Positions 1-64,000 of a stretch of 64,000 nt of DNA are shown one piece after another. Below the pieces are notes generated by a model that saw nothing but the letters and a program-made list of their open reading frames with translations, was not told the origin of the DNA and did no database searches. Source of the stretch: Rhodohalobacter sp. 614A (GTDB taxonomy: Bacteria > Bacteroidota > Rhodothermia > Balneolales > Balneolaceae); contig NZ_JAKEDS010000001.1 of NCBI RefSeq assembly GCF_021462415.1, forward strand, positions 1,026,273 to 1,090,272, written 5' to 3'. A program made the position numbers and the translations under genes. Each line of letters starts with the position of its first letter. The stretch's first letter is position 1.

Positions 1-2
1 AT

Positions 3-110
3 GGTCGCAGATACCAAGCATCCGGTTATATTACTTCGTTGACCGCTCGCTTGTCGTATGGCAATGTTTCGGTAGACTACGATCTGTCAGGAAATCCAGT
101 CGACCGATAA
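3..110 (+). CDS. C-terminal end of a truncated, outer-membrane-like protein
   Basis: An open frame runs from the left edge of the window to a TAA at 108-110 and encodes about 35 residues. The peptide alternates polar and hydrophobic or aromatic residues (YITSLTARLSYGNVSVDYDL), as in the last strands of an outer-membrane barrel or beta-sandwich. The body of the gene lies outside the window, so no family can be named. It ends 27 bases before the next start on the same strand and may be co-transcribed with it. It could also be a chance open frame. Confidence 0.45.
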   Translation, partial: GRRYQASGYITSLTARLSYGNVSVDYDLSGNPVDR

Positions 111-137
111 TTGGTTCAATAAAAATGAAAAGAAAAA

Positions 138-692
138 ATGATGAATACATCTTTTAAAAAAACAGCGGCCTTTATAGTTTTGGTGCTCCTGGCAGCTTCT
201 GTTTGGGGTGGATTTGGCAGTGCTGGCGAGTCTTTATTAAAAAAATCCACAGCAAATGAATCTATTTCGGGCATGTATTTTCTGCACGGTACAAAAATAA
301 GCACGATCTATCCATGCACATTTACCTGTTTTGATATGGAGCCAGCCAGAGATACTGTTTCTGTTGCATTTACCACCAATGTGTGGCTGGTACAGGAAAA
401 AACAGATACCCTTCGTTTTTTAGGCTTGTTGGGAGCTGATGCGGGGGAATCAGGGCCCAATCAATTTAATGAATTTATTTTTCCTATTGAGCTACAGGAT
501 GAAGATCAGTACAGAATTTATGGGAGGATTTCAGATAATTCTGAGTTTGAGATCGATTTGAAGAGTGCGGGGCCAAGATACACAGCTGCCGGCTCGTTTA
601 CAGGCAAGACCATTCAATTGGAGGGGCAATACCATTACCGGCAGCGCACATTTGAGTACAGCTTTCAAGGTGTAAGAATAGAAGAAGAGTAG
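138..692 (+). CDS. Secreted protein of unknown function (184 aa)
   Basis: I do not recognise this protein. Residues 1-30 form a Sec-type signal: two basic residues, a hydrophobic stretch (AAFIVLVLLAASVWGG), then a small-residue region. The mature part has a CTFTCF motif near residue 60 whose two cysteines could form a disulfide, and is otherwise beta-rich with many acidic and aromatic residues, ending in acidic residues. An extracytoplasmic beta-sandwich is the most that can be inferred. Tandem ATGs occur at 138 and 141 after an A-rich stretch, with no clear Shine-Dalgarno sequence, as is common in this group. It follows the truncated frame on the same strand. Confidence 0.6.
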   Translation: MMNTSFKKTAAFIVLVLLAASVWGGFGSAGESLLKKSTANESISGMYFLHGTKISTIYPCTFTCFDMEPARDTVSVAFTTNVWLVQEKTDTLRFLGLLGADAGESGPNQFNEFIFPIELQDEDQYRIYGRISDNSEFEIDLKSAGPRYTAAGSFTGKTIQLEGQYHYRQRTFEYSFQGVRIEEE

Positions 693-715
693 GGATTTTT
701 GAATTTCCAAAAAAC

Positions 716-832
716 AACCTGCCAGAGTCCAAACGAAGTGAGAACCTGGTAGAGTTGCGAGTACTGTTTAAACTAAAACGTTTTAGAGTCACAATAGCGA
801 ACTCTGATAGGAACTGCGCACTCTGTCAGGTT
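716..832. repeat. Large imperfect hairpin with nested inverted repeats
   Basis: The outer arms are AACCTGCCAGAGT (716-728) and ACTCTGTCAGGTT (820-832), complementary at 12 of 13 positions. A second, weaker pair (AACCTGGTAGAGTT at 743-756 and its partial complement at 800-813) lies inside. At the centre is the perfect palindrome CTAAAACGTTTTAG (773-786). All three share a centre near 774-780, so about 117 bases could extrude as one cruciform or fold as one RNA hairpin. The 12-base motif occurs four times in alternating orientation. No gene is visible in the rest of 693-989. A dispersed repeat family is likely. Confidence 0.6.
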
Positions 833-989
833 CTTTCTGCAGCAAATAGGTATGAGGCACATCCCACGTGTAATAGCTATGATCTTAGGTTCCGGTAATC
901 CGCAAAAGTAGCAGGCGTGTCGGGTTTCTGAGGTACAGTTTCAGGTTTCAAGAGCAGTTTGTACCATCTTAACATTCACGGAGAACATC

Positions 990-1491
990 ATGTTATCATT
1001 CATTGCAGAGAGTGTTGCAAATAACCAGAATCCCCATTCGGTGAGTTCCAGGTTGAGAGAAAAGAGGTTGGGTAAATTTATCACAGAATTCAATATCAAC
1101 TGCCAAACTTTTATCCTGGATGTTGGCGGTACAAGCCACACCTGGGCAGGCACAGGGCTGGAGAAAAATGTAGCGTTGCTTGAATCTTGTCTTTCCCAAC
1201 TCTGGAGCGATTGGTAAACAATTCCAATATGTACAAGGTGATGCTCTGGATATGCATATGTTCGAGGATAAAAGCTTTGACGTGGTTTTCTCCAACAGTG
1301 TGATTGAACATGTGGGTTCATTTGAAAATCAACGCCGGTTTGCTGATGAAGTCCGGCGCGTGGGAAAAGCCTATTGGGTTCAAACACCCGACTGTTAAAT
1401 AGCTATGAACTTTCAAAGATATTTGGCTGTGACCATATATGAGGAAAAGTTGTTTGGATTAACTAAAGGTATCATTGCATATAATAAGTAG
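990..1491 (+). pseudogene. Decayed class I SAM-dependent methyltransferase
   Basis: Three frames together spell a methyltransferase. The first (from ATG 990) reads to the SAM-binding motif I, FILDVGGTSHTW, and KNVALL. Near 1180 one extra base shifts the frame, after which NLVFPNSGAIG, QYVQGDALD and FDVVFSNSVIEHV continue (motifs II-IV). After WVQTPD a stop occurs at 1396-1398. The C-terminus then resumes as LNSYELSKIFGCDH in one frame and IYEEKLFGLTKGIIAYNK in another, ending at TAG 1489-1491. Compared with intact relatives a stretch between QTP and the C-terminal helix seems to be missing. Two frameshifts plus a deletion indicate a dead gene. Confidence 0.75.
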
Positions 1492-1835
1492 GCGATGTGA
1501 ATTCAATTCGGAAGTGGTACAAGGCTGTAGCTGCATAACCGGATCTGAGTGTAAGCGTTTTATAAATACTGTGGAGATAGTTTGAGATACAATTTATCAG
1601 GTAAAAAAGGTGGGAGGGTTTAGTAGTAAGTAAGTCGGAGTTTTTTAAACAAAAGTAAAGAACAGGTCGAAAATCATAAATCAAGAATCATCAGCCGCTA
1701 GCCAAAACTTCCCCAACATCCCTTTGCAAAGATTGGTACATTTGGTGGACATTGAAGCATTCTTTGTTTCCAGACTATAATTACCGATCCATTCATTCGT
1801 TCTATGAATTCCAAGGAACGATCAGACCTTTTTTA
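1492..1835. other. Intergenic, no gene recognised
   Basis: These 344 bases lie between the methyltransferase pseudogene and the TPR gene. Short frames present have no recognisable sequence. No clear terminator, -7 box or Shine-Dalgarno sequence was found, although the promoter of the following operon must lie here or within the pseudogene. Confidence 0.5.
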
Positions 1836-3536
1836 ATGACAAGAAAATCTCTACAGTTACTACTCGTATTCCTGCTTCTATTCCCTGCGGTGATGAAGGC
1901 GCAGGATAGCATAACCATTGACGACGAGCAGGCTCAAGCGCTGGAATATTACATCCAGGGCATCAACGATTTTGAAAACCAGGATTACGAACTGGCGCTG
2001 GATAAACTGACGGCCGCCCATCTAAAATTGTCCGATCACGCCGGGGTGAATTACGCTCTTTCGGATGTGTACCTGGAAACGGGAGATTACACGAATGCAG
2101 CTTACTACGGACAAATCGCCGCCGATCTCGAACCGGAAAATAAGTGGTATCACCTGCACCTTGCGCGCGTGTACGATCAATCGGGCCGGAATGAACAGGC
2201 AGTTAATTCACTGAAGAAAATCCTCGAATATCACCCGAATGATATTGATGTGCTTTACCGGCTGGCCACGAATTATACAGATATTGGTGAGCTGGAGAAG
2301 TCAAACGAAATGCTTGATCAAATCCTGGAATTGAGAGGAAACACATTTGAAATACACCTCGCCAAGTTCCAGAATTACAATGCGCTCAATCAGACCGAAA
2401 ATGCTCTTGAGGAGCTCCATAATATGCGGGAGCTGCATCCCGGAAATTTGAGTACCCTGCATACCATCAGCCAGTTTTACCTGGAGTTGGACAGGGAAGA
2501 AGAAGCGAAAGAGGTTTTGTTTGAAGCCCGTAATCGCAATCCCAATGATACAAACACGCTGATTTTATTGGCCGAGATTTTCATCAACAATAACGAGTGG
2601 GAAGAATTGGGAGACACGTTTGTGATGATGATGAAAAACCCGATGATCAATCCGCCGCAAAAAATGGAGCTGGTCCGGTTTATGATGGTGAAATATCAGA
2701 ATGAGCCGGAACAGGATGTGCTTGAACAGCAGGTTCAAAAAGTGATTGAAACACTCGGTGAAGAAGAACCGGATTATGCACCGGCTCAACTGGTATCTGC
2801 CGATTATTACCTGCAACAGAATGACATGGAAAATGCGCTGATCAATCTTGAGCGGGCTACGGAAATCAATCCCGAACAAGCCGAGGCATGGGCACAGCGA
2901 ATCCAGATACTGTTTAGCCTTGGGCGTTACGGGGAAGTGATCAACCTCTCGCAAGAGGCAAATGAACATGCCCCCGATAATGCATTTATCCAGTTTTTTA
3001 CCGGTACTTCGTTCATGTTTGAAGGCCAACATGAGCAAGCAGAAACCTGGCTGGAAAATGCAACGATGGCACCATCACGGCGTGAATTCAGATCGGCCAT
3101 TTACGGAACACTGGGTGATGTAAAACAGCAACTCGACAAATGGCAAGAAACCGTGGATGCATATGAACGTGCACTGCGCCTCGATTCGGAGAATTACACG
3201 GCGATGAATAACTATGCATATTACTTATCTGTCCGCGAAGAAAATCTTGAAAAAGCCCTGGAACTGGCTACAAAAGCTGTCGGTTCCGATCCCCAAAATC
3301 CTTCATTTCTGGACACGCTCGGCTGGGTCTATTTCCAGATGGAAAATTATTCCCAGGCTCAAAATTATATTCAGCAATCCATCGACAGCGGTGATGCAAG
3401 TGCCGAAGTTTTTGAGCACATGGGAGATGTTCACGAGGCACTCGGCAATGATGAGCAGGCCCGCGAGTGGTGGCAAAAAGCCCTCGAGGATGATCCCGGC
3501 CGTACCCATCTCAATGAAAAACTGGAACAGATTTGA
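1836..3536 (+). CDS. Secreted tetratricopeptide-repeat protein (566 aa)
   Basis: An exported scaffold made largely of TPR units. The ATG at 1836 was chosen over an upstream in-frame TTG at 1752 because it begins directly with a signal peptide (MTRKSLQLLLVFLLLFPAVM then KAQ). Degenerate 34-residue repeats run through the rest; clear examples near the C-terminus contain YTAMNNYAYYLSVREENLEKAL and PSFLDTLGWVYFQMENYSQA style helices. TPR proteins of this type hold envelope partners together; no enzyme domain is visible. The stop overlaps the start region of the DUF4292 lipoprotein, and the EnvC-like gene follows, a Bacteroidota-type arrangement suggesting a role in outer-membrane or peptidoglycan homeostasis. 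Confidence 0.85.
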   Translation: MTRKSLQLLLVFLLLFPAVMKAQDSITIDDEQAQALEYYIQGINDFENQDYELALDKLTAAHLKLSDHAGVNYALSDVYLETGDYTNAAYYGQIAADLEPENKWYHLHLARVYDQSGRNEQAVNSLKKILEYHPNDIDVLYRLATNYTDIGELEKSNEMLDQILELRGNTFEIHLAKFQNYNALNQTENALEELHNMRELHPGNLSTLHTISQFYLELDREEEAKEVLFEARNRNPNDTNTLILLAEIFINNNEWEELGDTFVMMMKNPMINPPQKMELVRFMMVKYQNEPEQDVLEQQVQKVIETLGEEEPDYAPAQLVSADYYLQQNDMENALINLERATEINPEQAEAWAQRIQILFSLGRYGEVINLSQEANEHAPDNAFIQFFTGTSFMFEGQHEQAETWLENATMAPSRREFRSAIYGTLGDVKQQLDKWQETVDAYERALRLDSENYTAMNNYAYYLSVREENLEKALELATKAVGSDPQNPSFLDTLGWVYFQMENYSQAQNYIQQSIDSGDASAEVFEHMGDVHEALGNDEQAREWWQKALEDDPGRTHLNEKLEQI

Positions 3537-3556
3537 TTGGTTTGAATCACGTGCGA

Positions 3557-4429
3557 ATGGCTTCAAATATCCCAACCGTCATTGCGAACGAAGTGAAACA
3601 ATCTCCAAGTGCTTGTCAAAGGGAGGGGATTGCTTCGCAGGCTCGCAATAACGATTCTCATACTCAGAATTTTTCGAAAAGCAGATCCTTTCCAGTACTT
3701 TGTCTACTGCTTCTTGTCATGATTTCGTGTAGCTCATCGCGTGAGATGATTGATGATGAGGATTTGAATGAAGCTGAGATTTCGGTCAGTGAGTTGCTGG
3801 AATTTGTACCTGACTATCGCGAATCTCTTCAAACCATTTCGGGAAACGGACGTGCATTTGTCAGCGAACCCGGAAACAGCGAACGCGTAGCTCTGCAGTT
3901 CTTATCTAACCGGAATGAAAGCCTGATTACTGTACGTACAAGTGTTGGGATTGAGGGAGGACAAATTTATGTGGATTCCGATTCGCTTCTGGTTTATAAC
4001 CGAGTGGACAAATATGCCGAAAAAGTGCCTTTGAATCAGGGAAAGCTTACAAGTGTGGGGTCAATTGCATCTGTAAATATGCTTGACCTTTTTAATTTTA
4101 CATTTCTTGAATCAGATGTAGAGGAGTTGTATGAATCGGACGAATTTTATGTAGCTGTTCTTGTGAATGGAGGACGAATTCAAATATCAAAAGAGTCCGG
4201 CAGGGTTGTGGAAGTAAACCAGCTAACGAACAACCGAACGGTTCCCTACAGCCGAATTATTTACGAGGGATATGCTCAGATCGAAGGTTTTCAACTGCCA
4301 AGAAAAATCACGATTTTTAGTCAGGACGGACAATCAAGAGCCACACTGCTGGTTCAGAATTTAGAAATCAACGAAGAGTTACCCGAGCTCGGTATTGAGC
4401 TCCCCGGCGATATTCCCATTTACAGATGA
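3557..4429 (+). CDS. DUF4292-family outer-membrane lipoprotein
   Basis: The lipoprotein signal RSFPVLCLLLLVMISC ends in a lipobox cysteine followed by SSS, and the mature part resembles DUF4292/LolB-like lipid-binding folds (YRESLQTISGNGRAFV, VRTSVGIEGGQIYVDSDSL). Such proteins are thought to handle lipids or lipoproteins in the periplasm. The start is unclear: in-frame TTG 3533, GTG 3551 and ATG 3557 all precede about 25 residues translated from a dispersed intergenic repeat (3578-3654), and no start codon lies between the repeat and the signal peptide. The unusually long N-terminus is therefore probably a product of repeat insertion. The gene overlaps envC by four bases (ATGA). Confidence 0.75.
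   Translation: MASNIPTVIANEVKQSPSACQREGIASQARNNDSHTQNFSKSRSFPVLCLLLLVMISCSSSREMIDDEDLNEAEISVSELLEFVPDYRESLQTISGNGRAFVSEPGNSERVALQFLSNRNESLITVRTSVGIEGGQIYVDSDSLLVYNRVDKYAEKVPLNQGKLTSVGSIASVNMLDLFNFTFLESDVEELYESDEFYVAVLVNGGRIQISKESGRVVEVNQLTNNRTVPYSRIIYEGYAQIEGFQLPRKITIFSQDGQSRATLLVQNLEINEELPELGIELPGDIPIYR
3578..3654. repeat. Dispersed GTCATTGCGA repeat, copy 1 (inside DUF4292 5' end)
   Basis: The element starts GTCATTGCGAACGAAGTGAA and ends GGATTGCTTCGCAGGCTCGC followed by AATAACGA, so its ends are imperfect inverted repeats. Four other copies with the same ends lie at 11823, 26215, 35037 and 43803. The translated form (NEVKQS followed by IASQARNN) is read in frame into the downstream lipoprotein. 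Confidence 0.8.
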
Positions 4430-5697
4430 CAGGTATGATTAACTTCAAAGCATTTCTGATGGCTTGTCTCGTTGCTTCGGTTGCAACGGCAAGTGCAGCT
4501 CAGGCACAAACTTCATACGAGCGTATGCGGTCAGAAATTTTGGAGCGTCAACAATCCACTCGCTCGCAGATTGAAACACTGGATGAGCAAATAGCAACCT
4601 ACACAAGACGCCTGAGCCAAACCACGGAAGAGTATGATGAAGAGTACCAACAGTTCGAAGAGCTGAACCGACTTATATCCTTGCAGCGTGAACGGCTTCG
4701 TCAGATGAATCGCCAGCAACGGCAAATCCAGGAAGAGATCACACTGATTCAAAATAACCAGGCTGAACTCCGCCAAAGGCTAACCGCTTTGATGAATGAA
4801 TATAAAGAGAGCCTGACCTACCTCTATAAACACGGCCGCACCACAGAACTGGTGCTATTGCTCACCTCCACATCCATAAACCAGTTAATGGTTCGGACAT
4901 TTTATCTTGCCAAGTTTAATGATTACCTGCAGGGACAGTTGAATGAAATTGAAGAGGCGCGGCTTCAATTGGAGCAATCGAAACAAGATTTAGAAGCATC
5001 GAGCGAAAGAAACGAAATTGCACTTCAGGAAATCCAAAATGAGACTGATGAATTGCAGGGACAGCAGGATCGTCAGCAGCAAATGGTTGAGTCGTTGAAG
5101 AAAGATATTGCGAGCCTGGAATCGCAAAAGAAGAATCGGGAGGAGCAGCGCAAAAATCTCGAAGATGCCATGGAAAATCTGATACGTGAGGAAGAGCGGC
5201 TGCGTCGTGCAGAAGCATCCGGAGAAGTTGTTGTACGCAGAGAATCGTCTGTCAGCGAATCAGAACTAAATTCCTATGAAGCTGAATTCCGGGAGCAACG
5301 GGGAGAACTTCCGTGGCCGGTAAATAACGGTACCATTACGGAAAAGTTTGGGGAACGCATTCACCCTGTTTTTGGAACCCGAACGCGAAATCTCGGAGTA
5401 GATATTGCTGTACCGGCGCGATCAACTGTAAGAGTGGTTAATGATGGTTATGTATACGGAATTCAACCGTTGCAGGGATACGGTGAGGTAGTCTTTGTCA
5501 GCCACGGCGACTATAAAACGGCCTACGGAAATCTCAGTGAAATCAATGTGAGGCGAAACCAGGTGTTAAGAAAAGGAGATGTTATCGGCCTATCGGGAGA
5601 TGAAAATTCCATTCGAGGTACCGTACTGTTCTTTTTGATCCGAGACGGCAGCCAAATGGTGGATCCGGAACTGTGGCTGGAAGGAGCCAGGCTTTAG
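4426..5697 (+). CDS. EnvC-like murein hydrolase activator (M23/LytM fold)
   Basis: A 423-residue exported protein with a signal peptide (LMACLVASVATASAAQAQ), a long charged coiled coil (about residues 30-270) and a C-terminal LytM domain (about 295-423). The LytM domain keeps the fold (GTITEKFGERIHPVFG, LGVDIAVP, KGDVIGLSGD) but has lost zinc ligands: the usual H of HxGID is N (RNLGVD), YxHL is YGNL, and the HLHFEI motif reads VLFFLI. This is the pattern of EnvC/NlpD-type activators that switch on amidases rather than cut peptidoglycan themselves. Its ATG overlaps the TGA of the DUF4292 gene, so the three genes form one operon. No amidase gene is in view. Confidence 0.85.
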   Translation: MTGMINFKAFLMACLVASVATASAAQAQTSYERMRSEILERQQSTRSQIETLDEQIATYTRRLSQTTEEYDEEYQQFEELNRLISLQRERLRQMNRQQRQIQEEITLIQNNQAELRQRLTALMNEYKESLTYLYKHGRTTELVLLLTSTSINQLMVRTFYLAKFNDYLQGQLNEIEEARLQLEQSKQDLEASSERNEIALQEIQNETDELQGQQDRQQQMVESLKKDIASLESQKKNREEQRKNLEDAMENLIREEERLRRAEASGEVVVRRESSVSESELNSYEAEFREQRGELPWPVNNGTITEKFGERIHPVFGTRTRNLGVDIAVPARSTVRVVNDGYVYGIQPLQGYGEVVFVSHGDYKTAYGNLSEINVRRNQVLRKGDVIGLSGDENSIRGTVLFFLIRDGSQMVDPELWLEGARL

Positions 5698-5699
5698 GT

Positions 5700-5753
5700 A
5701 TATCGAATATCCAATCTCGAAGTATTTTCTCTTCGAAATTCGATATCGAATAT
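5700..5753. terminator. Hairpin between convergent genes
   Basis: Arms at 5700-5722 and 5731-5753 are complementary at about 18 of 23 positions, built from TCGAATATC-like units, with an 8-base loop. It fills the gap between the EnvC-like gene and the convergent M28 peptidase gene, so a bidirectional transcription stop is plausible. There is no clean T-run, and it may equally be a small dispersed repeat. Confidence 0.5.
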
Positions 5754-7868
5754 TCACTGTTCGATATTTAAAGCATTCTCAATCTCCTTCAGCGAATGAA
5801 GTAATCGTTCAACAGCCGCATTAAACCTATTCAGCTCTTGATTTAGCTCATCATCACTCCGGTCATCTTCAATCACATATCGCACACCGGGAATCATCCA
5901 GGAGGCGTAACCGCTCCATGGATCGGTAGAAACATACAGTGATTTTTGCCACGCGCTGAATGGAAGTCCTTTCTCATCCAAAAAAGAGCGCTCTACCTTA
6001 ATCAGTTTTTGGTTGATTTCATTGAGCAGAGACTGATCCGGATTGGATGCGATGAAGTCTGGAAAATGGGATTCTATGGAAGAAGAGACGCTATCGATTT
6101 CGGCGATGGTTTCTTTAAGCGATTCGGTTTGAAGCCCCCGTTCCAGGTCATTGGCACGGCGTTCCAGAGCGCCGATGTGACCGGAAATATCTTCGGCATA
6201 TCGGGCAAGATCGTATGGCAGGATGTCCGCATCAGCAAATCTTGAAGCAACTACTCCATACACACCGGATAATGCGGGGCCATAACTAAACGTACTGTCG
6301 ATGAATGACTCATAAAAATGAAACGAATCGAAATTGCTGTGATACACCGGAACACTTCCTGATATTGAAACTCCGGCTGATGGAATCCCGAGATGCATGT
6401 AAAATCCAACATGATCGGACCCTCCGCCGAGATTACCCATAGAAGGTGTTTCCTGACCGGGACGAATCCAGGTATCGTAAATGGCAGAATCAGCATAATC
6501 GGGATGCGGTACTACTTTTGTAGCTTCAATAATAGGATCTTTCAGAGAAGGGGAGGCTGACGATCTGAAATTTGGTCCGGTCACTGACATATCTGCATTC
6601 AGATAAAGAATGGAATTTGCACCGAGTTCTTCCCGCAGGTCTTCAACCCATTCGGACGAACCGATTAACATAAACTCTTCGGCATCCCAGTGGCCGATTA
6701 AAATACTTCGTTTCGGCTTCCAGCCATTGTTAAGAAGTTGACCGAACCCGTCAGCCAGTGTTAATAACATTGCTGTTCCACTATTGGGATCAGTAGCTCC
6801 AAATCCCCAGGCATCATGATGAGAGCCCAAGATAATCCACTCGTCAGGATACTCAGAACCTTCAATTGTACCTACAACATTTGAAATCCTGGTAAAATCG
6901 TGAGGTTGATCTACATTCAGATTTACTTGTAACCCTTTTCCACCCGTTAACCTGTAGGTATAAGGAAGACCGCCCTGCCAGTCTTGTGGAACAGGCTCTC
7001 CCTCCATTCTGGCAAAGATTTCTTTGGCAGCACCGTATCCGATTGGGGCAACAGGAATTGTGTGAAAATCAACTTCACTTTGTTCCAATCGCTCTACGGA
7101 ATCATCGCTATCTAAGGGAAGTGCGGGTTCAAACGGTGTAAGAGGATCTCCATAATAATCCAATGTTAAAATAGAACCGCGCTGAATCGTGCTTTCATCA
7201 CTGTATCGCCCCTCGGGATAGGTGAGCCCGTTCACATATCCACCATTTTCCGGATCGGTATAAATGATCAGTCCGGCTGCTCCTGCATCTTCAGCAAATT
7301 TTGCTTTGTAGCCCCGGAAGTTTCCGCCATATCTGGCAATGACAATTTTGCCGGTAACATCAATTCCAAGCTCTTCAAGTTGTTTAAAGTCTTCTTTTCT
7401 TCCGAAATTTGCATATACAACTTCGGAGGTTACATTGCCTGATCCGCTAAAAGCATTCCAACCATGAACCAGTTCGAAATCCTCAGAATAAGGATCCTCA
7501 TCAAAAATATATTCTTGGTTATTGAGAGGCATTCGAATTGGTTTAACAATAGAAATCTCAACAGATCCGGGGCGGGGCATCCATGCATCGTAATCGTATT
7601 GATTTACTTTCAACCCGGCAGTTTCCATGGATTCACTCATGTACGCAATCACCTTCCGGCTGTTTACAGTCCCTGCAATATGCGGGCGTTGCGTCAGATT
7701 GTAGAGGTGTTTTCGATAGATTTCCGGGGACAGTTGATTGATCAGGAATTGTTCATTTTCAAGCTGAGACGATACCCTATCGTCATGAAAGCCTTTTAGT
7801 TGGTCAGGAATCTGAGCTTGCAGGGAAGCGAATGAAAAAAGAAACAGGCTAAGCAGGAAAAATCGCAT
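5754..7868 (-). CDS. Secreted M28 peptidase, glutamate carboxypeptidase II-like
   Basis: A 704-residue exported zinc peptidase of the NAALADase/PSMA type, which trims C-terminal or N-acetylated acidic peptides. The signal peptide is FFLLSLFLFSFASLQAQ. A PA domain (about 130-290; GKIVIARYGGNFRGYKA) sits within the N-terminal half. The M28 core carries the two-zinc ligands: GSHHDAWGFGATDP (H and D), DAEEFMLIGSSEW (E pair), LYLNADMS (D) and VYHSNFDS (H). The C-terminal quarter is helical, like the transferrin-receptor dimerisation domain. It is the last gene of a three-gene block with the lactonase-like gene and serA, 34 bases behind the former. Probable role: periplasmic or extracellular peptide scavenging. 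Confidence 0.88.
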   Translation of the reverse strand: MRFFLLSLFLFSFASLQAQIPDQLKGFHDDRVSSQLENEQFLINQLSPEIYRKHLYNLTQRPHIAGTVNSRKVIAYMSESMETAGLKVNQYDYDAWMPRPGSVEISIVKPIRMPLNNQEYIFDEDPYSEDFELVHGWNAFSGSGNVTSEVVYANFGRKEDFKQLEELGIDVTGKIVIARYGGNFRGYKAKFAEDAGAAGLIIYTDPENGGYVNGLTYPEGRYSDESTIQRGSILTLDYYGDPLTPFEPALPLDSDDSVERLEQSEVDFHTIPVAPIGYGAAKEIFARMEGEPVPQDWQGGLPYTYRLTGGKGLQVNLNVDQPHDFTRISNVVGTIEGSEYPDEWIILGSHHDAWGFGATDPNSGTAMLLTLADGFGQLLNNGWKPKRSILIGHWDAEEFMLIGSSEWVEDLREELGANSILYLNADMSVTGPNFRSSASPSLKDPIIEATKVVPHPDYADSAIYDTWIRPGQETPSMGNLGGGSDHVGFYMHLGIPSAGVSISGSVPVYHSNFDSFHFYESFIDSTFSYGPALSGVYGVVASRFADADILPYDLARYAEDISGHIGALERRANDLERGLQTESLKETIAEIDSVSSSIESHFPDFIASNPDQSLLNEINQKLIKVERSFLDEKGLPFSAWQKSLYVSTDPWSGYASWMIPGVRYVIEDDRSDDELNQELNRFNAAVERLLHSLKEIENALNIEQ

Positions 7869-7902
7869 GAAGTGGACAAAAAGTTAGTAGTTGAAATATA
7901 GG

Positions 7903-9063
7903 TCAATCGATGGGAACCATTTGTAAGCTGACAGGTTGAGAAACGCTGACTTCAGTTCCGGTCGGAGAAATCAAACCGGATTCCTGGTCCCTTGCAAAAA
8001 TCACAATATTATCTGTATTTCGATTGGCAACGAGAAGGAAAGAGCCACTGGGGTCAATCATAAAGTTTCGGGGATGCGCACCACCGGATGAATGTTCTCC
8101 AACTTTTTTCAGCAATCCCGAATTCTGATCAATGGAGTAAATCACAATGTTGTTCAGGTCTTCGCGGTTGGAGGTATAAAGAAATCGGCCGTCGGCAGAA
8201 ACGTGAATATCAGCCCCGGAAAATGAGCCTTCATAATTCTCTGGCAAAGTGCTGATGGTTTGCAGTTCCACTAGTGATTCTCCATCGTAGGAGAAAGCAA
8301 CCACGGTGCCGTTCAATTCATTTACCAGGTAAGCATACTCACCTCCTGGATGAAATGTGAGATGCCGGGGGCCGGCGCCGGGTTCCGTGACAAAAATGGT
8401 GGAAGGTGTATTTTGCAATGTTAATGAATCACTATCAAACGCATAACCGGTGACGGTATCCGTTCCAAGATCGGTTACAAAAAGTGTTTTATTATCAGGA
8501 GAGATGACCGTACAATGAACGTGAGGTGAGTTCTGGCGATTTTCATTTACGCTGCTTCCCTCATGCACAGTTGTCGATTTGGGGTCGGCGAGTGACCCAT
8601 CTTCCTCAACCGGAAACATCGCCAATGATCCGCCCAAATAGTTTCCGACAAATACGGCTTTTCCGCTTTGATCGGTGCTGACATAGCAGGGGGCCCCACC
8701 ACGACTGGATTGTTTGTTGAGAAATGTAATTTCAGCATTTTCCTTATCAAATGAGAATGCACTGACGGATGCATCTGCTGAATCAGCTTCCTCATTTACA
8801 GCATACAAAAAGGAGTGATCGGGAGTGAGGGTCAGGTAGGATGGATTGGAAATGCCTTTTGCTGTATCGACCGGTATGACGGAGCCATCTTCTGAATTGA
8901 ATTCATACAGGTAAATACCGTCACTGCCTTCGCCTGTATATGTGCCTACAAACAGGTAATAATTTGTGTCTGTTTCCGGCCGATTTTCAACTTGTTGTTG
9001 GGTACAGCCTGCCATCAATAGCAAAGCTACCGCAAGTAAGGAAAGCGTTACAGGAGATTCCAT
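7903..9063 (-). CDS. Lactonase-family (6-phosphogluconolactonase-like) beta-propeller lipoprotein
   Basis: A 386-residue seven-bladed propeller of the Pgl/lactonase family (PF10282 type): FVGTYTGEGSDGIYLYEF at the N-terminus, NSPHVHCTVISPDNKTLFV in the middle and HPRNFMIDPSGSFLLVANR near the end match the repeating blades. A lipobox (LLMAGC) follows the N-terminal hydrophobic stretch, so it is anchored in the envelope and probably does not serve the cytosolic pentose phosphate pathway; the natural substrate is unknown. It lies 39 bases after serA and 34 before the M28 peptidase gene on the same strand. Confidence 0.85.
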   Translation of the reverse strand: MESPVTLSLLAVALLLMAGCTQQQVENRPETDTNYYLFVGTYTGEGSDGIYLYEFNSEDGSVIPVDTAKGISNPSYLTLTPDHSFLYAVNEEADSADASVSAFSFDKENAEITFLNKQSSRGGAPCYVSTDQSGKAVFVGNYLGGSLAMFPVEEDGSLADPKSTTVHEGSSVNENRQNSPHVHCTVISPDNKTLFVTDLGTDTVTGYAFDSDSLTLQNTPSTIFVTEPGAGPRHLTFHPGGEYAYLVNELNGTVVAFSYDGESLVELQTISTLPENYEGSFSGADIHVSADGRFLYTSNREDLNNIVIYSIDQNSGLLKKVGEHSSGGAHPRNFMIDPSGSFLLVANRNTDNIVIFARDQESGLISPTGTEVSVSQPVSLQMVPID

Positions 9064-9102
9064 AGGATTTATTGGGTTAGGAAAACAGAGTATACGGCTT
9101 TT

Positions 9103-10302
9103 TTATAACTGAATCAGTGTTGCGCTGATTACTTCATTCTGCCGGGTTCGAATATTTTTCATGATTTCTGATGAGGGTTCAGCATCGAGTTGAATCGTAC
9201 AGCAGGCGGTTTGTTTTCCCTCAAAAATAACATTGGTTAATTCCTGTGCGTTGATTTTTGCCTTGCGAATTTCACTCATCACATTTGCAATCACACCCGG
9301 TTTGTCGTAATGCCGAACCACAAGCTGCCATGGTGATTCGGTCTGTTCACAGCGGTTTAGCCAGTTACGAACATGACCTTCCTGAACATAGCCCCGGACA
9401 ATATCCACAGCATCGGAAGCAACGGCGAGCTGGGCCTGGTTTGTGCTGGCGCCAATATGATGCGTTACATATACATTGGCTAATTCCTGGAATCGGCTTG
9501 AAAATTCTCCCTGCTTGAACTCGGGTTCATCACTGAAAACATCCAGTCCCGCTTTGATTCGTCCTGATTTTAGTTCCTGGTAAAGCGCCTCTTCGTCCAC
9601 AATTCCTGCGCGTGAAGTGTTGATGAAACACGCGCCGTCTTTTAAGCTGGAAAGAACATCTTTGGAGATGACGCCCTTTGTATCCGCATTGATAGCGAGA
9701 TGAACGCTCAGAACATCACATTTGGAAGCCACTTCTTCGATGCTTTTGGCGTGAATGATCTCAAGTTCTTCCGCTTTCTTAGGAGTGAGTGATCGCGACC
9801 AGGCAACTACCGGCATTCCAAAAGCTTTTGCACGGGTTATGACTTCCGTTCCGATTTGGCCGGTGCCCACAATTCCCAAAACCTTTCCAAATAATCCATC
9901 GGCTTTACTGTAAGTAGCTTTATTCCATTTACCGGCTTTGAAATCGGCTACATTGTCTGCAAGATACCGGTCAAGGCCGATAATCAATCCCATTGTTAAT
10001 TCTGCAACGGCAATGGCATTTTTTCCCGGACAGTTGGCAACGTAAATACCCAAATTGCTTGCGGCAGCAATATCGATATTGTTAACTCCGGCTCCGGCCC
10101 GGACAATCAAACTTAAATTCGGGCTTTTCTCAATACAGGATTTGCTAACAACAGTTGAGCGGACGATTAACACGTTAGCATCTTCGAGTCCGTTGTCAAG
10201 ATCAGACGCTGAAGCTGTGGGGTTGTTAATTACATTTTGTCCCAGGTTCTCAAGTTCGGAAATGGCTTCAGGTGGCAGCTTATCTGCAATATAAACAGTC
10301 AT
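9103..10302 (-). CDS. serA: D-3-phosphoglycerate dehydrogenase (399 aa, ACT domain)
   Basis: Catalyses the first step of serine synthesis, oxidising 3-phosphoglycerate with NAD. The NAD-binding motif GIVGTGQIGTEV is near residue 145, catalytic-domain motifs are NTSRAGIVDEEAL (Arg) and HHIGAST (His), and a C-terminal ACT domain (about 325-399, HYDKPGVIANVMSEI) suggests amino-acid feedback control. The start is ATG 10302, preceded by GAGGAG four bases upstream, rather than the in-frame ATG at 10314. A TACCTTTG box at 10339-10346 fits its promoter. It heads a block with the lactonase-like and M28 peptidase genes, though no functional link is obvious. serC and serB are not in the window. Confidence 0.93.
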   Translation of the reverse strand: MTVYIADKLPPEAISELENLGQNVINNPTASASDLDNGLEDANVLIVRSTVVSKSCIEKSPNLSLIVRAGAGVNNIDIAAASNLGIYVANCPGKNAIAVAELTMGLIIGLDRYLADNVADFKAGKWNKATYSKADGLFGKVLGIVGTGQIGTEVITRAKAFGMPVVAWSRSLTPKKAEELEIIHAKSIEEVASKCDVLSVHLAINADTKGVISKDVLSSLKDGACFINTSRAGIVDEEALYQELKSGRIKAGLDVFSDEPEFKQGEFSSRFQELANVYVTHHIGASTNQAQLAVASDAVDIVRGYVQEGHVRNWLNRCEQTESPWQLVVRHYDKPGVIANVMSEIRKAKINAQELTNVIFEGKQTACCTIQLDAEPSSEIMKNIRTRQNEVISATLIQL

Positions 10303-10338
10303 AATTCTCCTCATTATTTAAATTCAATCCCTCTCTTT

Positions 10339-10346
10339 CAAAGGTA
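10339..10346 (-). promoter_or_regulatory. Candidate Bacteroidota -7 box for serA
   Basis: On the minus strand this reads TACCTTTG, an exact match to the TAnnTTTG -7 consensus of Bacteroidota sigma-A promoters. It is 36 bases ahead of the serA ATG, giving a leader of about 30 bases. No exact TTTG -33 element is seen at the usual distance. Confidence 0.5.
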
Positions 10347-10468
10347 CCAAATGAACCGTACTTCTTGAAATAAAGAGTATGGAAAGAAGATTAAATCTGT
10401 ATTAATAGAGATCTCTGATGAGTAAGTTTGGCCGTATCTACTCTAAAGATGATGTGCTCTTCGAAAAC

Positions 10469-11731
10469 TTATGGTTGAGACTTCTCCTTGAAAATCAATC
10501 CGCCGGCAATCCAGACCGTGCCGGCAACAATTACTGCCGTGGCGATGAAAGGTGCTCCAAAGTAAGCTGCGAATAAAGCTCCTCCCCACGTTGGGCCAAT
10601 CATTCGTCCAAGTCCGGAGAGTCCCTGGGATGCTCCCATTACGGCGCCGTAATTATTTTCGCTCGCTTCCTGAGAAATCAGGCTGGTAATGGTTGGGGTA
10701 TTTAGACTTTTTCCGAGAGCCATCAAACAGAGAAAAACAGCCAGGGTAATCATGTTGTGGGCCAGAGGAATCAACCCAAGTCCAATCACCATCAGAATAT
10801 TGCCAACCAGGAAAATCTTCTCTTCTGAAAAGACTTTGGTCAATGGCCGGATCAAAAAGCCTTGGACGATGACCGCAATAATCCCGATATAGAAGAATTG
10901 GATACCAACATCTTCGGCATTCATGTGCAGTTCTGATTCTGCAAAGAGTGGAAATGAACTATATAAACTTGATTCACCAAAAGAGAGAAGGAAAAAACCA
11001 ATAATTAAAGGAATGAGAAATCCCCGGGCAGATGAACCTTTTTGCTCTGAAAGCAATCGCCAGAACCGGGGTGCAAAAACACTGGGTCTGCGATATGTAT
11101 CTTCTTTAGGAGCTGATTTATCAACAGTTTCGGGAAGTTTGAAGAGCACCATCAGAAAGCTGCAAAAGGATAGGAAAGCGGCAAAAAAGCCGGGTAGTGC
11201 AAATCGGTTCACTTCCATCCAACTCGCGAAATCAACAAAACCGATGTTGGTAATAAACTCATGAAAAGCCGGGTGAATCAACCCGGTGGCTGTTGCCGGA
11301 CCAATCACAAACCCGATCCCAAAGGCCGCCCCGATTAGCCCCATGCCTCGGGCGCGATTTTCGTTGTCGGTTATATCGGCAATATAGGCCTGGGCGGTGG
11401 AGATATTTCCACCCATGGTTCCGGCCACAATTCTGGATACAAACAAAACCCCAAGGGATTCTGCAAATCCAAAAATAGTGTAAGCGATAACAGCGCCAAG
11501 TGTGCTCATTAACATGATCGGGCGTCGGCCAATCCGGTCTGACCAACTTCCCCAAATCGGCGAAAAAATAAGCTGCATGAATGAGTAGACACTGTAGAGG
11601 AGGCCAATGGTTACCGCTGAGGCAGAAAATTCTTGTGCATAAAAGGGGAGAAGTGGCAGAACGATTCCAAATCCCAAGAGATCGATTACCACAACAAGAA
11701 AGACGGTAGCAAGAGCAGATTTATTCTTCAT
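10469..11731 (-). CDS. MFS transporter, TetA/multidrug exporter type
   Basis: A 420-residue inner-membrane protein with about 12 hydrophobic segments. The MFS loop 2-3 signature is clear (GSWSDRIGRRPIML) and is preceded by an N-terminal helix (LVVVIDLLGFGIVLPLLPFY) typical of the TCR/TetA subfamily of drug:proton antiporters. The helix 5 region carries GAAFGIGFVIGP, like the antiporter motif C. Substrate cannot be told; a multidrug or sugar-derivative exporter is as likely as a tetracycline pump. It stands alone, downstream of a gap holding repeat copy 2, and is not clearly in an operon. Confidence 0.85.
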   Translation of the reverse strand: MKNKSALATVFLVVVIDLLGFGIVLPLLPFYAQEFSASAVTIGLLYSVYSFMQLIFSPIWGSWSDRIGRRPIMLMSTLGAVIAYTIFGFAESLGVLFVSRIVAGTMGGNISTAQAYIADITDNENRARGMGLIGAAFGIGFVIGPATATGLIHPAFHEFITNIGFVDFASWMEVNRFALPGFFAAFLSFCSFLMVLFKLPETVDKSAPKEDTYRRPSVFAPRFWRLLSEQKGSSARGFLIPLIIGFFLLSFGESSLYSSFPLFAESELHMNAEDVGIQFFYIGIIAVIVQGFLIRPLTKVFSEEKIFLVGNILMVIGLGLIPLAHNMITLAVFLCLMALGKSLNTPTITSLISQEASENNYGAVMGASQGLSGLGRMIGPTWGGALFAAYFGAPFIATAVIVAGTVWIAGGLIFKEKSQP

Positions 11732-11822
11732 AAATAAGTTTTCAAACAGACCGGTAAAGATAGGTTGCTTGAATTAACTTTTTATGAAGAGTTTAAAAAA
11801 CAAGTGATATGGAGTTTTCATA

Positions 11823-11925
11823 GTCACCGCGAGGAAGTTTGTGACCGCGGCCCTGAAGGGGTATCTTGGCACAATCTCGTGTCTTAGATCATTTGGAGAT
11901 TACTTCGCTTTGATCGCAATGGCGA
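11823..11925. repeat. Dispersed GTCATTGCGA repeat, copy 2 (degenerate)
   Basis: Begins GTCACCGCGAGGAAG and ends GGAGATTACTTCGCTTTGAT followed by CGCAATGGCGA, so the terminal inverted repeats are recognisable but diverged. It lies between hemL and the MFS gene. The rest of the 11732-11989 gap shows no gene. Confidence 0.65.
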
Positions 11926-11989
11926 GAACAACATTTGAATCAGGCCAGCTTTACAAATGTGAAACCAATTCTAAATACAACATGTCTTA

Positions 11990-13288
11990 CTATTTAAGTT
12001 TTGACTTTGCCACAGCAAGTGCTGATTCCGCAGCATTCACCGTTTTATCGAGCATTTCATAAGTAAGTGATGTAGCCAGAAACCAGCTTTCGAAAGGTGA
12101 AGGCGGCAAGTAAACTCCCCGTTTTAGCATTTCATGAAAGAAATGTTTGAAGAGTTCCTGGTTCGTCGTGTTGGCAGTTTTGAACCCGGTCACTTTTTCA
12201 TTTGTGAAATAAATGCTTGTCATGGAACCAACCTGGTTCAGGTCAAAATCGATTTCATGCCGGCTTAGAACTTCCCGAAGATTTTTGGCCAGGTATTCGG
12301 TTTTTTCTTCCAATTCCACATACAATTCAGGATGTTTTTCCAGCGTACTCAACTGTGCAAAACCGGCGCTCATTGCTAATGGATTTCCGGATAATGTTCC
12401 GGCTTGATACACAGGACCGACCGGAGCCACAACATCCATAATCTCTTTTTTTCCGCCGAAAGCACCAACGGGAAGTCCGCCACCAATAATTTTACCGAAT
12501 GTGACGAGATCCGCCCACACATCAAACCGTTCCTGGGCACCGCCACGAGCCAGTCGAAATCCGGTCATCACTTCATCAAAAATGAGAACGGTTTCGTAGT
12601 CATCGCAAAGTTTTCGTAATCCTTCCAAAAATCCGGGTTGGGGAGGGATGCATCCCATATTTCCTGCAACTGGTTCGACGATAATTGCAGCTACATTGTC
12701 TTTATTCTTTTTGAGAAGTTTCTCGACACTGTCTAAATCATTGTAATCAGCGTTGAGAGTATCTTTAGCCGTTCCCTTTGTGACTCCCGGGCTGCTGGGT
12801 TTGCCGAGAGTTAATGCACCGCTTCCAGCTTTGATGAGAAATGAATCACCATGGCCGTGATAGTTTCCTTCAAACTTGATGATTTTTTCCTTGCCGGTGT
12901 ATCCGCGGGCGACTCGAATGGCACTCATGCAGGCTTCGGTTCCGGAATTTACCATCCGAACTTTCTCCACGTTCGGGACCATGGTTTGAACCAACTCGGC
13001 CATTTTGATTTCAATCTCCGTCGGCGCGCCAAAAGAGGTAGAATTAAACGATGCATCCTGAACGGCCTTGATGACGGCAGGATGAGCGTGTCCCAAAATC
13101 ATCGGTCCCCAGGAACCTACATAATCGATATACTCATTACCGTCTTCATCTGTGATGATGGATCCCTTCGCCTTCTTGAAAAAAACCGGAACGCCACCGA
13201 CTGATTTAAACGCCCGTGCCGGGGAATTGACACCACCAGGAATGAATTGTTGTGCTCGATTGTAAAGGTACTCGCTTTTTAACAACAT
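11990..13288 (-). CDS. hemL: Glutamate-1-semialdehyde 2,1-aminomutase
   Basis: A PLP enzyme that turns glutamate-1-semialdehyde into 5-aminolevulinate, the precursor of haem and other tetrapyrroles, in the cytosol. Signatures are the N-terminal [19 protein letters not shown], the cofactor-site region [19 protein letters not shown], the aspartate motif [12 protein letters not shown] and the PLP lysine in [17 protein letters not shown]. Length (432 aa) matches the family. Its presence with hemB shows that this organism uses the C5 (glutamyl-tRNA) route; hemA would be needed and is not in the window. It is the last gene of the chaN-like, hemB, htpX, hemL series, 146 bases behind htpX, with a 125-base inverted-repeat element in between. 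Confidence 0.96.
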
Positions 13289-13296
13289 AGATGTTT

Positions 13297-13421
13297 AGTC
13301 TTGAGTCGTGAGTCTTGAGATTTGTTTATCAGTTGAAATACATTAATGGCACATTAGTATGAAATGAACCTTAGTTCGTGAAATGCTGAATAATCCTTCT
13401 CAGTACTCACGACTCAAGACT
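13297..13421. repeat. Inverted-repeat element between htpX and hemL
   Basis: AGTCTTGAGTCGTGAGT (13297-13313) and its exact complement ACTCACGACTCAAGACT (13405-13421) give 17 perfect pairs, and the match extends to 22 of 24. The arms enclose about 77-90 bases without coding sequence. The size and structure resemble a MITE or a REP-type element. Transcripts passing from htpX into hemL would carry the hairpin, which might affect hemL expression. Confidence 0.7.
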
Positions 13422-13434
13422 CATGACTATATCC

Positions 13435-14325
13435 TTAATCTGTCATATTTTCAAGTGCGGCAATTCGGTCTTCCAGGGGAGGGTGTGTCATAAACAACGC
13501 TTTGAGGCCACTTCGCTTGCCGCTTGTAATTCCAAATGCCTGCATGGATTCCGGCAATTGATTCGGTACTTCCGTTTCCCGTTTCAGTCGTTGCAATGCA
13601 TTAATCATACCGTTACGGCTTCCAAATCGTGCACCGGCTTCATCAGCCCGAAATTCGCGGCGTCGTGAGAACCAGAAGACAATCATGGAAGCGAGAATTG
13701 CCAAAACAATTTCAGCTACAATCGTTGTCAGGAAATATCCAATTCCCAGCCCTCTTTCATTTCGCAATACAACGCGATCCACAACAAAACCGATCACCCG
13801 GGCGAGGAACATCACAAAAGTGTTTACAACTCCCTGTATCAGTGCGAGTGTGATCATATCCCCATTGGCAACATGGCCGATTTCGTGGCCCAGTACCGCT
13901 TCAATTTCATCCTGATCAAATCGTTGTAGCATGCCTCGGCTAATTGCAACCAATGCTTTATTCCGGTTTGATCCTGTTGCAAAAGCATTGGCCTGTTGGG
14001 CATCAAAAATTCCGACTTCCGGCATGCCAATTCCGGCATCTTTGGCTTGTCGTTCGATGGTTCGAACCAGCCATTCTTCACGGGAGTTTTGCGGCTTTTC
14101 AACAATCTGAACGCCCATCGTCCATTTTGCCATTTTCTTTGACAGAAGGAGAGAGATGAACGATCCGCCCATTCCAAAAACAAAACAGAAGATGAGAAGA
14201 GCTTGCAGATTAAGTCCGGTTCCGGTTTCATTCAAATAGGAACCCACTCCCAAAAGGGACAGAGTAATACTTGCAACAATAATGATTGCCAGGTTTGTGG
14301 CAAGAAATAAGAGAACTCGTTTCAT
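13435..14325 (-). CDS. htpX: HtpX-like membrane zinc metalloprotease (M48)
   Basis: A 296-residue inner-membrane protease that degrades misfolded membrane proteins. Two N-terminal membrane segments (MKRVLLFLATNLAIIIVAS and LLIFCFVFGMGGSFISLLL) are followed by the zinc site AVLGHEIGHVANGD (HExxH, near residue 142), two further hydrophobic segments, and the third ligand region REFRADEAGA. The start is ATG 14325, beginning with the canonical MKRVLLF; an in-frame upstream start at 14370 would add 15 residues of unrelated sequence. It lies between hemB and hemL on the same strand. This may be chance packing or link envelope quality control to haem supply. Confidence 0.93.
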   Translation of the reverse strand: MKRVLLFLATNLAIIIVASITLSLLGVGSYLNETGTGLNLQALLIFCFVFGMGGSFISLLLSKKMAKWTMGVQIVEKPQNSREEWLVRTIERQAKDAGIGMPEVGIFDAQQANAFATGSNRNKALVAISRGMLQRFDQDEIEAVLGHEIGHVANGDMITLALIQGVVNTFVMFLARVIGFVVDRVVLRNERGLGIGYFLTTIVAEIVLAILASMIVFWFSRRREFRADEAGARFGSRNGMINALQRLKRETEVPNQLPESMQAFGITSGKRSGLKALFMTHPPLEDRIAALENMTD

Positions 14326-14397
14326 AGTCAATTTCTTAATTAAATAGGGTTTAGAAAGCTCCCCTCTCAAAAGGGGGAATTCAATTTCTTCAATAAT

Positions 14398-15381
14398 CTA
14401 CAACAATCGTGCCGCATCTTTGGCGAAGTAAGTAGCAATCAGGTCAGCGCCGGCTCGCTTAAAGCCGATCAGCGCTTCCATCATTGCTTCTTCTTCATTC
14501 AGCCAGCCATTTGCCGACGCCGATTTGATCATCGCGTATTCACCGGAAACATTATAAACGGAAACCGGGATTTGCACCGCTTCTTTTACGGCACGAACCA
14601 CATCAAGATACGGCAGGCCGGGTTTTACCATTGCGATATCGGCACCTTCATTTTGGTCTGTAATGGCTTCTTTTACAGCTTCAATAACGTTTGCCGGATT
14701 CATTTGATATGTCTTCTTATCACCAAACCCGGGAGCGGAATCCAGTGCATCACGAAAAGGGCCGTAATAGCTCGATGCATATTTTGCGCTGTATGCCATA
14801 ATTCCGGTATTGAAAAATCCTTCTTCTTCGAGAGCTTCTCTCATCAATAAAATACGGCCGTCCATCATGTCCGAGGGAGCCACAAAATCAGCACCGGCCT
14901 CTGCATGGCTAACCGCCATTTTGGCAAGCAGTTCCGCACTTTCGTCATTTATAATTTTTCCATCGCGAACAATTCCGTCATGGCCATAGCTGCTGTATGG
15001 ATCCATGGCTACGTCTGTCATCACAACCAAATCCGGAAATTCTTTTTTGATGGCACGAACGGATTGTTGCATCAATCCCTCAGGATTGAGCGCTTCGGTT
15101 CCTTCATTGTCTTTTTTATCGTCAGGAACTTTGGCAAACAGAAGAACGGATGGAATTCCAAGCGATTGAATTTCTTCAACCTCCTTCAAAAGAAGATCCA
15201 CCGTAAACCGGTAATAGTCCGGCATGGAGGGTATTTCTTCTTTTTTGCCTTCACCTTCCATCACAAAAAGGGGAGCAATAAAATCGTTGGGTGACAGGTG
15301 GTTTTCCGCCACCATATTTCTAACAAATTCCGATGAACGAAGACGCCGTCCGCGGGAATAGGGGTATTCAAAAGTACTCAT
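14398..15381 (-). CDS. hemB: Delta-aminolevulinic acid dehydratase (porphobilinogen synthase)
   Basis: Condenses two 5-aminolevulinate molecules to porphobilinogen. The two active-site lysines are in MAYSAKYASSYYGPF and AMVKPGLPYLD; the latter is the Schiff-base lysine motif. The metal-binding loop reads DVAMDPYSSYGHDG: it has no cysteines where zinc-dependent enzymes have three, so this is a magnesium-type (zinc-independent) enzyme by sequence. Length 327 aa is normal. It starts 10 bases after the chaN-like gene stops and lies 72 bases ahead of htpX, so these are probably co-transcribed with hemL. Confidence 0.96.
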   Translation of the reverse strand: MSTFEYPYSRGRRLRSSEFVRNMVAENHLSPNDFIAPLFVMEGEGKKEEIPSMPDYYRFTVDLLLKEVEEIQSLGIPSVLLFAKVPDDKKDNEGTEALNPEGLMQQSVRAIKKEFPDLVVMTDVAMDPYSSYGHDGIVRDGKIINDESAELLAKMAVSHAEAGADFVAPSDMMDGRILLMREALEEEGFFNTGIMAYSAKYASSYYGPFRDALDSAPGFGDKKTYQMNPANVIEAVKEAITDQNEGADIAMVKPGLPYLDVVRAVKEAVQIPVSVYNVSGEYAMIKSASANGWLNEEEAMMEALIGFKRAGADLIATYFAKDAARLL

Positions 15382-15391
15382 GATTGTTGAT

Positions 15392-16261
15392 TTAATATGT
15401 TGAGGTCATTCTTGAGGGAACCGCCACTGTGATATCTGCAGACTGAAACTGTTCTGAATCTACATTCTGAATATCATCAGCAGAAATTGTGTTGATTGTG
15501 AGAACCCGTATCTCTTCATCTTTTTCTTTGATATACCACACAATTCCCTCATAATCATTGGAGTGATACGATCCGTTCAGATGAATCATCCGGTTGTTTT
15601 CATTCAGGTTGGACAAAATAAAATGCGCCATTGTCGCATCTTTAATCGCTTGGGAATAGATCAGGTTCACACCGCCGTGGCCACCTGCCATTTGAGACAT
15701 GGCTTGATAACTCTGAAGAGTTGTATCCACTTCAACAGGAAGGGGAGCGATCCAATCTTTTGCAGAACTGCTTAGTGAATCGAGCGCTGTTAAGCCATCC
15801 CGGTAAACAGTAGAAGCATATCTTCGGGGGATGTTTGTGGCAATCAGGGGAATACTATTCTCTTTTGCGAATTCCAAAATTGGCTTGTAATCCGTTTTGT
15901 AGTTATTCCAAATGCGGGCTTCGCTTTCAAAGCTGCTTTGGCTGACCTGATCAGCAAAATACTCATCAATCAAAACCTGTTGGTCGGCTTCAAACATCTC
16001 CATGCCAATTACAGTGGATTTTGTACTGTCGGCTGAAAGGTCGCGAATAAGCTCCAGCTGAAGCCAATGTGCGATGGCATTATCGTGCTGCTCGCCAAAA
16101 AAGATCATATCATTTTGACGAGAAAGATCCGCTAATTTCTGGTAAGAAATCTGATCACCATTCTTATCATAAAGCAGGTAGGCGGGCTTGTCAGGCTGAG
16201 CCTTTACAGAGGCACTGAAGGCAAACGACAGCAGGAAAATTGTGTAGAATATTTTTTTCAT
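15392..16261 (-). CDS. ChaN/DUF399-family exported protein
   Basis: A 289-residue exported protein with a signal peptide (FYTIFLLSFAFSASVKAQ). It matches the ChaN-like family, whose Campylobacter member binds haem: key pieces are DMIFFGEQHDNAIAHW near the N-terminus, VIGMEMFEADQQ, and MIHLNGSYHSND near the end, each with conserved acidic and histidine residues. The signal ends in AQ with no lipobox cysteine, so unlike many relatives it is probably soluble and periplasmic. It directly precedes hemB by 10 bases, which supports a role in haem or iron handling, but haem binding is inferred only from family and context. Confidence 0.8.
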   Translation of the reverse strand: MKKIFYTIFLLSFAFSASVKAQPDKPAYLLYDKNGDQISYQKLADLSRQNDMIFFGEQHDNAIAHWLQLELIRDLSADSTKSTVIGMEMFEADQQVLIDEYFADQVSQSSFESEARIWNNYKTDYKPILEFAKENSIPLIATNIPRRYASTVYRDGLTALDSLSSSAKDWIAPLPVEVDTTLQSYQAMSQMAGGHGGVNLIYSQAIKDATMAHFILSNLNENNRMIHLNGSYHSNDYEGIVWYIKEKDEEIRVLTINTISADDIQNVDSEQFQSADITVAVPSRMTSTY

Positions 16262-16280
16262 GTAAGATAAAATTTAAACT

Positions 16281-16363
16281 CGTTCCCAAGCTCTGCTTGG
16301 GAATGGCAAATGGAAGCTCCGCTTCTTTTCAAGAAAAAGAAGGAATAGAAGCAGAGCTTTTCC
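16281..16363. repeat. Double-hairpin repeat (CGTTCCCAAGCTCTGCTTGGGAA family)
   Basis: TTCCCAAGC-TCT-GCTTGGGAA (16283-16303) is a perfect 9-base-pair stem with a 3-base loop. It is followed by a second hairpin whose arms GGAAGCTCCGCTTCT (16312-16326) and AGAAGCAGAGCTTTTCC (16347-16363) pair with few mismatches. Elements of this kind are scattered in intergenic gaps of many bacterial genomes. It sits between the second M28 peptidase gene and the chaN-like gene and might act as a transcription barrier. Confidence 0.65.
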
Positions 16364-16438
16364 GACTACTCGGGACGATCCGAAGAAAACCTTCGGGTCC
16401 AGTAAACGCCAAATTACAGTTGCCAGATGAAGACTCCG

Positions 16439-18118
16439 TTAATTCTCCGGTGCTTCTTCAATCATCTGTTCTCGGGTGGCCTGAAACTCGTCGCCTTCAT
16501 TCCATTCCATCATCTCCTCCTGATTGAGAATGTCGAAACTGGTTCGGAAGAAAAGGCGCACATCCTGAACCAATCCGGCGGGATCCCAATATTCATTGAT
16601 CTCATCATTCACGGAATGATAATTAGCAGTATCCACGCTGTCGACGGTTTCGCCCCAATTTTCAGGTTTGTCGATATAATCCTGACCCGGGTTGGGGAAA
16701 ATAGCCGGAATTCCTTTTTTGGCAAGAGAGAAATGGTCAGATCGATAAAAATATCCTTGCTCGGGGTGCGGATCAGGTTTTACGGTTCGGCCGGTTTCTT
16801 CAGCATATTTTTCAAAAACAGGAGTGATGGAATTTCGTCCGTAACCCACTAACACAACATCCTCCGTTGGGCCATAGACCTGCATGCCGTCCATATTAAA
16901 ATTAGCGGAAATTTTTCCCGGATGAACCGTCGGATGATTTGCCCAATATTTGGAACCCAATAATCCCATCTCTTCAGCGCTCACAAATAGAAAGAGGGCA
17001 CTGCGCCGCATGTCCGGTTCCACTTCTTTATATGCTTTTGCAAGATTCAGCAGAGTGCTCACACCGGCGGCATTGTCAAGCGCGCCGTTATTAATGGAGT
17101 CGCCCTCAACCGGCGTAGTAATTCCCAGGTGATCGAGATGAGCGGTGAAAACAACATATTCATCCTTTAAGTCGGAATCATTTCCCGCAATTTCTCCAAC
17201 TACATTTTTGGAAGACATATTGCTGTAATTCGCTTCTAAATCAACATCTACCGTAATTCCTTCAAGAGGAACGGGTTGGAAATCCGGATCATCAGCAGCT
17301 TCAAGCATATCGCTCAAATTTTGTCCGGCGGCTTCAAAAAGTTCGGAACTGACAGATTCGGTCAGCCAGCTATCAAAAGCGGGCATGTTTTCTGCTTCGC
17401 CTTCAGTGCTTTTCAGGTAAAACTGCTCGCCGCTCCAACTATTGGAAACTACATTCCAGCCATATCCTGCTGAGGGAGTGGTATGCACGATAATGGCACC
17501 AAGTGCTCCCATTTCGGCCGCTTTTTCAAATTTGTAACTCCAACGTCCGTAGTACAGTCTTGCATCGCCGCTAAAGAGGTTTTCATCAAAAGAAGGATCA
17601 CTATTTTTAAAGACCAAAACTTTACCTTCAACATCGGCATCTTTATAATCATCCCAGTCAAATTCCGGAGCCTGGATTCCATATCCTACATAGAGCAGTT
17701 CGGCATCATTCACGTCAATCTGTTCTCCTTCATTTGCCGGCCACGCTACAAAATCAGTACGGAATTCAAGATCGTTCAGAACCTGGCCGTTTTGTTTGAT
17801 GACAAACGAAGCCGAAGAAGGTTCAACAATCTGGCCCAGAAGCGGAAATTCCTGAACATATGAGCCATCCTCCATTCCCGGCTCAACCCCCAGATTTTCC
17901 AGTTCGCTGATGATATAATCAACGGTTTTCTCTTCTCCTTCCGAGGCAGTGGCGCGTCCTTCAAAGTCATCGGATGAGAGGGTCTCGATATGAGAAAGCA
18001 ACGTTTCTTCGGTAATGATTTGAGCGGCTTCCTCAGGATTTGTTGCCGGGCCTGAAGACTGACAACCGACAATCAGCAAGACAACAAAAAAGATGGAGCC
18101 AAAATGAAATCTGTTCAT
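16439..18118 (-). CDS. M28 aminopeptidase-like lipoprotein with PA domain (559 aa)
   Basis: A surface- or periplasm-anchored zinc exopeptidase. The N-terminus is a lipoprotein signal (FFVVLLIVGC then QSS). A PA domain (about 120-260; VEGKVLVFKNSDPSF, AAEMGALGAIIVHTTPSAG) is inserted before the M28 core, whose ligands are seen in FTAHLDHLG (H), NGALDNAAGVSTLL (D), FVSAEEMGLLGSKYW (E pair), NFNMDGMQVYG (D) and YHSVNDE (H). It is unrelated in operon to the other M28 gene and is divergent from the SDR gene, with 146 bases for both promoters. Expected activity is removal of N-terminal residues from imported or extracellular peptides. Confidence 0.9.
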   Translation of the reverse strand: MNRFHFGSIFFVVLLIVGCQSSGPATNPEEAAQIITEETLLSHIETLSSDDFEGRATASEGEEKTVDYIISELENLGVEPGMEDGSYVQEFPLLGQIVEPSSASFVIKQNGQVLNDLEFRTDFVAWPANEGEQIDVNDAELLYVGYGIQAPEFDWDDYKDADVEGKVLVFKNSDPSFDENLFSGDARLYYGRWSYKFEKAAEMGALGAIIVHTTPSAGYGWNVVSNSWSGEQFYLKSTEGEAENMPAFDSWLTESVSSELFEAAGQNLSDMLEAADDPDFQPVPLEGITVDVDLEANYSNMSSKNVVGEIAGNDSDLKDEYVVFTAHLDHLGITTPVEGDSINNGALDNAAGVSTLLNLAKAYKEVEPDMRRSALFLFVSAEEMGLLGSKYWANHPTVHPGKISANFNMDGMQVYGPTEDVVLVGYGRNSITPVFEKYAEETGRTVKPDPHPEQGYFYRSDHFSLAKKGIPAIFPNPGQDYIDKPENWGETVDSVDTANYHSVNDEINEYWDPAGLVQDVRLFFRTSFDILNQEEMMEWNEGDEFQATREQMIEEAPEN

Positions 18119-18264
18119 AACAAAGGATTGGGTTCAATTTTATGAAAAGTAAGGGTTTCGCTACCAAGGTGACAATAAAAAGGATGATAGGGGTCTGTAT
18201 ATTTTCAGAACTTCAAAAACATTTTTTACAGGTCGGCAGATTTTGTAAGCTTCAGGGAGAGATG

Positions 18265-19077
18265 ATGAAGTATTACCAAAATAAAACCATTCTGATTACC
18301 GGCGCAGCAAGCGGAATAGGAAAGCTTTTTGCAGAACGGGTTTCTGAAGTTACAGGCGTTCGATTGATTTTGTGGGATATCAGTGCGAAGTCCCTTCAAA
18401 AAATGGAAGATGAGTTAGCACCAAAGACGAAGGTAGTTATTTGTGAACTGGATGTTACGGATTCCGGCCAGGTTGAAAGAGAGGCGAATCATATTATGGG
18501 GCAGAAAATCATTCCGGATTTAATTCTGAACTGTGCCGGAATTGTGAGCGGAAAGCTGTTTCATCAATATAGTTATCAGGAAATTGAGCAAACTTTGAAT
18601 GTGAATGTAACAGGAAGCATGAATGTGGTCAGGGCATTTCTGAATGAAATGATCCATCGGGGAACGGGCCATATTGTAAACCTGGCATCGGCTTCGGGTT
18701 ATATTGGCAATCCAAGAATGAGTGTGTATGCCGCCAGCAAATGGGCAGTTATGGGGTGGACCGAATCGCTTTACCTGGAGATGAAAGAACATCAAACCGA
18801 GGTAAATGTAACAGCGGTTGTACCAAGTTATATCAATACCGGGATGTTTGAAGGCGTGAAGGCACCGCTGCTCACACCTATTCTGGAAACCGATGATATT
18901 GTTGAGAGAATGTTGAGAGGAATTGCCAAACGGAAACGAACGATTCAGGCACCGTTTATGGTGAGATTTACGCCTTTTCTGAAAGGTATTTTGCCAGCTT
19001 CGGTATTTGACTGGGTAGCAGGAAGAATTTTTGGTGTTTATAAAACGATGGATTCATTCAAGGGAAGAGGAAAGTGA
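18265..19077 (+). CDS. Short-chain dehydrogenase/reductase (SDR)
   Basis: A 270-residue classical SDR: cofactor motif TGAASGIG (residues 12-19), NAG-equivalent NCAG, catalytic serine in NLASASGYIG, and YAASK for the Tyr/Lys pair. Its C-terminal part has a hydrophobic segment (FLKGILPASVFDWVAGRIF) found in membrane-associated SDRs of lipid metabolism. ATG 18265 was chosen because GGGAGA ends four bases upstream and the protein then begins with the SDR strand; a long upstream extension is unlikely. The aldehyde dehydrogenase gene starts three bases after the stop. An alcohol or ketone of a lipid or aromatic compound is a likely substrate, inferred from context. Confidence 0.87.
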   Translation: MKYYQNKTILITGAASGIGKLFAERVSEVTGVRLILWDISAKSLQKMEDELAPKTKVVICELDVTDSGQVEREANHIMGQKIIPDLILNCAGIVSGKLFHQYSYQEIEQTLNVNVTGSMNVVRAFLNEMIHRGTGHIVNLASASGYIGNPRMSVYAASKWAVMGWTESLYLEMKEHQTEVNVTAVVPSYINTGMFEGVKAPLLTPILETDDIVERMLRGIAKRKRTIQAPFMVRFTPFLKGILPASVFDWVAGRIFGVYKTMDSFKGRGK

Positions 19078-19080
19078 CCT

Positions 19081-20448
19081 ATGAAAATTGAAGAGATTAT
19101 TACAAAGCAGAAGTTGGCGTTTCAGGATGGAGTGACCCGAAGCTTTGAAGCACGAAAAAGCAACCTTGAAAAACTTCGGGCTCTTGTTTCCGAAAATGAG
19201 GATGCACTTTGCAATGCCATGAACCGCGATTTCGGCCGGCCGCTTTTTGAATCCTATGTTACAGATATCAACACGGTGCTGCAGGAGATCGATTTTCACC
19301 TAAAAAATCTACAGGACTGGATGGAACCGGAACCTGTTGCCACCCCCATGATTTCATTTCCCTCAAAAAGTGTGATGTATAAACAGCCTTTTGGAGCGGT
19401 CCTTGTGATATCTGCGTGGAACTACCCGGTTTATCTTTCCTTTATGCCGTTGATTGGAGCTATTTCTGCTGGAAATACCGTGGTTCTGAAGCCTTCGGAA
19501 ATGGTGCCTGAAACCTCGGGATTGATGAATGTACTGGTCCAAAAATATTTTGATGATGAAGTTTTATGCGTTGTTGAGGGAGGCGTGGACGAAACGACAG
19601 AACTTCTTCATCAACTATTTGATAAAATCTTTTTTACCGGGAGCACCAGGGTTGGGAAAATTGTGATGAAAGCCGCGGCTGAACAATTGATTCCGGTTTT
19701 ACTTGAGTTGGGCGGAAAGAGTCCCGCCATAGTTCACCACGATGCCGATATTGATGTTAGCGCAAAACGAATTTGGTGGGGAAAAACCATCAACGCCGGT
19801 CAAACATGCGTGGCTCCGGATTTTGTAGCCGTTCATGAATCGGTTCACGATGAGTTCATTGAGAAATCAAGAAAGATATTGGCTGAATTTTATCGAGATG
19901 ATTACAAGCCGGGCGAGAACTACGCAAAAATCCTGAACGAATCGCATTTTGAGAGATTACAAGGGCTTTTGGATCAAAGCGAGATTTTGTTTGGAGGAAT
20001 CACTCGAAAAGAGAACCTGTTTATTGAGCCGACCATCATCAAAGCCAATTGGGATGATGAAATAATGAAGGAGGAGATTTTTGGTCCGCTTCTGCCGGTT
20101 TTAACGTATTCCGGTTCCGACTCATTGATTGAGATGTTGAGAAATAAACCGTCTCCATTAGCATTGTACTTGTTTACGAAAGATCCGGAATTTGAGGAGA
20201 GAATTATTCATGAAGTTCCATTTGGCGGCGGTTGCGTGAACGAGACGATTCAGCATCTCGGAAATTTGAACCTGCCTTTTGGCGGTGTAGGAAACAGCGG
20301 CATGGGAGCCTACCACGGCAGGCACAGTTTTGATGCATTTAGCCGAAATCAGGCCGTCATGAAAAAAGCGTTTTGGCCCGATCCGGAATTTCGCTATCCG
20401 CCGTATGATGAAAAAGTAAAAACCTGGTTTAAACGGATTTTTTCCTGA
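19081..20448 (+). CDS. Aldehyde dehydrogenase, class 3-like (455 aa)
   Basis: Oxidises aldehydes to acids with NAD(P). The family core is complete: ISAWNYPVYLSFMPLIGAIS, PSEMVPETS, FFTGSTRVGK for the cofactor, the general base in LLELGGKSPAIV and the catalytic cysteine in INAGQTCVAPDFV. A GGCVNETIQHLGNLNLPFGG stretch near the C-terminus is typical of ALDH3/coniferyl-aldehyde-type enzymes, which act on medium- and long-chain or aromatic aldehydes. It sits three bases after the SDR gene and 43 before the YhdH-type reductase gene, so the three probably act together on lipid-derived or aromatic aldehydes. Confidence 0.92.
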   Translation: MKIEEIITKQKLAFQDGVTRSFEARKSNLEKLRALVSENEDALCNAMNRDFGRPLFESYVTDINTVLQEIDFHLKNLQDWMEPEPVATPMISFPSKSVMYKQPFGAVLVISAWNYPVYLSFMPLIGAISAGNTVVLKPSEMVPETSGLMNVLVQKYFDDEVLCVVEGGVDETTELLHQLFDKIFFTGSTRVGKIVMKAAAEQLIPVLLELGGKSPAIVHHDADIDVSAKRIWWGKTINAGQTCVAPDFVAVHESVHDEFIEKSRKILAEFYRDDYKPGENYAKILNESHFERLQGLLDQSEILFGGITRKENLFIEPTIIKANWDDEIMKEEIFGPLLPVLTYSGSDSLIEMLRNKPSPLALYLFTKDPEFEERIIHEVPFGGGCVNETIQHLGNLNLPFGGVGNSGMGAYHGRHSFDAFSRNQAVMKKAFWPDPEFRYPPYDEKVKTWFKRIFS

Positions 20449-20491
20449 GGAATTTTTTTGAAGAAGGAGGGAATCAACAAAACCTGACATC

Positions 20492-21490
20492 ATGAAATCA
20501 AAAATGTACAAAGCACTTGTTGCTGAAGAGAAGAACGGAGGGTTTGTTCAATCCGTCAAAGATCTGAACACCAAAAATTTGCCGGAAAACGATGTGTTGA
20601 TCCAGGTTCAGTATTCATCGCTCAATTACAAAGATGCGCTATCTGCAACCGGTCATCAAGGGGTTACAAAAAAATATCCATTTACACCGGGAATTGATGC
20701 GGCCGGAATTGTAGAAACAAGCAAGGATGATCGATTCAAAACCGGCGACAAAGTGATTGTTACCAGTTATGATTTGGGAATGAACACGCCGGGCGGATTT
20801 GGTCAGTATATTTCGGTTCCGGCTGACTGGATTGTTCCTCTGCCAAATGGATTGACATTGAAAGAAAGTATGATGATCGGTACTTCCGGTTTGACCGCCG
20901 CAATTGGCATTGAAAAGATTTTGGATCAGCATGTAAAACAGAAATGTGGTGACGTATTGGTGACGGGTGCGACCGGTGCAGTAGGATCTTTTGGAGTTGC
21001 TTTATTTTCTCATTTGGGATTTGATGTAATTGCAGCGACCGGGAAAATGGATCAAGCCGATTATTTAAAAAGTTTGGGAGCTGCTAAAGTGATTCACCGC
21101 AATGAAGTTGCAGAAGTCGAATCCAAGCCGATGCTTTCTTCAAAATGGGTAGCGGCGCTGGACACCGTTGGCGGGAAAATGCTGGATGCGGTTTTGAGAC
21201 AAACATCTCACAATGGAGTGGTAGCTTGCTGCGGAAATGTATTGGGGCATAAATTACAGACCAATATTTACCCCTTTATTCTGAGGGGGATTAGTCTGAT
21301 GGGAATCGATTCCGGAATTGCTTTGATGCCGGATCGGGTCAGAATTTGGAACAAACTCGCGGCTGATTGGAAACCTGATGTTCTCAAAGAGTTCTTTCGG
21401 GAGGTGCCTCTTATTCATCTGCCCAAAGAGATTAAGCGAATTCAAAAAGGCGAGCAGGCAGGTAAGGTATTGGTAAAACTCCAAAGCTGA
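20492..21490 (+). CDS. YhdH/AcuI-type quinone oxidoreductase (acrylyl-CoA reductase-like)
   Basis: A 332-residue zinc-free medium-chain reductase. YhdH-family signatures: VQYSSLNYKDALSATG, GIDAAGIVETS, the NADPH motif VTGATGAVGSFGVALFSHLG, and CGNVLGHKLQTNIYPFILRG near the end. AcuI members reduce acryloyl-CoA, a toxic intermediate of DMSP or propionate metabolism, and other YhdH members reduce enones. A second in-frame ATG lies at 20504. It closes the SDR-ALDH-reductase block; a detoxification or DMSP-related role is inferred, not shown. Confidence 0.88.
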   Translation: MKSKMYKALVAEEKNGGFVQSVKDLNTKNLPENDVLIQVQYSSLNYKDALSATGHQGVTKKYPFTPGIDAAGIVETSKDDRFKTGDKVIVTSYDLGMNTPGGFGQYISVPADWIVPLPNGLTLKESMMIGTSGLTAAIGIEKILDQHVKQKCGDVLVTGATGAVGSFGVALFSHLGFDVIAATGKMDQADYLKSLGAAKVIHRNEVAEVESKPMLSSKWVAALDTVGGKMLDAVLRQTSHNGVVACCGNVLGHKLQTNIYPFILRGISLMGIDSGIALMPDRVRIWNKLAADWKPDVLKEFFREVPLIHLPKEIKRIQKGEQAGKVLVKLQS

Positions 21491-21505
21491 CTTTTTTGAT
21501 TTTGT

Positions 21506-21544
21506 TTAAAAAAGCCAGGCAAATCGATTCAGTATTCACCTGGC
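21506..21544 (-). terminator. Intrinsic terminator of the TorF-like gene
   Basis: Read on the minus strand, GCCAGG and CCTGGC form a stem (plus-strand positions 21514-21519 and 21539-21544) followed by a run of T (AAAAAA at 21508-21513 on the plus strand). It lies downstream of the porin gene and after the stop of the reductase gene. Confidence 0.65.
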
Positions 21545-21568
21545 CCGGAGTAGTAATTCAGAGTAAAC

Positions 21569-21633
21569 CCGCGAAGTTCAATTTCTGTTAATAGAGGATG
21601 GTTTTAGAAAACTCAACAGAAATTACTTCGCGG
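21569..21633. terminator. Long hairpin between convergent genes
   Basis: Arms 21569-21589 (CCGCGAAGTTCAATTTCTGTT) and 21615-21633 pair over 19 positions with a two-base bulge, followed on the plus strand by ATTTTTAAAA. It lies between the convergent reductase and porin genes and probably stops plus-strand transcription. Confidence 0.6.
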
Positions 21634-21651
21634 ATTTTTAAAATGCGTGTA

Positions 21652-22341
21652 TTACAGGGAAATTCCTGCAACGATATAGAACTGCTCAGTATCCGGATTA
21701 AGAATTACCGCCCCGCTAAGTGGGAGAGAAAATGAATCCGTAATTTGGATCTCTTTGGAGGTGCCGATTCCGATATTTACGATCGCAAATTCATCGGGAT
21801 CGCTTGAGTGCCAACCATCACCACCGCCGATAAACAGATCGGCCGGTCCGGCTGAATACCCGAGTTCGAAGTACATGTCATCTCCGTAAGAACCATCTCC
21901 GGCAAAGATATAGTTACCAGAAAGAGAGAGGTCGCCAAGTGATAAGCCCGCATTAAATTCAAACGCGTGACCTGATTCTTCAAAAAATGAACCACCTGGA
22001 TAATAATAATCCGTTACACCGAGACTCAATCCGAAGTCAAACGTGTATGAAGCATACAGATCCATTTCCTGGAAACCGACACTGTTAACTTCATCAGAAA
22101 TGATACCATCGATGCCTTGAGAACCCCACGCTCCAAGTGCAAAACCTTCGGCACTAAATTCAACATAAGGCTGTATGGATGGTCCCGAGTAAGCAACACC
22201 GCGCCATACATACGTGCTGACAAAGTCAACACCTGGAGAAATTTCTTGGGCCTGGGCAGTTTTTAGGTTGATGGTGGAGGCAACAATCACAGTAACAATA
22301 ACAGTCAGTAACAGAGATTTTAATAGTTTTGTGATTTTCAT
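21652..22341 (-). CDS. TorF-like outer-membrane porin (229 aa)
   Basis: An exported beta-barrel protein: a signal peptide ends in TAQAQ near residue 31, then strands alternate with short turns (FVSTYVWRGVAYSGPSIQPY, MDLYASYTFDFGLSLGVTDY, HAFEFNAGLSLGDLSLSGNY). The SxYVWRG start and the YYPGG turn are features of the TorF-family putative porins. The last residues (FYIVAGISL) resemble a terminal strand. It lies 216 bases downstream of amtB on the same strand with a hairpin between, so it may be partly co-expressed; porins next to ammonium transporters could admit small nitrogen compounds. Confidence 0.75.
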   Translation of the reverse strand: MKITKLLKSLLLTVIVTVIVASTINLKTAQAQEISPGVDFVSTYVWRGVAYSGPSIQPYVEFSAEGFALGAWGSQGIDGIISDEVNSVGFQEMDLYASYTFDFGLSLGVTDYYYPGGSFFEESGHAFEFNAGLSLGDLSLSGNYIFAGDGSYGDDMYFELGYSAGPADLFIGGGDGWHSSDPDEFAIVNIGIGTSKEIQITDSFSLPLSGAVILNPDTEQFYIVAGISL

Positions 22342-22468
22342 GGTTGAGTGATTTTAATAATGTAGGTTGAGGTTGTTTTATTGAGGTTTCAAAAGGGTAT
22401 TCTTATCCCATACTCCCATATTTTGGATTGTTAGAATACAGTTGAAAATGAATTGTCAGGACATATAT

Positions 22469-22506
22469 CCCGGGTTTCCTATAGAGATGCCTTGGATAAA
22501 CCCGGG
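22469..22506 (-). terminator. Perfect 9-bp stem downstream of amtB
   Basis: CCCGGGTTT (22469-22477) and AAACCCGGG (22498-22506) are exact complements around a 20-base loop, 52 bases past the amtB stop. There is no long T-run on the minus strand, so attenuation or RNA stabilisation between amtB and the porin gene is possible as well as termination. Confidence 0.55.
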
Positions 22507-22557
22507 ATTAAAATCGTCCTAATTTTGAGATACGGTACTATCGATCCGACGGACGCT

Positions 22558-23877
22558 TTAGACGCTGGCCGGGGTCTTTGGTTTTGAATTACCAAATTCG
22601 GGATATGCCGTGTCATCATGTTCGTGGAGATCGAGTCCCAACTCTTCAAGGTCACCATTTACACGAACAGGAATGATAAAGCTGATGGTTTTGAATAAGA
22701 TAAAGCTAATGGTAAATGTCCATGCAAAAGCAGCGACGATACCAATAACCTGAACGCCAACGACACTCCAGCTAAAACCGGCAGAGTCGAAAAGTCCTGC
22801 AGCGAGCGTTCCCCACGCGCCACAAACACCGTGAACGGCAATTGCGCCTACGGCATCATCCACGAATTTCTCAATGAACAGGGTTGCATAGTAAACAAGT
22901 ACACCAGCAATGGCACCCGTAAGAATTGCAAAGCCGGGATCGAGATTGGCACATCCGGCGGTAATTCCTACAAGACCTGCAAGTACACCGTTGAGAGTTG
23001 TTGGGCCATTAGGTTTGCCCATAGCGAACCAGGTGGTAAGCATAGCGGCAGTAGCACCGGCGCCGGCCGCGAGGAATGTGTTAAGAGCAATCAGCGCTAT
23101 AGAAGTGTCGCCTGTGGTCGTTGAACCGGCGTTAAAACCAAACCAGCCTAACCAGAGAATAAATACGCCGAGAGCAGCGAGAGGCAAACTGTGGCCTTTA
23201 ATATCCTGAGGTTTCCCATCAATATATTTGCCAACCCGTGGTCCTACAACTATAACTGCTGCAAGAGCTGCCCATCCTCCCACGGAGTGCACAACAGTTG
23301 AACCGGCAAAGTCTATAAAACCAAGTCCTTCTAACCATCCCGAGCCGTTAAAGAGACTTCCCCACGCCCATGAACCGAAAACGGGGTAAATGACAGCGGT
23401 GAGTAATAGTGAGAATATAATATATGCCGAGAACGCGGTACGTTCTGCCACCGCTCCGGAAACGATGGTTGCTGCCGTGGCTGCAAATACAGCCTGAAAG
23501 AAAAAGAAAGTGTACGACCATTCAACGGAATAATCGCCAATATAGCTTAGCAGGAAGCCATCGGTTCCAATCCATCCTCCCGCAGTGGTTCCGAACATCA
23601 GGCCGAATCCAACAAGGAAAAATGCAAGGGAGCCCGCCCCGACATCCATGACGTTTTTCATTATAATATTAACGGCATTTTTGGCCCTGGTAAATCCAGT
23701 TTCAAGCAATGCAAAGCCAGCCTGCATAAAGAAAACAAGACATGCTGCAATGATTGTCCAAACGTAGTTCAGGTTATTCTGTACATCTTCGGCGGTAGGA
23801 CCCATATCCTGGGCATTTAAAGAGCCGGTTACACATAATACCAGTAATGCAGTAAGTAATCCATATCGTAGCTTCAT
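22558..23877 (-). CDS. amtB: Ammonium transporter (Amt/MEP/Rh)
   Basis: A 439-residue inner-membrane ammonium channel. A cleavable signal (LLTALLVLCVTGSLNAQ) precedes 11 membrane segments, as in other Amt proteins. Signatures: FFMQAGFALLETGFTRAKNA in helix 1, the twin pore histidines in TVVHSVGGWAAL and AVHGVCGAWGTL, and GWFGFNAGST. The C-terminal tail (VNGDLEELGLDLHEHDDTAY) is the helix that couples subunits and meets PII in relatives; no glnK gene lies nearby, which differs from many Proteobacteria. A TATATTTG box upstream (23966-23973) fits its promoter. Confidence 0.95.
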   Translation of the reverse strand: MKLRYGLLTALLVLCVTGSLNAQDMGPTAEDVQNNLNYVWTIIAACLVFFMQAGFALLETGFTRAKNAVNIIMKNVMDVGAGSLAFFLVGFGLMFGTTAGGWIGTDGFLLSYIGDYSVEWSYTFFFFQAVFAATAATIVSGAVAERTAFSAYIIFSLLLTAVIYPVFGSWAWGSLFNGSGWLEGLGFIDFAGSTVVHSVGGWAALAAVIVVGPRVGKYIDGKPQDIKGHSLPLAALGVFILWLGWFGFNAGSTTTGDTSIALIALNTFLAAGAGATAAMLTTWFAMGKPNGPTTLNGVLAGLVGITAGCANLDPGFAILTGAIAGVLVYYATLFIEKFVDDAVGAIAVHGVCGAWGTLAAGLFDSAGFSWSVVGVQVIGIVAAFAWTFTISFILFKTISFIIPVRVNGDLEELGLDLHEHDDTAYPEFGNSKPKTPASV

Positions 23878-23965
23878 TATATAACTTAAACTTTAATTAA
23901 GGTTGAGTGAGTTGTTGAGCGAAGCTTTTAAGCTCGATTTAAATTAATTAGGAACAACAAAGAAT

Positions 23966-23973
23966 CAAATATA
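23966..23973 (-). promoter_or_regulatory. Candidate -7 box for amtB
   Basis: Reads TATATTTG on the minus strand, an exact TAnnTTTG match, 89 bases upstream of the amtB ATG. A second exact copy points the other way at 23990-23997, making an inverted pair with a 16-base spacer. Confidence 0.45.
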
Positions 23974-24105
23974 AAAATTTAACTACCAGTATATTTGTTC
24001 GTAATTAAAGAAGATCAGTTTGTTTGTTTTCAAAAATATATTTATGGAACCGCTTTCATGAGGGAGGTTTATACTTGTGGAAAAAATCTTAATAATTGTC
24101 GCAAA

Positions 24106-24143
24106 TGCCCAATAACACCTTATTTAATAAGGTTTATAGGGCA
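24106..24143. other. Stem-loop in the amtB upstream region
   Basis: TGCCC and GGGCA form an outer stem, and CCTTATT-T-AATAAGG a perfect inner palindrome of 15 bases, with A/T pairs between them. It lacks a T-run and is far from both neighbouring start codons, so it could be a regulator site or a processed RNA end. Function unknown. Confidence 0.4.
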
Positions 24144-24455
24144 ATGTGGAGAAGTGGATAAACTATGAAAAGGCAGGATTCCGGAGTTTTGGTTACTCAT
24201 ACAAATAACTTTAAATATCAGCCTAAAAATGTTTGGTTTTTTGTGGGAAAAGGGATGAAAAACAAAATAAATTTAGGTTGAATGCAAATTTTTTGTGCGT
24301 AAAAACCGTCGGATCAGAAATTTTAACACAAAAAAGATTGCAAGCCATTGTAGGTTCTGCAAATAGAGGAACTATGTTTTTAAGCCTATGATGGAAATAA
24401 TTAAATAACAATAGTATGTTCATTCACAATCACTTCAACAATGACCGGAGGAAAT

Positions 24456-25079
24456 GTGAAAAGAATAATTATTACTGCCATTGCTATATGTACGATAACA
24501 GTTTACTTCAATCCACTGAATGCTCAGCAAATTCCATCCGCTGAAAAACAAATAATGGCTGCGGTAAGTCCCGCCCCGGCCGATATGAAGGAAGGGGCCA
24601 AGGTGTTAGGCTATAATCAACAGGGGGAATTGGTTACTCTTCGAGAAGGCTCCAATGAATTGATTTGCCTGGCTGATGATCCAATGGTTGACAGATTTCA
24701 CGTCGCCTGCTATTTCAAAGAAATGGAACCATTTATGGAACGGGGCCGTCAGTTGAGAAGAGAAGGAAAAGCACGAGATGAGGTTCAGGCTACCCGAAAA
24801 AAAGAAATTGAATCCGGCGAAATTTCCTGGCCTGATAAGCCAATGGCCCTTTATTCATTATCAGGATCTGAAAATGGATTTGATTATTCTTCCGGGAAAC
24901 TGCGATCAGCAAGTCCTTTATATGTGGTTTACGTTCCTTATGCCACGGAGGCAAGCACCGGCATTGCTACAAAGCCGACCAGCGAGGGAGCTCCATGGTT
25001 GATGAATCCAGGCGAGCCCTGGGCGCATATTATGATTAGTACGGGAAGGACTTTAGGTGAAGATGTTGCGGGAAACTAA
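24456..25079 (+). CDS. Secreted protein of unknown function (207 aa)
   Basis: I do not recognise the family. GTG 24456 is taken as the start because GGAGGA lies just before it at the right distance; an in-frame ATG at 24441 would place this Shine-Dalgarno sequence inside the gene. The signal peptide is RIIITAIAICTITVYFNPLN then AQ. The mature protein has a predicted compact fold with two cysteines (LICLADDP, FHVACYFKEM), a charged helical stretch (MERGRQLRREGKARDEV) and a C-terminal part rich in small residues (PSEGAPWLMNPGEPWAHIMI). It is followed after 11 bases by the exported Nif3-family gene, so the pair may act together outside the cytoplasm. Confidence 0.7.
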   Translation: MKRIIITAIAICTITVYFNPLNAQQIPSAEKQIMAAVSPAPADMKEGAKVLGYNQQGELVTLREGSNELICLADDPMVDRFHVACYFKEMEPFMERGRQLRREGKARDEVQATRKKEIESGEISWPDKPMALYSLSGSENGFDYSSGKLRSASPLYVVYVPYATEASTGIATKPTSEGAPWLMNPGEPWAHIMISTGRTLGEDVAGN

Positions 25080-25090
25080 AATGTTGAATC

Positions 25091-26005
25091 ATGAAAAACG
25101 GTAATCCTGAATCCCGTCAACCCAAAACAAGAAGAGAATTCATTTCTGATCTTTCGAAAGCATCAGCCGGGGGGTTGTTGCTTTCGACTCCATACCTAAA
25201 AAGTTCGCAAGCAAAAACCTGGACGGTTGGTGAAATCATAGATCATTTTATTAAAGAGATAGACGGGACGCCTTTCCCGCGGACTGTTGATACCATCAAA
25301 GCCGGAAACCGGGATATCGAAGTAACCGGAATTATTACCACAATGTTTGCCACGATTCCGGTGATTGAATATGCAATCTCTACCGGCGTGAATTTTATCA
25401 TTGCACACGAACCTACCTACTACAATCATTTGGACGAAACTGATTGGCTGGAAAATGACTCGGTCTATCAATACAAATCCAAACTTCTGGCGGACAATGA
25501 GATAGCTGTCTGGAGAAATCATGATTATATCCATAGTCACAACCCGGATGGGGTTTACAGCGGACTTCTGGATAAGTTAATGTGGAAGCCTTATAGGGTT
25601 AACGAATCGCCAGCAAACCTTAAAATACCAGCGATTTCTTTGGCTAATTTGATCACTCATGTAAAAGCACGGCTTGGAATTGATACGGTGAGATATTTGG
25701 GAGATGATGATCAGCTTTGTGAAAACGTGCTTCTGATGCCCGGCGCAATGGGCGGACAGAATCAAATCCGGTTGATTAGCGAAACCAACCCGGATGTTGT
25801 ACTGATTGGTGAAGCGGAGGAGTGGACAACACCCGAGTATATTCGTGACAGAAATGCCTCAGGCAAAAAGACGTCACTCATTGTACTTGGCCATACCGAC
25901 AGCGAAGATCCCGGTTCTATCTATATGAAAGACTGGCTGCTGAAGAATGTCCCCGGGGTAGAGGTGACGCATATTCATTCAGGGAATCCGTTTCGGTTTG
26001 GGTGA
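25091..26005 (+). CDS. Exported Nif3-family (dinuclear metal) protein with Tat-like signal
   Basis: A 304-residue member of the Nif3/DUF34 family, which binds two metal ions: family pieces are GIITTMFATIPVIEYAI, NFIIAHEPTYYNHLD (metal ligand histidine), AVWRNHDYIHSHNPDGVYSG (a short His-rich region) and VTHIHSGNPF at the C-terminus. Unlike usual cytosolic members it begins with a twin-arginine signal (TRREFISDLSKASAGGLLLS). Nif3 proteins are linked to GTP cyclohydrolase-type reactions or metal binding, but the real role is not settled. Co-transcription with the secreted protein before it is likely. Confidence 0.75.
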   Translation: MKNGNPESRQPKTRREFISDLSKASAGGLLLSTPYLKSSQAKTWTVGEIIDHFIKEIDGTPFPRTVDTIKAGNRDIEVTGIITTMFATIPVIEYAISTGVNFIIAHEPTYYNHLDETDWLENDSVYQYKSKLLADNEIAVWRNHDYIHSHNPDGVYSGLLDKLMWKPYRVNESPANLKIPAISLANLITHVKARLGIDTVRYLGDDDQLCENVLLMPGAMGGQNQIRLISETNPDVVLIGEAEEWTTPEYIRDRNASGKKTSLIVLGHTDSEDPGSIYMKDWLLKNVPGVEVTHIHSGNPFRFG

Positions 26006-26028
26006 AGTGGTCAATTCATGAAAAGAAA

Positions 26029-26062
26029 AAACCCCTGAAAATCAAAAGACTAACAGGGGTTT
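26029..26062. terminator. Bidirectional intrinsic terminator
   Basis: AAACCCCTG (26029-26037) and CAGGGGTTT (26054-26062) are exact complements around 16 bases. An A-tract ahead of it (aaaagaaaaaa) gives a T-run for minus-strand transcripts coming from tRNA-Phe; on the plus strand it follows the Nif3-family gene. Confidence 0.8.
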
Positions 26063-26071
26063 AAGTATGTG

Positions 26072-26144
<73 letters not shown>

Positions 26145-26214
26145 TCACAGAAGAACCAAATATAAGGGCTTTGAAAACCGAACACAATCATTTTTCAAGG
26201 GAAAAAAGTGAAAA

Positions 26215-26294
26215 GTCGTCATAGCGAAGAAGCGGCAATCCCAAACGGGGAATAGAACAATTGGAGATTACTTCGCTTTGCACGTAATGACGTC
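26215..26294. repeat. Dispersed GTCATTGCGA repeat, copy 3
   Basis: Starts GTCGTCATAGCGAAGAAGCG and ends GGAGATTACTTCGCTTTGCA followed by CGTAATGACG, so the ends are inverted. It lies between tRNA-Phe and the recJ stop codon. Confidence 0.75.
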
Positions 26295-26308
26295 GAATGT
26301 TTGTTTTC

Positions 26309-28027
26309 TCATTTTTTGCTCCCAATATGAATATCCTTCAGCCTCATTTGAATCGTCCGGCGGCCATTCCAGTTGTTCTCTTCCAAAACATATGCAATGT
26401 CAATTTGAGCGCTGTTGCAATTCCTGAGGCGGGGCTCAAATGCGTGCATGTTGAACCCGATGCAATCAAACACGGGAGAATTGCCCTGGCGGACTTTCAT
26501 TTTCAAATGACCGTTCCCAACAATGGTCGGAACCCCTTCAATACACACATCTTTGCTCACAAAAATGGGCCGCATGTTTCCCGGTCCAAATGGTTCGAAC
26601 TGGGTAAGGAGTTTCCAGAACTTCATGTCAATCTTCTCCAGATTGAGGTTGCAGGAAATTTCCAGTTCGGGCGTAAAATCTTTATCAGACAGATTGGTAC
26701 CGGCAATTTTGTTGATTCTCCGCCTGAATTCGTCCAGGTTTTCCATGTTCATCGTAAGGCCGGCGGCAAATTCATGGCCCCCAAACTGCTCAAGCAGATC
26801 TTCGCACTCTTTCAGTGCGTCATAAATATTAAAACCTTTTATGGATCGCGCAGAGCCTTTGATTTTCCCTTCAACCGTACTCAGCATAATCGCCGGACGA
26901 TAATGGGCATCGACCAGCCGGGAGGCCACGATTCCAATCACCCCCAAATGCCATTCGGGATTATGGAGAACCATGGCGGAGAGATTGTCGAGGTTGAACT
27001 GGGTTTCGAGCATTTCAATGGCCTGTTCCATCGTTTCGGAATCCGTATCCTTCCGCATGTTGTTGATGGATTCCAGCTCCTTTGCATATTGGTTCGCGGA
27101 TACTCCGTCTTCAGCAATCATCAATTCTACGGCTGTGGTGGCATCGCCCATTCGTCCAGCAGCATTAATTCGGGGACCGATTGAAAACACAATGCTTGAT
27201 GTGGTTACCGAACCCTCAGGGATTCTTATGCGATCCAAAAGAGCCTTGATTCCAACTCTGGGTTGTGTATTGATGAGGGTCAATCCTCGCCGCATCAAAA
27301 CACGATTTTCGTCGATGATGGGTACAATATCCGAGGCAATGGAGATGGCCACGAGATCAAGAAACTTATTCGGGAGCTGTTTGGGAAGACCAAGCTTCTG
27401 TGTTGTGCCCTGAACAAGTTTAAAACCAACTCCGGCACCCGACAATCCATCAAATGGATAATTACAGTCCAACCGTTTTGGATCTAAAACAGCAACCGCA
27501 TCCGGGATTTCATCGCCCACGGTATGATGATCACAGATGATGAGGTCAATGCCTTTTTCCTTGGCATATTTAGCTTCTTCGATGGCAGTGATGCCGCAAT
27601 CCACAGAAACAATGAGATCGGCGTTGTTTTCAAGTGCATATTGAATGCCGTCTGGATTAATGCCATATCCTTCTTTAAAACGGTGAGGAATGTAATAGTC
27701 TACATCCAGGCCAAAGCTTTTCAGGAATGTATAAAACAGGCTGACGGCAGTGGTTCCGTCTACATCATAATCTCCGTAAATAACAACTCGCTCGTGATTG
27801 CGGATAGCCTTGGAAAGGCGGCAGGCAGCAGCCTCCATGTCCTTCATCAGGAATGGATCGTGAAGGCTCTCTTTTTCTGGTCTGAAAAATGATTTGGCTT
27901 GTTCGTATGTGCTGATGCCACGGATGTTTAACAAACAGGCAATTTCCGGCGGAATATTGAGTGATTGTTGTACATCATAGGCAGACTCTCCCCTTTGGGG
28001 TTCGGAATAGACCCATCGATATGACAT
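26309..28027 (-). CDS. recJ: Single-stranded-DNA-specific exonuclease RecJ
   Basis: A 572-residue DHH-superfamily 5'-3' exonuclease acting on single-stranded DNA in recombination and mismatch repair. Motif I is VVIYGDYDVDGTTAVSLFY, followed by ADLIVSVDCGITAIEE and the DHH motif LIICDHHTVG. Later motifs include GPRINAAGRMGDATTAVELM and FGGHEFAAGLTM (the DHHA1 GGH). Length and order match the family, and the C-terminal OB-fold part is present (VCIEGVPTIVGNGHLKMKVR). The gene stands alone with the promoter probably in the 377-base gap upstream. Confidence 0.95.
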   Translation of the reverse strand: MSYRWVYSEPQRGESAYDVQQSLNIPPEIACLLNIRGISTYEQAKSFFRPEKESLHDPFLMKDMEAAACRLSKAIRNHERVVIYGDYDVDGTTAVSLFYTFLKSFGLDVDYYIPHRFKEGYGINPDGIQYALENNADLIVSVDCGITAIEEAKYAKEKGIDLIICDHHTVGDEIPDAVAVLDPKRLDCNYPFDGLSGAGVGFKLVQGTTQKLGLPKQLPNKFLDLVAISIASDIVPIIDENRVLMRRGLTLINTQPRVGIKALLDRIRIPEGSVTTSSIVFSIGPRINAAGRMGDATTAVELMIAEDGVSANQYAKELESINNMRKDTDSETMEQAIEMLETQFNLDNLSAMVLHNPEWHLGVIGIVASRLVDAHYRPAIMLSTVEGKIKGSARSIKGFNIYDALKECEDLLEQFGGHEFAAGLTMNMENLDEFRRRINKIAGTNLSDKDFTPELEISCNLNLEKIDMKFWKLLTQFEPFGPGNMRPIFVSKDVCIEGVPTIVGNGHLKMKVRQGNSPVFDCIGFNMHAFEPRLRNCNSAQIDIAYVLEENNWNGRRTIQMRLKDIHIGSKK

Positions 28028-28404
28028 GATTATTTCTCTGTTTTATTATCATTTAAAAAGTATGAGGGCTTCACCCCGGCCATACCATCCTGCGCATCCC
28101 GTCACTTGAATTGAAGATGAGATGCTTCAGAAATAATCGATTCTCTTTATTAAGTATCATTATAAAAAAGAGAAAGACAAAATTGTATTGTTGTTTTTTT
28201 AAACAACAGACATCCTCAGGAAAATAGTACAACACAAATGCACCTTTACTGTAATCAAACAAATCATCCCGCTTTTGAGTTTGTAAAATTATTAAACTGA
28301 GAAAAAAAGTAACAGAGATTGGGCGGGAGTTCATTTAAAAAGATGCACCTGTAGCGATCCTTTAGTATCATTGCCTTTGAGCCTGCGATGAATCTACAGA
28401 CAAA
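28028..28404. other. Intergenic, divergent promoter region of recJ and sulfotransferase
   Basis: No gene is visible. It contains a small AT hairpin GTTGTTT-TTTT-AAACAAC near 28190-28207 and a near-match to the -7 box (TGCCTTTG) close to the sulfotransferase gene. Nothing else stands out. Confidence 0.45.
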
Positions 28405-29325
28405 ATGAAGGAAAACCGCAAACATATTTTAGTGACGGGTACGCATCGTTCGGGGACAACCTGGGTGGGCAGAACGCTCTCTCAGCCACCCAACGTAGAA
28501 CTGGTTTACGAACCGTTTAACCTGGAGACGACCCGTTACAATTTCGAGTATAAATTTGATTATTGGTTTGAACACGTTCCTACATCAAAAAAGCGACGGG
28601 AAATTGAGAGAGTGTTCGATCAATATATTCCGAATAATTTTTTGCAGTACCCGGCCAAGATTTGCCGCGAAAGTGGATACAGCCTGAAAACGCCCCTCAT
28701 TTTTGCAAAATATCTTCTTTTAAGCTCCAATCGTCCGCGGTTTTTATTGAAAGATCCCATTGCGCTTTTGTCGGCGGGTTGGCTTTATGAGAGGTATGAT
28801 TTAAAAGTGATTTGTATGATTCGAAATCCGCTTGCATTTACAGGCAGCTTAAAAAAGCAGGGCTGGGATTTCGACTTCAGGAACTTTTTGCAACAGGAGG
28901 AGCTTTTGAATACCCGGCTCTCGCCGTATAAAGAAGAGATGCAAAGAGTGTATGAAAAGGGTGATTTTATTGATCGGGTCAGTCTCCTTTGGAACGTGTT
29001 GAATTTTGTGATTCTGGATTATCAAAAACGGTATCCGGAGTGGTTTTTCATGAAACATGGAAAGCTGGCCCGAAAGCCGGTGAAGAATTTTCGCCGAATG
29101 TTTGATTACCTGGATTTGGAATTCACTGACGAGATTGAAATTTACATCAGAGAATTTACCTCCGGGAAAAATCCGATGGAGGCGAAATCAAATAAATACC
29201 AGCCCCGGGATGCCGAACAAACGGTTGAGGCGTGGAGAAACAGGTTAACCGAAGAAGAGATTGAACGGGTGAGGGAGGCTACATCAAAAATCTACCATGA
29301 GCTTTATCCAAAAGGAAGTCTTTAA
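28405..29325 (+). CDS. Sulfotransferase family protein (306 aa)
   Basis: A P-loop sulfotransferase that would move sulfate from PAPS to an acceptor. The 5'-phosphosulfate loop is near the N-terminus (HILVTGTHRSGTTWVGRTL). A region around VICMIRNPLAFTGSLKKQGW resembles the 3'-phosphate binding part (R-x7-S). No signal or membrane segment is seen, so it is cytosolic; the acceptor, perhaps a lipid or glycan, cannot be told. It stands alone between recJ and the surface protease gene. Confidence 0.82.
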   Translation: MKENRKHILVTGTHRSGTTWVGRTLSQPPNVELVYEPFNLETTRYNFEYKFDYWFEHVPTSKKRREIERVFDQYIPNNFLQYPAKICRESGYSLKTPLIFAKYLLLSSNRPRFLLKDPIALLSAGWLYERYDLKVICMIRNPLAFTGSLKKQGWDFDFRNFLQQEELLNTRLSPYKEEMQRVYEKGDFIDRVSLLWNVLNFVILDYQKRYPEWFFMKHGKLARKPVKNFRRMFDYLDLEFTDEIEIYIREFTSGKNPMEAKSNKYQPRDAEQTVEAWRNRLTEEEIERVREATSKIYHELYPKGSL

Positions 29326-29381
29326 CTGAAATTTGGAAGGTAGTTACGTAGAGATCGAGTCCAGCATCAAAAAAAATCACT

Positions 29382-32285
29382 TTAAAAATTCCCGAAATGA
29401 TAGGTGATATTGTTTGTATCCGGTTCCCAGCCAATAGCGATTCCAATATCGAATGTGAGGTTGCTTAAACGAAATCTTGAGCGAATACCGGCACCTAAAA
29501 CGGATCGTGAGGCGGACAAAGAGTCTGATTGATCAAGATCGGCCGCTGTTTGCGAAAACAGAACCAGGTAAATATTAGAGAGATAGAGAGGAAGCAACAG
29601 ACCGCCATCATCGGGATAGATTATTGGAATGGTGTAACGCGCATCAAACAAACCGACGTTGTTGGCACCGGGCAGCGGGGTTTCCGAAAAGAGATCGGAG
29701 TATTGGGAGAGAATTCCAAACACCGGTACTTCCGTCTGTGTGTATACACGAGCACTCAGTCGCAGGGATTGATTCCATCGTTTCAATGGAGAAAGAAATC
29801 TTGAGATTCCGGCTCTCAGTCCACGGCGTTTTACGAGTGTTCCGTCCACTGAAAGCTGCTCGGTTTCGATGATAAACTGATCGGTGTTCAGAGCGTGGCG
29901 TCCTTCAATAAAAAACGACCATCCGCTGTTGGGCTGAACGTCTCGAGTGAATTGGCGAAGATTCCAATTAAAGACGGTCCTGAAACCAAGAGTATGGCGG
30001 GTTCCAAAATCAGAAACCGGCGTGGATGATTCATAAGGATCAAGAAACCGGATTTGAGATGCAAAATACTGTGGTTCAAAATAGAGAGAAGAGTAGCGGA
30101 CATTGCTCTCCAAAGTGAGGGGAATGGGTATTTTTAGCGAAGCGCCCCGGGATTGCTGAAGCAATTCCTGGAAGGTTTCATCCTCTTCATCTACAGGAAA
30201 AGAAACAAAGAACGGTTCATCGTAAACTTCAACCTGAAAACCGGGATAGAATCCTTTGTAAATGTACGATGCATCGTACCAAAACCGTTCCGCCATCAGG
30301 CTCATATTCAGCGAATATGCTTGAGAAGTCATTACATCCACACTTTCAAAAGTGAGGCCCGGGCGATGGAAACCGTTGTCTTCTTCGTACGATGGCAACC
30401 ACAAACGAGGCTTGAGCCATGCAAATCCTGTTGTGTAAGGTTCAGGCTGCCAGGCGGTTGTATCCACGGCGATATCGCGGCCCATTAATGGACGCTCGAA
30501 ACTCATTTTTATATCTTCATCAAACTGCCAATCCTTTTGTGGAATTTCCTTCCAAAGGAGAGCATCTCGATTTATCGTGTGAATTGTTTGTTCGTTTTGG
30601 TCCTGAAGAACATAGGCAATTCGGGTGCCGTCAGGGGAGTAAGATGCTTCAAAAGCATTGAATTTACTGTCGGTTAGCTGATGAATGATTTCGGATTGAA
30701 CATCGTATTCATACACATTCATTATCCCGGTGTGATCACTTACAAACAACAGTTTTTCATCCGTAGGATGCCAGGAGAGATCAAAAATAGAACCATTTTC
30801 AAAAATGATTGTAGGATTTTCATCCAGGATAGATTGATCATCATTCAAATTTTCAAACCAAATTCCCTGGCTGCTTTTAATTCTTCCGATGATGGCAACA
30901 CTTCCCGGATCAAATGGATTCGGTGCCGCTTGCACAATTGTGGAATGTTCGGGCTTTGAATATTCCTGTCTGATTTCTCCGGTCTCAGGACTGATACGAA
31001 CGAGTTCCATCTGGTTGGCCGCGGTTTTCAAGGCCAGCAGATCACTTCCAAACCTGGCAGGCGAAAAAAGCCGCAGGTTCTTTGTGATTCGATCAGAACG
31101 GCCGGTTTCAGGATTCAGAACGTGTAAATCTCCCCGGTACACATTATCGAACAGAACATGGCTGTGATATCGCGAGTAAGTGAGGTTTTGTTCGTCTTCT
31201 GAAAGGTCGTATACAAAATCATCTGTAATAGAAACTTCATCGAGCAGATCAACCGAATTCGTCTCCATTTGATAAGTAAAGAATCCGGTGGTTCGGTTGC
31301 AGGATTGACCAAAGAAAACCAGAGTGGTTTCATCCAGCCATTTCGGACGATGAAGGAGTTTACACTTAGCTGAGAAGGGTATTTCTTCTGATAATGAATC
31401 TGTGCTATTTGCAATCTCATCCAGCCGCTGGGATTCATTCTGTTTTTTCTCTTCGCTGAATTGACCATAAAGCTTCCCGGGCCAATACCCGGTTTCATGG
31501 CGGAGGGCCGTCCCAAATCCCAAAAAGGGATAGCTGTAATGATACTCAATGGCTTGCTGCATAGAATCATCCCCGTAGGTTTCCAGTAACCAATTCACAA
31601 ATTCATATCCGCCAATGTAATGTCGGTTATAAGGTGGGGTGTACGTAGAGGTGTGAATGAGCTGGCCCATTGACCACTCTTCCGGAGTGCCCAGGACAGA
31701 CCGGAATTGGTTCCGAAAGTAGGGATAATGTCCACGCCCGGCTTGTGGAATCGGATTATGGCTTTCGTATTGAACGGCGATTCCTTCAAGGAAACCGGCG
31801 GGAGCCGCCGTATGAGTGGCACGTCTTATGTCAGGACAAAAGAGTGTTAACAACCGGGTTACCGATGCTGGGTTCGAATTAAAGTGCATGGCGTGGACCA
31901 ACTCATGCGGAAGGACGATTTCCAGCCAGTCGCCGGATTTTGGATTCATACTTTTACTGATGATAGGCGACAGTTCCACCTCCGAACGGTAATTAAAGGT
32001 GGTTACAAATCCGTTCGACCGATCATTTTCAGGATTTAATATAAATGGAAACCGGTGCATGTTTCCCCCAACCAGCTCCCCTATATCAGATGATTCACTT
32101 TCAAGGATTGATAATGATCGGTACGCTTCTTTTTGATACCGCTTTGGATAAATCAGTCTGAACTGTTCGGTGTTTAACTCCATCCATTCCTGGCTCGGCG
32201 GACGATACTTCGTATCATAAATTTGAGCCTGAACCGGCAATGCAAAAAGCACAAGAAAAAGGGACAGAAAGAAGTACCTGATCAT
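29382..32285 (-). CDS. Surface metalloprotease - TolB-like propeller - outer-membrane barrel fusion
   Basis: A 967-residue exported protein with three parts. After the signal (RYFFLSLFLVLFALPVQAQ) an N-terminal domain has a gluzincin-like zinc site, LPHELVHAMHF (near residue 130) and a third ligand in PAGFLEGIAVQY. The middle (about 290-600) has WD40/TolB-like blades such as NAFEASYSPDGTRIAYVLQD. The C-terminal third (about 690-967) is an outer-membrane barrel ending in F. ATG 32285 is used; an in-frame TTG at 32306 is less likely. It follows the Nramp-like gene by 10 bases. A surface-exposed zinc protease is inferred; the substrate is unknown. Confidence 0.8.
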   Translation of the reverse strand: MIRYFFLSLFLVLFALPVQAQIYDTKYRPPSQEWMELNTEQFRLIYPKRYQKEAYRSLSILESESSDIGELVGGNMHRFPFILNPENDRSNGFVTTFNYRSEVELSPIISKSMNPKSGDWLEIVLPHELVHAMHFNSNPASVTRLLTLFCPDIRRATHTAAPAGFLEGIAVQYESHNPIPQAGRGHYPYFRNQFRSVLGTPEEWSMGQLIHTSTYTPPYNRHYIGGYEFVNWLLETYGDDSMQQAIEYHYSYPFLGFGTALRHETGYWPGKLYGQFSEEKKQNESQRLDEIANSTDSLSEEIPFSAKCKLLHRPKWLDETTLVFFGQSCNRTTGFFTYQMETNSVDLLDEVSITDDFVYDLSEDEQNLTYSRYHSHVLFDNVYRGDLHVLNPETGRSDRITKNLRLFSPARFGSDLLALKTAANQMELVRISPETGEIRQEYSKPEHSTIVQAAPNPFDPGSVAIIGRIKSSQGIWFENLNDDQSILDENPTIIFENGSIFDLSWHPTDEKLLFVSDHTGIMNVYEYDVQSEIIHQLTDSKFNAFEASYSPDGTRIAYVLQDQNEQTIHTINRDALLWKEIPQKDWQFDEDIKMSFERPLMGRDIAVDTTAWQPEPYTTGFAWLKPRLWLPSYEEDNGFHRPGLTFESVDVMTSQAYSLNMSLMAERFWYDASYIYKGFYPGFQVEVYDEPFFVSFPVDEEDETFQELLQQSRGASLKIPIPLTLESNVRYSSLYFEPQYFASQIRFLDPYESSTPVSDFGTRHTLGFRTVFNWNLRQFTRDVQPNSGWSFFIEGRHALNTDQFIIETEQLSVDGTLVKRRGLRAGISRFLSPLKRWNQSLRLSARVYTQTEVPVFGILSQYSDLFSETPLPGANNVGLFDARYTIPIIYPDDGGLLLPLYLSNIYLVLFSQTAADLDQSDSLSASRSVLGAGIRSRFRLSNLTFDIGIAIGWEPDTNNITYHFGNF

Positions 32286-32295
32286 GAGGCATGGG

Positions 32296-33561
32296 TTAAT
32301 AAACAAGCATCCAGTAAAGGTAAATCAAAGCGAACACAGTAAGAAAAATAATACCACTAACGCTCAGCCAGTAAAGCCACGGTTTTGGCCGGAATTCTTG
32401 GGCAACTTCGGGTTGATGAATCAGTTTGTGATTCATGAAAGCAAGAACCGGCGCTGTGAGGAACGACATGGTGGTGGCCAAATCAATCAGAAAACGAAAC
32501 CGGTCACCCAAAAAAATCAAAAGTAAAAGAGACCCTCCGCTAATGCCAACTAACAAATATGAATAGAAAGATTTTGAGGATTCTTTGGTTGTGTCACTAT
32601 CACTTTTTAGGATGGTGATAATCTGGTCCATTACTCTCGGATAGGTATCGGTAACGGTCAGTGTTGTACTAAACATAGTGGTGAATGCACAGGCAGCAAT
32701 CAACACAAACGACCATTCTCCCAATGCAGAGGTGTAAAGTTCAATCAACTGGTTGGAGAATCCGCCGGCGCTGGCCGCATACTCCCGGCCGGAGCCGTAC
32801 ATAACCATAGCGCCCAATGTAAGAAAGCAGAGTGCAATGAGTGCCGTACCGATATAACCGAGATTAAAATCGAACTGAACTTCGCTGAGTTGAGGTTTGT
32901 ATTTGGTTTCGTTCATGCGTTCAAGCGTCCAGATTGATTGCCAGGCGGAGGCATCAATGGGGATCGGCATCCAGCCCATAAGTGCAATTAGGAAAGCCAC
33001 CCCGGAGACCGTCCAGATTTCCGGTGCAATTATATCCGGTGGCGGAGAATATCCAACATTGGTGAAGGCAAGAGTCATTGCTACGACCGTTGAAACAGCA
33101 AGAGTTGCCATTAAAACTTTTATGGCTTTATCCAAGAGAGCGTAGGTATTTCGGAACAGATAGACCACGCAAAGGAGAAGGATGATAGCGCACCAGGTTG
33201 TTACAGATAGTTCTATTCCGGTCAGATTGGTAGCCAGACTCGCCGTTACGATTGTTACTGCTGCATGAACGGCAAACATGGTTGAAACTGTAAAAATGAT
33301 GAAAATCCAGAGAGCAATTGAGCTCATTTTGGCATAACCCCGGATCATATTTTTACCGGTAGCAAGTGCATATCGCGGACCAAATTCCAGAAAAGGGTAT
33401 TTGAAAACGTTTGCCAAAAGAACGGCCCAGGCAAGTGCAAAGCCGAATTCTGCACCGGCGCGGGTGGATTGTACAAGATGGGATACTCCGATAGCGGCGG
33501 CGGCCATAATCAGGCCGGGCCCCAAACTGTTTTTTATCCCCTGTATGGTAGATTTGCTCAT
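32296..33561 (-). CDS. Nramp-related divalent metal transporter, non-canonical
   Basis: A 421-residue inner-membrane protein with about 11 helices, related to Nramp transporters by GLIMAAAAIGVSHLVQSTRAGA in helix 1 and MGWMPIPIDASAWQSIW in helix 6. The canonical metal-binding DPGN of helix 1 is missing (AAIGVSH here), as is the methionine motif context of helix 6, so ion specificity may differ from the usual Mn/Fe. ATG 33561 begins with MSKSTIQGIKNSLGPGL; an in-frame GTG at 33591 would add 10 residues. It runs into the metalloprotease-barrel gene 10 bases later, suggesting that metal supply and the zinc protein are co-expressed. Confidence 0.8.
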   Translation of the reverse strand: MSKSTIQGIKNSLGPGLIMAAAAIGVSHLVQSTRAGAEFGFALAWAVLLANVFKYPFLEFGPRYALATGKNMIRGYAKMSSIALWIFIIFTVSTMFAVHAAVTIVTASLATNLTGIELSVTTWCAIILLLCVVYLFRNTYALLDKAIKVLMATLAVSTVVAMTLAFTNVGYSPPPDIIAPEIWTVSGVAFLIALMGWMPIPIDASAWQSIWTLERMNETKYKPQLSEVQFDFNLGYIGTALIALCFLTLGAMVMYGSGREYAASAGGFSNQLIELYTSALGEWSFVLIAACAFTTMFSTTLTVTDTYPRVMDQIITILKSDSDTTKESSKSFYSYLLVGISGGSLLLLIFLGDRFRFLIDLATTMSFLTAPVLAFMNHKLIHQPEVAQEFRPKPWLYWLSVSGIIFLTVFALIYLYWMLVY

Positions 33562-33737
33562 CTGGCTTTTGAATGCTTGGTTCAGAAACACCCATAGAGT
33601 AAGAAATTTTTTCCAGACTCATCAAAAAGTCTCACCAACTATTTTTTAATCTTGATGACGGAATGGAACCTTTAGAGTAAAAAATTTTTTAATTTTTAAT
33701 AAGAATCATCAAAACCTTAAGAAACAGAAGAGAAAGG

Positions 33738-34865
33738 ATGGTAAGTGAAAGAACAATTCGAGATCTGATCAATCAAAAAGGTGAAACCCTTGTAACCATA
33801 ACCCTTCCAACTCACGAAAAAGGAGAAGAATCAAAACAAGACCCCATTCGATTTAAAAATTTAATATCTGAAGCTGAAAAGAAACTTGAAGAGCGAGTCA
33901 AAAAAAATGGATTTGCGGAGAAATTTCTGAAGCCGGCCAAAGAACTTTTGGATACGCCGATGTTTTGGTCGCATCAAAAAAACGGACTGGCTGTTTATAT
34001 CACCGAGGATTCGTTTAACTATTATAAACTGCCGTATGAAGTAAACGAGCAGGTATTGGTGAACGATCATTTTCTCATCACACCATTGCTGCCAATGACC
34101 AGTATGGACGGAACGTTTAGCGTGCTGGCAGCGAGCCGGAAGAATGTAAGATTACTGCGTTGCAGCAGAAATTCCGTTCACGATATTACACCGCAGGATA
34201 TTGAAACATCGGTGTCTGATTATCTTGAGGTTGATCCGCAAAAACAACTCCAGTTTCATTCAGGCGCAAAAGGTCAGTCGGCTGTATACCACGGCCATAA
34301 CGCCAACGAAGAGGACAAAATGGTAGTTGTTGAGGCTTTCTATCGTGAGATAGAGAAAGAGCTTACAGAGGTTCTGAACAAAGCCAACGATCCGCTGATA
34401 ATTGTAGGACTCGTAGAAAACGCTAATCTTTATGAAAAAGTAAACAGTTATAATCGTCTTGTGGATGAGAAGGTAAATCACAACCCTGATGAACTTTCCG
34501 ACAAGGAATTGCGAGACAAAGGCTGGGAAGTGGTTCGGCATTATTTCCTTTCGGAAATGTACCAGTCTCTCAACAAGTTTTCTGAATATGGCGAAGACAG
34601 GGTTTCCAACAATCTTGGGGAGATTATCGAGTCTACCGTGATGGGCAAATCGTCCACTATTTTTATTTCGCGCGGTGAAACCAAGTGGGGCAAGTACGAT
34701 GAAGAAAATCATACGGTCCACTACAGCACAAACCCAAACGGAGAAGATGTTGAACTGTTGAACTGGCTTTCCATCACCGGTTTTAAAACCGGCAGCAAGG
34801 TGTATGTATTGCCTAAGGAAGAGATGCCAATCCGTTCTACGGTAGCAGCAGAATTTCGGTTCTAA
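33738..34865 (+). CDS. baeRF-family (archaeal-eukaryotic release factor-like) protein
   Basis: A 375-residue cytosolic protein resembling the bacterial archaeo-eukaryotic release factor-like (baeRF) group, probably subfamily 7: TLVTITLPTHEKG near the N-terminus, FSVLAASRKNVRLLRCSRN in the middle, and the C-terminal domain with STIFISRGETKWGKYD. baeRF proteins are thought to act on stalled or modified ribosomes, but their functions are mostly untested. The gene has a GAAAGG Shine-Dalgarno sequence and is followed by a strong terminator. Its neighbours (Nramp-like and ackA) do not suggest a pathway. Confidence 0.7.
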   Translation: MVSERTIRDLINQKGETLVTITLPTHEKGEESKQDPIRFKNLISEAEKKLEERVKKNGFAEKFLKPAKELLDTPMFWSHQKNGLAVYITEDSFNYYKLPYEVNEQVLVNDHFLITPLLPMTSMDGTFSVLAASRKNVRLLRCSRNSVHDITPQDIETSVSDYLEVDPQKQLQFHSGAKGQSAVYHGHNANEEDKMVVVEAFYREIEKELTEVLNKANDPLIIVGLVENANLYEKVNSYNRLVDEKVNHNPDELSDKELRDKGWEVVRHYFLSEMYQSLNKFSEYGEDRVSNNLGEIIESTVMGKSSTIFISRGETKWGKYDEENHTVHYSTNPNGEDVELLNWLSITGFKTGSKVYVLPKEEMPIRSTVAAEFRF

Positions 34866-34890
34866 CTTTATATTTGTTGAATCCAATGGA

Positions 34891-34930
34891 AAGGCACAAC
34901 CTTTTAAAAAAGGAGTGCCTTTTCTTTTTT
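34891..34930 (+). terminator. Intrinsic terminator after the baeRF-family gene
   Basis: AAAGGCAC (34891-34898) pairs with GTGCCTTT (34916-34923), with an inner CCTTTT/AAAAGG stem, followed by TCTTTTTT. A typical Rho-independent terminator. Confidence 0.85.
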
Positions 34931-35036
34931 GGAGTGGTAGTTAACGTTAGAATAAGCTCGTTTAAAAGTAGCAGTTTCAGTACTTTTTAAAGATCTGACT
35001 CATTGAATTTCAAAGGAGGTTTTTGCAACTCAAAAT

Positions 35037-35132
35037 GTCATTACGATCGGAGTGAAGCCACATAGGGATGCCTTTGGCGCAATCTCCAATCTCTGCAAAA
35101 GAAGGGGATTGCTTCGCAGGCTCGCAATGACG
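35037..35132. repeat. Dispersed GTCATTGCGA repeat, copy 4
   Basis: Starts GTCATTACGATCGGAGTGAA and ends GGATTGCTTCGCAGGCTCGC followed by AATGACGC; the right end is nearly identical to copy 1. It lies upstream of ackA. Confidence 0.8.
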
Positions 35133-35181
35133 CATTCAGTTTGGGCTGTAATGCAGAATCCTTCAAATAAATATTTATAAA

Positions 35182-36405
35182 ATGCTCGTACTAGTTATTA
35201 ATTGCGGAAGTTCTTCAGTGAAGTATGATTTGATTGAAGCTTCCGAAGAAAAAGAAATTTGCCACGGTATTGTTGAGAGGATTGGAGCCGTAACCTCCAT
35301 TGTGAAACACGAACCGCTGCACGGAGAAAAGATAAAAGACACCAAAGTGATTTCGAATCACGGAGAGGCGCTCCAGGAGATCTTGGATTACCTGTTGACA
35401 TCAGATGCGAAAATTATTTCGTCACCGTCTGATATTAAAGCTGTAGGCCACCGGGTGGTTCACGGCGGCGAAATGTTTAAAGATTCTGTTTTGATTGATG
35501 ACGAAGTGAAAGACGCTATCAAGCAGGCATTTGATCTTGCACCGCTTCATAATCCGCCCAATCTGAAAGGCATCCAGGCTGCACAAGAGAGGTTGCCGGA
35601 TGTGCCTCATGTTGCCGTTTTTGATACAGCCTTTCACCAATCCATTCCTTCGAAAGCGTATCTGTATGGAATTCCAAACCGTCTTTACAGACGTCATAAA
35701 ATCCGGCGATACGGCTTTCATGGAACATCGCATTACTATGTGAGCCGTCAATATTATAAAATGACTGATAAGCCCAAATCCAAAACAAAGGTGATAACAT
35801 GTCATTTAGGAAATGGCGCGTCTATTGCGGCTATTGAAGGTGGAGAGTCCAGGGATTCCTCGATGGGTTTTACACCACTTTCGGGTTTGGTGATGGGCAC
35901 GCGCAGCGGTGATCTGGACCCATCAGTGCTCTTTTATATTGTGGAGAAAGAAGAACTTCCCCTGAACAGTCTGCACGCCATGTTGAATCGCCACAGCGGT
36001 TTGCTTGGCTTAAGTGGTTATGCAAGTGATATGAGAGATTTGATTTCCGAAGCACAAAACGGAGATCGGCGATGCCAACAGGCTATTGACGTTTTTTGCT
36101 ATAACATCAAACGGTACATTGGGTCGTATTTTGCAACTCTGAATGGATGCGATGCTATTGTTTTCACGGCAGGAATCGGGGAGAACGCCCCGCTGATACG
36201 CGAGAAATCGCTCGAAAACCTGGATGCGCTTGGAGTTGAAATAGATCCAAAACGGAACAGAGAAGCTGAGCCGGGCAAAACTGTAAAAATCAGTTCGGAC
36301 TCCTCAAAAACAGATGTGTATGTGATTCCCACCAATGAAGAGCTGGTTATTGCCATTGATGCCGCAAAACTGGCAACCGCACATGATCAGAGTCCCTGGG
36401 TGTAG
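35182..36405 (+). CDS. ackA: Acetate kinase
   Basis: A 407-residue cytosolic enzyme of the ASKHA fold, interconverting acetate + ATP and acetyl phosphate + ADP. Signatures: N-terminal VLVINCGSSSVKYDLIEA, AVFDTAFHQSIP, the catalytic region YGFHGTSHYYVS, KVITCHLGNGASI and MGFTPLSGLVMGTRSGDLDP, and TAGIGENAPLIREK. No pta gene is adjacent, which is unusual. The convergent secG gene is separated by a bidirectional terminator. Confidence 0.96.
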   Translation: MLVLVINCGSSSVKYDLIEASEEKEICHGIVERIGAVTSIVKHEPLHGEKIKDTKVISNHGEALQEILDYLLTSDAKIISSPSDIKAVGHRVVHGGEMFKDSVLIDDEVKDAIKQAFDLAPLHNPPNLKGIQAAQERLPDVPHVAVFDTAFHQSIPSKAYLYGIPNRLYRRHKIRRYGFHGTSHYYVSRQYYKMTDKPKSKTKVITCHLGNGASIAAIEGGESRDSSMGFTPLSGLVMGTRSGDLDPSVLFYIVEKEELPLNSLHAMLNRHSGLLGLSGYASDMRDLISEAQNGDRRCQQAIDVFCYNIKRYIGSYFATLNGCDAIVFTAGIGENAPLIREKSLENLDALGVEIDPKRNREAEPGKTVKISSDSSKTDVYVIPTNEELVIAIDAAKLATAHDQSPWV

Positions 36406-36420
36406 ATAAGGCGCAATAAA

Positions 36421-36451
36421 AAACCCCGAACTGCAAAACAATTCGGGGTTT
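36421..36451. terminator. Bidirectional terminator between ackA and secG
   Basis: AAACCCCGAA (36421-36430) and TTCGGGGTTT (36442-36451) pair perfectly over 10 bases with an 11-base loop. A-runs before it give a T-run for minus-strand transcripts of secG, and the plus-strand side is followed by TAAAATCTTTTT. Confidence 0.85.
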
Positions 36452-36470
36452 AAAATCTTTTTATAACAGA

Positions 36471-36860
36471 TTAGTTTCCGCCGTCATCGGAACCGCTGTC
36501 ATCAGTATTAAAATCATCTTGCTGTGGAACGGCTGATTCAGTTTCAGAAGGAACGGAGAAATCTTGCTGTTCGACAGGCTCTCCAAAATTGGATTGTTGT
36601 TGAATAGTGCTTTGATTTGAATCAGCCCGGTCAATGGCAAAATTCGCAAGAACACTCAATCCAAGAAAAAGTCCTGCAAGAATAGATGTTGTTTTTGAGA
36701 GCAGGTCTGCGGTTCTTCGCGCACCCATTGATGCACCACCCGCCATTCCTGCTGCAAGTCCGCCCGATAATCCCTCTTTTTGTCCGGGCTGTAATAAGAT
36801 TACAATAATCAGTAAAATACAGATGATTGTAATCAGCGATATGATAATTCCGTAAAGCAT
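36471..36860 (-). CDS. secG: Preprotein translocase subunit SecG
   Basis: A small inner-membrane subunit that stimulates SecYEG export. The family core is visible: LIIVILLQPGQKEGLSGGLA, then GGASMGARRTADLLSKTTSILAG and a second membrane segment (LFLGLSVLANFAI). Two membrane helices and 129 residues; the C-terminal tail is acidic and low-complexity (DDFNTDDSGSDDGGN), longer than in E. coli but common in this group. It reads convergently to ackA. Confidence 0.92.
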   Translation of the reverse strand: MLYGIIISLITIICILLIIVILLQPGQKEGLSGGLAAGMAGGASMGARRTADLLSKTTSILAGLFLGLSVLANFAIDRADSNQSTIQQQSNFGEPVEQQDFSVPSETESAVPQQDDFNTDDSGSDDGGN

Positions 36861-36992
36861 AAATAAAAATTTTCAGATTGTTGCAAAGAGTATAAAAATA
36901 TCACTATTTATACTTTTAACAAAGTGCTAAAGATATAACAAAATGCACATCGATTCATTGTATGATAGTTTACAAAATCGGGGAAGAGAAAC

Positions 36993-37925
36993 ATGAATCA
37001 GGATACAATCGAAACCATTGAACGGCTCATAAGCAATGCGTACACCAGTTACAGCAACTTTATTGAAACACTTTTAATAGTAGTTGCACTGATTGCTGTT
37101 CATTTTATTGTGAACGCTATTGTCCGGCGGCAGACAGAGAATGACTCCATCCGCTACAAATGGAGAAAAAATCTTGCCTACTTTCTGAGTTTTATCGGGT
37201 TTTTGTTAATTGGCCGTATCTGGTTTGAAGGGATGGCATCGGTTGCCACATTCCTGGGATTGCTTTCTGCAGGTTTGGCCATTGCATTGCGCGATCCTGT
37301 GACGGATATGGCGGGCTGGCTTTTTCTGGTTTGGCGAAAACCATTTAGTGTGGGCGACCGAATTGAAATAGCCGACAGAAAGGGCGATGTAATCGACATC
37401 CGGTTTTTTAAATTTACCGTGCTGGAAATTGGTAACTGGACGAAATCAGACCAGAGCACCGGGCGTGTCATTCACATTCCTAATCACTATGTTCTTCAAA
37501 ATTCCATAGCCAACTACACCAGTGATTTTAACTTCATCTGGAATGAAATTGAGATTATAGTAACCTTTGAGAGTGACTGGAAAAAAGCGAAAAAAATTAT
37601 CACGGAGATAGTCAATAGCCATTCGGAAGATTACGTGGCCGATGCCGAGGCGCAGGTACGCCGTGCAAAAAAATCGTACCTCATTCAGTATAAAAACCTG
37701 ACCCCCATTGTTTACACCGAGGTTGTGGATATTGGAGTGAAGCTGACCATCCGCCACCTTTCGCACGCAAGGAGACGACGTGGTTTAAATCAGCTTATTT
37801 GGGAAGACGTACTGGACCGCTTTCTAAAAGAAGATGACATCGACTTTGCTTACAACACGTTGCGTATCTACCAAAATCAGATAGAAGGGAAACCTGACCT
37901 GAAGCCCAAATCTACTTCGGGATAG
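36993..37925 (+). CDS. MscS-family mechanosensitive channel (310 aa)
   Basis: An inner-membrane channel that opens under turgor stress. Three N-terminal hydrophobic segments are followed by the pore-lining helix ATFLGLLSAGLAIALRDPVTD and the MscS beta domain motif KPFSVGDRIEIADRKGDVIDI; the C-terminal alpha-beta domain follows (HIPNHYVLQNSIANY). A second family member lies at 51360-52358. The C-terminus overlaps the convergent SRAP-family gene by 14 bases. Confidence 0.9.
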   Translation: MNQDTIETIERLISNAYTSYSNFIETLLIVVALIAVHFIVNAIVRRQTENDSIRYKWRKNLAYFLSFIGFLLIGRIWFEGMASVATFLGLLSAGLAIALRDPVTDMAGWLFLVWRKPFSVGDRIEIADRKGDVIDIRFFKFTVLEIGNWTKSDQSTGRVIHIPNHYVLQNSIANYTSDFNFIWNEIEIIVTFESDWKKAKKIITEIVNSHSEDYVADAEAQVRRAKKSYLIQYKNLTPIVYTEVVDIGVKLTIRHLSHARRRRGLNQLIWEDVLDRFLKEDDIDFAYNTLRIYQNQIEGKPDLKPKSTSG

Positions 37926-38541
37926 GTTGAATTAATTTCGGACTGTTATTGGAAGGATCATTTACTTTTTTGCTCACCCTCAAAACGGTCAGGTCTGTCA
38001 GTGTGAAAATATTGTCCGTTCGTGATAATAACTCGGCTAAATCAATTCCTTTTTCAAGCCATTGCAGCGCCGTTGGTTGATCCAAAAGCAACGGCATTCG
38101 TGCAGACATCGGTTGCACAAGCGTATTCGATTCTGTAGTTACAATGCTTACATAATCTTCTTCACCGCTGATGTAAATTCCCGCGATCGAAGCCACCGCA
38201 TCATTCAGCAACCGAACAAAAAACGGGTTGTTTTTCTCCTGGTTATCTTTCCAGATATAAAAACCGCTCAGTGGTAAAATGCATCGTGTAGCATCCTTTT
38301 CCTTAAGCCGGTCTAAAAGATTTTCTTTTTCGATTGTAGTTTCTTTTGCGCCGGAAGTACCGCTCTTTCCCCACCTTAAACGTTCAATTTGAGGTTCTCC
38401 ATTTGCAATGGTTATGACAGGCAACTGGTGCCCCGGCGAGAGATTATAATGAGCCTCAAAAAGACTTTCCTTTTTTGTTTGAATATTATAATAGTTCTCT
38501 ATTTCTTCTTTGCTCGCGAAGAAAGCAACTCTTTTTGCCAT
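37912..38541 (-). CDS. Degenerate SRAP-domain (YedK/HMCES-like) protein lacking catalytic residues
   Basis: A 209-residue SRAP fold. Active members crosslink to abasic sites through Cys2, with Asn, Glu and His support. Here the start reads MAKRVAFF, so Cys2 is Ala; the Asn region is kept (AHYNLSPG); the Glu motif WFEWK reads SGFYIWKD (Glu to Ile); and the His before RMP is replaced (PMSARMP). The fold is otherwise well kept, with CILPLSGFY and TALQWLEKG. No upstream in-frame start with MC was found. It may bind DNA without crosslinking or have a new role. Convergent with the MscS gene. Confidence 0.75.
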   Translation of the reverse strand: MAKRVAFFASKEEIENYYNIQTKKESLFEAHYNLSPGHQLPVITIANGEPQIERLRWGKSGTSGAKETTIEKENLLDRLKEKDATRCILPLSGFYIWKDNQEKNNPFFVRLLNDAVASIAGIYISGEEDYVSIVTTESNTLVQPMSARMPLLLDQPTALQWLEKGIDLAELLSRTDNIFTLTDLTVLRVSKKVNDPSNNSPKLIQPIPK

Positions 38542-39225
38542 AAAATATGTATCTGTTTTCTTGAATAAATAATTGATAAAAAACTATATCAAATCAATCA
38601 TTTAAACAATTCTACTTTAGTCATCAATAACTAAACAGTTCGGGTTTGTAGATTGATTATTTTCTTATTTGTATGTACAAAACCTACAACAAAAAGGTTC
38701 CCCGGCAATCAAAAATGTCTGCCAGGGAGTTGGATGTAACAGAAGAATTTAAAAACAAAAAGGATTGCAAAATTCAGTTGGAATGCATTCTTCTGGGATT
38801 TATTTTCAGAGTGTTGTAGCAGGTCTGTGAATGAGTATCGGGCAACAGACCGGGGAAACAGTTAATGGGTACATTTGCTGCTTCGCCATTGAATTAAGGA
38901 GTTGTCGGAATTTACAGAATGGTTAAGCTGTTACTGCTACAAAAAGGTTCTGTTTTATAAGATGTAGACGAGTGATCCGTTTTAAAACAGTGCTTATACT
39001 GCTTTAGGGCAGTTTTTTAAAGGTTGATGAAGAGTATTTTCGTGAATGGAGGCATGAGGTTATGTCAAGGATTATGATTAACTGAAGTGATTAACTCTGA
39101 AGTAAAACTATTTAGATTGTAGAAATCAGATTGACGTAAATGCTTTTTTGATCATCAGCCACACGGCGGAACTGCCGCCGATTTGTAAATTGAAATTTTG
39201 ATCAAAAAAATGAAGAGGTATACCA
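38542..39225. other. Long intergenic gap (684 bases), possible small RNA
   Basis: No convincing gene. A 48-residue frame (38673-38819) has no recognisable sequence. Stem-loops occur at 38950-38990 (CTGTTTTA/TAAAACAG, exact) and at 38998-39018, where ACTGC-TTTAGG-GCAGT is followed by six T, like an intrinsic terminator with no coding gene before it. A short untranslated RNA ending near 39018 is possible. Confidence 0.4.
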
Positions 39226-40590
39226 TTGTCGTTTAATCAATTTCGACTGAGTTCTGATATCTTGAAGGGGTTGAATGATGTAAAACTTGAAAACCCCTCA
39301 TCCTTACAAAAGAAAATATTTAAGACTGTACAGCAGAAAAAAGATCTTGTCATAAACACCACGGTAGACGAAAACCCCGAGGTTGGCTATCTGATTTCGC
39401 TTCTGAATGAAATTTCGAAATCAGACAGAAGAGAGGGAACCAAGGCTGTTGTGCTAACTGCTACCAAAGAACGCGCCAAAGTTTTGGACGAATGGATTTG
39501 GGCAATCGGTTACCATGCATCCATTGAGAGCGCCTGTATGACGGATGATGGTAATCCCGAAGAGCAACTTTCTGCCTTGATGAAGGGGCCGGTAATTATT
39601 GTAGCTACTCCCGAACGGTTTTCTGATTTGCTGGAAAAGGGGCGAATTATTTTCAGAGAAGTACAGCAATTGATTGTTGACCAGGCTGAATTGATTGAGG
39701 ACTGGTCATCTATTGAGGGTGTGTCGAACCGGGTGATAGGAAATTGTCAGCGCATTTTTACGGCGGCCAAAGACAGTAAGGAGCTTCGTGAGGCTGAGAA
39801 TAAAATGCTGAACGAACCGGAGCTGGTGACTCTTTCAAAGAAAAAAACTGCCGAGCCAAAGTCGGAGTCTAAAGAATCCCAAAAACCGGCAATCACCAAA
39901 GATCTGACACAATATTATATCAATGTTCCGCCGAGATCCAAGATTTCCACATTGATGGCTCATCTCGATAATCACACTGCAGATTCAGTACTGATTTTTA
40001 CGGCGTCGAGAAAAACGGCCGACAGACTCTACAAAATTTTGAGAAAGAGTAACAAACGAGCCGTAAGTCTGCATGATAAAGTAGACAAAGATACTTTTAA
40101 CGAACGATTTGGACGGTTCACCTCCGGAAATGTACAACACATGATTGTAGGGCAAATGTCTGCCGGAGAGATTCCGCTGGATCATGCTGCACAGGTGATT
40201 AATTATGATGTTCCGGAAGATGTAAAAGAATACAAGCTTCGAGCCGATCTTGTTGGAAACGGGAAAGCAACGCGAATGGTCAGTCTTGTATCAAAGCAGG
40301 ATCGGAGTGATATTAACTCGATTTGCAAATCCCTGGGATTTGCGCCGGAAGAAATTCCATTGCCAAAAACCGTGAAAGACAAACTTTCCTCCCGCGATAA
40401 ATCCAAACCGAAGAGAGGGAAAAACAAGAGCCGGGGCAAGTCCAATCAGAAAAAGAAACGGTCGGCACGAAAGCTCAACGAACTGCCACGCCCTACTTTC
40501 GATCAGTTGGAGGGTGGCCGGTCTGGTAAAAAGAAAAAGTCCAAAGAGCAGTCCGGGATTATCGGTTTCTTTAAAAAGCTATTTGAGTAA
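39226..40590 (+). CDS. Degenerate DEAD-box RNA helicase-like protein (454 aa)
   Basis: Has the two RecA-like domains of a DEAD-box protein but not its catalytic motifs. The Q-motif region is kept (FNQFRLSSDILKGL, NPSSLQ). Motif I (AxTGxGKT) is replaced by VINTTVDENPEVG; Ia PTRELA reads TATKERA; Ib is near VATPERF; DEAD reads DQAE (residues 152-155); SAT reads FTAA; ARG reads SAG; HRxGRTGR is KLRADLVG. Domain 2 is well kept (SVLIFTASRKTADRL, AAQVINYDVPED). A lysine-rich tail follows (about 380-440). TTG 39226 is the start, with AGAGGT seven bases before it. ATP hydrolysis is unlikely; an RNA-binding or ribosome role is inferred. Confidence 0.8.
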   Translation: MSFNQFRLSSDILKGLNDVKLENPSSLQKKIFKTVQQKKDLVINTTVDENPEVGYLISLLNEISKSDRREGTKAVVLTATKERAKVLDEWIWAIGYHASIESACMTDDGNPEEQLSALMKGPVIIVATPERFSDLLEKGRIIFREVQQLIVDQAELIEDWSSIEGVSNRVIGNCQRIFTAAKDSKELREAENKMLNEPELVTLSKKKTAEPKSESKESQKPAITKDLTQYYINVPPRSKISTLMAHLDNHTADSVLIFTASRKTADRLYKILRKSNKRAVSLHDKVDKDTFNERFGRFTSGNVQHMIVGQMSAGEIPLDHAAQVINYDVPEDVKEYKLRADLVGNGKATRMVSLVSKQDRSDINSICKSLGFAPEEIPLPKTVKDKLSSRDKSKPKRGKNKSRGKSNQKKKRSARKLNELPRPTFDQLEGGRSGKKKKSKEQSGIIGFFKKLFE

Positions 40591-40928
40591 GAGTCGCTAA
40601 TAATTGTATATGCAAAAATCGAAGCCTTTTCTGATAATCAGTTTTGGCAAGATGAACATTATCAGGCAAAATGAAATCATAAATTGTTTGCTGATAAATC
40701 AAATTCCGAAACTAATTTGAACAAAGGCGGTTGATATAAAAAAAGCACAGATTCCACTTTGCTGAATATCACAAAATCAGGTGTTTGAAGGTTGCAGTAA
40801 GAGGCAGGATTTGTTAGTATAGGCTGAATGGACAAGGTTCCCTGAAGTCATGAAAATTTATCAAGTTTGGAGCCTGTTTAATCGTATATTTGTCTGCATC
40901 AGACTTAAAAAACTGACCATAAAATCGT
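40591..40928. other. Intergenic, dnaN upstream region
   Basis: 338 bases without a recognisable gene. They carry the candidate dnaN -7 box at 40885-40892. No cluster of DnaA boxes was seen, so an origin here is not supported. Confidence 0.5.
40885..40892 (+). promoter_or_regulatory. Candidate -7 box for dnaN
   Basis: TATATTTG is an exact TAnnTTTG match, 36 bases before the dnaN ATG, implying a leader of about 30 bases. A TTTG occurs 15 bases upstream, closer than the usual -33 spacing. Confidence 0.5.
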
Positions 40929-42044
40929 ATGAAATTTAACGTATCAAGCAACGATCTCAATATCGGACTCTCAGCCGTTATTGGTGCTGTTCCTACAAAA
41001 GCTACCCTGCCAATTTTAGAAACCATTTTATTTGAAAGTGAAGACGGACGCCTGAAGCTGACGGCGACGGATCTTGAAATATCCATCATCGAATATATTG
41101 ATGCTGACATTGAAGAGGAGGGGGCTGTTGCCATTCCTGCAAAACGATTGCAGGAAACACTGCGTCAACTGCCAAACATTCCGGTCTTTTTTGAAGTAGA
41201 TGAGGATCAGCACATTGAGTTTAAAACCGACAAAGGGAAGTATAAACTGGTAGGCGAAGAAGCTGATGAATTCCCGGAAATCCCAAATATGGATGGAGGT
41301 ACATCACTTTCCACGGAAACCAGGCTTTTACATCACGCTATTGACAAAACCATGTTTGCCGTTTCCACCGATGATCTTCGTCCGGCCATGATGGGCGTCT
41401 TTTTTGATATCGGAACCGAAGAAACCAAGTTTGTGGCTACAGACGGTCACCGGTTGGTTAAGTATGTGAACAAGAATTTTACCTCGGAATCGCCCTTGTC
41501 TTTTATTGTGCCGGATAAAGCACTGAATTTGATTTTTCGGGCTTTGGATGAGAAGACCTGCGATTTGGTTGTATCGGATGATCATGCCCAATTTAAAAGT
41601 GGCAGCACAATTGTGATCACACGCCTGATTAATGAGCAATATCCGAACTACGAATCGGTCATTCCAAGAGATAACGACAAAAGCCTGCTTATTGATAAAG
41701 ACCAGATGCTTGCCACGGTTCGCCGGGTTTCTGTTTTCTCAAGCAGCACAACACGCCAGATTCGGCTTAAGCTGGGGAACGACAAAATTACCATTCGTGC
41801 CGAAGACCTCGATATGAGCAGTGAAGCAAAAGAGACTCTTTCTTGCGAATATGGCGATGATGAAATGGAGATCGGTTTCAATGCAAAATATCTCGGTGAT
41901 GTTTTGAGTAACGTTGACGGCGGTGAAGCGAAATTTGAATTTTCTACTCCAAATCGTGCAGGAATCGTGAAACCGGCTGAAGAAGAAGACGGCGAACAGA
42001 TGCTGATGCTCGTGATGCCGGTGATGTTGAACAGCTATGCATAA
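40929..42044 (+). CDS. dnaN: DNA polymerase III sliding clamp, beta subunit
   Basis: The 371-residue processivity clamp that rings DNA and tethers polymerase III. Three repeated clamp domains of about 120 residues are seen: MKFNVSSNDLNIGLSAVIGAV at the start, FAVSTDDLRPAMMGVFFDIG opening domain 2, and YPNYESVIPRDNDKSLLIDK opening domain 3. It ends in a typical short tail (LMLVMPVML then NSYA). It is not next to dnaA or recF but is followed, eight bases on, by the SAM hydrolase gene. Confidence 0.96.
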   Translation: MKFNVSSNDLNIGLSAVIGAVPTKATLPILETILFESEDGRLKLTATDLEISIIEYIDADIEEEGAVAIPAKRLQETLRQLPNIPVFFEVDEDQHIEFKTDKGKYKLVGEEADEFPEIPNMDGGTSLSTETRLLHHAIDKTMFAVSTDDLRPAMMGVFFDIGTEETKFVATDGHRLVKYVNKNFTSESPLSFIVPDKALNLIFRALDEKTCDLVVSDDHAQFKSGSTIVITRLINEQYPNYESVIPRDNDKSLLIDKDQMLATVRRVSVFSSSTTRQIRLKLGNDKITIRAEDLDMSSEAKETLSCEYGDDEMEIGFNAKYLGDVLSNVDGGEAKFEFSTPNRAGIVKPAEEEDGEQMLMLVMPVMLNSYA

Positions 42045-42052
42045 ATCCATCA

Positions 42053-42841
42053 ATGTCTCGCATAATTACACTTACTACCGACTTTGGGTTGCAGGATCAT
42101 TACGTAAGTGTAATGAAAGCGGTGATGTTGGATATTGCACCGGATGCACGGTTCATTGATGTTTCCCACGAAATTCCCCCGCAAGATGTAATGGCCGGCG
42201 CGTGGGTGGTTCGGAATTCCGCACTTCTATTTCCACCTGGTACCGTACATCTTGTCGTTGTAGATCCGGGAGTTGGAACGGATCGCACACCGGTTGCCAT
42301 TCAAATAGAAGACCGCCTTTTTGTTGGACCTGACAACGGTATTTTTTCTTTGATTGGGGAAGATTACGAGTATAAAGCCGTAAAGCTGGAAAACGAAAAG
42401 TTCTGGCGAAAAAAACGATCCAACACTTTTCATGGCCGCGATATTTTTGCACCTGTAGCAGCCCATATTGCCAACGGAACGTCTTTGGAAGAATTGGGCT
42501 CGCCTCTCGAAAAAATAGTTACCTATCACTGGGCCATTCCCATATCAGATAAAGACGGAATTCAGGGATGGATTGTGCACATCGACCGATTTGGAAATTT
42601 GATATCGAATATTCCCTCATCTCTTATCGAAGAAACCATTGGAGATTCCCGCCTGAAAATTTATGTTGGAAATACCATTTTGGACGAAATTGTGACTACA
42701 TTCGGAGCCGTTCCCGATGGAGAACCAGCGGCCTACATCGGCAGTTCAGACAAACTTGAGATTGCCATCAATAAAGGAAATGCCCGCCAGATGCTGGGCG
42801 TTGAAAAAGGAGCGCAGGTTTCGATTGTGGTTCAGAAATAG
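42053..42841 (+). CDS. SAM hydrolase (SAM hydroxide adenosyltransferase, DUF62)
   Basis: A 262-residue protein of the family that splits S-adenosylmethionine into adenosine and methionine using water, related to chlorinases and fluorinases. Signatures: ITLTTDFGLQDHYVSVMKAV, FIDVSHEIPPQDVMAGAWVV, VVVDPGVGTDRTPVA with the Asp/Arg pair, and NTFHGRDIFAPVAAHI with His. It follows dnaN by eight bases. The family loop that marks halogenases was not assessed; hydrolysis is the likely activity. Confidence 0.88.
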   Translation: MSRIITLTTDFGLQDHYVSVMKAVMLDIAPDARFIDVSHEIPPQDVMAGAWVVRNSALLFPPGTVHLVVVDPGVGTDRTPVAIQIEDRLFVGPDNGIFSLIGEDYEYKAVKLENEKFWRKKRSNTFHGRDIFAPVAAHIANGTSLEELGSPLEKIVTYHWAIPISDKDGIQGWIVHIDRFGNLISNIPSSLIEETIGDSRLKIYVGNTILDEIVTTFGAVPDGEPAAYIGSSDKLEIAINKGNARQMLGVEKGAQVSIVVQK

Positions 42842-42980
42842 AGCTTTTAAAAATCGAATAGCGAATAAGGAATTCAGAATGTGGAAGAGATATAGGTTCG
42901 ATGAAAAATACAATGCCTGTATCGCGTAACTCTGCAAAAAAGTTTGCGTATCAAAAAGAGTCCAACCAATCTTATGATGC

Positions 42981-43784
42981 ATGAAATTTGAAGTTCGTTC
43001 TCCGCTACATGACCAGGAATCAATTTTTATTCCGTCAGAGGTAGATCATCTTGCCAAACCATTTAACGGAACGGTGTGCTCAAGAAAAGGTGATGAGTAT
43101 GCCATAGAGAACAATATTGTAGATCTTTTGCCGAAAGAGAGAGAATATACATTGGCTCAAAGCTCAAATAACTGGGCCATAACAGCTTCTGTTTATGAGG
43201 ATTTATGGCGGGTTCGCTCGCTATCCCTTTTAACCGGTGAACCTTTTCCTATTGAGAAAGAAAAAGAACTTTTGAATCAGTGGGTGAACCCACAACCCGG
43301 TAAAACCTACCTTGATGTGGGCTGCTCAACCGCCATGTATGCCCGGGCTTTGAAAAAAGCTGAACCCAAAAGCCGGATGGTAGCAATTGACTACTCAGAA
43401 GCCATGCTGGTGGAGGCCCGCATGAAAGCCGAAGCCAATCAAACCGATATTTTGTTGATTCGTGCTGATGCAAGAGAGATGCCGTTCTTCGCCAAAACTT
43501 TTGACGGAATTGCCATGGGAGGCACACTGAATGAATTAGGTGATGAGTTAAAAGTACTCTTCGAATGTCGAAGAGTTTTGAAGGACGACGGTACCATGTT
43601 TATGATGCATCTCATCAAATCGGAAACATGGTACGGTTGGATTTTTCAAAACTCAGCCGAGTGGAGCGGCCTGAAATTCTGGACTGTTGAAGAGAGCAAT
43701 GAATTATTCCAGAGATCCGGTTTCAGAGTAGTAGATCAGATCACAAAAGGAATTGTTTGCTTTACGAAGCTGGCTGTGGTTTAA
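42981..43784 (+). CDS. Class I SAM-dependent methyltransferase (267 aa)
   Basis: The N-terminus is a Trm112-like segment (CSRKGDEYAIENNIVDLLPK), though only one cysteine is present. The Rossmann core follows: motif I YLDVGCSTAMYARAL, MVAIDYSEAMLVEAR, LIRADAREMPFFAKTFDGI, and GGTLNELGDE. UbiE/COQ5-like proteins are the closest general type; the substrate is unknown. It lies about 140 bases after the SAM hydrolase gene, with no visible Shine-Dalgarno sequence. The stop is followed closely by repeat copy 5. Confidence 0.85.
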   Translation: MKFEVRSPLHDQESIFIPSEVDHLAKPFNGTVCSRKGDEYAIENNIVDLLPKEREYTLAQSSNNWAITASVYEDLWRVRSLSLLTGEPFPIEKEKELLNQWVNPQPGKTYLDVGCSTAMYARALKKAEPKSRMVAIDYSEAMLVEARMKAEANQTDILLIRADAREMPFFAKTFDGIAMGGTLNELGDELKVLFECRRVLKDDGTMFMMHLIKSETWYGWIFQNSAEWSGLKFWTVEESNELFQRSGFRVVDQITKGIVCFTKLAVV

Positions 43785-43802
43785 GAAAACCAGTTTCCCG
43801 TG

Positions 43803-43905
43803 GTCATTGCGAGCAACGCGAAGCAATCTCATGTCGTTGTCCCATGCAACAGGCAGAGGATCACTTTTGGAGATTGCCGCGGTCGGCAAGCTCCCTCGCA
43901 ATGAC
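43803..43905. repeat. Dispersed GTCATTGCGA repeat, copy 5
   Basis: Starts GTCATTGCGAGCAACGCGAA and ends CTCCCTCGCAATGAC, with clear terminal inverted repeats (GTCATTGCGA with TCGCAATGAC). It separates the convergent methyltransferase and GLUG lipoprotein genes. Confidence 0.85.
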
Positions 43906-43941
43906 TTAAAACTACACCCGATGACTTGTCAGATAAAAAAA

Positions 43942-45255
43942 TCAATCCTCTTCCTGCCACCGCAAAATTGGATACCCGTCCGCAGTGATCGTCCAGATAT
44001 TTTCCCAGTCAAACTCCGGCATGTTTTCCTGGGCGGACGGGCCTGTGATTTGTTCGGTTGTGAGACTCACGGTTCCATCCGAATTCCCTGCGCCTGTGCC
44101 GGTGTTTACTCCAGTTGCAGTTTTATCCCAATAGCTGGATTCAATCACGCCCTCATTCAAACCGGCAACGCCACCAACTGCTGAGCTAGGCTCACTTGCG
44201 AGTTTACCGGCTGAATATGAGGTAGTGATGGTTCCATCTGCCTTGTTAATGCCTGCAATTCCTCCAATTTTTTCCGCTTCTGAAGATACGTTAAAATCGC
44301 TCAGTGAGTAGGAGTCTTTAATTTCTGCAAGATTTATTGCGGCAATTCCTCCTGAAGCATTACCGAAATCGGAGATCTCACCCGACGAGTAAGAAGCAAC
44401 AATAGATCCAAACAGGTTGTATGCCACCAACCCCCCAGCCGTGGAACCTAAAACATTTCCAGTAGCATACGAATTGGAAATAGTGAAAGTATTGTACGCA
44501 GTCAACCCACCCGCAGTACCCGCTGTAGATATACAACCTGAGGCTCCAGAATTGATGATCTCTCCTGTATTTCCTCCGGCAAGCACTCCGGAGTATCTTG
44601 GGCTGCTAATACTTACATTAGAATATGACTGATCAATGAATCCTGAGTTGTAACCTACAAGACCACCAACATGATTTTTTTCAATGCTGAGGTGGCCGAT
44701 AGATGATGAATTTCGAATGAGGCCGCCATCCCCATTATAACCTACCAGTAATCCTGCCGATTCAATGTCATCGATAATGATGATGATATCATCCGCTTTT
44801 TCAACAGAACTAGTCTGTAATAAAGCATTTGTTGGGATTTTTAAATTATCGCAATTTGGCCCCTGGGATTGTATGAGTTGTACATTCTCAATTATACCGG
44901 CCTTTACAAAACCGAATAAACCGACATTTGAAACACTGAAGCTAAGTTTAATATTGCTAATAGTGTACCCATTGCCATTATAGCTTCCCCGAAAAGGACT
45001 ACCGATATTTCCTATCGGCAGAAAGCCTTTTCCATCATTAAATTCAGCGCTCTCAGAGGCATCAATGTCTTTTACCTGGATGAAGTGTTTGCCAAGATTC
45101 TCCTCCTCCCCAATTTGCTGAAGTTGTTTGGCTGTGGAGATTTGATAAGGGTTTTCTACGGTTCCTTTGCCTCCATCAAATGGATTATCGGAACCAAGGA
45201 TGCCACAGGATGAAATCAGGATAAAACAAAGAAGGAATGGAAGAATTGTTTTCAT
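43942..45255 (-). CDS. Lipoprotein with GLUG-motif repeats (437 aa)
   Basis: A surface or periplasmic lipoprotein: signal PFLLCFILISSCG with the lipobox cysteine. The body is a solenoid of GLUG repeats, recognised by GGLVGYNSGFIDQSYS, GGLTAYNTFTISNSYATG and GGVAGLNEGVIESSYW. An N-terminal DGGKGTVENPYQISTAKQL segment is the usual entry to such proteins, and the C-terminus ends with WTITADGYPILRWQ. These proteins often act in adhesion or surface display; no catalytic site is seen. Base composition is similar to its neighbours. Confidence 0.85.
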   Translation of the reverse strand: MKTILPFLLCFILISSCGILGSDNPFDGGKGTVENPYQISTAKQLQQIGEEENLGKHFIQVKDIDASESAEFNDGKGFLPIGNIGSPFRGSYNGNGYTISNIKLSFSVSNVGLFGFVKAGIIENVQLIQSQGPNCDNLKIPTNALLQTSSVEKADDIIIIIDDIESAGLLVGYNGDGGLIRNSSSIGHLSIEKNHVGGLVGYNSGFIDQSYSNVSISSPRYSGVLAGGNTGEIINSGASGCISTAGTAGGLTAYNTFTISNSYATGNVLGSTAGGLVAYNLFGSIVASYSSGEISDFGNASGGIAAINLAEIKDSYSLSDFNVSSEAEKIGGIAGINKADGTITTSYSAGKLASEPSSAVGGVAGLNEGVIESSYWDKTATGVNTGTGAGNSDGTVSLTTEQITGPSAQENMPEFDWENIWTITADGYPILRWQEED

Positions 45256-45497
45256 GCTTGATGATGTTTCTTAGAATTAGAACCTCTCTCTTCTACATTT
45301 TACATCTTTACTACTTTTTAAACAATTGAAGATAACAGGTATGGAAGTTGTTAGCATTTGAGTGAAGTGAAATTCGGTTAGCATTCGTTTTTCCAGTTAT
45401 CAGATGAGTAACAAGAACTCAAGAATGCTGTTACCAGCCCAATCACTCATTCGATGACTTCACTTCTCAGATCGCATATCTCCAATCTAAAATCAAT

Positions 45498-47132
45498 TTA
45501 CATCCTGTCCGGTGCATCAATTCCCAGAATTCCGAGTCCATTTGCCAGCACTGTTGCGGTGGCTTTAGCGAGGCTGCTTCGGGCATGCATCAGCGCTTCT
45601 TCTTCACCGATAATCCGGCAATCGTGGTAAAACGAGGTGAACGTGGAAGCGAGTTCATTCAGATACGTAATCAGTCGGTGGGGTTCGCGGTGGAGTACGG
45701 CGAGAGAAATGGCCTCAGGAAATGCAATCAGTTTTTTGATGAGTGTAATTTCCGATTCGTGTTTGAGAACGGACAGGTCCACATCATCAGAAAAGTCGGC
45801 AACTTCATCAATTTTTCGAAGGATCGACTGAATTCGTGCATGCGCATACTGAAGGTAGAAAACCGGATTTTTTTCGCTGGCTTCTTTCGCCTGATTTACA
45901 TCAAATTCAAGATGCGTGTTGGGTGATCGCATCAAAAAGAAAAAGCGTGTAACGTCTTCGCCAACTTCATCCATCAGTTCTTCAAGCGTCACAAAATTGG
46001 CTTTTCGGGTACTCATTTTGAACGGCTTGCCGTCTTTCACCAATGTGACAAACTGGTACACCAGAACTTCCACTTTCTCTTTATCATATCCCAGCACTTC
46101 TATGCCGCTTAGCACATCGGGATAGGTGTCAATATGATCGGCGCCAAAAACATCAATACAGAGATTGTATCCACGGTCCAGCTTGTTGGCATGATAAGCG
46201 ATATCCGGTAGCCGATAAGTTGGCTCGCCGGTACTTTTGATCAGAACGGTATCCTGCTCTTTACCAAATTCTGTAGTTTTGAACCAAACGGCGCCGTCTT
46301 TGTCATAAGCGAGATCTTTTTCACGAAGCGTTTTCACCACCTCATCAATAGAGCCATCTTCATATAAAGTGTGCTCGTTAAAATGGGAGTCCATTTCGAT
46401 ATTCATCCGTTTGAGGGTGTTGGAAATATCATCAAAAATGACTGATTCTGCCTTTTCTTTAAAAACCTTTTCGTCTTTTTCACTGGCCAGTTTATCGCCA
46501 TGTTCCTCAATCAATTCTTTTGCAATATCCCGGATGTATTCTCCCTCATATCCTCCTTCCGGGAATTCGAAATCAAGGCCGAGTTCCTCAAGGTAACGTG
46601 CCTGAACACTAAGGCCGAGCATTCTCATTTGGCGCCCGGCGTTGTTGAAGTAATATTCGCGCTGAACATCGGCGCCGGTCCATTCAAGCAGGCGGGAAAC
46701 CGTATCACCCAAAACCGCATTGCGTCCGTGGCCGACCGTAAGTGGTCCGGTTGGGTTGGCACTTACAAACTCCACGAGGCATTTGATGCCGTCATTTTCT
46801 TTCGTCCGGCCGAAATGTTCTCCCGATTTAAGGATTTCTGCAAGCTCATCATACAAGTAGTCCTCGGTATACCTGAAATTGATGAAGCCGGGGCCGGCAA
46901 TTTCAACAGCTTTAATTTTTTGGGGATCCGTTTCAAGATTGGAAATCAAATCTTCCGCAATAGCACGAGGATTTTTCTTAAGAATTTTAGGCAAAACCAT
47001 TGCGATATTTGTAGCGGCATCGCCATGAGAAAGATCCTTTGGAGTCTCAATCTTGATTTGTGGAATTTGGTCCTCGGAAAGCCCGAGCTTCAAAAGTGCT
47101 TCTGAAATCTTTTGCTGTAAATAGGTTTCCAT
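45498..47132 (-). CDS. argS: Arginyl-tRNA synthetase
   Basis: A 544-residue class I synthetase that charges tRNA-Arg. The N-terminal additional domain (EALLKLGLSEDQIPQIKIE) is followed by the HIGH-type motif in SANPTGPLTVGHGRN, ADHIDTYPDVLSGIEVLGYD and the KMSKS equivalent PFKMSTRKANFVTL, then the helical anticodon-binding domain (YLQYAHARIQSILRK) ending with GLGILGIDAPDRM. It stands alone with an upstream gap of about 150 bases to the next gene on the same strand. Confidence 0.96.
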   Translation of the reverse strand: METYLQQKISEALLKLGLSEDQIPQIKIETPKDLSHGDAATNIAMVLPKILKKNPRAIAEDLISNLETDPQKIKAVEIAGPGFINFRYTEDYLYDELAEILKSGEHFGRTKENDGIKCLVEFVSANPTGPLTVGHGRNAVLGDTVSRLLEWTGADVQREYYFNNAGRQMRMLGLSVQARYLEELGLDFEFPEGGYEGEYIRDIAKELIEEHGDKLASEKDEKVFKEKAESVIFDDISNTLKRMNIEMDSHFNEHTLYEDGSIDEVVKTLREKDLAYDKDGAVWFKTTEFGKEQDTVLIKSTGEPTYRLPDIAYHANKLDRGYNLCIDVFGADHIDTYPDVLSGIEVLGYDKEKVEVLVYQFVTLVKDGKPFKMSTRKANFVTLEELMDEVGEDVTRFFFLMRSPNTHLEFDVNQAKEASEKNPVFYLQYAHARIQSILRKIDEVADFSDDVDLSVLKHESEITLIKKLIAFPEAISLAVLHREPHRLITYLNELASTFTSFYHDCRIIGEEEALMHARSSLAKATATVLANGLGILGIDAPDRM

Positions 47133-47280
47133 GAATGGAAAATCAGTATTTGATTAAGTATAAATTGACGGTTTGATAAGGGAATAAATATACAGCTTTC
47201 AATCGCTCATTTCTTATCGAATTATATTTCGATTGCCCATTGGATCCATTTCGTCATCAAAAAAGATTCCGGATAAGTTC

Positions 47281-47841
47281 CTAAAAAAGAGTGGGCTGAT
47301 CGTCACCAGATGCTGTTTTTCTGGCGAAGGACGGATCGGTGTGGAAGAGTTCGAGCATTTCCGGTGTAAAGCGTTTTCCGTAGATTCGGCGGCAAACGCC
47401 TTGCAGGGCTTTTTCTCCATGCTGGGTAATAGAGAGATATCCGTGTTCGTTTTCGTGAACAAACCCAAACTGCCGGATATCATTTACGATTAAATATGCG
47501 AGTTTTGGAGTTACACCGATATTTTTTTCCACGAATTCGCGATGAGGTGGTTCATCTTCTGTAGCAACGAGTATTCCAAGCAGGTTCAATTCAGCCTCCG
47601 TCAATGGATAGCCTTCGGAGTGTTTTGTGAGGAGGCTGTCCCATGCGGCCTGGCTGTAGTAAAGTCCAAACCACCATTTGGCGTTTTTCAGAAGCTTGTG
47701 TGTTACGGCACATGCCAGGTATTTTCCCGGAGCGGCATGGCGGGGTTCGCCACGATCGCGGTACATGCTAACCATGGTTGCGAGATCCAGCTCTTGCAAA
47801 TTGGGTGGATATTTGAAATAAAAATCGGATGCCTTTTCCAT
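47281..47841 (-). CDS. Unknown protein, possible winged-helix C-terminus (186 aa)
   Basis: I do not recognise the family. It is soluble, with no signal or membrane segment. The N-terminal half is helical and aromatic (YYSQAAWDSLLTKHSEGYPL), and the region VTPKLAYLIVNDIRQFGFVHENEHGYLSITQHGEKAL has the helix-helix-hairpin spacing of a winged-helix domain. It lies 111 bases downstream of the Nudix regulator gene on the same strand. A DNA-binding role is only a suggestion. Confidence 0.6.
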   Translation of the reverse strand: MEKASDFYFKYPPNLQELDLATMVSMYRDRGEPRHAAPGKYLACAVTHKLLKNAKWWFGLYYSQAAWDSLLTKHSEGYPLTEAELNLLGILVATEDEPPHREFVEKNIGVTPKLAYLIVNDIRQFGFVHENEHGYLSITQHGEKALQGVCRRIYGKRFTPEMLELFHTDPSFARKTASGDDQPTLF

Positions 47842-47952
47842 AGTTGTACTCCTTGAACGTCACTTTCTAAGATTACAAAAAAATGAGGGGATTTGTTTAA
47901 CGATTTCAGGAATGAGAAGACAAAGAGAAAAAGTGAACATTCATTGAGACAC

Positions 47953-48693
47953 TTACCAAATTCGGCTGAATCCCTGGGCAAGGCTTTGGTCGTATTTTTC
48001 ATCATTAAATGTATAGAGGTATGGCGCTTTATGGGCTCCGCCTTTGCGGGTTTCGTCCAGCCGATTCAGAATTCCATAGCTTAGGATTTTTCGCTGGAAG
48101 TTACCACGGTCCAGTTTTTCACCAAGAATCGTTTCATAGAGCGTGCGAAGTTCTGTCATTGTAAATTTATCGGGGAGAAGTTCTCGTCCCACCGGTTGAA
48201 AACGAAGGCGGTTTTGCAAGGCTTTCAATCCTTTATCTATAATTTTTTGGTGATCGAGAATCAAATCCGGAAGATGTTTCATAGAGACCCATTCGCAATC
48301 TTCGGAGAGAATATCGGGCGAGGGCTTGACTTGGGAAAATTCTACCAAGGCAAAATATCCGATAGTCACAAATCTCTGAAGAAACCAGGCTTCGAGCGAA
48401 GGGGGAATCACTCCGTTTTCAATAAGTTTTTTAGCATGAGAGGGTTCATTTCTGTCTAAATTTCCAAAGAGATGAAACTGCTCAAGATAAATCTCTTCCA
48501 AGCCTGTTCGCTCCTGTAAAATGCGGTTTGCCGCATCAACGATCTCCTCATTTTTTTTGAGAAAACCGCCAGGTACCGCCCATTTTTTCAGGTTGTTAAT
48601 TTTAAGGAGCAGGATTTTCAGTTCGTCATCTTGAAAACCAAAAATTACGCAGTCGATAGAAAGCCCCGGATGGTATTCGTCAAAAAAATTCAA
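47953..48693 (-). CDS. Nudix-related transcriptional regulator (NrtR/AraR type)
   Basis: A 246-residue protein with an N-terminal Nudix fold (about 10-130) and a C-terminal winged helix (about 160-225; DKFTMTELRTLYETILGEKL, FQRKILSYGILNRL). The Nudix box is broken: GFLKKNEEIVDAANRILQ lacks the REUxEE glutamates, with E replaced at two positions, as in regulators that bind a ligand instead of hydrolysing one. NrtR-type members control NAD or sugar genes; in Bacteroidota some act on arabinose or xylose. The divergent GH3 gene 71 bases away is the obvious target, and a TGTC-N5-GACA site lies between. Confidence 0.82.
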   Translation of the reverse strand: MNFFDEYHPGLSIDCVIFGFQDDELKILLLKINNLKKWAVPGGFLKKNEEIVDAANRILQERTGLEEIYLEQFHLFGNLDRNEPSHAKKLIENGVIPPSLEAWFLQRFVTIGYFALVEFSQVKPSPDILSEDCEWVSMKHLPDLILDHQKIIDKGLKALQNRLRFQPVGRELLPDKFTMTELRTLYETILGEKLDRGNFQRKILSYGILNRLDETRKGGAHKAPYLYTFNDEKYDQSLAQGFSRIW

Positions 48694-48734
48694 AACAGAA
48701 AAATGGTTTTGAGATTACTAAAAAAAACTTATTA

Positions 48735-48747
48735 TGTCATAAAGACA
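48735..48747. promoter_or_regulatory. Candidate operator between Nudix regulator and GH3 gene
   Basis: TGTC-ATAAA-GACA is an inverted repeat centred in the 71-base divergent gap. Its position, 18 bases before the GH3 start, fits repression by the neighbouring regulator. Short inverted repeats also arise by chance. Confidence 0.4.
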
Positions 48748-48764
48748 CATTAACAATTATTCTT

Positions 48765-51143
48765 ATGAAAAAATACGTATTAATATCGTTCTTTGGTTTG
48801 TTTTTTGTATTTGTTTCGTGTGCAGACCAAGAGCAATCTATAGACCTTAATGAAAACGGAACCATTGAGGCGTATGAAGATGCATCGCTGACGATTCGAG
48901 AGCGGGTAAATGATTTAATTCCACGACTGTCGGTGGAGGAGAAAGCAAATTTAGTGGTGGGCCGTGGATTTAATATGCCTGGAATGGGTGGGCCTCAAAT
49001 TGAAGAGAAGGTACCGGGAGCTGCAGGCTCCACCCGGGTTATTGATTCCCTTGGAATACCCTCCATTGTTCTAGCCGACGGCCCTGCCGGATTACGAATT
49101 ACTCCGATCCGTGAAAACGATTCTACAAATACATATTATGCTACAGCATTTCCAATTGCATCTATGGTGGCTTCTTCCTGGGATGTTGAACTTGCCAAAA
49201 AAGTTGGGGATGCCATGGGAAAAGAGGTGAAAGAATTTGGTGTTGATATCCTGCTGGCACCGGCTCTGAACATTCACCGAAATCCCTTGGGCGGTCGGAA
49301 TTTTGAGTATTACTCTGAAGATCCATTGCTGGCTGGAAAAATGACGGCGGCCGTTGTTAACGGAGTTGAATCAAACGGGGTGGGCACGTCTATCAAACAC
49401 TTTGCAGCAAACAACCAGGAAACCAACCGCATGATGATTAACACGATTGTGGGTGAGCGAGCTCTTCGTGAAATTTACCTGAAAGGATTTGAAATCGCCG
49501 TAAAAGAGTCTCAGCCCTGGACGGTAATGAGTGCGTACAACCAACTGAATGACGCATATGCTTCCCAAAATGAAGAACTCCTAACCGATGTCTTACGCGA
49601 TGACTGGGGATTTGAGGGACTTGTGATGACCGACTGGTTTGCCGGCGACAATCCCGTTGCACAAATGCAGGCCGGTAATGACCTGCTAATGCCGGGATCT
49701 GATCAACAGGTCGACACAATTGTTCAAGCTGTTGAGAACGGAGAATTAAGTGAAGAGATTCTCGACAGGAATGCAGCCCGCGTGCTTGAAGCTGTCTTTA
49801 AATCGCCAACATTTGAAGGCTACGAATACAGCGATCATCCGGATCTTGAAGCGAATGCTGAAATTGCACGACAGGCTGCTACAGAAGGCATGGTTCTCTT
49901 GCAGAATAATGAAGATGCTTTGCCGCTGGACAATACATCCGAGAGAATAGCGGCTTTCGGAAATACCTCGTATGATTTTATCTCCGGCGGGACAGGAAGC
50001 GGGGATGTAAATGAAGCTTATACTATATCGTTAGTCCAGGGTTTGGAATCGGGCGGTTACCAAATTAATACTGCGCTGACAGAAAGTTACAATTCATATC
50101 TCGAAGAGCAGAAAGCGAATCTGCCGCAGCAGAATCCATTTATGCCTTTGCCTACCATTCCAGAAATGGAAGTGAGTGACTCCGACATTCAAGAAGCCGC
50201 AAATAACGCGGATGTTGCTTTCATTACTCTCGGTCGGCATTCCGGGGAGTTAGCAGATTTAGGTGTGGAAGAAGATTTCTACCTCTCAGAGAGAGAACAG
50301 GAGTTGATTGCTAACGTTTCGGAAGCTTTTCACGCTCAAAACAAAAAAGTGATTGTAATTTTGAACATCGGGAGTGTTATTGAAACCGTTAGCTGGAGAG
50401 ATCAGGTGGATGGAATTCTAGTAGCATGGCAGGCCGGACAGGAAGCCGGAAATGCTGTTGCGGATGTCGTTTCAGGAAAAGTGAACCCATCCGGTAAACT
50501 CCCAACTACATTTAGTATGGTGTATGAAGATGTGCCATCAGCCGCAAATTTTCCGGGTGTAGAACTTGCCGAAGAACCCGATGAATTGATGGGTGGTTTC
50601 TCACGAGGTGTAGAATCAGAAGTCATTTATGAGGAAGGTATTTATGTAGGATACCGCTATTTCAGTACTTTTGATGTTGAGCCTGCCTATGAATTTGGTT
50701 ATGGATTATCATACACTGATTTCGAGTACGGCCCGGTTACCCTGAGTTCAGATCAGTTTGAAGATGAAATTACAGTAACGGTGGAAGTTACGAACGCCGG
50801 GGATGTAGCGGGTAAAGAAGTCGTTCAACTATACCTCACCGCACCGGAAGGAGGATTAGACAAACCGGCTTTTGAATTAAAAGCTTTTGCTAAAACCGGC
50901 TTAATGGAACCGGGAGCTTCTCAGGAGTTGGAATTTACTCTCACACCCGATCTTTTAACCTCGTATGATTCCAGTCAATCCGCATGGGTAGCTGCTGCCG
51001 GAGACTATGAAGTTCGCATTGGTGCTTCATCCGAAGATATACGGCAGACTGCAACATTTAGCCTTGATGAAGAACAAGTGGTTGCAAAGACTTCAAAAGC
51101 TCTGTCTCCCTCGCGTGAAATTGATGAACTTTCATCAAATTGA
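48765..51143 (+). CDS. GH3 beta-glucosidase-type lipoprotein (792 aa)
   Basis: An envelope glycosidase of family 3. The lipobox is FVFVSC, and an EF-hand-like segment DLNENGTIEAYED follows at once. The GH3 N-domain carries GVEKS-type helix DVLRDDWGFEGLVMTDWFAG, whose Asp is the catalytic nucleophile. The C-terminal (alpha/beta)6 sandwich and fibronectin-III-like domain are present (GDVAGKEVVQLYLTAPEGG). Likely substrate is a beta-glucan or related oligosaccharide. It is divergent from the Nudix regulator and ends in a strong terminator. Confidence 0.93.
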   Translation: MKKYVLISFFGLFFVFVSCADQEQSIDLNENGTIEAYEDASLTIRERVNDLIPRLSVEEKANLVVGRGFNMPGMGGPQIEEKVPGAAGSTRVIDSLGIPSIVLADGPAGLRITPIRENDSTNTYYATAFPIASMVASSWDVELAKKVGDAMGKEVKEFGVDILLAPALNIHRNPLGGRNFEYYSEDPLLAGKMTAAVVNGVESNGVGTSIKHFAANNQETNRMMINTIVGERALREIYLKGFEIAVKESQPWTVMSAYNQLNDAYASQNEELLTDVLRDDWGFEGLVMTDWFAGDNPVAQMQAGNDLLMPGSDQQVDTIVQAVENGELSEEILDRNAARVLEAVFKSPTFEGYEYSDHPDLEANAEIARQAATEGMVLLQNNEDALPLDNTSERIAAFGNTSYDFISGGTGSGDVNEAYTISLVQGLESGGYQINTALTESYNSYLEEQKANLPQQNPFMPLPTIPEMEVSDSDIQEAANNADVAFITLGRHSGELADLGVEEDFYLSEREQELIANVSEAFHAQNKKVIVILNIGSVIETVSWRDQVDGILVAWQAGQEAGNAVADVVSGKVNPSGKLPTTFSMVYEDVPSAANFPGVELAEEPDELMGGFSRGVESEVIYEEGIYVGYRYFSTFDVEPAYEFGYGLSYTDFEYGPVTLSSDQFEDEITVTVEVTNAGDVAGKEVVQLYLTAPEGGLDKPAFELKAFAKTGLMEPGASQELEFTLTPDLLTSYDSSQSAWVAAAGDYEVRIGASSEDIRQTATFSLDEEQVVAKTSKALSPSREIDELSSN

Positions 51144-51172
51144 GCAACATTTTTTTCAGCGCCAATTCATTA

Positions 51173-51214
51173 AAACCTGCCTGGCATGGCGTACATGTCC
51201 GGGCAGGTTTTTTT
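51173..51214 (+). terminator. Intrinsic terminator after the GH3 gene
   Basis: AAACCTGCC (51173-51181) pairs with GGCAGGTTT (51202-51210), followed by more T. A standard Rho-independent stop. Confidence 0.88.
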
Positions 51215-51359
51215 GAGATCCTTTCTTAGTTCCTGTTTGGCATCTACCTGCTTAAACCGGCTCATTTCAGGTAAATTCTCCCATCATGGAACATAACTGA
51301 ATTCAAACTGCTTATATAGATGTAAAATAGAATTGTGACTTTAAGTATTACATCTATCC

Positions 51360-52358
51360 ATGGAGACAAATCTGGATGTAAACAAGGCTTATGATCTTGT
51401 TGTTGGGAAATTAGAAACATGGCTGAGTACGGCTATCGAGATGCTTCCCAATCTCGCGCTTGCCCTTTTGGTACTGGTACTTTTTTATGTGATTGGTAAA
51501 CTGTTCAGAAAGTTTGTACGAAGGCTTCTCGAAAAAGCCACTACCAATAAAACCGTTATTGATTTGGCCGAGACGGTAATGTCGGTCGTCATAATCGGTA
51601 TCGGTATCTTTTTTGCATTAAGTATTCTAAACCTGGACGGAACAGTTACAAGTCTCCTTGCCGGTGCAGGTATTATAGGTTTGGCTTTAGGTTTTGCATT
51701 TCAGGATATCGCAGCGAATTTCATTTCAGGTACGTTGCTTTCCATCCGGCACCCATTTGGAATCGGCGACATCATAAAGAGCAATGATTATTACGGAACC
51801 GTACAAAAGCTGAATTTGCGGAACACGATTATTAAAACGCCCCAGGGACAAATTGTATACATCCCCAACAAAGTTGTCTATGAAAATCCTTTTACCAACT
51901 ACACGAAAAATTACGAACGCCGAATCGATTTGTCCTGTGGGATTTCTTATGGCGACGACCTGGAAAAAGTTAAAAAAGTGGCAACCGAAGCTGTGTCTTC
52001 CATAGAGAAGCGTGATCAAAGCCGGGATGTTGAGTTTTTCTTTACGGAATTTGGAGACAGTTCCATCAATTTTGTAGTTCGTTTTTGGGTTGATTTTACC
52101 AAGAATCCCGATTTCTGGGCACCACAAAGTGATGCCATTATGGTACTTAAAAAAGCTTTTGATGAAAATGATATCATGATTCCATTCCCAATCAGAACCC
52201 TCGATTTTGGAATTCGCGGCGGTGAAAAACTAGATACCATGTGGGATGGCCAGAAAAAATTAACCGACAATGCAGAGTCTGATTCAGATGGAAAATCAGA
52301 ATCGGACTCCGGCAATGACGGCAAAGCTCAGAAAGAGAAAAAAGGAGAAAAAGAATAA
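51360..52358 (+). CDS. MscS-family mechanosensitive channel (332 aa)
   Basis: A second MscS channel. Helices at about 22-50 and 65-90 precede the pore helix SLLAGAGIIGLALGFAFQDIAANF (gate region with the GAG/GLA pattern) and the beta domain (HPFGIGDIIKSNDYYGTVQKL). The C-terminal domain ends in a long acidic, low-complexity tail of Asp, Ser and Lys residues. This is a closer match to E. coli MscS than the other copy. It stands between GH3 and haem-binding genes with its own leader. Confidence 0.92.
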   Translation: METNLDVNKAYDLVVGKLETWLSTAIEMLPNLALALLVLVLFYVIGKLFRKFVRRLLEKATTNKTVIDLAETVMSVVIIGIGIFFALSILNLDGTVTSLLAGAGIIGLALGFAFQDIAANFISGTLLSIRHPFGIGDIIKSNDYYGTVQKLNLRNTIIKTPQGQIVYIPNKVVYENPFTNYTKNYERRIDLSCGISYGDDLEKVKKVATEAVSSIEKRDQSRDVEFFFTEFGDSSINFVVRFWVDFTKNPDFWAPQSDAIMVLKKAFDENDIMIPFPIRTLDFGIRGGEKLDTMWDGQKKLTDNAESDSDGKSESDSGNDGKAQKEKKGEKE

Positions 52359-52379
52359 ACCTCTTCAGCGAGAACGTTC

Positions 52380-52871
52380 TCAATTATCCATTGTGGCAGA
52401 AGTATCCGCTTCTTGCTGCAACGAACTTCTCAAATTTCTGACCCAGGCAGTAAACTCATCACGTTGCTCATCCGTCAGCCGGGCATCTGCATGCGCCCAG
52501 GTGTAGGATGGAAGAGGCATATGTTCATCCTCGACCATCTCAATCATCTCATCCAAAAGGTGATCCGCATCACCCGCGTCATAATCTTCCCACAGGGACA
52601 GATTCATCTCATCTCTGCCTTCTTCAATATGGCTCTCAAGCCACCAACCGGCCGGCTGTATGTTAGAATACCACGGATAGACTGTTTCGTAAGAATGGCA
52701 ATCATAACAGGCAGTTCGGAAGATATTTTCAACCTCAGTGGGTGGTTCGTAAATGGTGAGGAAGTCACCAGATGTATCATAATCGGGTACGGATTTGTCC
52801 ACTCCAAAAAACTGGATAACAATAAAGATAACAAGAAGAAACAGAAGGGCGTATTTGAGAAAAGATTTCAT
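52380..52871 (-). CDS. Membrane-anchored haem-binding domain protein (163 aa)
   Basis: An N-terminal membrane helix (LKYALLFLLVIFIVIQFFG) anchors a periplasmic haem-binding domain (PF14376 type). The CxxCH motif is TACYDCHSYETVYPWYSN (Cys55, Cys58, His59), the WYSNIQPAGWWLESHI stretch and EMIEMVEDEHMPLPSY with conserved Met and His supply the other ligand. It could transfer electrons or sense redox state. The gene converges on MscS, 21 bases from its stop. Confidence 0.88.
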   Translation of the reverse strand: MKSFLKYALLFLLVIFIVIQFFGVDKSVPDYDTSGDFLTIYEPPTEVENIFRTACYDCHSYETVYPWYSNIQPAGWWLESHIEEGRDEMNLSLWEDYDAGDADHLLDEMIEMVEDEHMPLPSYTWAHADARLTDEQRDEFTAWVRNLRSSLQQEADTSATMDN

Positions 52872-53027
52872 CGTAAATCGGGTTTGTTTAAAAGGTCCTG
52901 TTAAGCGGAGTATTTCAAAACTCAGTTTCCCGCGATAATTGTAATCAAAGAAATTGTATTCCTCGATAGTATAACTATTTTAACATTTTGATAGATTCAG
53001 ACAAAATTTCCAAAACAAACAAAACAA

Positions 53028-53945
53028 ATGACGTACGATATTGTACTCTGTATGCATCCATCGCACAAGAATATTGCGGTGAAGACCATTAAGTCTCTTC
53101 AATATTTTTTGGATGGGCAGAAATTTTTTGTGATCACATCTCAGGATGCTTTTACAGCTCTCAAAGAAAAAGTTGATAGAAATGTGCCTCTTTATTTTGT
53201 GGATGAAAATACTTTAATCGAAGATTTTGATTTGTCTGAGGTGAAAAAAGCTATGCTGGAGGAAATGGGTAGAAATGACAGGGCCAACTGGTATTTTCAA
53301 CAGTATTTAAAAATGGCTGTTGCGCTTCATCCCGAAATTGGTGACTACTATTTGATTTGGGATAGCGATACTCTCTTACTCAGGCGAATTGAATTTTTTG
53401 ATGAGTCCGGAAAAATCCTTTTCAATCCAATGAAAGGCGGCAGCCAATCGTATTTTGATCTGATTAAAGATGCTTTGGGGATTGAAAGACAAGTGGAATA
53501 TTCATTTATCAATGAGCATTTAATGATCAAAAAAGCCTTAATGGTTGATTTGATTCATACTCTTGAGGAGAAAGCTCCGGAAAATATGTCGTGGGTCCGG
53601 TATTTAATTCATTCAATGGGAAGGCAAAAATTCAGTTATTTGGGATTTAGTGAATTCGAAACATATGGAAATTTTGCGGCTTACCATCACAAAGACATGT
53701 ACAAACCCCGGGTTTTAAAAACAGCACGTGCCGGCGCCGAATTTTTCGGGATGAACCCTGATAAATATGATTATTTCCGATTGATGCGTAACGGTTATTC
53801 ACTGATATCGTTTGAGTTCAGGCATCGCACATCCACTTTTAAGGTTATTAAAGAAAAGATGAAGTCGCGGGTTTACTATTACAAATATCAGGTGAAAGGA
53901 GAGAATAAAGCCTTGCGTCATAATGCAATTCAAATGAGTAATTGA
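53028..53945 (+). CDS. DUF6492-like putative glycosyltransferase (305 aa)
   Basis: A cytosolic protein with a GT-A-like start (YDIVLCMHPSHKNIAVKTIKS) and a DxD-type motif in YYLIWDSDTLLLRRI near residue 115. Later it has YSFINEHLMIKKALM and GNFAAYHHKDMY. No signal or membrane segment. It may add a sugar to a surface glycan, but the acceptor is unknown. It stands alone between the haem-binding and GH3 genes. Confidence 0.65.
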   Translation: MTYDIVLCMHPSHKNIAVKTIKSLQYFLDGQKFFVITSQDAFTALKEKVDRNVPLYFVDENTLIEDFDLSEVKKAMLEEMGRNDRANWYFQQYLKMAVALHPEIGDYYLIWDSDTLLLRRIEFFDESGKILFNPMKGGSQSYFDLIKDALGIERQVEYSFINEHLMIKKALMVDLIHTLEEKAPENMSWVRYLIHSMGRQKFSYLGFSEFETYGNFAAYHHKDMYKPRVLKTARAGAEFFGMNPDKYDYFRLMRNGYSLISFEFRHRTSTFKVIKEKMKSRVYYYKYQVKGENKALRHNAIQMSN

Positions 53946-54072
53946 TCAAACTCGCTCATTTTCCAGTCAGTCATTTCGGCTGAAAATCAGACATCTTTTA
54001 CATCAAAGCTTACAAAAGATTTTTTTTGAAGTATATTGAAAATGTATGAATGATTAACAAATGGGGGAAAAC

Positions 54073-56796
54073 ATGGATAGTTCAACGAAGCATCCAAAAG
54101 AGAAAAAAAACATTGAAATTGAATCGAAAAAGAGTACGTCTGCGGGCTGGTCTCGCAGGGAATTTCTGAGAGGAAGTCTTGGGTCAGCCGGACTTTTAGC
54201 TCTTTCGGGAACAGGCCTGTTTCATGTATTACAGGGTTGTACGCCGGAAGATTCCAAAACAGCATTCGCACGCCGTGCTTCCGAGCTGATTGAGCAGATG
54301 ACCGTTGAGGAAAAAATTTCTCAGCTACGCTACGATGCACCCGCCATTGACCGGCTCAATATCCCGCAATACAACTGGTGGAATGAGTGTCTGCATGGCG
54401 TGGGCCGTGCAGGATTGGCAACCGTTTTTCCCCAGGCGATTGGGATGGCAGCTACATGGAACACCGATCTATTTCATGAAACAGCAACTGTGATTTCGGA
54501 TGAAGCACGTGCCAAACACAAGGCATTTGTAGATTTAGGCCGCCGCGATATTTACATGGGCCTTACATTCTGGACACCCAACATCAATATTGTTCGCGAT
54601 CCGCGATGGGGGCGGGGACAGGAAACTTATGGTGAGGATCCATACCTGACGGGTCAGCTTGCCAATTCATTTATCCGTGGAATTCAGGGGGATGATCCCA
54701 ATTATTACAAAGCGATTGCTACTTCCAAACATTTTGCCGTTCATAATGGGCCCGAACCGTTGCGCCATTCATTTGATGTGGATGTAAGTGATCGCGATCT
54801 GTATGAAACCTATCTGCCGATGTTTAAGACAACTGTTCAGGATGCGAAAGTGGCGTCTGTGATGTGTGCTTACAACCGGTTCAGGGGTTTGCCATGCTGT
54901 GGAAGTGACCCTCTTCTGAAAGAAATTTTACGCGATGACTGGGGGTTTGAGGGATATGTTGTGACCGACTGTTGGGCGATTGCTGATTTTTATGTTGAAG
55001 GTCGGCATGATTTCTCCGATACAGCTGCTGAAGCGGCTGCGATTTCACTGAAATCCGGTTCAGATGTCAACTGCGGAAACTCATTTCCACACCTTCAGGA
55101 AGCCTATGACAAAGGCATGATAACGGATGAAGATTTGAATGTAGCTCTGCAGAGGCTTTTCGAAGCACGCTTCAAGTTGGGCATGTTTGATGATCCCGCA
55201 GATGTACCATTCTCTGATATTCCTTATTCGGTTGTAGCCAGCGAAGAACATAACGAAGTAGCTTTGCAGATGGCGAGAGAATCTATCGTACTCCTGAAAA
55301 ATGAGGCCGTGTCTGGACAAAACGATCCACTGTTACCGCTTGATAAAAACCTGAATTCAATCGCAGTTATCGGGCCAAACGCTGACAACTACTGGAGCAT
55401 GCTTGGAAATTATCATGGTACTCCGGCGGATGCCATCACACCGCTGAAAGGAATTCAGAATAAGCTGGGAGACCAGGTTCAGGTTAACTATGCGTTGGGT
55501 TCACACATTGCTGAAGGAATTCCAAACCTCAGTACAGTGGCAAGCGAATATTTGATTCCGTCCCAGGGAGAAGGAAACGGGCTGTACGGCGAGTATTTTG
55601 ACAATTCCGAGTTTGAAGGCGAGCCGGTTATAAGCCGCGTAGATCCTGAAGTTGATTTTATCTGGAAAGATGATACACCGATAAATGGAGAGCTTGCTCA
55701 TCAATTTTCAGGTCGCTGGACCGGGCAGTTGAGGGCCCCGGTTTCCGGAACTTACGCCATTGGGTTGAATGGAATGAATTACTTCAAGCTCTATTTTGAA
55801 GGCGAAGAGCGCTTTGATCGGCAAATGACCCATTCACCGTGGTACCGGTATTTTGAGATTGATTTGGAAGAGGGTGAAACGTACGATATCATGATCGAAT
55901 TTTACAGTTACGGCCCTGACCCGCAAATTCAGCTTACCTGGGAAATCCCCGGAAAAGACCTGTTGGCTGAAGCGATTGAAGCAGTTGAAAATTCAGATGT
56001 AGCCGTGCTTTGCCTTGGATTAAATGCACGAATGGAAGGCGAAGAAATGGACCTTGAAGTGGAAGGGTTTGAAGGAGGAGATAAAACAAATCTGAAACTC
56101 CCGGCACCTCAGGGAAATTTAATGAAAGAGATTTACGCGCTCGGTAAACCGGTTGTTCTGGTTCTGATGAGCGGAAGTGCCATTGCCATCAATTGGGCGG
56201 ATGAAAATATTCCCTCGATTCTCCAGGCGTGGTACGGAGGTCAGGCGGGCGGTACAGCTGTGGCCGATGTTCTGTTTGGCGATTATAACCCTGCAGGGCG
56301 ACTTCCGGTAACGTTCTATAAATCAATCGAAGATCTGCCGGAGTTCACGAATTACGATATGGAAGGCCACACCTATAAGTACTTCAAAGGAGAGGTACTT
56401 TATCCGTTTGGATATGGGCTGAGTTACACCACATTCGATTATGCAAACTTGCAGGTTGGGAGTGCGGAATACTCAGCTGAAAATGGAGGTGAATTATTAA
56501 TAACTGCCGATGTTACAAACTCCGGTGAGTTAGACGGCGATGAAGTGGTTCAGCTTTACCTCAGCTATCCAAACGGATCAGATCCAAGACTGGTAAAAGA
56601 ACTCAAAGCTTTCAAACGGGTACGTATTCCGGCCGGTGGAACCCAAACAGTTGAATTTTCGCTTAACTCAGTTTCTTTCGAACATTGGAATGAAGAAGCC
56701 GGAGGAATGGCGGTTCTTCCGGGAGATGTTGAATTGATGATCGGACGATCTTCAGGAGATATCCAATTATCAGAAACCTTCTCGGTTACCGCTTAA
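54073..56796 (+). CDS. GH3 glycosidase with PA14 insert and Tat signal (907 aa)
   Basis: An exported family 3 hydrolase, most like beta-xylosidases or beta-glucosidases. ATG 54073 is used because GGGGGA ends four bases upstream. A twin-arginine signal (WSRREFLRGSLGSAGLLAL) is followed by a lipobox-like VLQGC. The GH3 core holds NWWNECLHGVGRAGLATVFP, GQETYGEDPYLTG and the nucleophile in FEGYVVTDCWAIADF. A PA14 domain (about 505-650; GLYGEYFDNSEFEG, APVSGTYAIGLNGMNY) is inserted in the C-domain. The fibronectin-III-like end is GELDGDEVVQLYLSYPNGSD. The PA14 part probably shapes substrate binding. Confidence 0.93.
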   Translation: MDSSTKHPKEKKNIEIESKKSTSAGWSRREFLRGSLGSAGLLALSGTGLFHVLQGCTPEDSKTAFARRASELIEQMTVEEKISQLRYDAPAIDRLNIPQYNWWNECLHGVGRAGLATVFPQAIGMAATWNTDLFHETATVISDEARAKHKAFVDLGRRDIYMGLTFWTPNINIVRDPRWGRGQETYGEDPYLTGQLANSFIRGIQGDDPNYYKAIATSKHFAVHNGPEPLRHSFDVDVSDRDLYETYLPMFKTTVQDAKVASVMCAYNRFRGLPCCGSDPLLKEILRDDWGFEGYVVTDCWAIADFYVEGRHDFSDTAAEAAAISLKSGSDVNCGNSFPHLQEAYDKGMITDEDLNVALQRLFEARFKLGMFDDPADVPFSDIPYSVVASEEHNEVALQMARESIVLLKNEAVSGQNDPLLPLDKNLNSIAVIGPNADNYWSMLGNYHGTPADAITPLKGIQNKLGDQVQVNYALGSHIAEGIPNLSTVASEYLIPSQGEGNGLYGEYFDNSEFEGEPVISRVDPEVDFIWKDDTPINGELAHQFSGRWTGQLRAPVSGTYAIGLNGMNYFKLYFEGEERFDRQMTHSPWYRYFEIDLEEGETYDIMIEFYSYGPDPQIQLTWEIPGKDLLAEAIEAVENSDVAVLCLGLNARMEGEEMDLEVEGFEGGDKTNLKLPAPQGNLMKEIYALGKPVVLVLMSGSAIAINWADENIPSILQAWYGGQAGGTAVADVLFGDYNPAGRLPVTFYKSIEDLPEFTNYDMEGHTYKYFKGEVLYPFGYGLSYTTFDYANLQVGSAEYSAENGGELLITADVTNSGELDGDEVVQLYLSYPNGSDPRLVKELKAFKRVRIPAGGTQTVEFSLNSVSFEHWNEEAGGMAVLPGDVELMIGRSSGDIQLSETFSVTA

Positions 56797-56835
56797 GAAC
56801 TATAAGCTTTCTTCTGATTAGGAGGTCACAGGAAA

Positions 56836-57324
56836 TTACCATCTGTAGCCGCGACGGCCGAATTTCTGATTTTGCGGAAAGCTTCGGTCGCCGGCCCAGA
56901 ATGGACGCAGGTTTTCGTCACGAAGTTGAAGTGTGCGGCCATTGGTGGTTATTTCCTTCGCAATAAAGTCCTGAGGTTGCAGTTCATCTGTTCGAAATGC
57001 TTGTATCGAAATTTCTTCGCCGATTTCAAGTTCGTCTACGAAAGATTTAACAGCATAAGCTGCACCCAAATGGATATTGATCAGTTCGTCGCTTTGGTCG
57101 GTTTTAATAAATATGTGAGTCCCGATATAGGCATACCCGGTAGCATGTTCGCACGGGCCGGTTTTTATATGATCCAGCCTCCCAAAAATAAGTTCGATTT
57201 CCGGTTGTTCAAATTCTCTCGCAATACCGGTTGAATTTCCCATCCCTTTTTGAGCAAAAAGAGACGGATTTAACAGAAATAAACTTCCTGTAAGCAATCC
57301 TGCAATTTTCAAATATGTTCTCAT
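56836..57324 (-). CDS. Exported protein of unknown function (162 aa)
   Basis: I do not recognise the family. The start is ATG 57324 because AAGGA lies six bases upstream; in-frame codons further upstream are ignored. The signal is RTYLKIAGLLTGSLFLLNPS then LFAQ. The mature part has HIKTGPCEHATGYAYIG with a single Cys and two His, then a beta-rich section (IFIKTDQSDELINIHLGAAY, ISIQAFRTDELQPQDFIAK) that could be an OB or cystatin-like fold, and an R/F-rich end. A metal-binding role is possible but unsupported. Confidence 0.65.
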   Translation of the reverse strand: MRTYLKIAGLLTGSLFLLNPSLFAQKGMGNSTGIAREFEQPEIELIFGRLDHIKTGPCEHATGYAYIGTHIFIKTDQSDELINIHLGAAYAVKSFVDELEIGEEISIQAFRTDELQPQDFIAKEITTNGRTLQLRDENLRPFWAGDRSFPQNQKFGRRGYRW

Positions 57325-57493
57325 AAATCCTTCCCGATTAATATTTACCTGTTTATTCAATAACGTCTGAATCGAAAAATTCGCTTCTGGAACGCCGATA
57401 TATTTCTGTCATTTTCTCTAAATTGTTTTTAGAGAGATATCCAAAAAGGTTTTTCATGAGAGGAAATATTCATTTTTTTTTTGAGAGCTAAAT

Positions 57494-57946
57494 ATGTTTT
57501 CTGAAAAAGAAAGTCGGACGGGTACAAAGTTGCACATTCTGATATTGATGCTATGTTTGAACTTGTGCACAGTTTTATTCACTTCATGCACAATTTCGGA
57601 GAAAGAAAACGAAGAAACAGAAAAGCTATATCGTGCACTGGAATATCAGGCAGCATCTCTGAATAACGTGTTGCCGCAAAAACTCGACTTAAACACCCAT
57701 TTCGACAGTGTGGGATTTGGCTCAAATCAGTTACGGTATTACTACAGTCTTTCCAATCTAAGCGAAAAGGATTTTCTGGAAAGAGAATTGCGCGATTCTC
57801 TCTACGCTGAAGCTGTAGATCGAATTCCATGCACGCTTTGGCGACCGGTTTACATGCAGGGCGTGGAGGTTACGTTCAATTACTACTCATCCGATGGCAA
57901 GCGAATCCTTCATTTCGTACGGCAGGGAGAAGCCTGTTACCAATAG
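57494..57946 (+). CDS. Small lipoprotein of unknown function (150 aa)
   Basis: A lipoprotein signal (LHILILMLCLNLCTVLFTSC) precedes an acidic start (TISEKENEETEKLY). The rest is a small alpha-beta domain with two further cysteines (VDRIPCTLWRPVYM and GEACYQ at the end). No family recognised. It lies 135 bases before the CbiX-like gene and may share its direction only by chance. Confidence 0.6.
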   Translation: MFSEKESRTGTKLHILILMLCLNLCTVLFTSCTISEKENEETEKLYRALEYQAASLNNVLPQKLDLNTHFDSVGFGSNQLRYYYSLSNLSEKDFLERELRDSLYAEAVDRIPCTLWRPVYMQGVEVTFNYYSSDGKRILHFVRQGEACYQ

Positions 57947-58080
57947 ATTTGTCGCGACGTAGAAAAATCAAATTAAATGCTTAAAACTATTTAGATTAAT
58001 TCTAGATAGTTTTATTTTAGATCTGTCCTATATCCAAGAACTTACTTTTTTGAGTTCTCCAAAACTATTTACAGATCAAA

Positions 58081-59058
58081 ATGAAAAACACACTAAAGAA
58101 ACTAATCCTGATTTGTCTCTTCATCTATGTGGGGGATGCACTCGCTCAAAAGACAGGCGTACTTGTTATGGCACACGGTGGCGGTGAAGAATGGAATAAC
58201 TACGTTAAAGAAGCTGCCATGCCACTGAGCGATCACTACGAAGTAGAATTTGCGTGGGGGATGGCCAATCCTGTAACCCTTCAACAGGGAGTAAATTCCT
58301 TGGAAAAGAAAGGTGTTTCAGAGATCATTGCCATACCACTGTTTATTTCAAGTTACAGTCCGATTATCCGCCAAACGGAATACCTTTTTGGCATGCGTGA
58401 TTCTATGGTGGATCGCCCCATGCCGGTGATGCATCATGCCGATCATTATATAAAGATGTTTAATGTTGAAGTTGATTCCTCAAAATTTCGCCATGGAATG
58501 TATTTTCCGGATGAGCTTCCGAGAATATCCAAAGAAGCCGACATTACAATGACCGAAGCACTCGATTCGCATGATGTAGTTGCCGAAATCCTGGGAGAAA
58601 GAATCCATGCGATGAGTGAGAATCCATCCACCGAAACAGTGATCATTGCCGCCCACGGCCCCAATAGTGAAGAAGATAATGCCATGTGGGTTGAAACGAT
58701 GGAAGAACTCATTCAAAAAATTCAAACAAATGAGGAAAAAGATGGTGGAGAGAAATTCAAGCAAATGTTTGGTGTAACGGTTCGTGACGACGCGTCTGAA
58801 ACCGTACATGACCAGGCAAAAGCTCAATTGAGAACTCTTGTCCGCCAGTCCGGAATGAATGGCGATGTGATTGTTGTACCACTTTTTCTCTCCTCCGGTG
58901 GACGCGAACAGGCTGTTGCAGAACGTCTTGAAGGGCTTGATTTCAAATGGAGTGGAGAAACTCTTTTGCCGCACTCAAAACTTACTGACTTTTTAATGAA
59001 TTCAGCTGAAAAAGCAGATGAGACTAAGAATGGTAAGAATCAGGCTTCCATAGAATAA
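58081..59058 (+). CDS. Exported CbiX/sirohydrochlorin chelatase-like protein (325 aa)
   Basis: Two tandem class II chelatase-like domains: GVLVMAHGGGEEWNNYVKEA then IAIPLFISSYSPIIRQ, and TVIIAAHGPNSEEDNAMWVE then VIVVPLFLSSGGREQAVAER. The histidines in each AHG motif resemble the metal ligands of CbiX/CbiK, which insert Co or Fe into tetrapyrroles. Unlike most members it begins with a signal peptide (LKKLILICLFIYVGDALAQ), so it acts outside the cytoplasm, as CbiK of Desulfovibrio does. A metal-carrying or haem-related role is inferred; cobalamin genes are not present here. Confidence 0.78.
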   Translation: MKNTLKKLILICLFIYVGDALAQKTGVLVMAHGGGEEWNNYVKEAAMPLSDHYEVEFAWGMANPVTLQQGVNSLEKKGVSEIIAIPLFISSYSPIIRQTEYLFGMRDSMVDRPMPVMHHADHYIKMFNVEVDSSKFRHGMYFPDELPRISKEADITMTEALDSHDVVAEILGERIHAMSENPSTETVIIAAHGPNSEEDNAMWVETMEELIQKIQTNEEKDGGEKFKQMFGVTVRDDASETVHDQAKAQLRTLVRQSGMNGDVIVVPLFLSSGGREQAVAERLEGLDFKWSGETLLPHSKLTDFLMNSAEKADETKNGKNQASIE

Positions 59059-59074
59059 ACCATTCAACTTCGCA

Positions 59075-59127
59075 GACAGCCAACAGAATATCAGAGAGTA
59101 ATGTTAAAAGTAAGGGTGTTGGCTGTC
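59075..59127. terminator. Bidirectional hairpin between convergent genes
   Basis: GACAGCCAACA (59075-59085) and TGTTGGCTGTC (59117-59127) pair over 11 positions. The right arm overlaps the stop codon of the histidine kinase. No strong T-run. Confidence 0.65.
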
Positions 59128-61312
59128 AGGGGAGAACTTCAGCTTGTATTTCTTTATAAACGAAATTTAATTGAACAGAGGTTCCCCCGTTCATCTTAAA
59201 AGACAGATCTCCATCCAATTGTTGGGTTACTTTTTCCAGAAGCTTTAAGCCAAGGGTATTACTGTTGTCTGCATCTGATTTGGTAAATCCCTTCCCATTA
59301 TCTTCAATGTTTAAACGGATAAGATTATCACTCCGTTTGCATTCAATTCTTAAAACAGCTTCTTGATCTTCGGAAAATGCATGTTTAAAAACGTTGGTAA
59401 CCGCCTCGTTTATAAAAAGTGCACAAGGCACAGCCTGATTGATATTCAACTCAACGGGTTCAAGGTCATAATCAATTTGAATTGAACTGGTGGCGCTGAT
59501 TGTTGACGAGATGTTTTCTACAAGACTTTTAATGTTTTCATCCAACCGAATACTCCTGAAATCTTGTGATGAATAGAGCTGCTCGTGCACAAGTGCAATA
59601 GACCGAACCCGAAAGGCACTGTCTAATAAAACATTTACAAACTCGGTATTACTTTCTTTAAAAGCCTGCAAATGCATTAGGCCGGAAATGATTGCAAGAT
59701 TGTTTTTTACCCGATGATGGATTTCGGAAAGTAACAGGCTTTTCTCCTCATAGCTTTTCTGAAGTTCTTTTTTAGCATTCACACTCGGTGTAATATCCTC
59801 AACTAAAGACATTACCGTATCTACAGAGCCGTCTTCATTTTTAATAACAGAATTGTACCATATACAGTGTATGATTCTGCCATCTTTTGTGAGGTTCCGG
59901 TTTTGCGAAACATTCCCATCTCTTGTGCCAGAAAGTAACTCAGAAGAGGTTTTTTGAACTTGTTGATTATCCTCTTTATAAACGATATCAGCCGCTGTGA
60001 TCTGTTGATCAAAAATTTCCTGTTTCGTCCAGCCAAAAATTTGTTCACATTTATTAGACCATTTGGTGATACGCTGACTTTTGTCAAACTCAACAACTCC
60101 AAGCGGGCTATTTTCTAAATGAGTGCTAAGTTTTTTATGGGCTTTTGATAGCTCTCTTTCTGCTTCTATTCGGTCAGTTACATCTCTGAAATTATCTACA
60201 ATACCCTGCACGGCAGGATCGTCTAACATATTTGTGACAACAGCCTCCAGCCAACGCCAGCTCCCGTTTTTGTGGCGCATTCTGGATGTGTATCCCGGTA
60301 TGGATTCGCCGGGATTTTCCAGTGATTCCAGTACTTTCTGCTCAACACCTGCCATATCATCGGGATGAAGAAGCTCGAATAAGTTAAGTTTCATCACTTC
60401 CGCTACACTGTATCCCAGAATTTTCTGAATCGAGGGAGTTATATATTTCAGGTTTCCCTGCTCATCCAAAATAGCAATCCCATCACTTCCCTGTTCAACA
60501 AGGGCACGGAACCTGCGCTCATTTTCCTCGAGTTGAAGCTGCGTTTTCCGTTGATCGGTAATATCCTTAATGCTTACAAAAGCGCCGGTGATATGGTCAT
60601 CATTTTCACCTAAGGCAGGTTTAAAACTGAAAGAAAAGATTCGCTCCTCCTGGGTGTCAGGTGCTTTTAGGGTCAATTCGTTTTCAATAAAATTTCCATC
60701 AAAAACTTTATTGTAGATGGTTTTAATCTCTTCAATTCTACCTGGTTGTGCATAATCAAGAATGGAATCTCCTTTTTGAACAGCTCTTCCAAAAAATTTC
60801 AGATAACTGTCAAAGAATTGGTTATTGAAAGTAAGAATCTCAAAATTTCTGGATACCAGGATAAACATCTCTTCGGTATGGCTGATAAGAATACTTTTCT
60901 GGAGTTCTATCTCTTTCTGGGAAGTGATATCCTGAATAGTGCCATACACTATATTTGAATCGGCCTGCTGATTCTTTCTGCCAATAACCCGCACCCATTT
61001 TATTTTGCCTGACGCCGATTTAATGCCTGCTTCGTATTCAAGCTCCTTTCCGTTTTTTAGCAAGTCTAAAAAAGTATTCTCAACTACGTTTTTAAATGGG
61101 TCGAGGTAAAAGGAGAGATGTTGTTCAAAGGTGGGGATTTTTTTTTCCTGAAGCTCAAAAATTTGATATACCCCATTCGTCCATTTCGTTGTTCTTGATT
61201 GTAAGTCAATTTCCCAACGGCCTATCTTTGCCACCTCTTCAAGGTCGTGCATCCATTTCTTAAAGGGGTCTGCATTTGAAGAAGAAGATCTATTTTCAGT
61301 AGAGGAAGACAA
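59126..61312 (-). CDS. PAS-domain sensor histidine kinase, HisKA_2 type (728 aa)
   Basis: A soluble multi-PAS kinase. Four PAS domains lie in the first 510 residues (EEVAKIGRWEIDLQSRTTKW; YSVAEVMKLNLFELLHPDDM; FDKSQRITKWSNKCEQIFGW are examples). A dimer/phosphoacceptor domain has SEIHHRVKNNLAIISGLM (His near 532), typical of HisKA_2/HWE-related kinases, followed by HATPase motifs NEAVTNVFKHAF and IEDNGKGF. No membrane segment, so it senses cytosolic or diffusible signals. No response regulator is adjacent; partners are unknown. Confidence 0.93.
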   Translation of the reverse strand: MSSSTENRSSSSNADPFKKWMHDLEEVAKIGRWEIDLQSRTTKWTNGVYQIFELQEKKIPTFEQHLSFYLDPFKNVVENTFLDLLKNGKELEYEAGIKSASGKIKWVRVIGRKNQQADSNIVYGTIQDITSQKEIELQKSILISHTEEMFILVSRNFEILTFNNQFFDSYLKFFGRAVQKGDSILDYAQPGRIEEIKTIYNKVFDGNFIENELTLKAPDTQEERIFSFSFKPALGENDDHITGAFVSIKDITDQRKTQLQLEENERRFRALVEQGSDGIAILDEQGNLKYITPSIQKILGYSVAEVMKLNLFELLHPDDMAGVEQKVLESLENPGESIPGYTSRMRHKNGSWRWLEAVVTNMLDDPAVQGIVDNFRDVTDRIEAERELSKAHKKLSTHLENSPLGVVEFDKSQRITKWSNKCEQIFGWTKQEIFDQQITAADIVYKEDNQQVQKTSSELLSGTRDGNVSQNRNLTKDGRIIHCIWYNSVIKNEDGSVDTVMSLVEDITPSVNAKKELQKSYEEKSLLLSEIHHRVKNNLAIISGLMHLQAFKESNTEFVNVLLDSAFRVRSIALVHEQLYSSQDFRSIRLDENIKSLVENISSTISATSSIQIDYDLEPVELNINQAVPCALFINEAVTNVFKHAFSEDQEAVLRIECKRSDNLIRLNIEDNGKGFTKSDADNSNTLGLKLLEKVTQQLDGDLSFKMNGGTSVQLNFVYKEIQAEVLP

Positions 61313-61487
61313 TTCTTTTTTCCTTTATTTATATCAAGCACATTAAATTAAATAAACCTAATAGTTGCTCGAATATCAATGGCAATTTTATTCTAATTCA
61401 TTGATTTAAAATGATTTAGAAAAGGGGATAATTATGGTTGGAAAAGAAAAAAAGGTGAATCAGGGCGTTCTTTGTGCTGAAGATAAT

Positions 61488-62270
61488 TCAGGATCGTTCG
61501 CGACGTGATGCGGTAGAAACAGAATTCCCGGATTCGTTTTGTGATTCTGAATCTTCAAGAATAATATCAGGGGAACCTGGTGGTTGAATACGTTTCCCAA
61601 TAGCTGAGAGAATACGTCTAAACTGTGATTTCTGTTTTTCGAAGTAACGTTTAAGATAGAGCCGGCCCATTCCTAAACCTCCAATCCCCGCAAGGAATGG
61701 AAGGAGAAAGTAAACGATATCGGGAAAATTCGTGCCGTCAAGAAAAATTCCCATAATAGCCGCTCCGGCCAGGAAGGGAAGCAGGCTGGATAAAATCATC
61801 ATTCCTCGCCAATTAGAAACAAACTGAATTTTTGTATTTCCATCCTGGGGTGTAAGTGAGATGTGCTTGTAACCGACTTCCTTGATGCGTTGCTCCCACT
61901 CAAATGATTTGCCAACTTTATGGATTTTTCCAATCCCACCGGTTACTTGCCGGATATTCTGTACAATTTCTTCCCATGTATCTTCATCAATCTCTCCGGG
62001 AGTAATATGGACATCCTGGATTTTATGGGATGCCGTAATCCAATTAAAATCAGAATCCAATTCAGGCATATGAGCACTTTGAATTGCCTCTTGCACAGAA
62101 TCTTTATCGATGCCTGCCTCTTCGGCGATATGAAGAAGTTCATCCTCTGTTAACCCTTGTTGATCGCCATACAGATCTTTCCTGGCCTGAATCTTAGAGG
62201 CTTTGGTGAGAATTTTACTGATCTCTTCTTTGGAAAATGTTGGTTTGTTATCCATGATTCTATCAATCAT
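61488..62270 (-). CDS. Membrane protein of unknown function (260 aa)
   Basis: The N-terminal half is soluble with an acidic helical repeat (GLTEDELLHIAEEAGIDKDS). Two membrane helices follow near residues 155-175 and 185-205 (LSSLLPFLAGAAIMGIFL, DIVYFLLPFLAGIGGLGMG), then a basic stretch and a polar end. It resembles small uncharacterised Bacteroidota membrane proteins. The start could be ATG 62270 or the in-frame ATG 62255; no Shine-Dalgarno sequence decides. Divergent from the propeller sensor gene. Confidence 0.6.
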   Translation of the reverse strand: MIDRIMDNKPTFSKEEISKILTKASKIQARKDLYGDQQGLTEDELLHIAEEAGIDKDSVQEAIQSAHMPELDSDFNWITASHKIQDVHITPGEIDEDTWEEIVQNIRQVTGGIGKIHKVGKSFEWEQRIKEVGYKHISLTPQDGNTKIQFVSNWRGMMILSSLLPFLAGAAIMGIFLDGTNFPDIVYFLLPFLAGIGGLGMGRLYLKRYFEKQKSQFRRILSAIGKRIQPPGSPDIILEDSESQNESGNSVSTASRRERS

Positions 62271-62524
62271 AAAAGCTATAAAAGATTAATGAATATGTTT
62301 AAAAACTAAAAATAGATGGAATGATTTATGGTAGAATACACTTGAAATTAGATCTAAATAGTTAAAGGAAATTCTTTTTTGTAAATTTTAGTAAGAGAAT
62401 TAACTGGTGCACGTTAACGGTCGATAAAAACAGAGAAGTGGGGTGTTGGAAGATCTAGCCAATAATGGGATACGAGCGCTCAACAAGTAAATAAATCTCC
62501 TTTTGATTTATTAACTCATTCAAT

Positions 62525-64000
62525 ATGAGTCACCAACAAAAATATGCCGCCCTTTTTTTTGCGATAATGCTTCCGGGCATAATAGCTGCTCAACCGGGTA
62601 GTATTCAATTTAATCATCTTACGATTGAAGATGGGCTATCTCAGTCTACGGTCCAGTCTATTCTGCAGGACAACCAGGGCTATATGTGGTTTGGGACTCA
62701 GGATGGATTGAACCATTATAACGGGTATGATATTACCGTTTATAGAGACGATGTACAGGATTCCACCACCATTAAAGGAAATGACATCCGGGTCATTTAC
62801 GAAGATAGTGATGATCGTTTATGGATTGGTACACAAACCGGCGGTTTAAATCTTTATGACAGAAACAAAGACCAGTTTTTACATTACAGGGCTATTGATG
62901 AAGACTGGTGGACTCTTTCTGCTGATGCCGTGTGGGATGTTCTGGAAGACAGCTACGATACTTTTTGGGTTGGAACCAGTTACGGGTTGAATATTATGAA
63001 TCGGGAAACGGGCAGGGGATTACGAATATTTTCTGATAGTGAAAATCCAAAAACCCTGACTGATAACCAGATTACCATACTGTTTGAAGATTCAAACCGG
63101 GACCTCTGGGTGGGAACCGCAAATGGTTTAAATAAATTTAACCGAAACGATTCTACATTTACACGTTATCTGTACCGCTCAGAAAATCGGAGAGAATCTG
63201 CATCTTTTTATATAAACACCATTTACGAAGATAGTAAAGGGAATTTTTGGGTTGGAACCGAAGAAAATGGGCTGCTGCTGTTCGACCGGGAAAACGGCAC
63301 CTATCATAATTACACATACAACGTAGACAATCCACAGGGTATAAGTGATAATTCTGTAATTGCCATACTGGAAAGTATAGACGGAGATCTTTGGGTGGGC
63401 ACAGGCAATCGTGGGCTCAACCTGTTGGATACAGAAACATTTACATTCAAAAAATACAACCATGAGTCTCAAAATCCTCAAAGCCTCAGTAACGATGGGA
63501 TAAACTATGTTTACAGAAGCAATGAAGGATTTCTTTGGATTGGTACGTTTGCCGGGGGTGTGAGTTATGTGGATCCATCTCCACCGCTTTTTCGTCATTT
63601 CCAAAATGAGCCGATGAATCCAAACAGCCTGAGCAACAATGTGGTACAAAGCTTTTTCCAGGATCGAAATGGAGATATCTGGATCGGGACGGATGGAGGG
63701 GGACTGAATCTCTTTGATCCCGAAACAGGTAATTTCAAACATTATCGCCATGTACCGGGGAATTCAAACTCAATTTCAGGCGATGTGATTCTCGATATCT
63801 ATCAGAATGACATGGGTTTATGGCTGGCAACCTACGGCGGCGGGGTAACCTTATTTGATACGAGAGAGAATAGCTTCAGGACGTTCAGGCAGACTACAGA
63901 AAATACGGAGGGGCTGAGCAGTGATTTTGTTTTTGTCATTACTCCTGCAGATGATGGAACGTTGTGGTTTGGAACAAACCTTGGCGGGCTAACGGCTTTC
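62525..64000 (+). CDS. Two-component regulator propeller protein, N-terminal part (truncated by window end)
   Basis: An open frame from ATG 62525 to the right edge (492 residues so far). After a signal peptide (YAALFFAIMLPGIIAAQ) it consists of Reg_prop blades of about 42-50 residues, each with a WxGT or WFGT signature (GYMWFGTQDGLNHY, DRLWIGTQTGGLNLY, FWVGTEENGLLLF, DIWIGTDGGGLNLF). Such proteins continue with a Y_Y_Y domain, a membrane helix and a kinase, a hybrid two-component sensor or a cyclase; the output domain lies outside. They often sense glycans, fitting the GH3 genes upstream, but the link is inferred. Confidence 0.85.
   Translation, partial: MSHQQKYAALFFAIMLPGIIAAQPGSIQFNHLTIEDGLSQSTVQSILQDNQGYMWFGTQDGLNHYNGYDITVYRDDVQDSTTIKGNDIRVIYEDSDDRLWIGTQTGGLNLYDRNKDQFLHYRAIDEDWWTLSADAVWDVLEDSYDTFWVGTSYGLNIMNRETGRGLRIFSDSENPKTLTDNQITILFEDSNRDLWVGTANGLNKFNRNDSTFTRYLYRSENRRESASFYINTIYEDSKGNFWVGTEENGLLLFDRENGTYHNYTYNVDNPQGISDNSVIAILESIDGDLWVGTGNRGLNLLDTETFTFKKYNHESQNPQSLSNDGINYVYRSNEGFLWIGTFAGGVSYVDPSPPLFRHFQNEPMNPNSLSNNVVQSFFQDRNGDIWIGTDGGGLNLFDPETGNFKHYRHVPGNSNSISGDVILDIYQNDMGLWLATYGGGVTLFDTRENSFRTFRQTTENTEGLSSDFVFVITPADDGTLWFGTNLGGLTAF

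Follow-up and report, generated by a model that had tools for sequence, protein, structure and literature searches.

A conserved DEAD-box pseudohelicase of the Balneolaceae with a structured, gene-specific leader RNA

The gene described here lies in a 64,000-nucleotide stretch of the genome of Rhodohalobacter sp. 614A (referred to below as the window) and encodes a DEAD-box pseudohelicase that is conserved across the family Balneolaceae and is not a decaying gene. The explanation that we favour, and consider fairly probable from the comparative sequence data, is that the protein was fixed early in Balneolaceae after duplication of a CshA-like helicase and that it serves as a scaffold or adaptor independent of ATP, its dose being controlled through the leader RNA. 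The covarying-hairpin leader with its near-invariant TTG start codon is a new finding beyond an earlier, sequence-only reading of the same gene. The positions of the relevant features are given in Table 1.

Table 1. Features of the pseudohelicase gene, its product and its leader in the window
Feature	Position	Strand	Basis
Leader hairpin CGGCGG-aactg-CCGCCG, upstream of start codon	39164..39180	+	Position and fold
Conserved leader element TAAATTGAAATTTTGATC	39186..39203	+	Near-invariant upstream of genus orthologues
Ribosome-binding site GAAGAGGT and TTG start	39212..39228	+	Start-codon conservation
DEAD-box pseudohelicase gene, 454 aa	39226..40590	+	Frame, domain matches, orthologues, dN/dS
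RecA-like domain 1, residues 1-205; no P-loop, DQAE for DEAD	39226..39840	+	AlphaFold pLDDT mostly >85
RecA-like domain 2, residues 227-390; INVPPRSKISTLMAHL, IFTASR, VINYDVP, xRA[ED]LVG, SLVSKxDxxDI	39904..40395	+	Invariant columns concentrated
Disordered basic linker, residues 391-418, net +13	40396..40479	+	pLDDT <50, charge count
C-terminal conserved motif LPRPTFDQLEGGRSG and terminal peptide GIIGFFKKLFE	40480..40587	+	Invariant residues

The frame (39226..40590, forward strand) is unbroken from its TTG start through 454 codons to the stop, as the sequence-only reading had reported. The product matches the Pfam families DEAD (6.8e-12) and Helicase_C (1.8e-10), and its top NCBIfam match is CshA at 123 bits, which does not reach the curated cut-off of 646 (NF053631). 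A canonical CshA-like paralogue from the same genome (locus L066; G000 contig C3:8287-9528) served as the reference for motif alignment. All catalytic motifs are intact in this paralogue, which also falls below the CshA equivalog cut-off (413.5 versus 646 bits). Relative to the paralogue, motif I is changed from AQTGTGKT to TTVDENPE, motif Ia from PTRELA to ATKERA, motif II from DEAD to DQAE, motif V from ATDVLARGID to VGQMSAGEIP and motif VI from HRIGRTAR to LRADLVGN, and the position of motif III falls within FTAAKD. The alignment upheld the earlier statements that motif I is gone and that DEAD reads DQAE; motifs V and VI are indeed replaced, although the strings previously quoted for them (SAG and KLRADLVG) were each one residue off.

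Residue retention was determined across 61 orthologues. The P-loop is lost in all 61, with its Gly, Lys and Thr positions retained in 0-15%, and motif I of active enzymes (Walker A, GxGKT) is absent from all full-length orthologues; an intact motif I, one of the results named beforehand as speaking against the proposal, was thus seen in none. Retention is similarly low for the motif II Glu (30%), the motif III Thr (11%, such that SAT is not preserved), the Arg, Gly and Asp of motif V (0, 2 and 16%, respectively) and the second Arg of motif VI (2%). The sequence replacing the P-loop differs among genera and is shortened in one clade, and motif II reads DQAE in the window genus and DEAH, DAAD, DELH, DEAQ or other variants elsewhere. 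Residues that persist are, in the Q-motif, the aromatic F (98%) and the Gln (95%); in motif Ib, the Pro (100%); in motif II, the first Asp (93%); and in motif VI, the first Arg (95%). The earlier claim that all motifs have been lost therefore holds for the catalytic motifs, but "all" was too strong in view of the Q-motif F and Q, the motif II Asp and the one motif VI Arg that remain. It is these residues that lend some credence to the idea that nucleotide is still bound or hydrolysed via a reorganised site. Set against them, however, is the depletion of the P-loop, the motif II Glu, the second motif VI Arg and the motif V Gly and Asp, together with a P-loop replacement that varies by genus, and we regard such a site as very improbable. 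The persisting Q-motif F/Q and motif II Asp nevertheless count against the favoured explanation, in that they leave some room for ATP binding by an unusual route.

Derived states have themselves become conserved. A Ser in motif IV is present in 61 of 61 orthologues, where the canonical paralogues have Thr in 100%; a Leu in motif VI is present in 57 of 61, where the canonical paralogues have Arg in 100%; and HRIGR of motif VI has become xRA[ED]LVG. In three very diverged orthologues of one genus (g5; L188, L189 and L190), the Gln of the Q-motif has also disappeared, as has the [ED]LVG signature, and the predicted fold and a VKR[LF]FKRLF tail are retained.

The classical RNA-contact residues, at positions chosen from general knowledge of the family, show a mean retention of 40% compared with 30% for ATP residues, and the motif Ia Thr/Arg, GG, motif IVa Gln and motif V Thr/Arg contacts are nearly absent. 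Given that the RNA-contact residues are eroded about as far as the ATP ones, the core probably does not bind RNA within the canonical cleft. The earlier suggestion that the protein is kept for RNA binding is thus not supported as far as the helicase core is concerned; RNA binding, if any, is more likely to reside on the basic C-terminal linker.

Pseudohelicases are recognised by criteria of sequence, structure and function (PMC9539457). Here, the catalytic motifs have been lost, and structure prediction indicates that the helicase fold has been retained. The AlphaFold model, obtained with the family alignment, shows both RecA domains with confidence and predicts disorder in the hinge and the basic tail; the mean pLDDT of the model is 81, and with a pTM of 0.47 the orientation of the domains is uncertain. 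When compared with VIA-align, RecA1 gave a Z of about 29 and an rmsd of 1.6 A over 201 residues against both eIF4A1/KANK1 (7ddx) and CshA (6aic), and the neighbours of the predicted fold in Foldseek and VIA-align were CshA, eIF4A, DDX6 and Dhh1. DEAD-box matches were again obtained with the predicted model of an orthologue that shares only 24-29% identity with the other family members. The presence of both RecA-like domains, asserted previously from the sequence, is thus borne out by a predicted fold that matches eIF4A, CshA and DDX6. In the Balneola/Gracilimonas clade (L036-L047, L191), the hinge between the RecA domains is expanded by repeats such as KLxEASVxVVLNPE, giving proteins of up to 673 aa; these repeats are absent from Rhodohalobacter and Fodinibius. 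A role in defence was considered and rejected, the best PADLOC match (DpdF; 8.9e-05, 19.4 bits) covering a generic RecA2 stretch only.

Nearly all invariant residues of the pseudohelicase lie in RecA2 and the C-terminal motif. The mean top-residue frequency is 0.69 for RecA2 versus 0.56 for RecA1, and this order is reversed in the active paralogue (0.65 for RecA2 versus 0.73 for RecA1). The C-terminal motif has the consensus LPRPTFDQLxGGRxG followed by GxxxFxKKLF, with P421, G434 and F453 invariant among 49 sequences, and a simpler version of the tail persists in the most diverged orthologues as well. This pattern of conservation fits surfaces of RecA2 and the tail that would be presented to partners. 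No other protein of the genome convincingly terminates in the FxKKLF pattern, and a docking motif shared with other C termini was rejected on this basis. In a test for a membrane-targeting amphipathic helix across 61 tails, the hydrophobic moment was marginal (median shuffle p 0.053); a MinD control tail also failed, such that the test is insensitive and counts neither for nor against such a helix.

The same data bear on whether the protein might instead be a stand-alone, ATP-independent RNA chaperone or RNA-binding protein, in which the basic tail would contact RNA and the RecA core would serve as a rigid body. The tail carries a net charge of +17 over residues 391-454, the last 64 of the protein, and a basic linker is present in all orthologues seen. 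However, the sequence of the linker drifts freely (mean top-residue frequency of 0.37), the conserved surfaces are those of RecA2 and the terminal motif, and the classical RNA contacts of the core are lost; we therefore consider this explanation rather unlikely. A further alternative is that of a competitive regulator, which would occupy the same docking site as the active paralogue by virtue of a common tail layout and so limit helicase recruitment. Most active paralogues, including those in other families of the order, have a basic linker and a short hydrophobic-basic C-terminal peptide (e.g. KGVWGIIKSFIPK) behind the core, and inhibition is a known role of pseudoenzymes (reviewed in PMC9539457). 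The two proteins nevertheless have tails of different sequence, each conserved in its own right; this could just as well reflect different partners, and competition of this kind seems to us decidedly improbable. The scaffold explanation accommodates the earlier proposal of a partnership with an active helicase, which is possible in view of the layout common to the paralogue and the pseudohelicase.

The distribution of the gene was established by searching 99 relatives with the protein, and the family, the order and a 394-genome sample of the phylum with a profile. About 80 of the 92 Balneolaceae genomes hold an orthologue with an open frame. In the profile search, 76 genomes reached scores of 360 bits or more, one genus contributed three divergent members at ∼295 and one further genome yielded an N-terminal fragment; among genomes at least 90% complete, 61 of 66 from Balneolaceae were above the profile threshold. 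No high-scoring orthologue was found in the rest of the order or in the phylum sample. When 84,980 genomes of named species were scanned, matches came solely from Balneolaceae (Rhodohalobacter, Fodinibius/Aliifodinibius, Gracilimonas and Balneola) or likely mislabelled MAGs, followed by ordinary helicases at ∼22% identity. A recognised copy was not found in several Balneolaceae genomes (e.g. G002, G031, G042 and G049), and the gene is thus not indispensable to all members of the family.

Pairwise dN/dS values range from 0.027 to 0.13, including pairs with unsaturated dS (0.18-0.77), and no internal stop was found in the listed orthologue matches. The ratio is thus not near 1, and the earlier view that this is no random pseudogene was confirmed by both results. 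Purifying selection of this kind supports a biological role for the pseudohelicase. A decaying pseudogene that happens still to be open has in its favour only the loss of the catalytic motifs; it is already contradicted by the open frames, the low dN/dS, the invariance of derived residues and the conservation of the leader RNA, and it is scarcely credible.

Phylogenetic analysis placed the orthologues in a single clade on a long branch (SH-aLRT 100). A sister relation to Balneolaceae's own CshA-like helicases was recovered with weak support (66.8), and a GYH signature at residues 95-97, common to the pseudohelicase and L066 and absent from the genome's two other DEAD-box paralogues, points in the same direction. 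The protein probably originated by duplication of a Balneolaceae CshA-like helicase. It resembles the CshA-like helicases, L066 included, in fold, in the layout of core, basic linker and short C-terminal peptide and in the GYH signature, and differs from L066 in being a pseudohelicase without catalytic motifs and only about 28% identical.

Ahead of the gene, the order secG-mscS-yedK recurs in most genera, and even the three most diverged orthologues have secG or mscS on their upstream side. Downstream, unlike upstream, gene order is not conserved. In several other genera (L137 4928-5908, L139 4901-5905, L141 4812-5810 and L154 4947-5900), a gene for a CPBP-protease-like membrane protein separates yedK from the pseudohelicase gene; it was not seen in the shorter gap of the window. 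At 40929-42841 of the window, dnaN and a SAM-hydrolase-like gene follow the pseudohelicase gene, an arrangement found in part of the genus only. The flanking genes are unrelated to RNA metabolism, and an operon partner was rejected as a guide to function, since secG, mscS, yedK, the CPBP-protease-like gene and dnaN give no functional link.

Analysis of the start region revealed constraint at the nucleotide level. Distinct orthologues start with TTG in 70 cases, GTG in 1 and ATG in 1, and codons 1-7 are nearly invariant as nucleotides in the window genus (top-codon frequency of about 0.9 versus 0.55 elsewhere). In other genera, counterpart hairpins of different sequence lie upstream of the gene. 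In the Balneola/Gracilimonas group the hairpin is followed by the element GATCTTTGAAAATTGAAC, the counterpart of TAAATTGAAATTTTGATC, which occurs exactly once per genome, at the pseudohelicase gene, in 8 of 8 genomes. Mean folding z-scores for the leader were -2.5 (23 sequences) and -2.9 (13 Fodinibius-type sequences), compared with -0.1 to 0.9 for the flanks. In the Fodinibius group, 7 of the 9 pairs of the hairpin are changed on both sides, 97% of cells are paired versus 37-40% with slid partners, and none of 500 shuffles reached the observed pairing or covariation score. A covariance model gave one strong match per genome, at the pseudohelicase gene, in 12 of 12 Fodinibius-group genomes (next best E 0.018). 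The window's own leader was not found by this model; its hairpin (39164-39180) and core (39186-39203) differ. The leader matches no Rfam family, and a hairpin enclosing the start codon forms in some species only of the window genus. Mimicry of rRNA, considered for the boxA/rRNA-leader look of the element, was rejected, as exact copies in 8 genomes occur at the pseudohelicase gene only and none of the three sites elsewhere with one mismatch coincides with an RNA recognised by Rfam. Translational control, often autogenous, is what a structured element confined to a single gene usually points to. The gene-specific leader and near-invariant TTG start suggest that this gene, too, is under translational control, which is perhaps autogenous because the element is unique to it.

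These observations can be accommodated by the following working model. A duplicated copy of a CshA-like helicase would have lost its ATP machinery early in Balneolaceae. The usual binding and hydrolysis of ATP would no longer be possible, in which case the protein would not unwind RNA. RecA2 and the C-terminal LPxPxxxxLxGG...FxKKLF motif would engage a protein partner, which might be the active paralogue or the complex to which it belongs, and the lysine-rich disordered linker would hold RNA. Dose would be set translationally at the leader and the weak TTG start, perhaps by the protein itself. A bolder version, which we think unlikely, has the pseudohelicase binding the hairpin of its own leader and serving as the non-catalytic scaffold for an RNA-processing complex that is specific to Balneolaceae and includes the active CshA-like paralogue.

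Among known systems, Utp25/Def is a pseudohelicase of the eukaryotic SSU processome with a DEAD-box-like two-RecA fold and vestigial motifs (PMC9539457). When compared by description, it shares with the Balneolaceae protein the two-RecA fold, a proposed history of duplication and divergence, selection and a charged disordered extension; it differs in being eukaryotic, in bearing an N-terminal extension, in being essential in yeast and in its role in pre-rRNA processing (PMC9539457). The Balneolaceae protein, by contrast, comes from bacteria, retains another set of residues and carries a conserved motif at its C terminus. Deinococcus radiodurans PriA is likewise a bacterial protein that has retained a helicase fold and lost ATPase and unwinding activity, and it binds DNA and DnaB; unlike the present protein, it is a replication-restart DNA helicase outside the DEAD-box family with no active copy beside it (PMC4504706). 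Synechocystis CrhR provides a precedent for an autoregulated bacterial DEAD-box gene (PMC3485376), and differs in being catalytically active by its family. The earlier description of the role as poorly described is fair for bacteria, the only pseudohelicases named in the literature searched being yeast Utp25 (PMC9539457) and Deinococcus PriA (PMC4504706). A search of mainly open-access literature turned up neither a bacterial DEAD-box pseudohelicase nor any paper that links Balneolaceae to RNA helicases.

Pseudokinases are numerous, and named pseudohelicases are very few in the literature searched. Generic DEAD and Helicase_C matches would lead to annotation of this pseudohelicase as a working helicase. 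The present example is bacterial and lineage-wide, the cell also contains an active paralogue for comparison, and ∼60 aligned orthologues and a regulatory leader specific to the gene are at hand; the use of the helicase fold after loss of ATPase activity thereby becomes directly testable. The example suggests that in Balneolaceae this fold has been re-used as a scaffold or regulator rather than as an engine.
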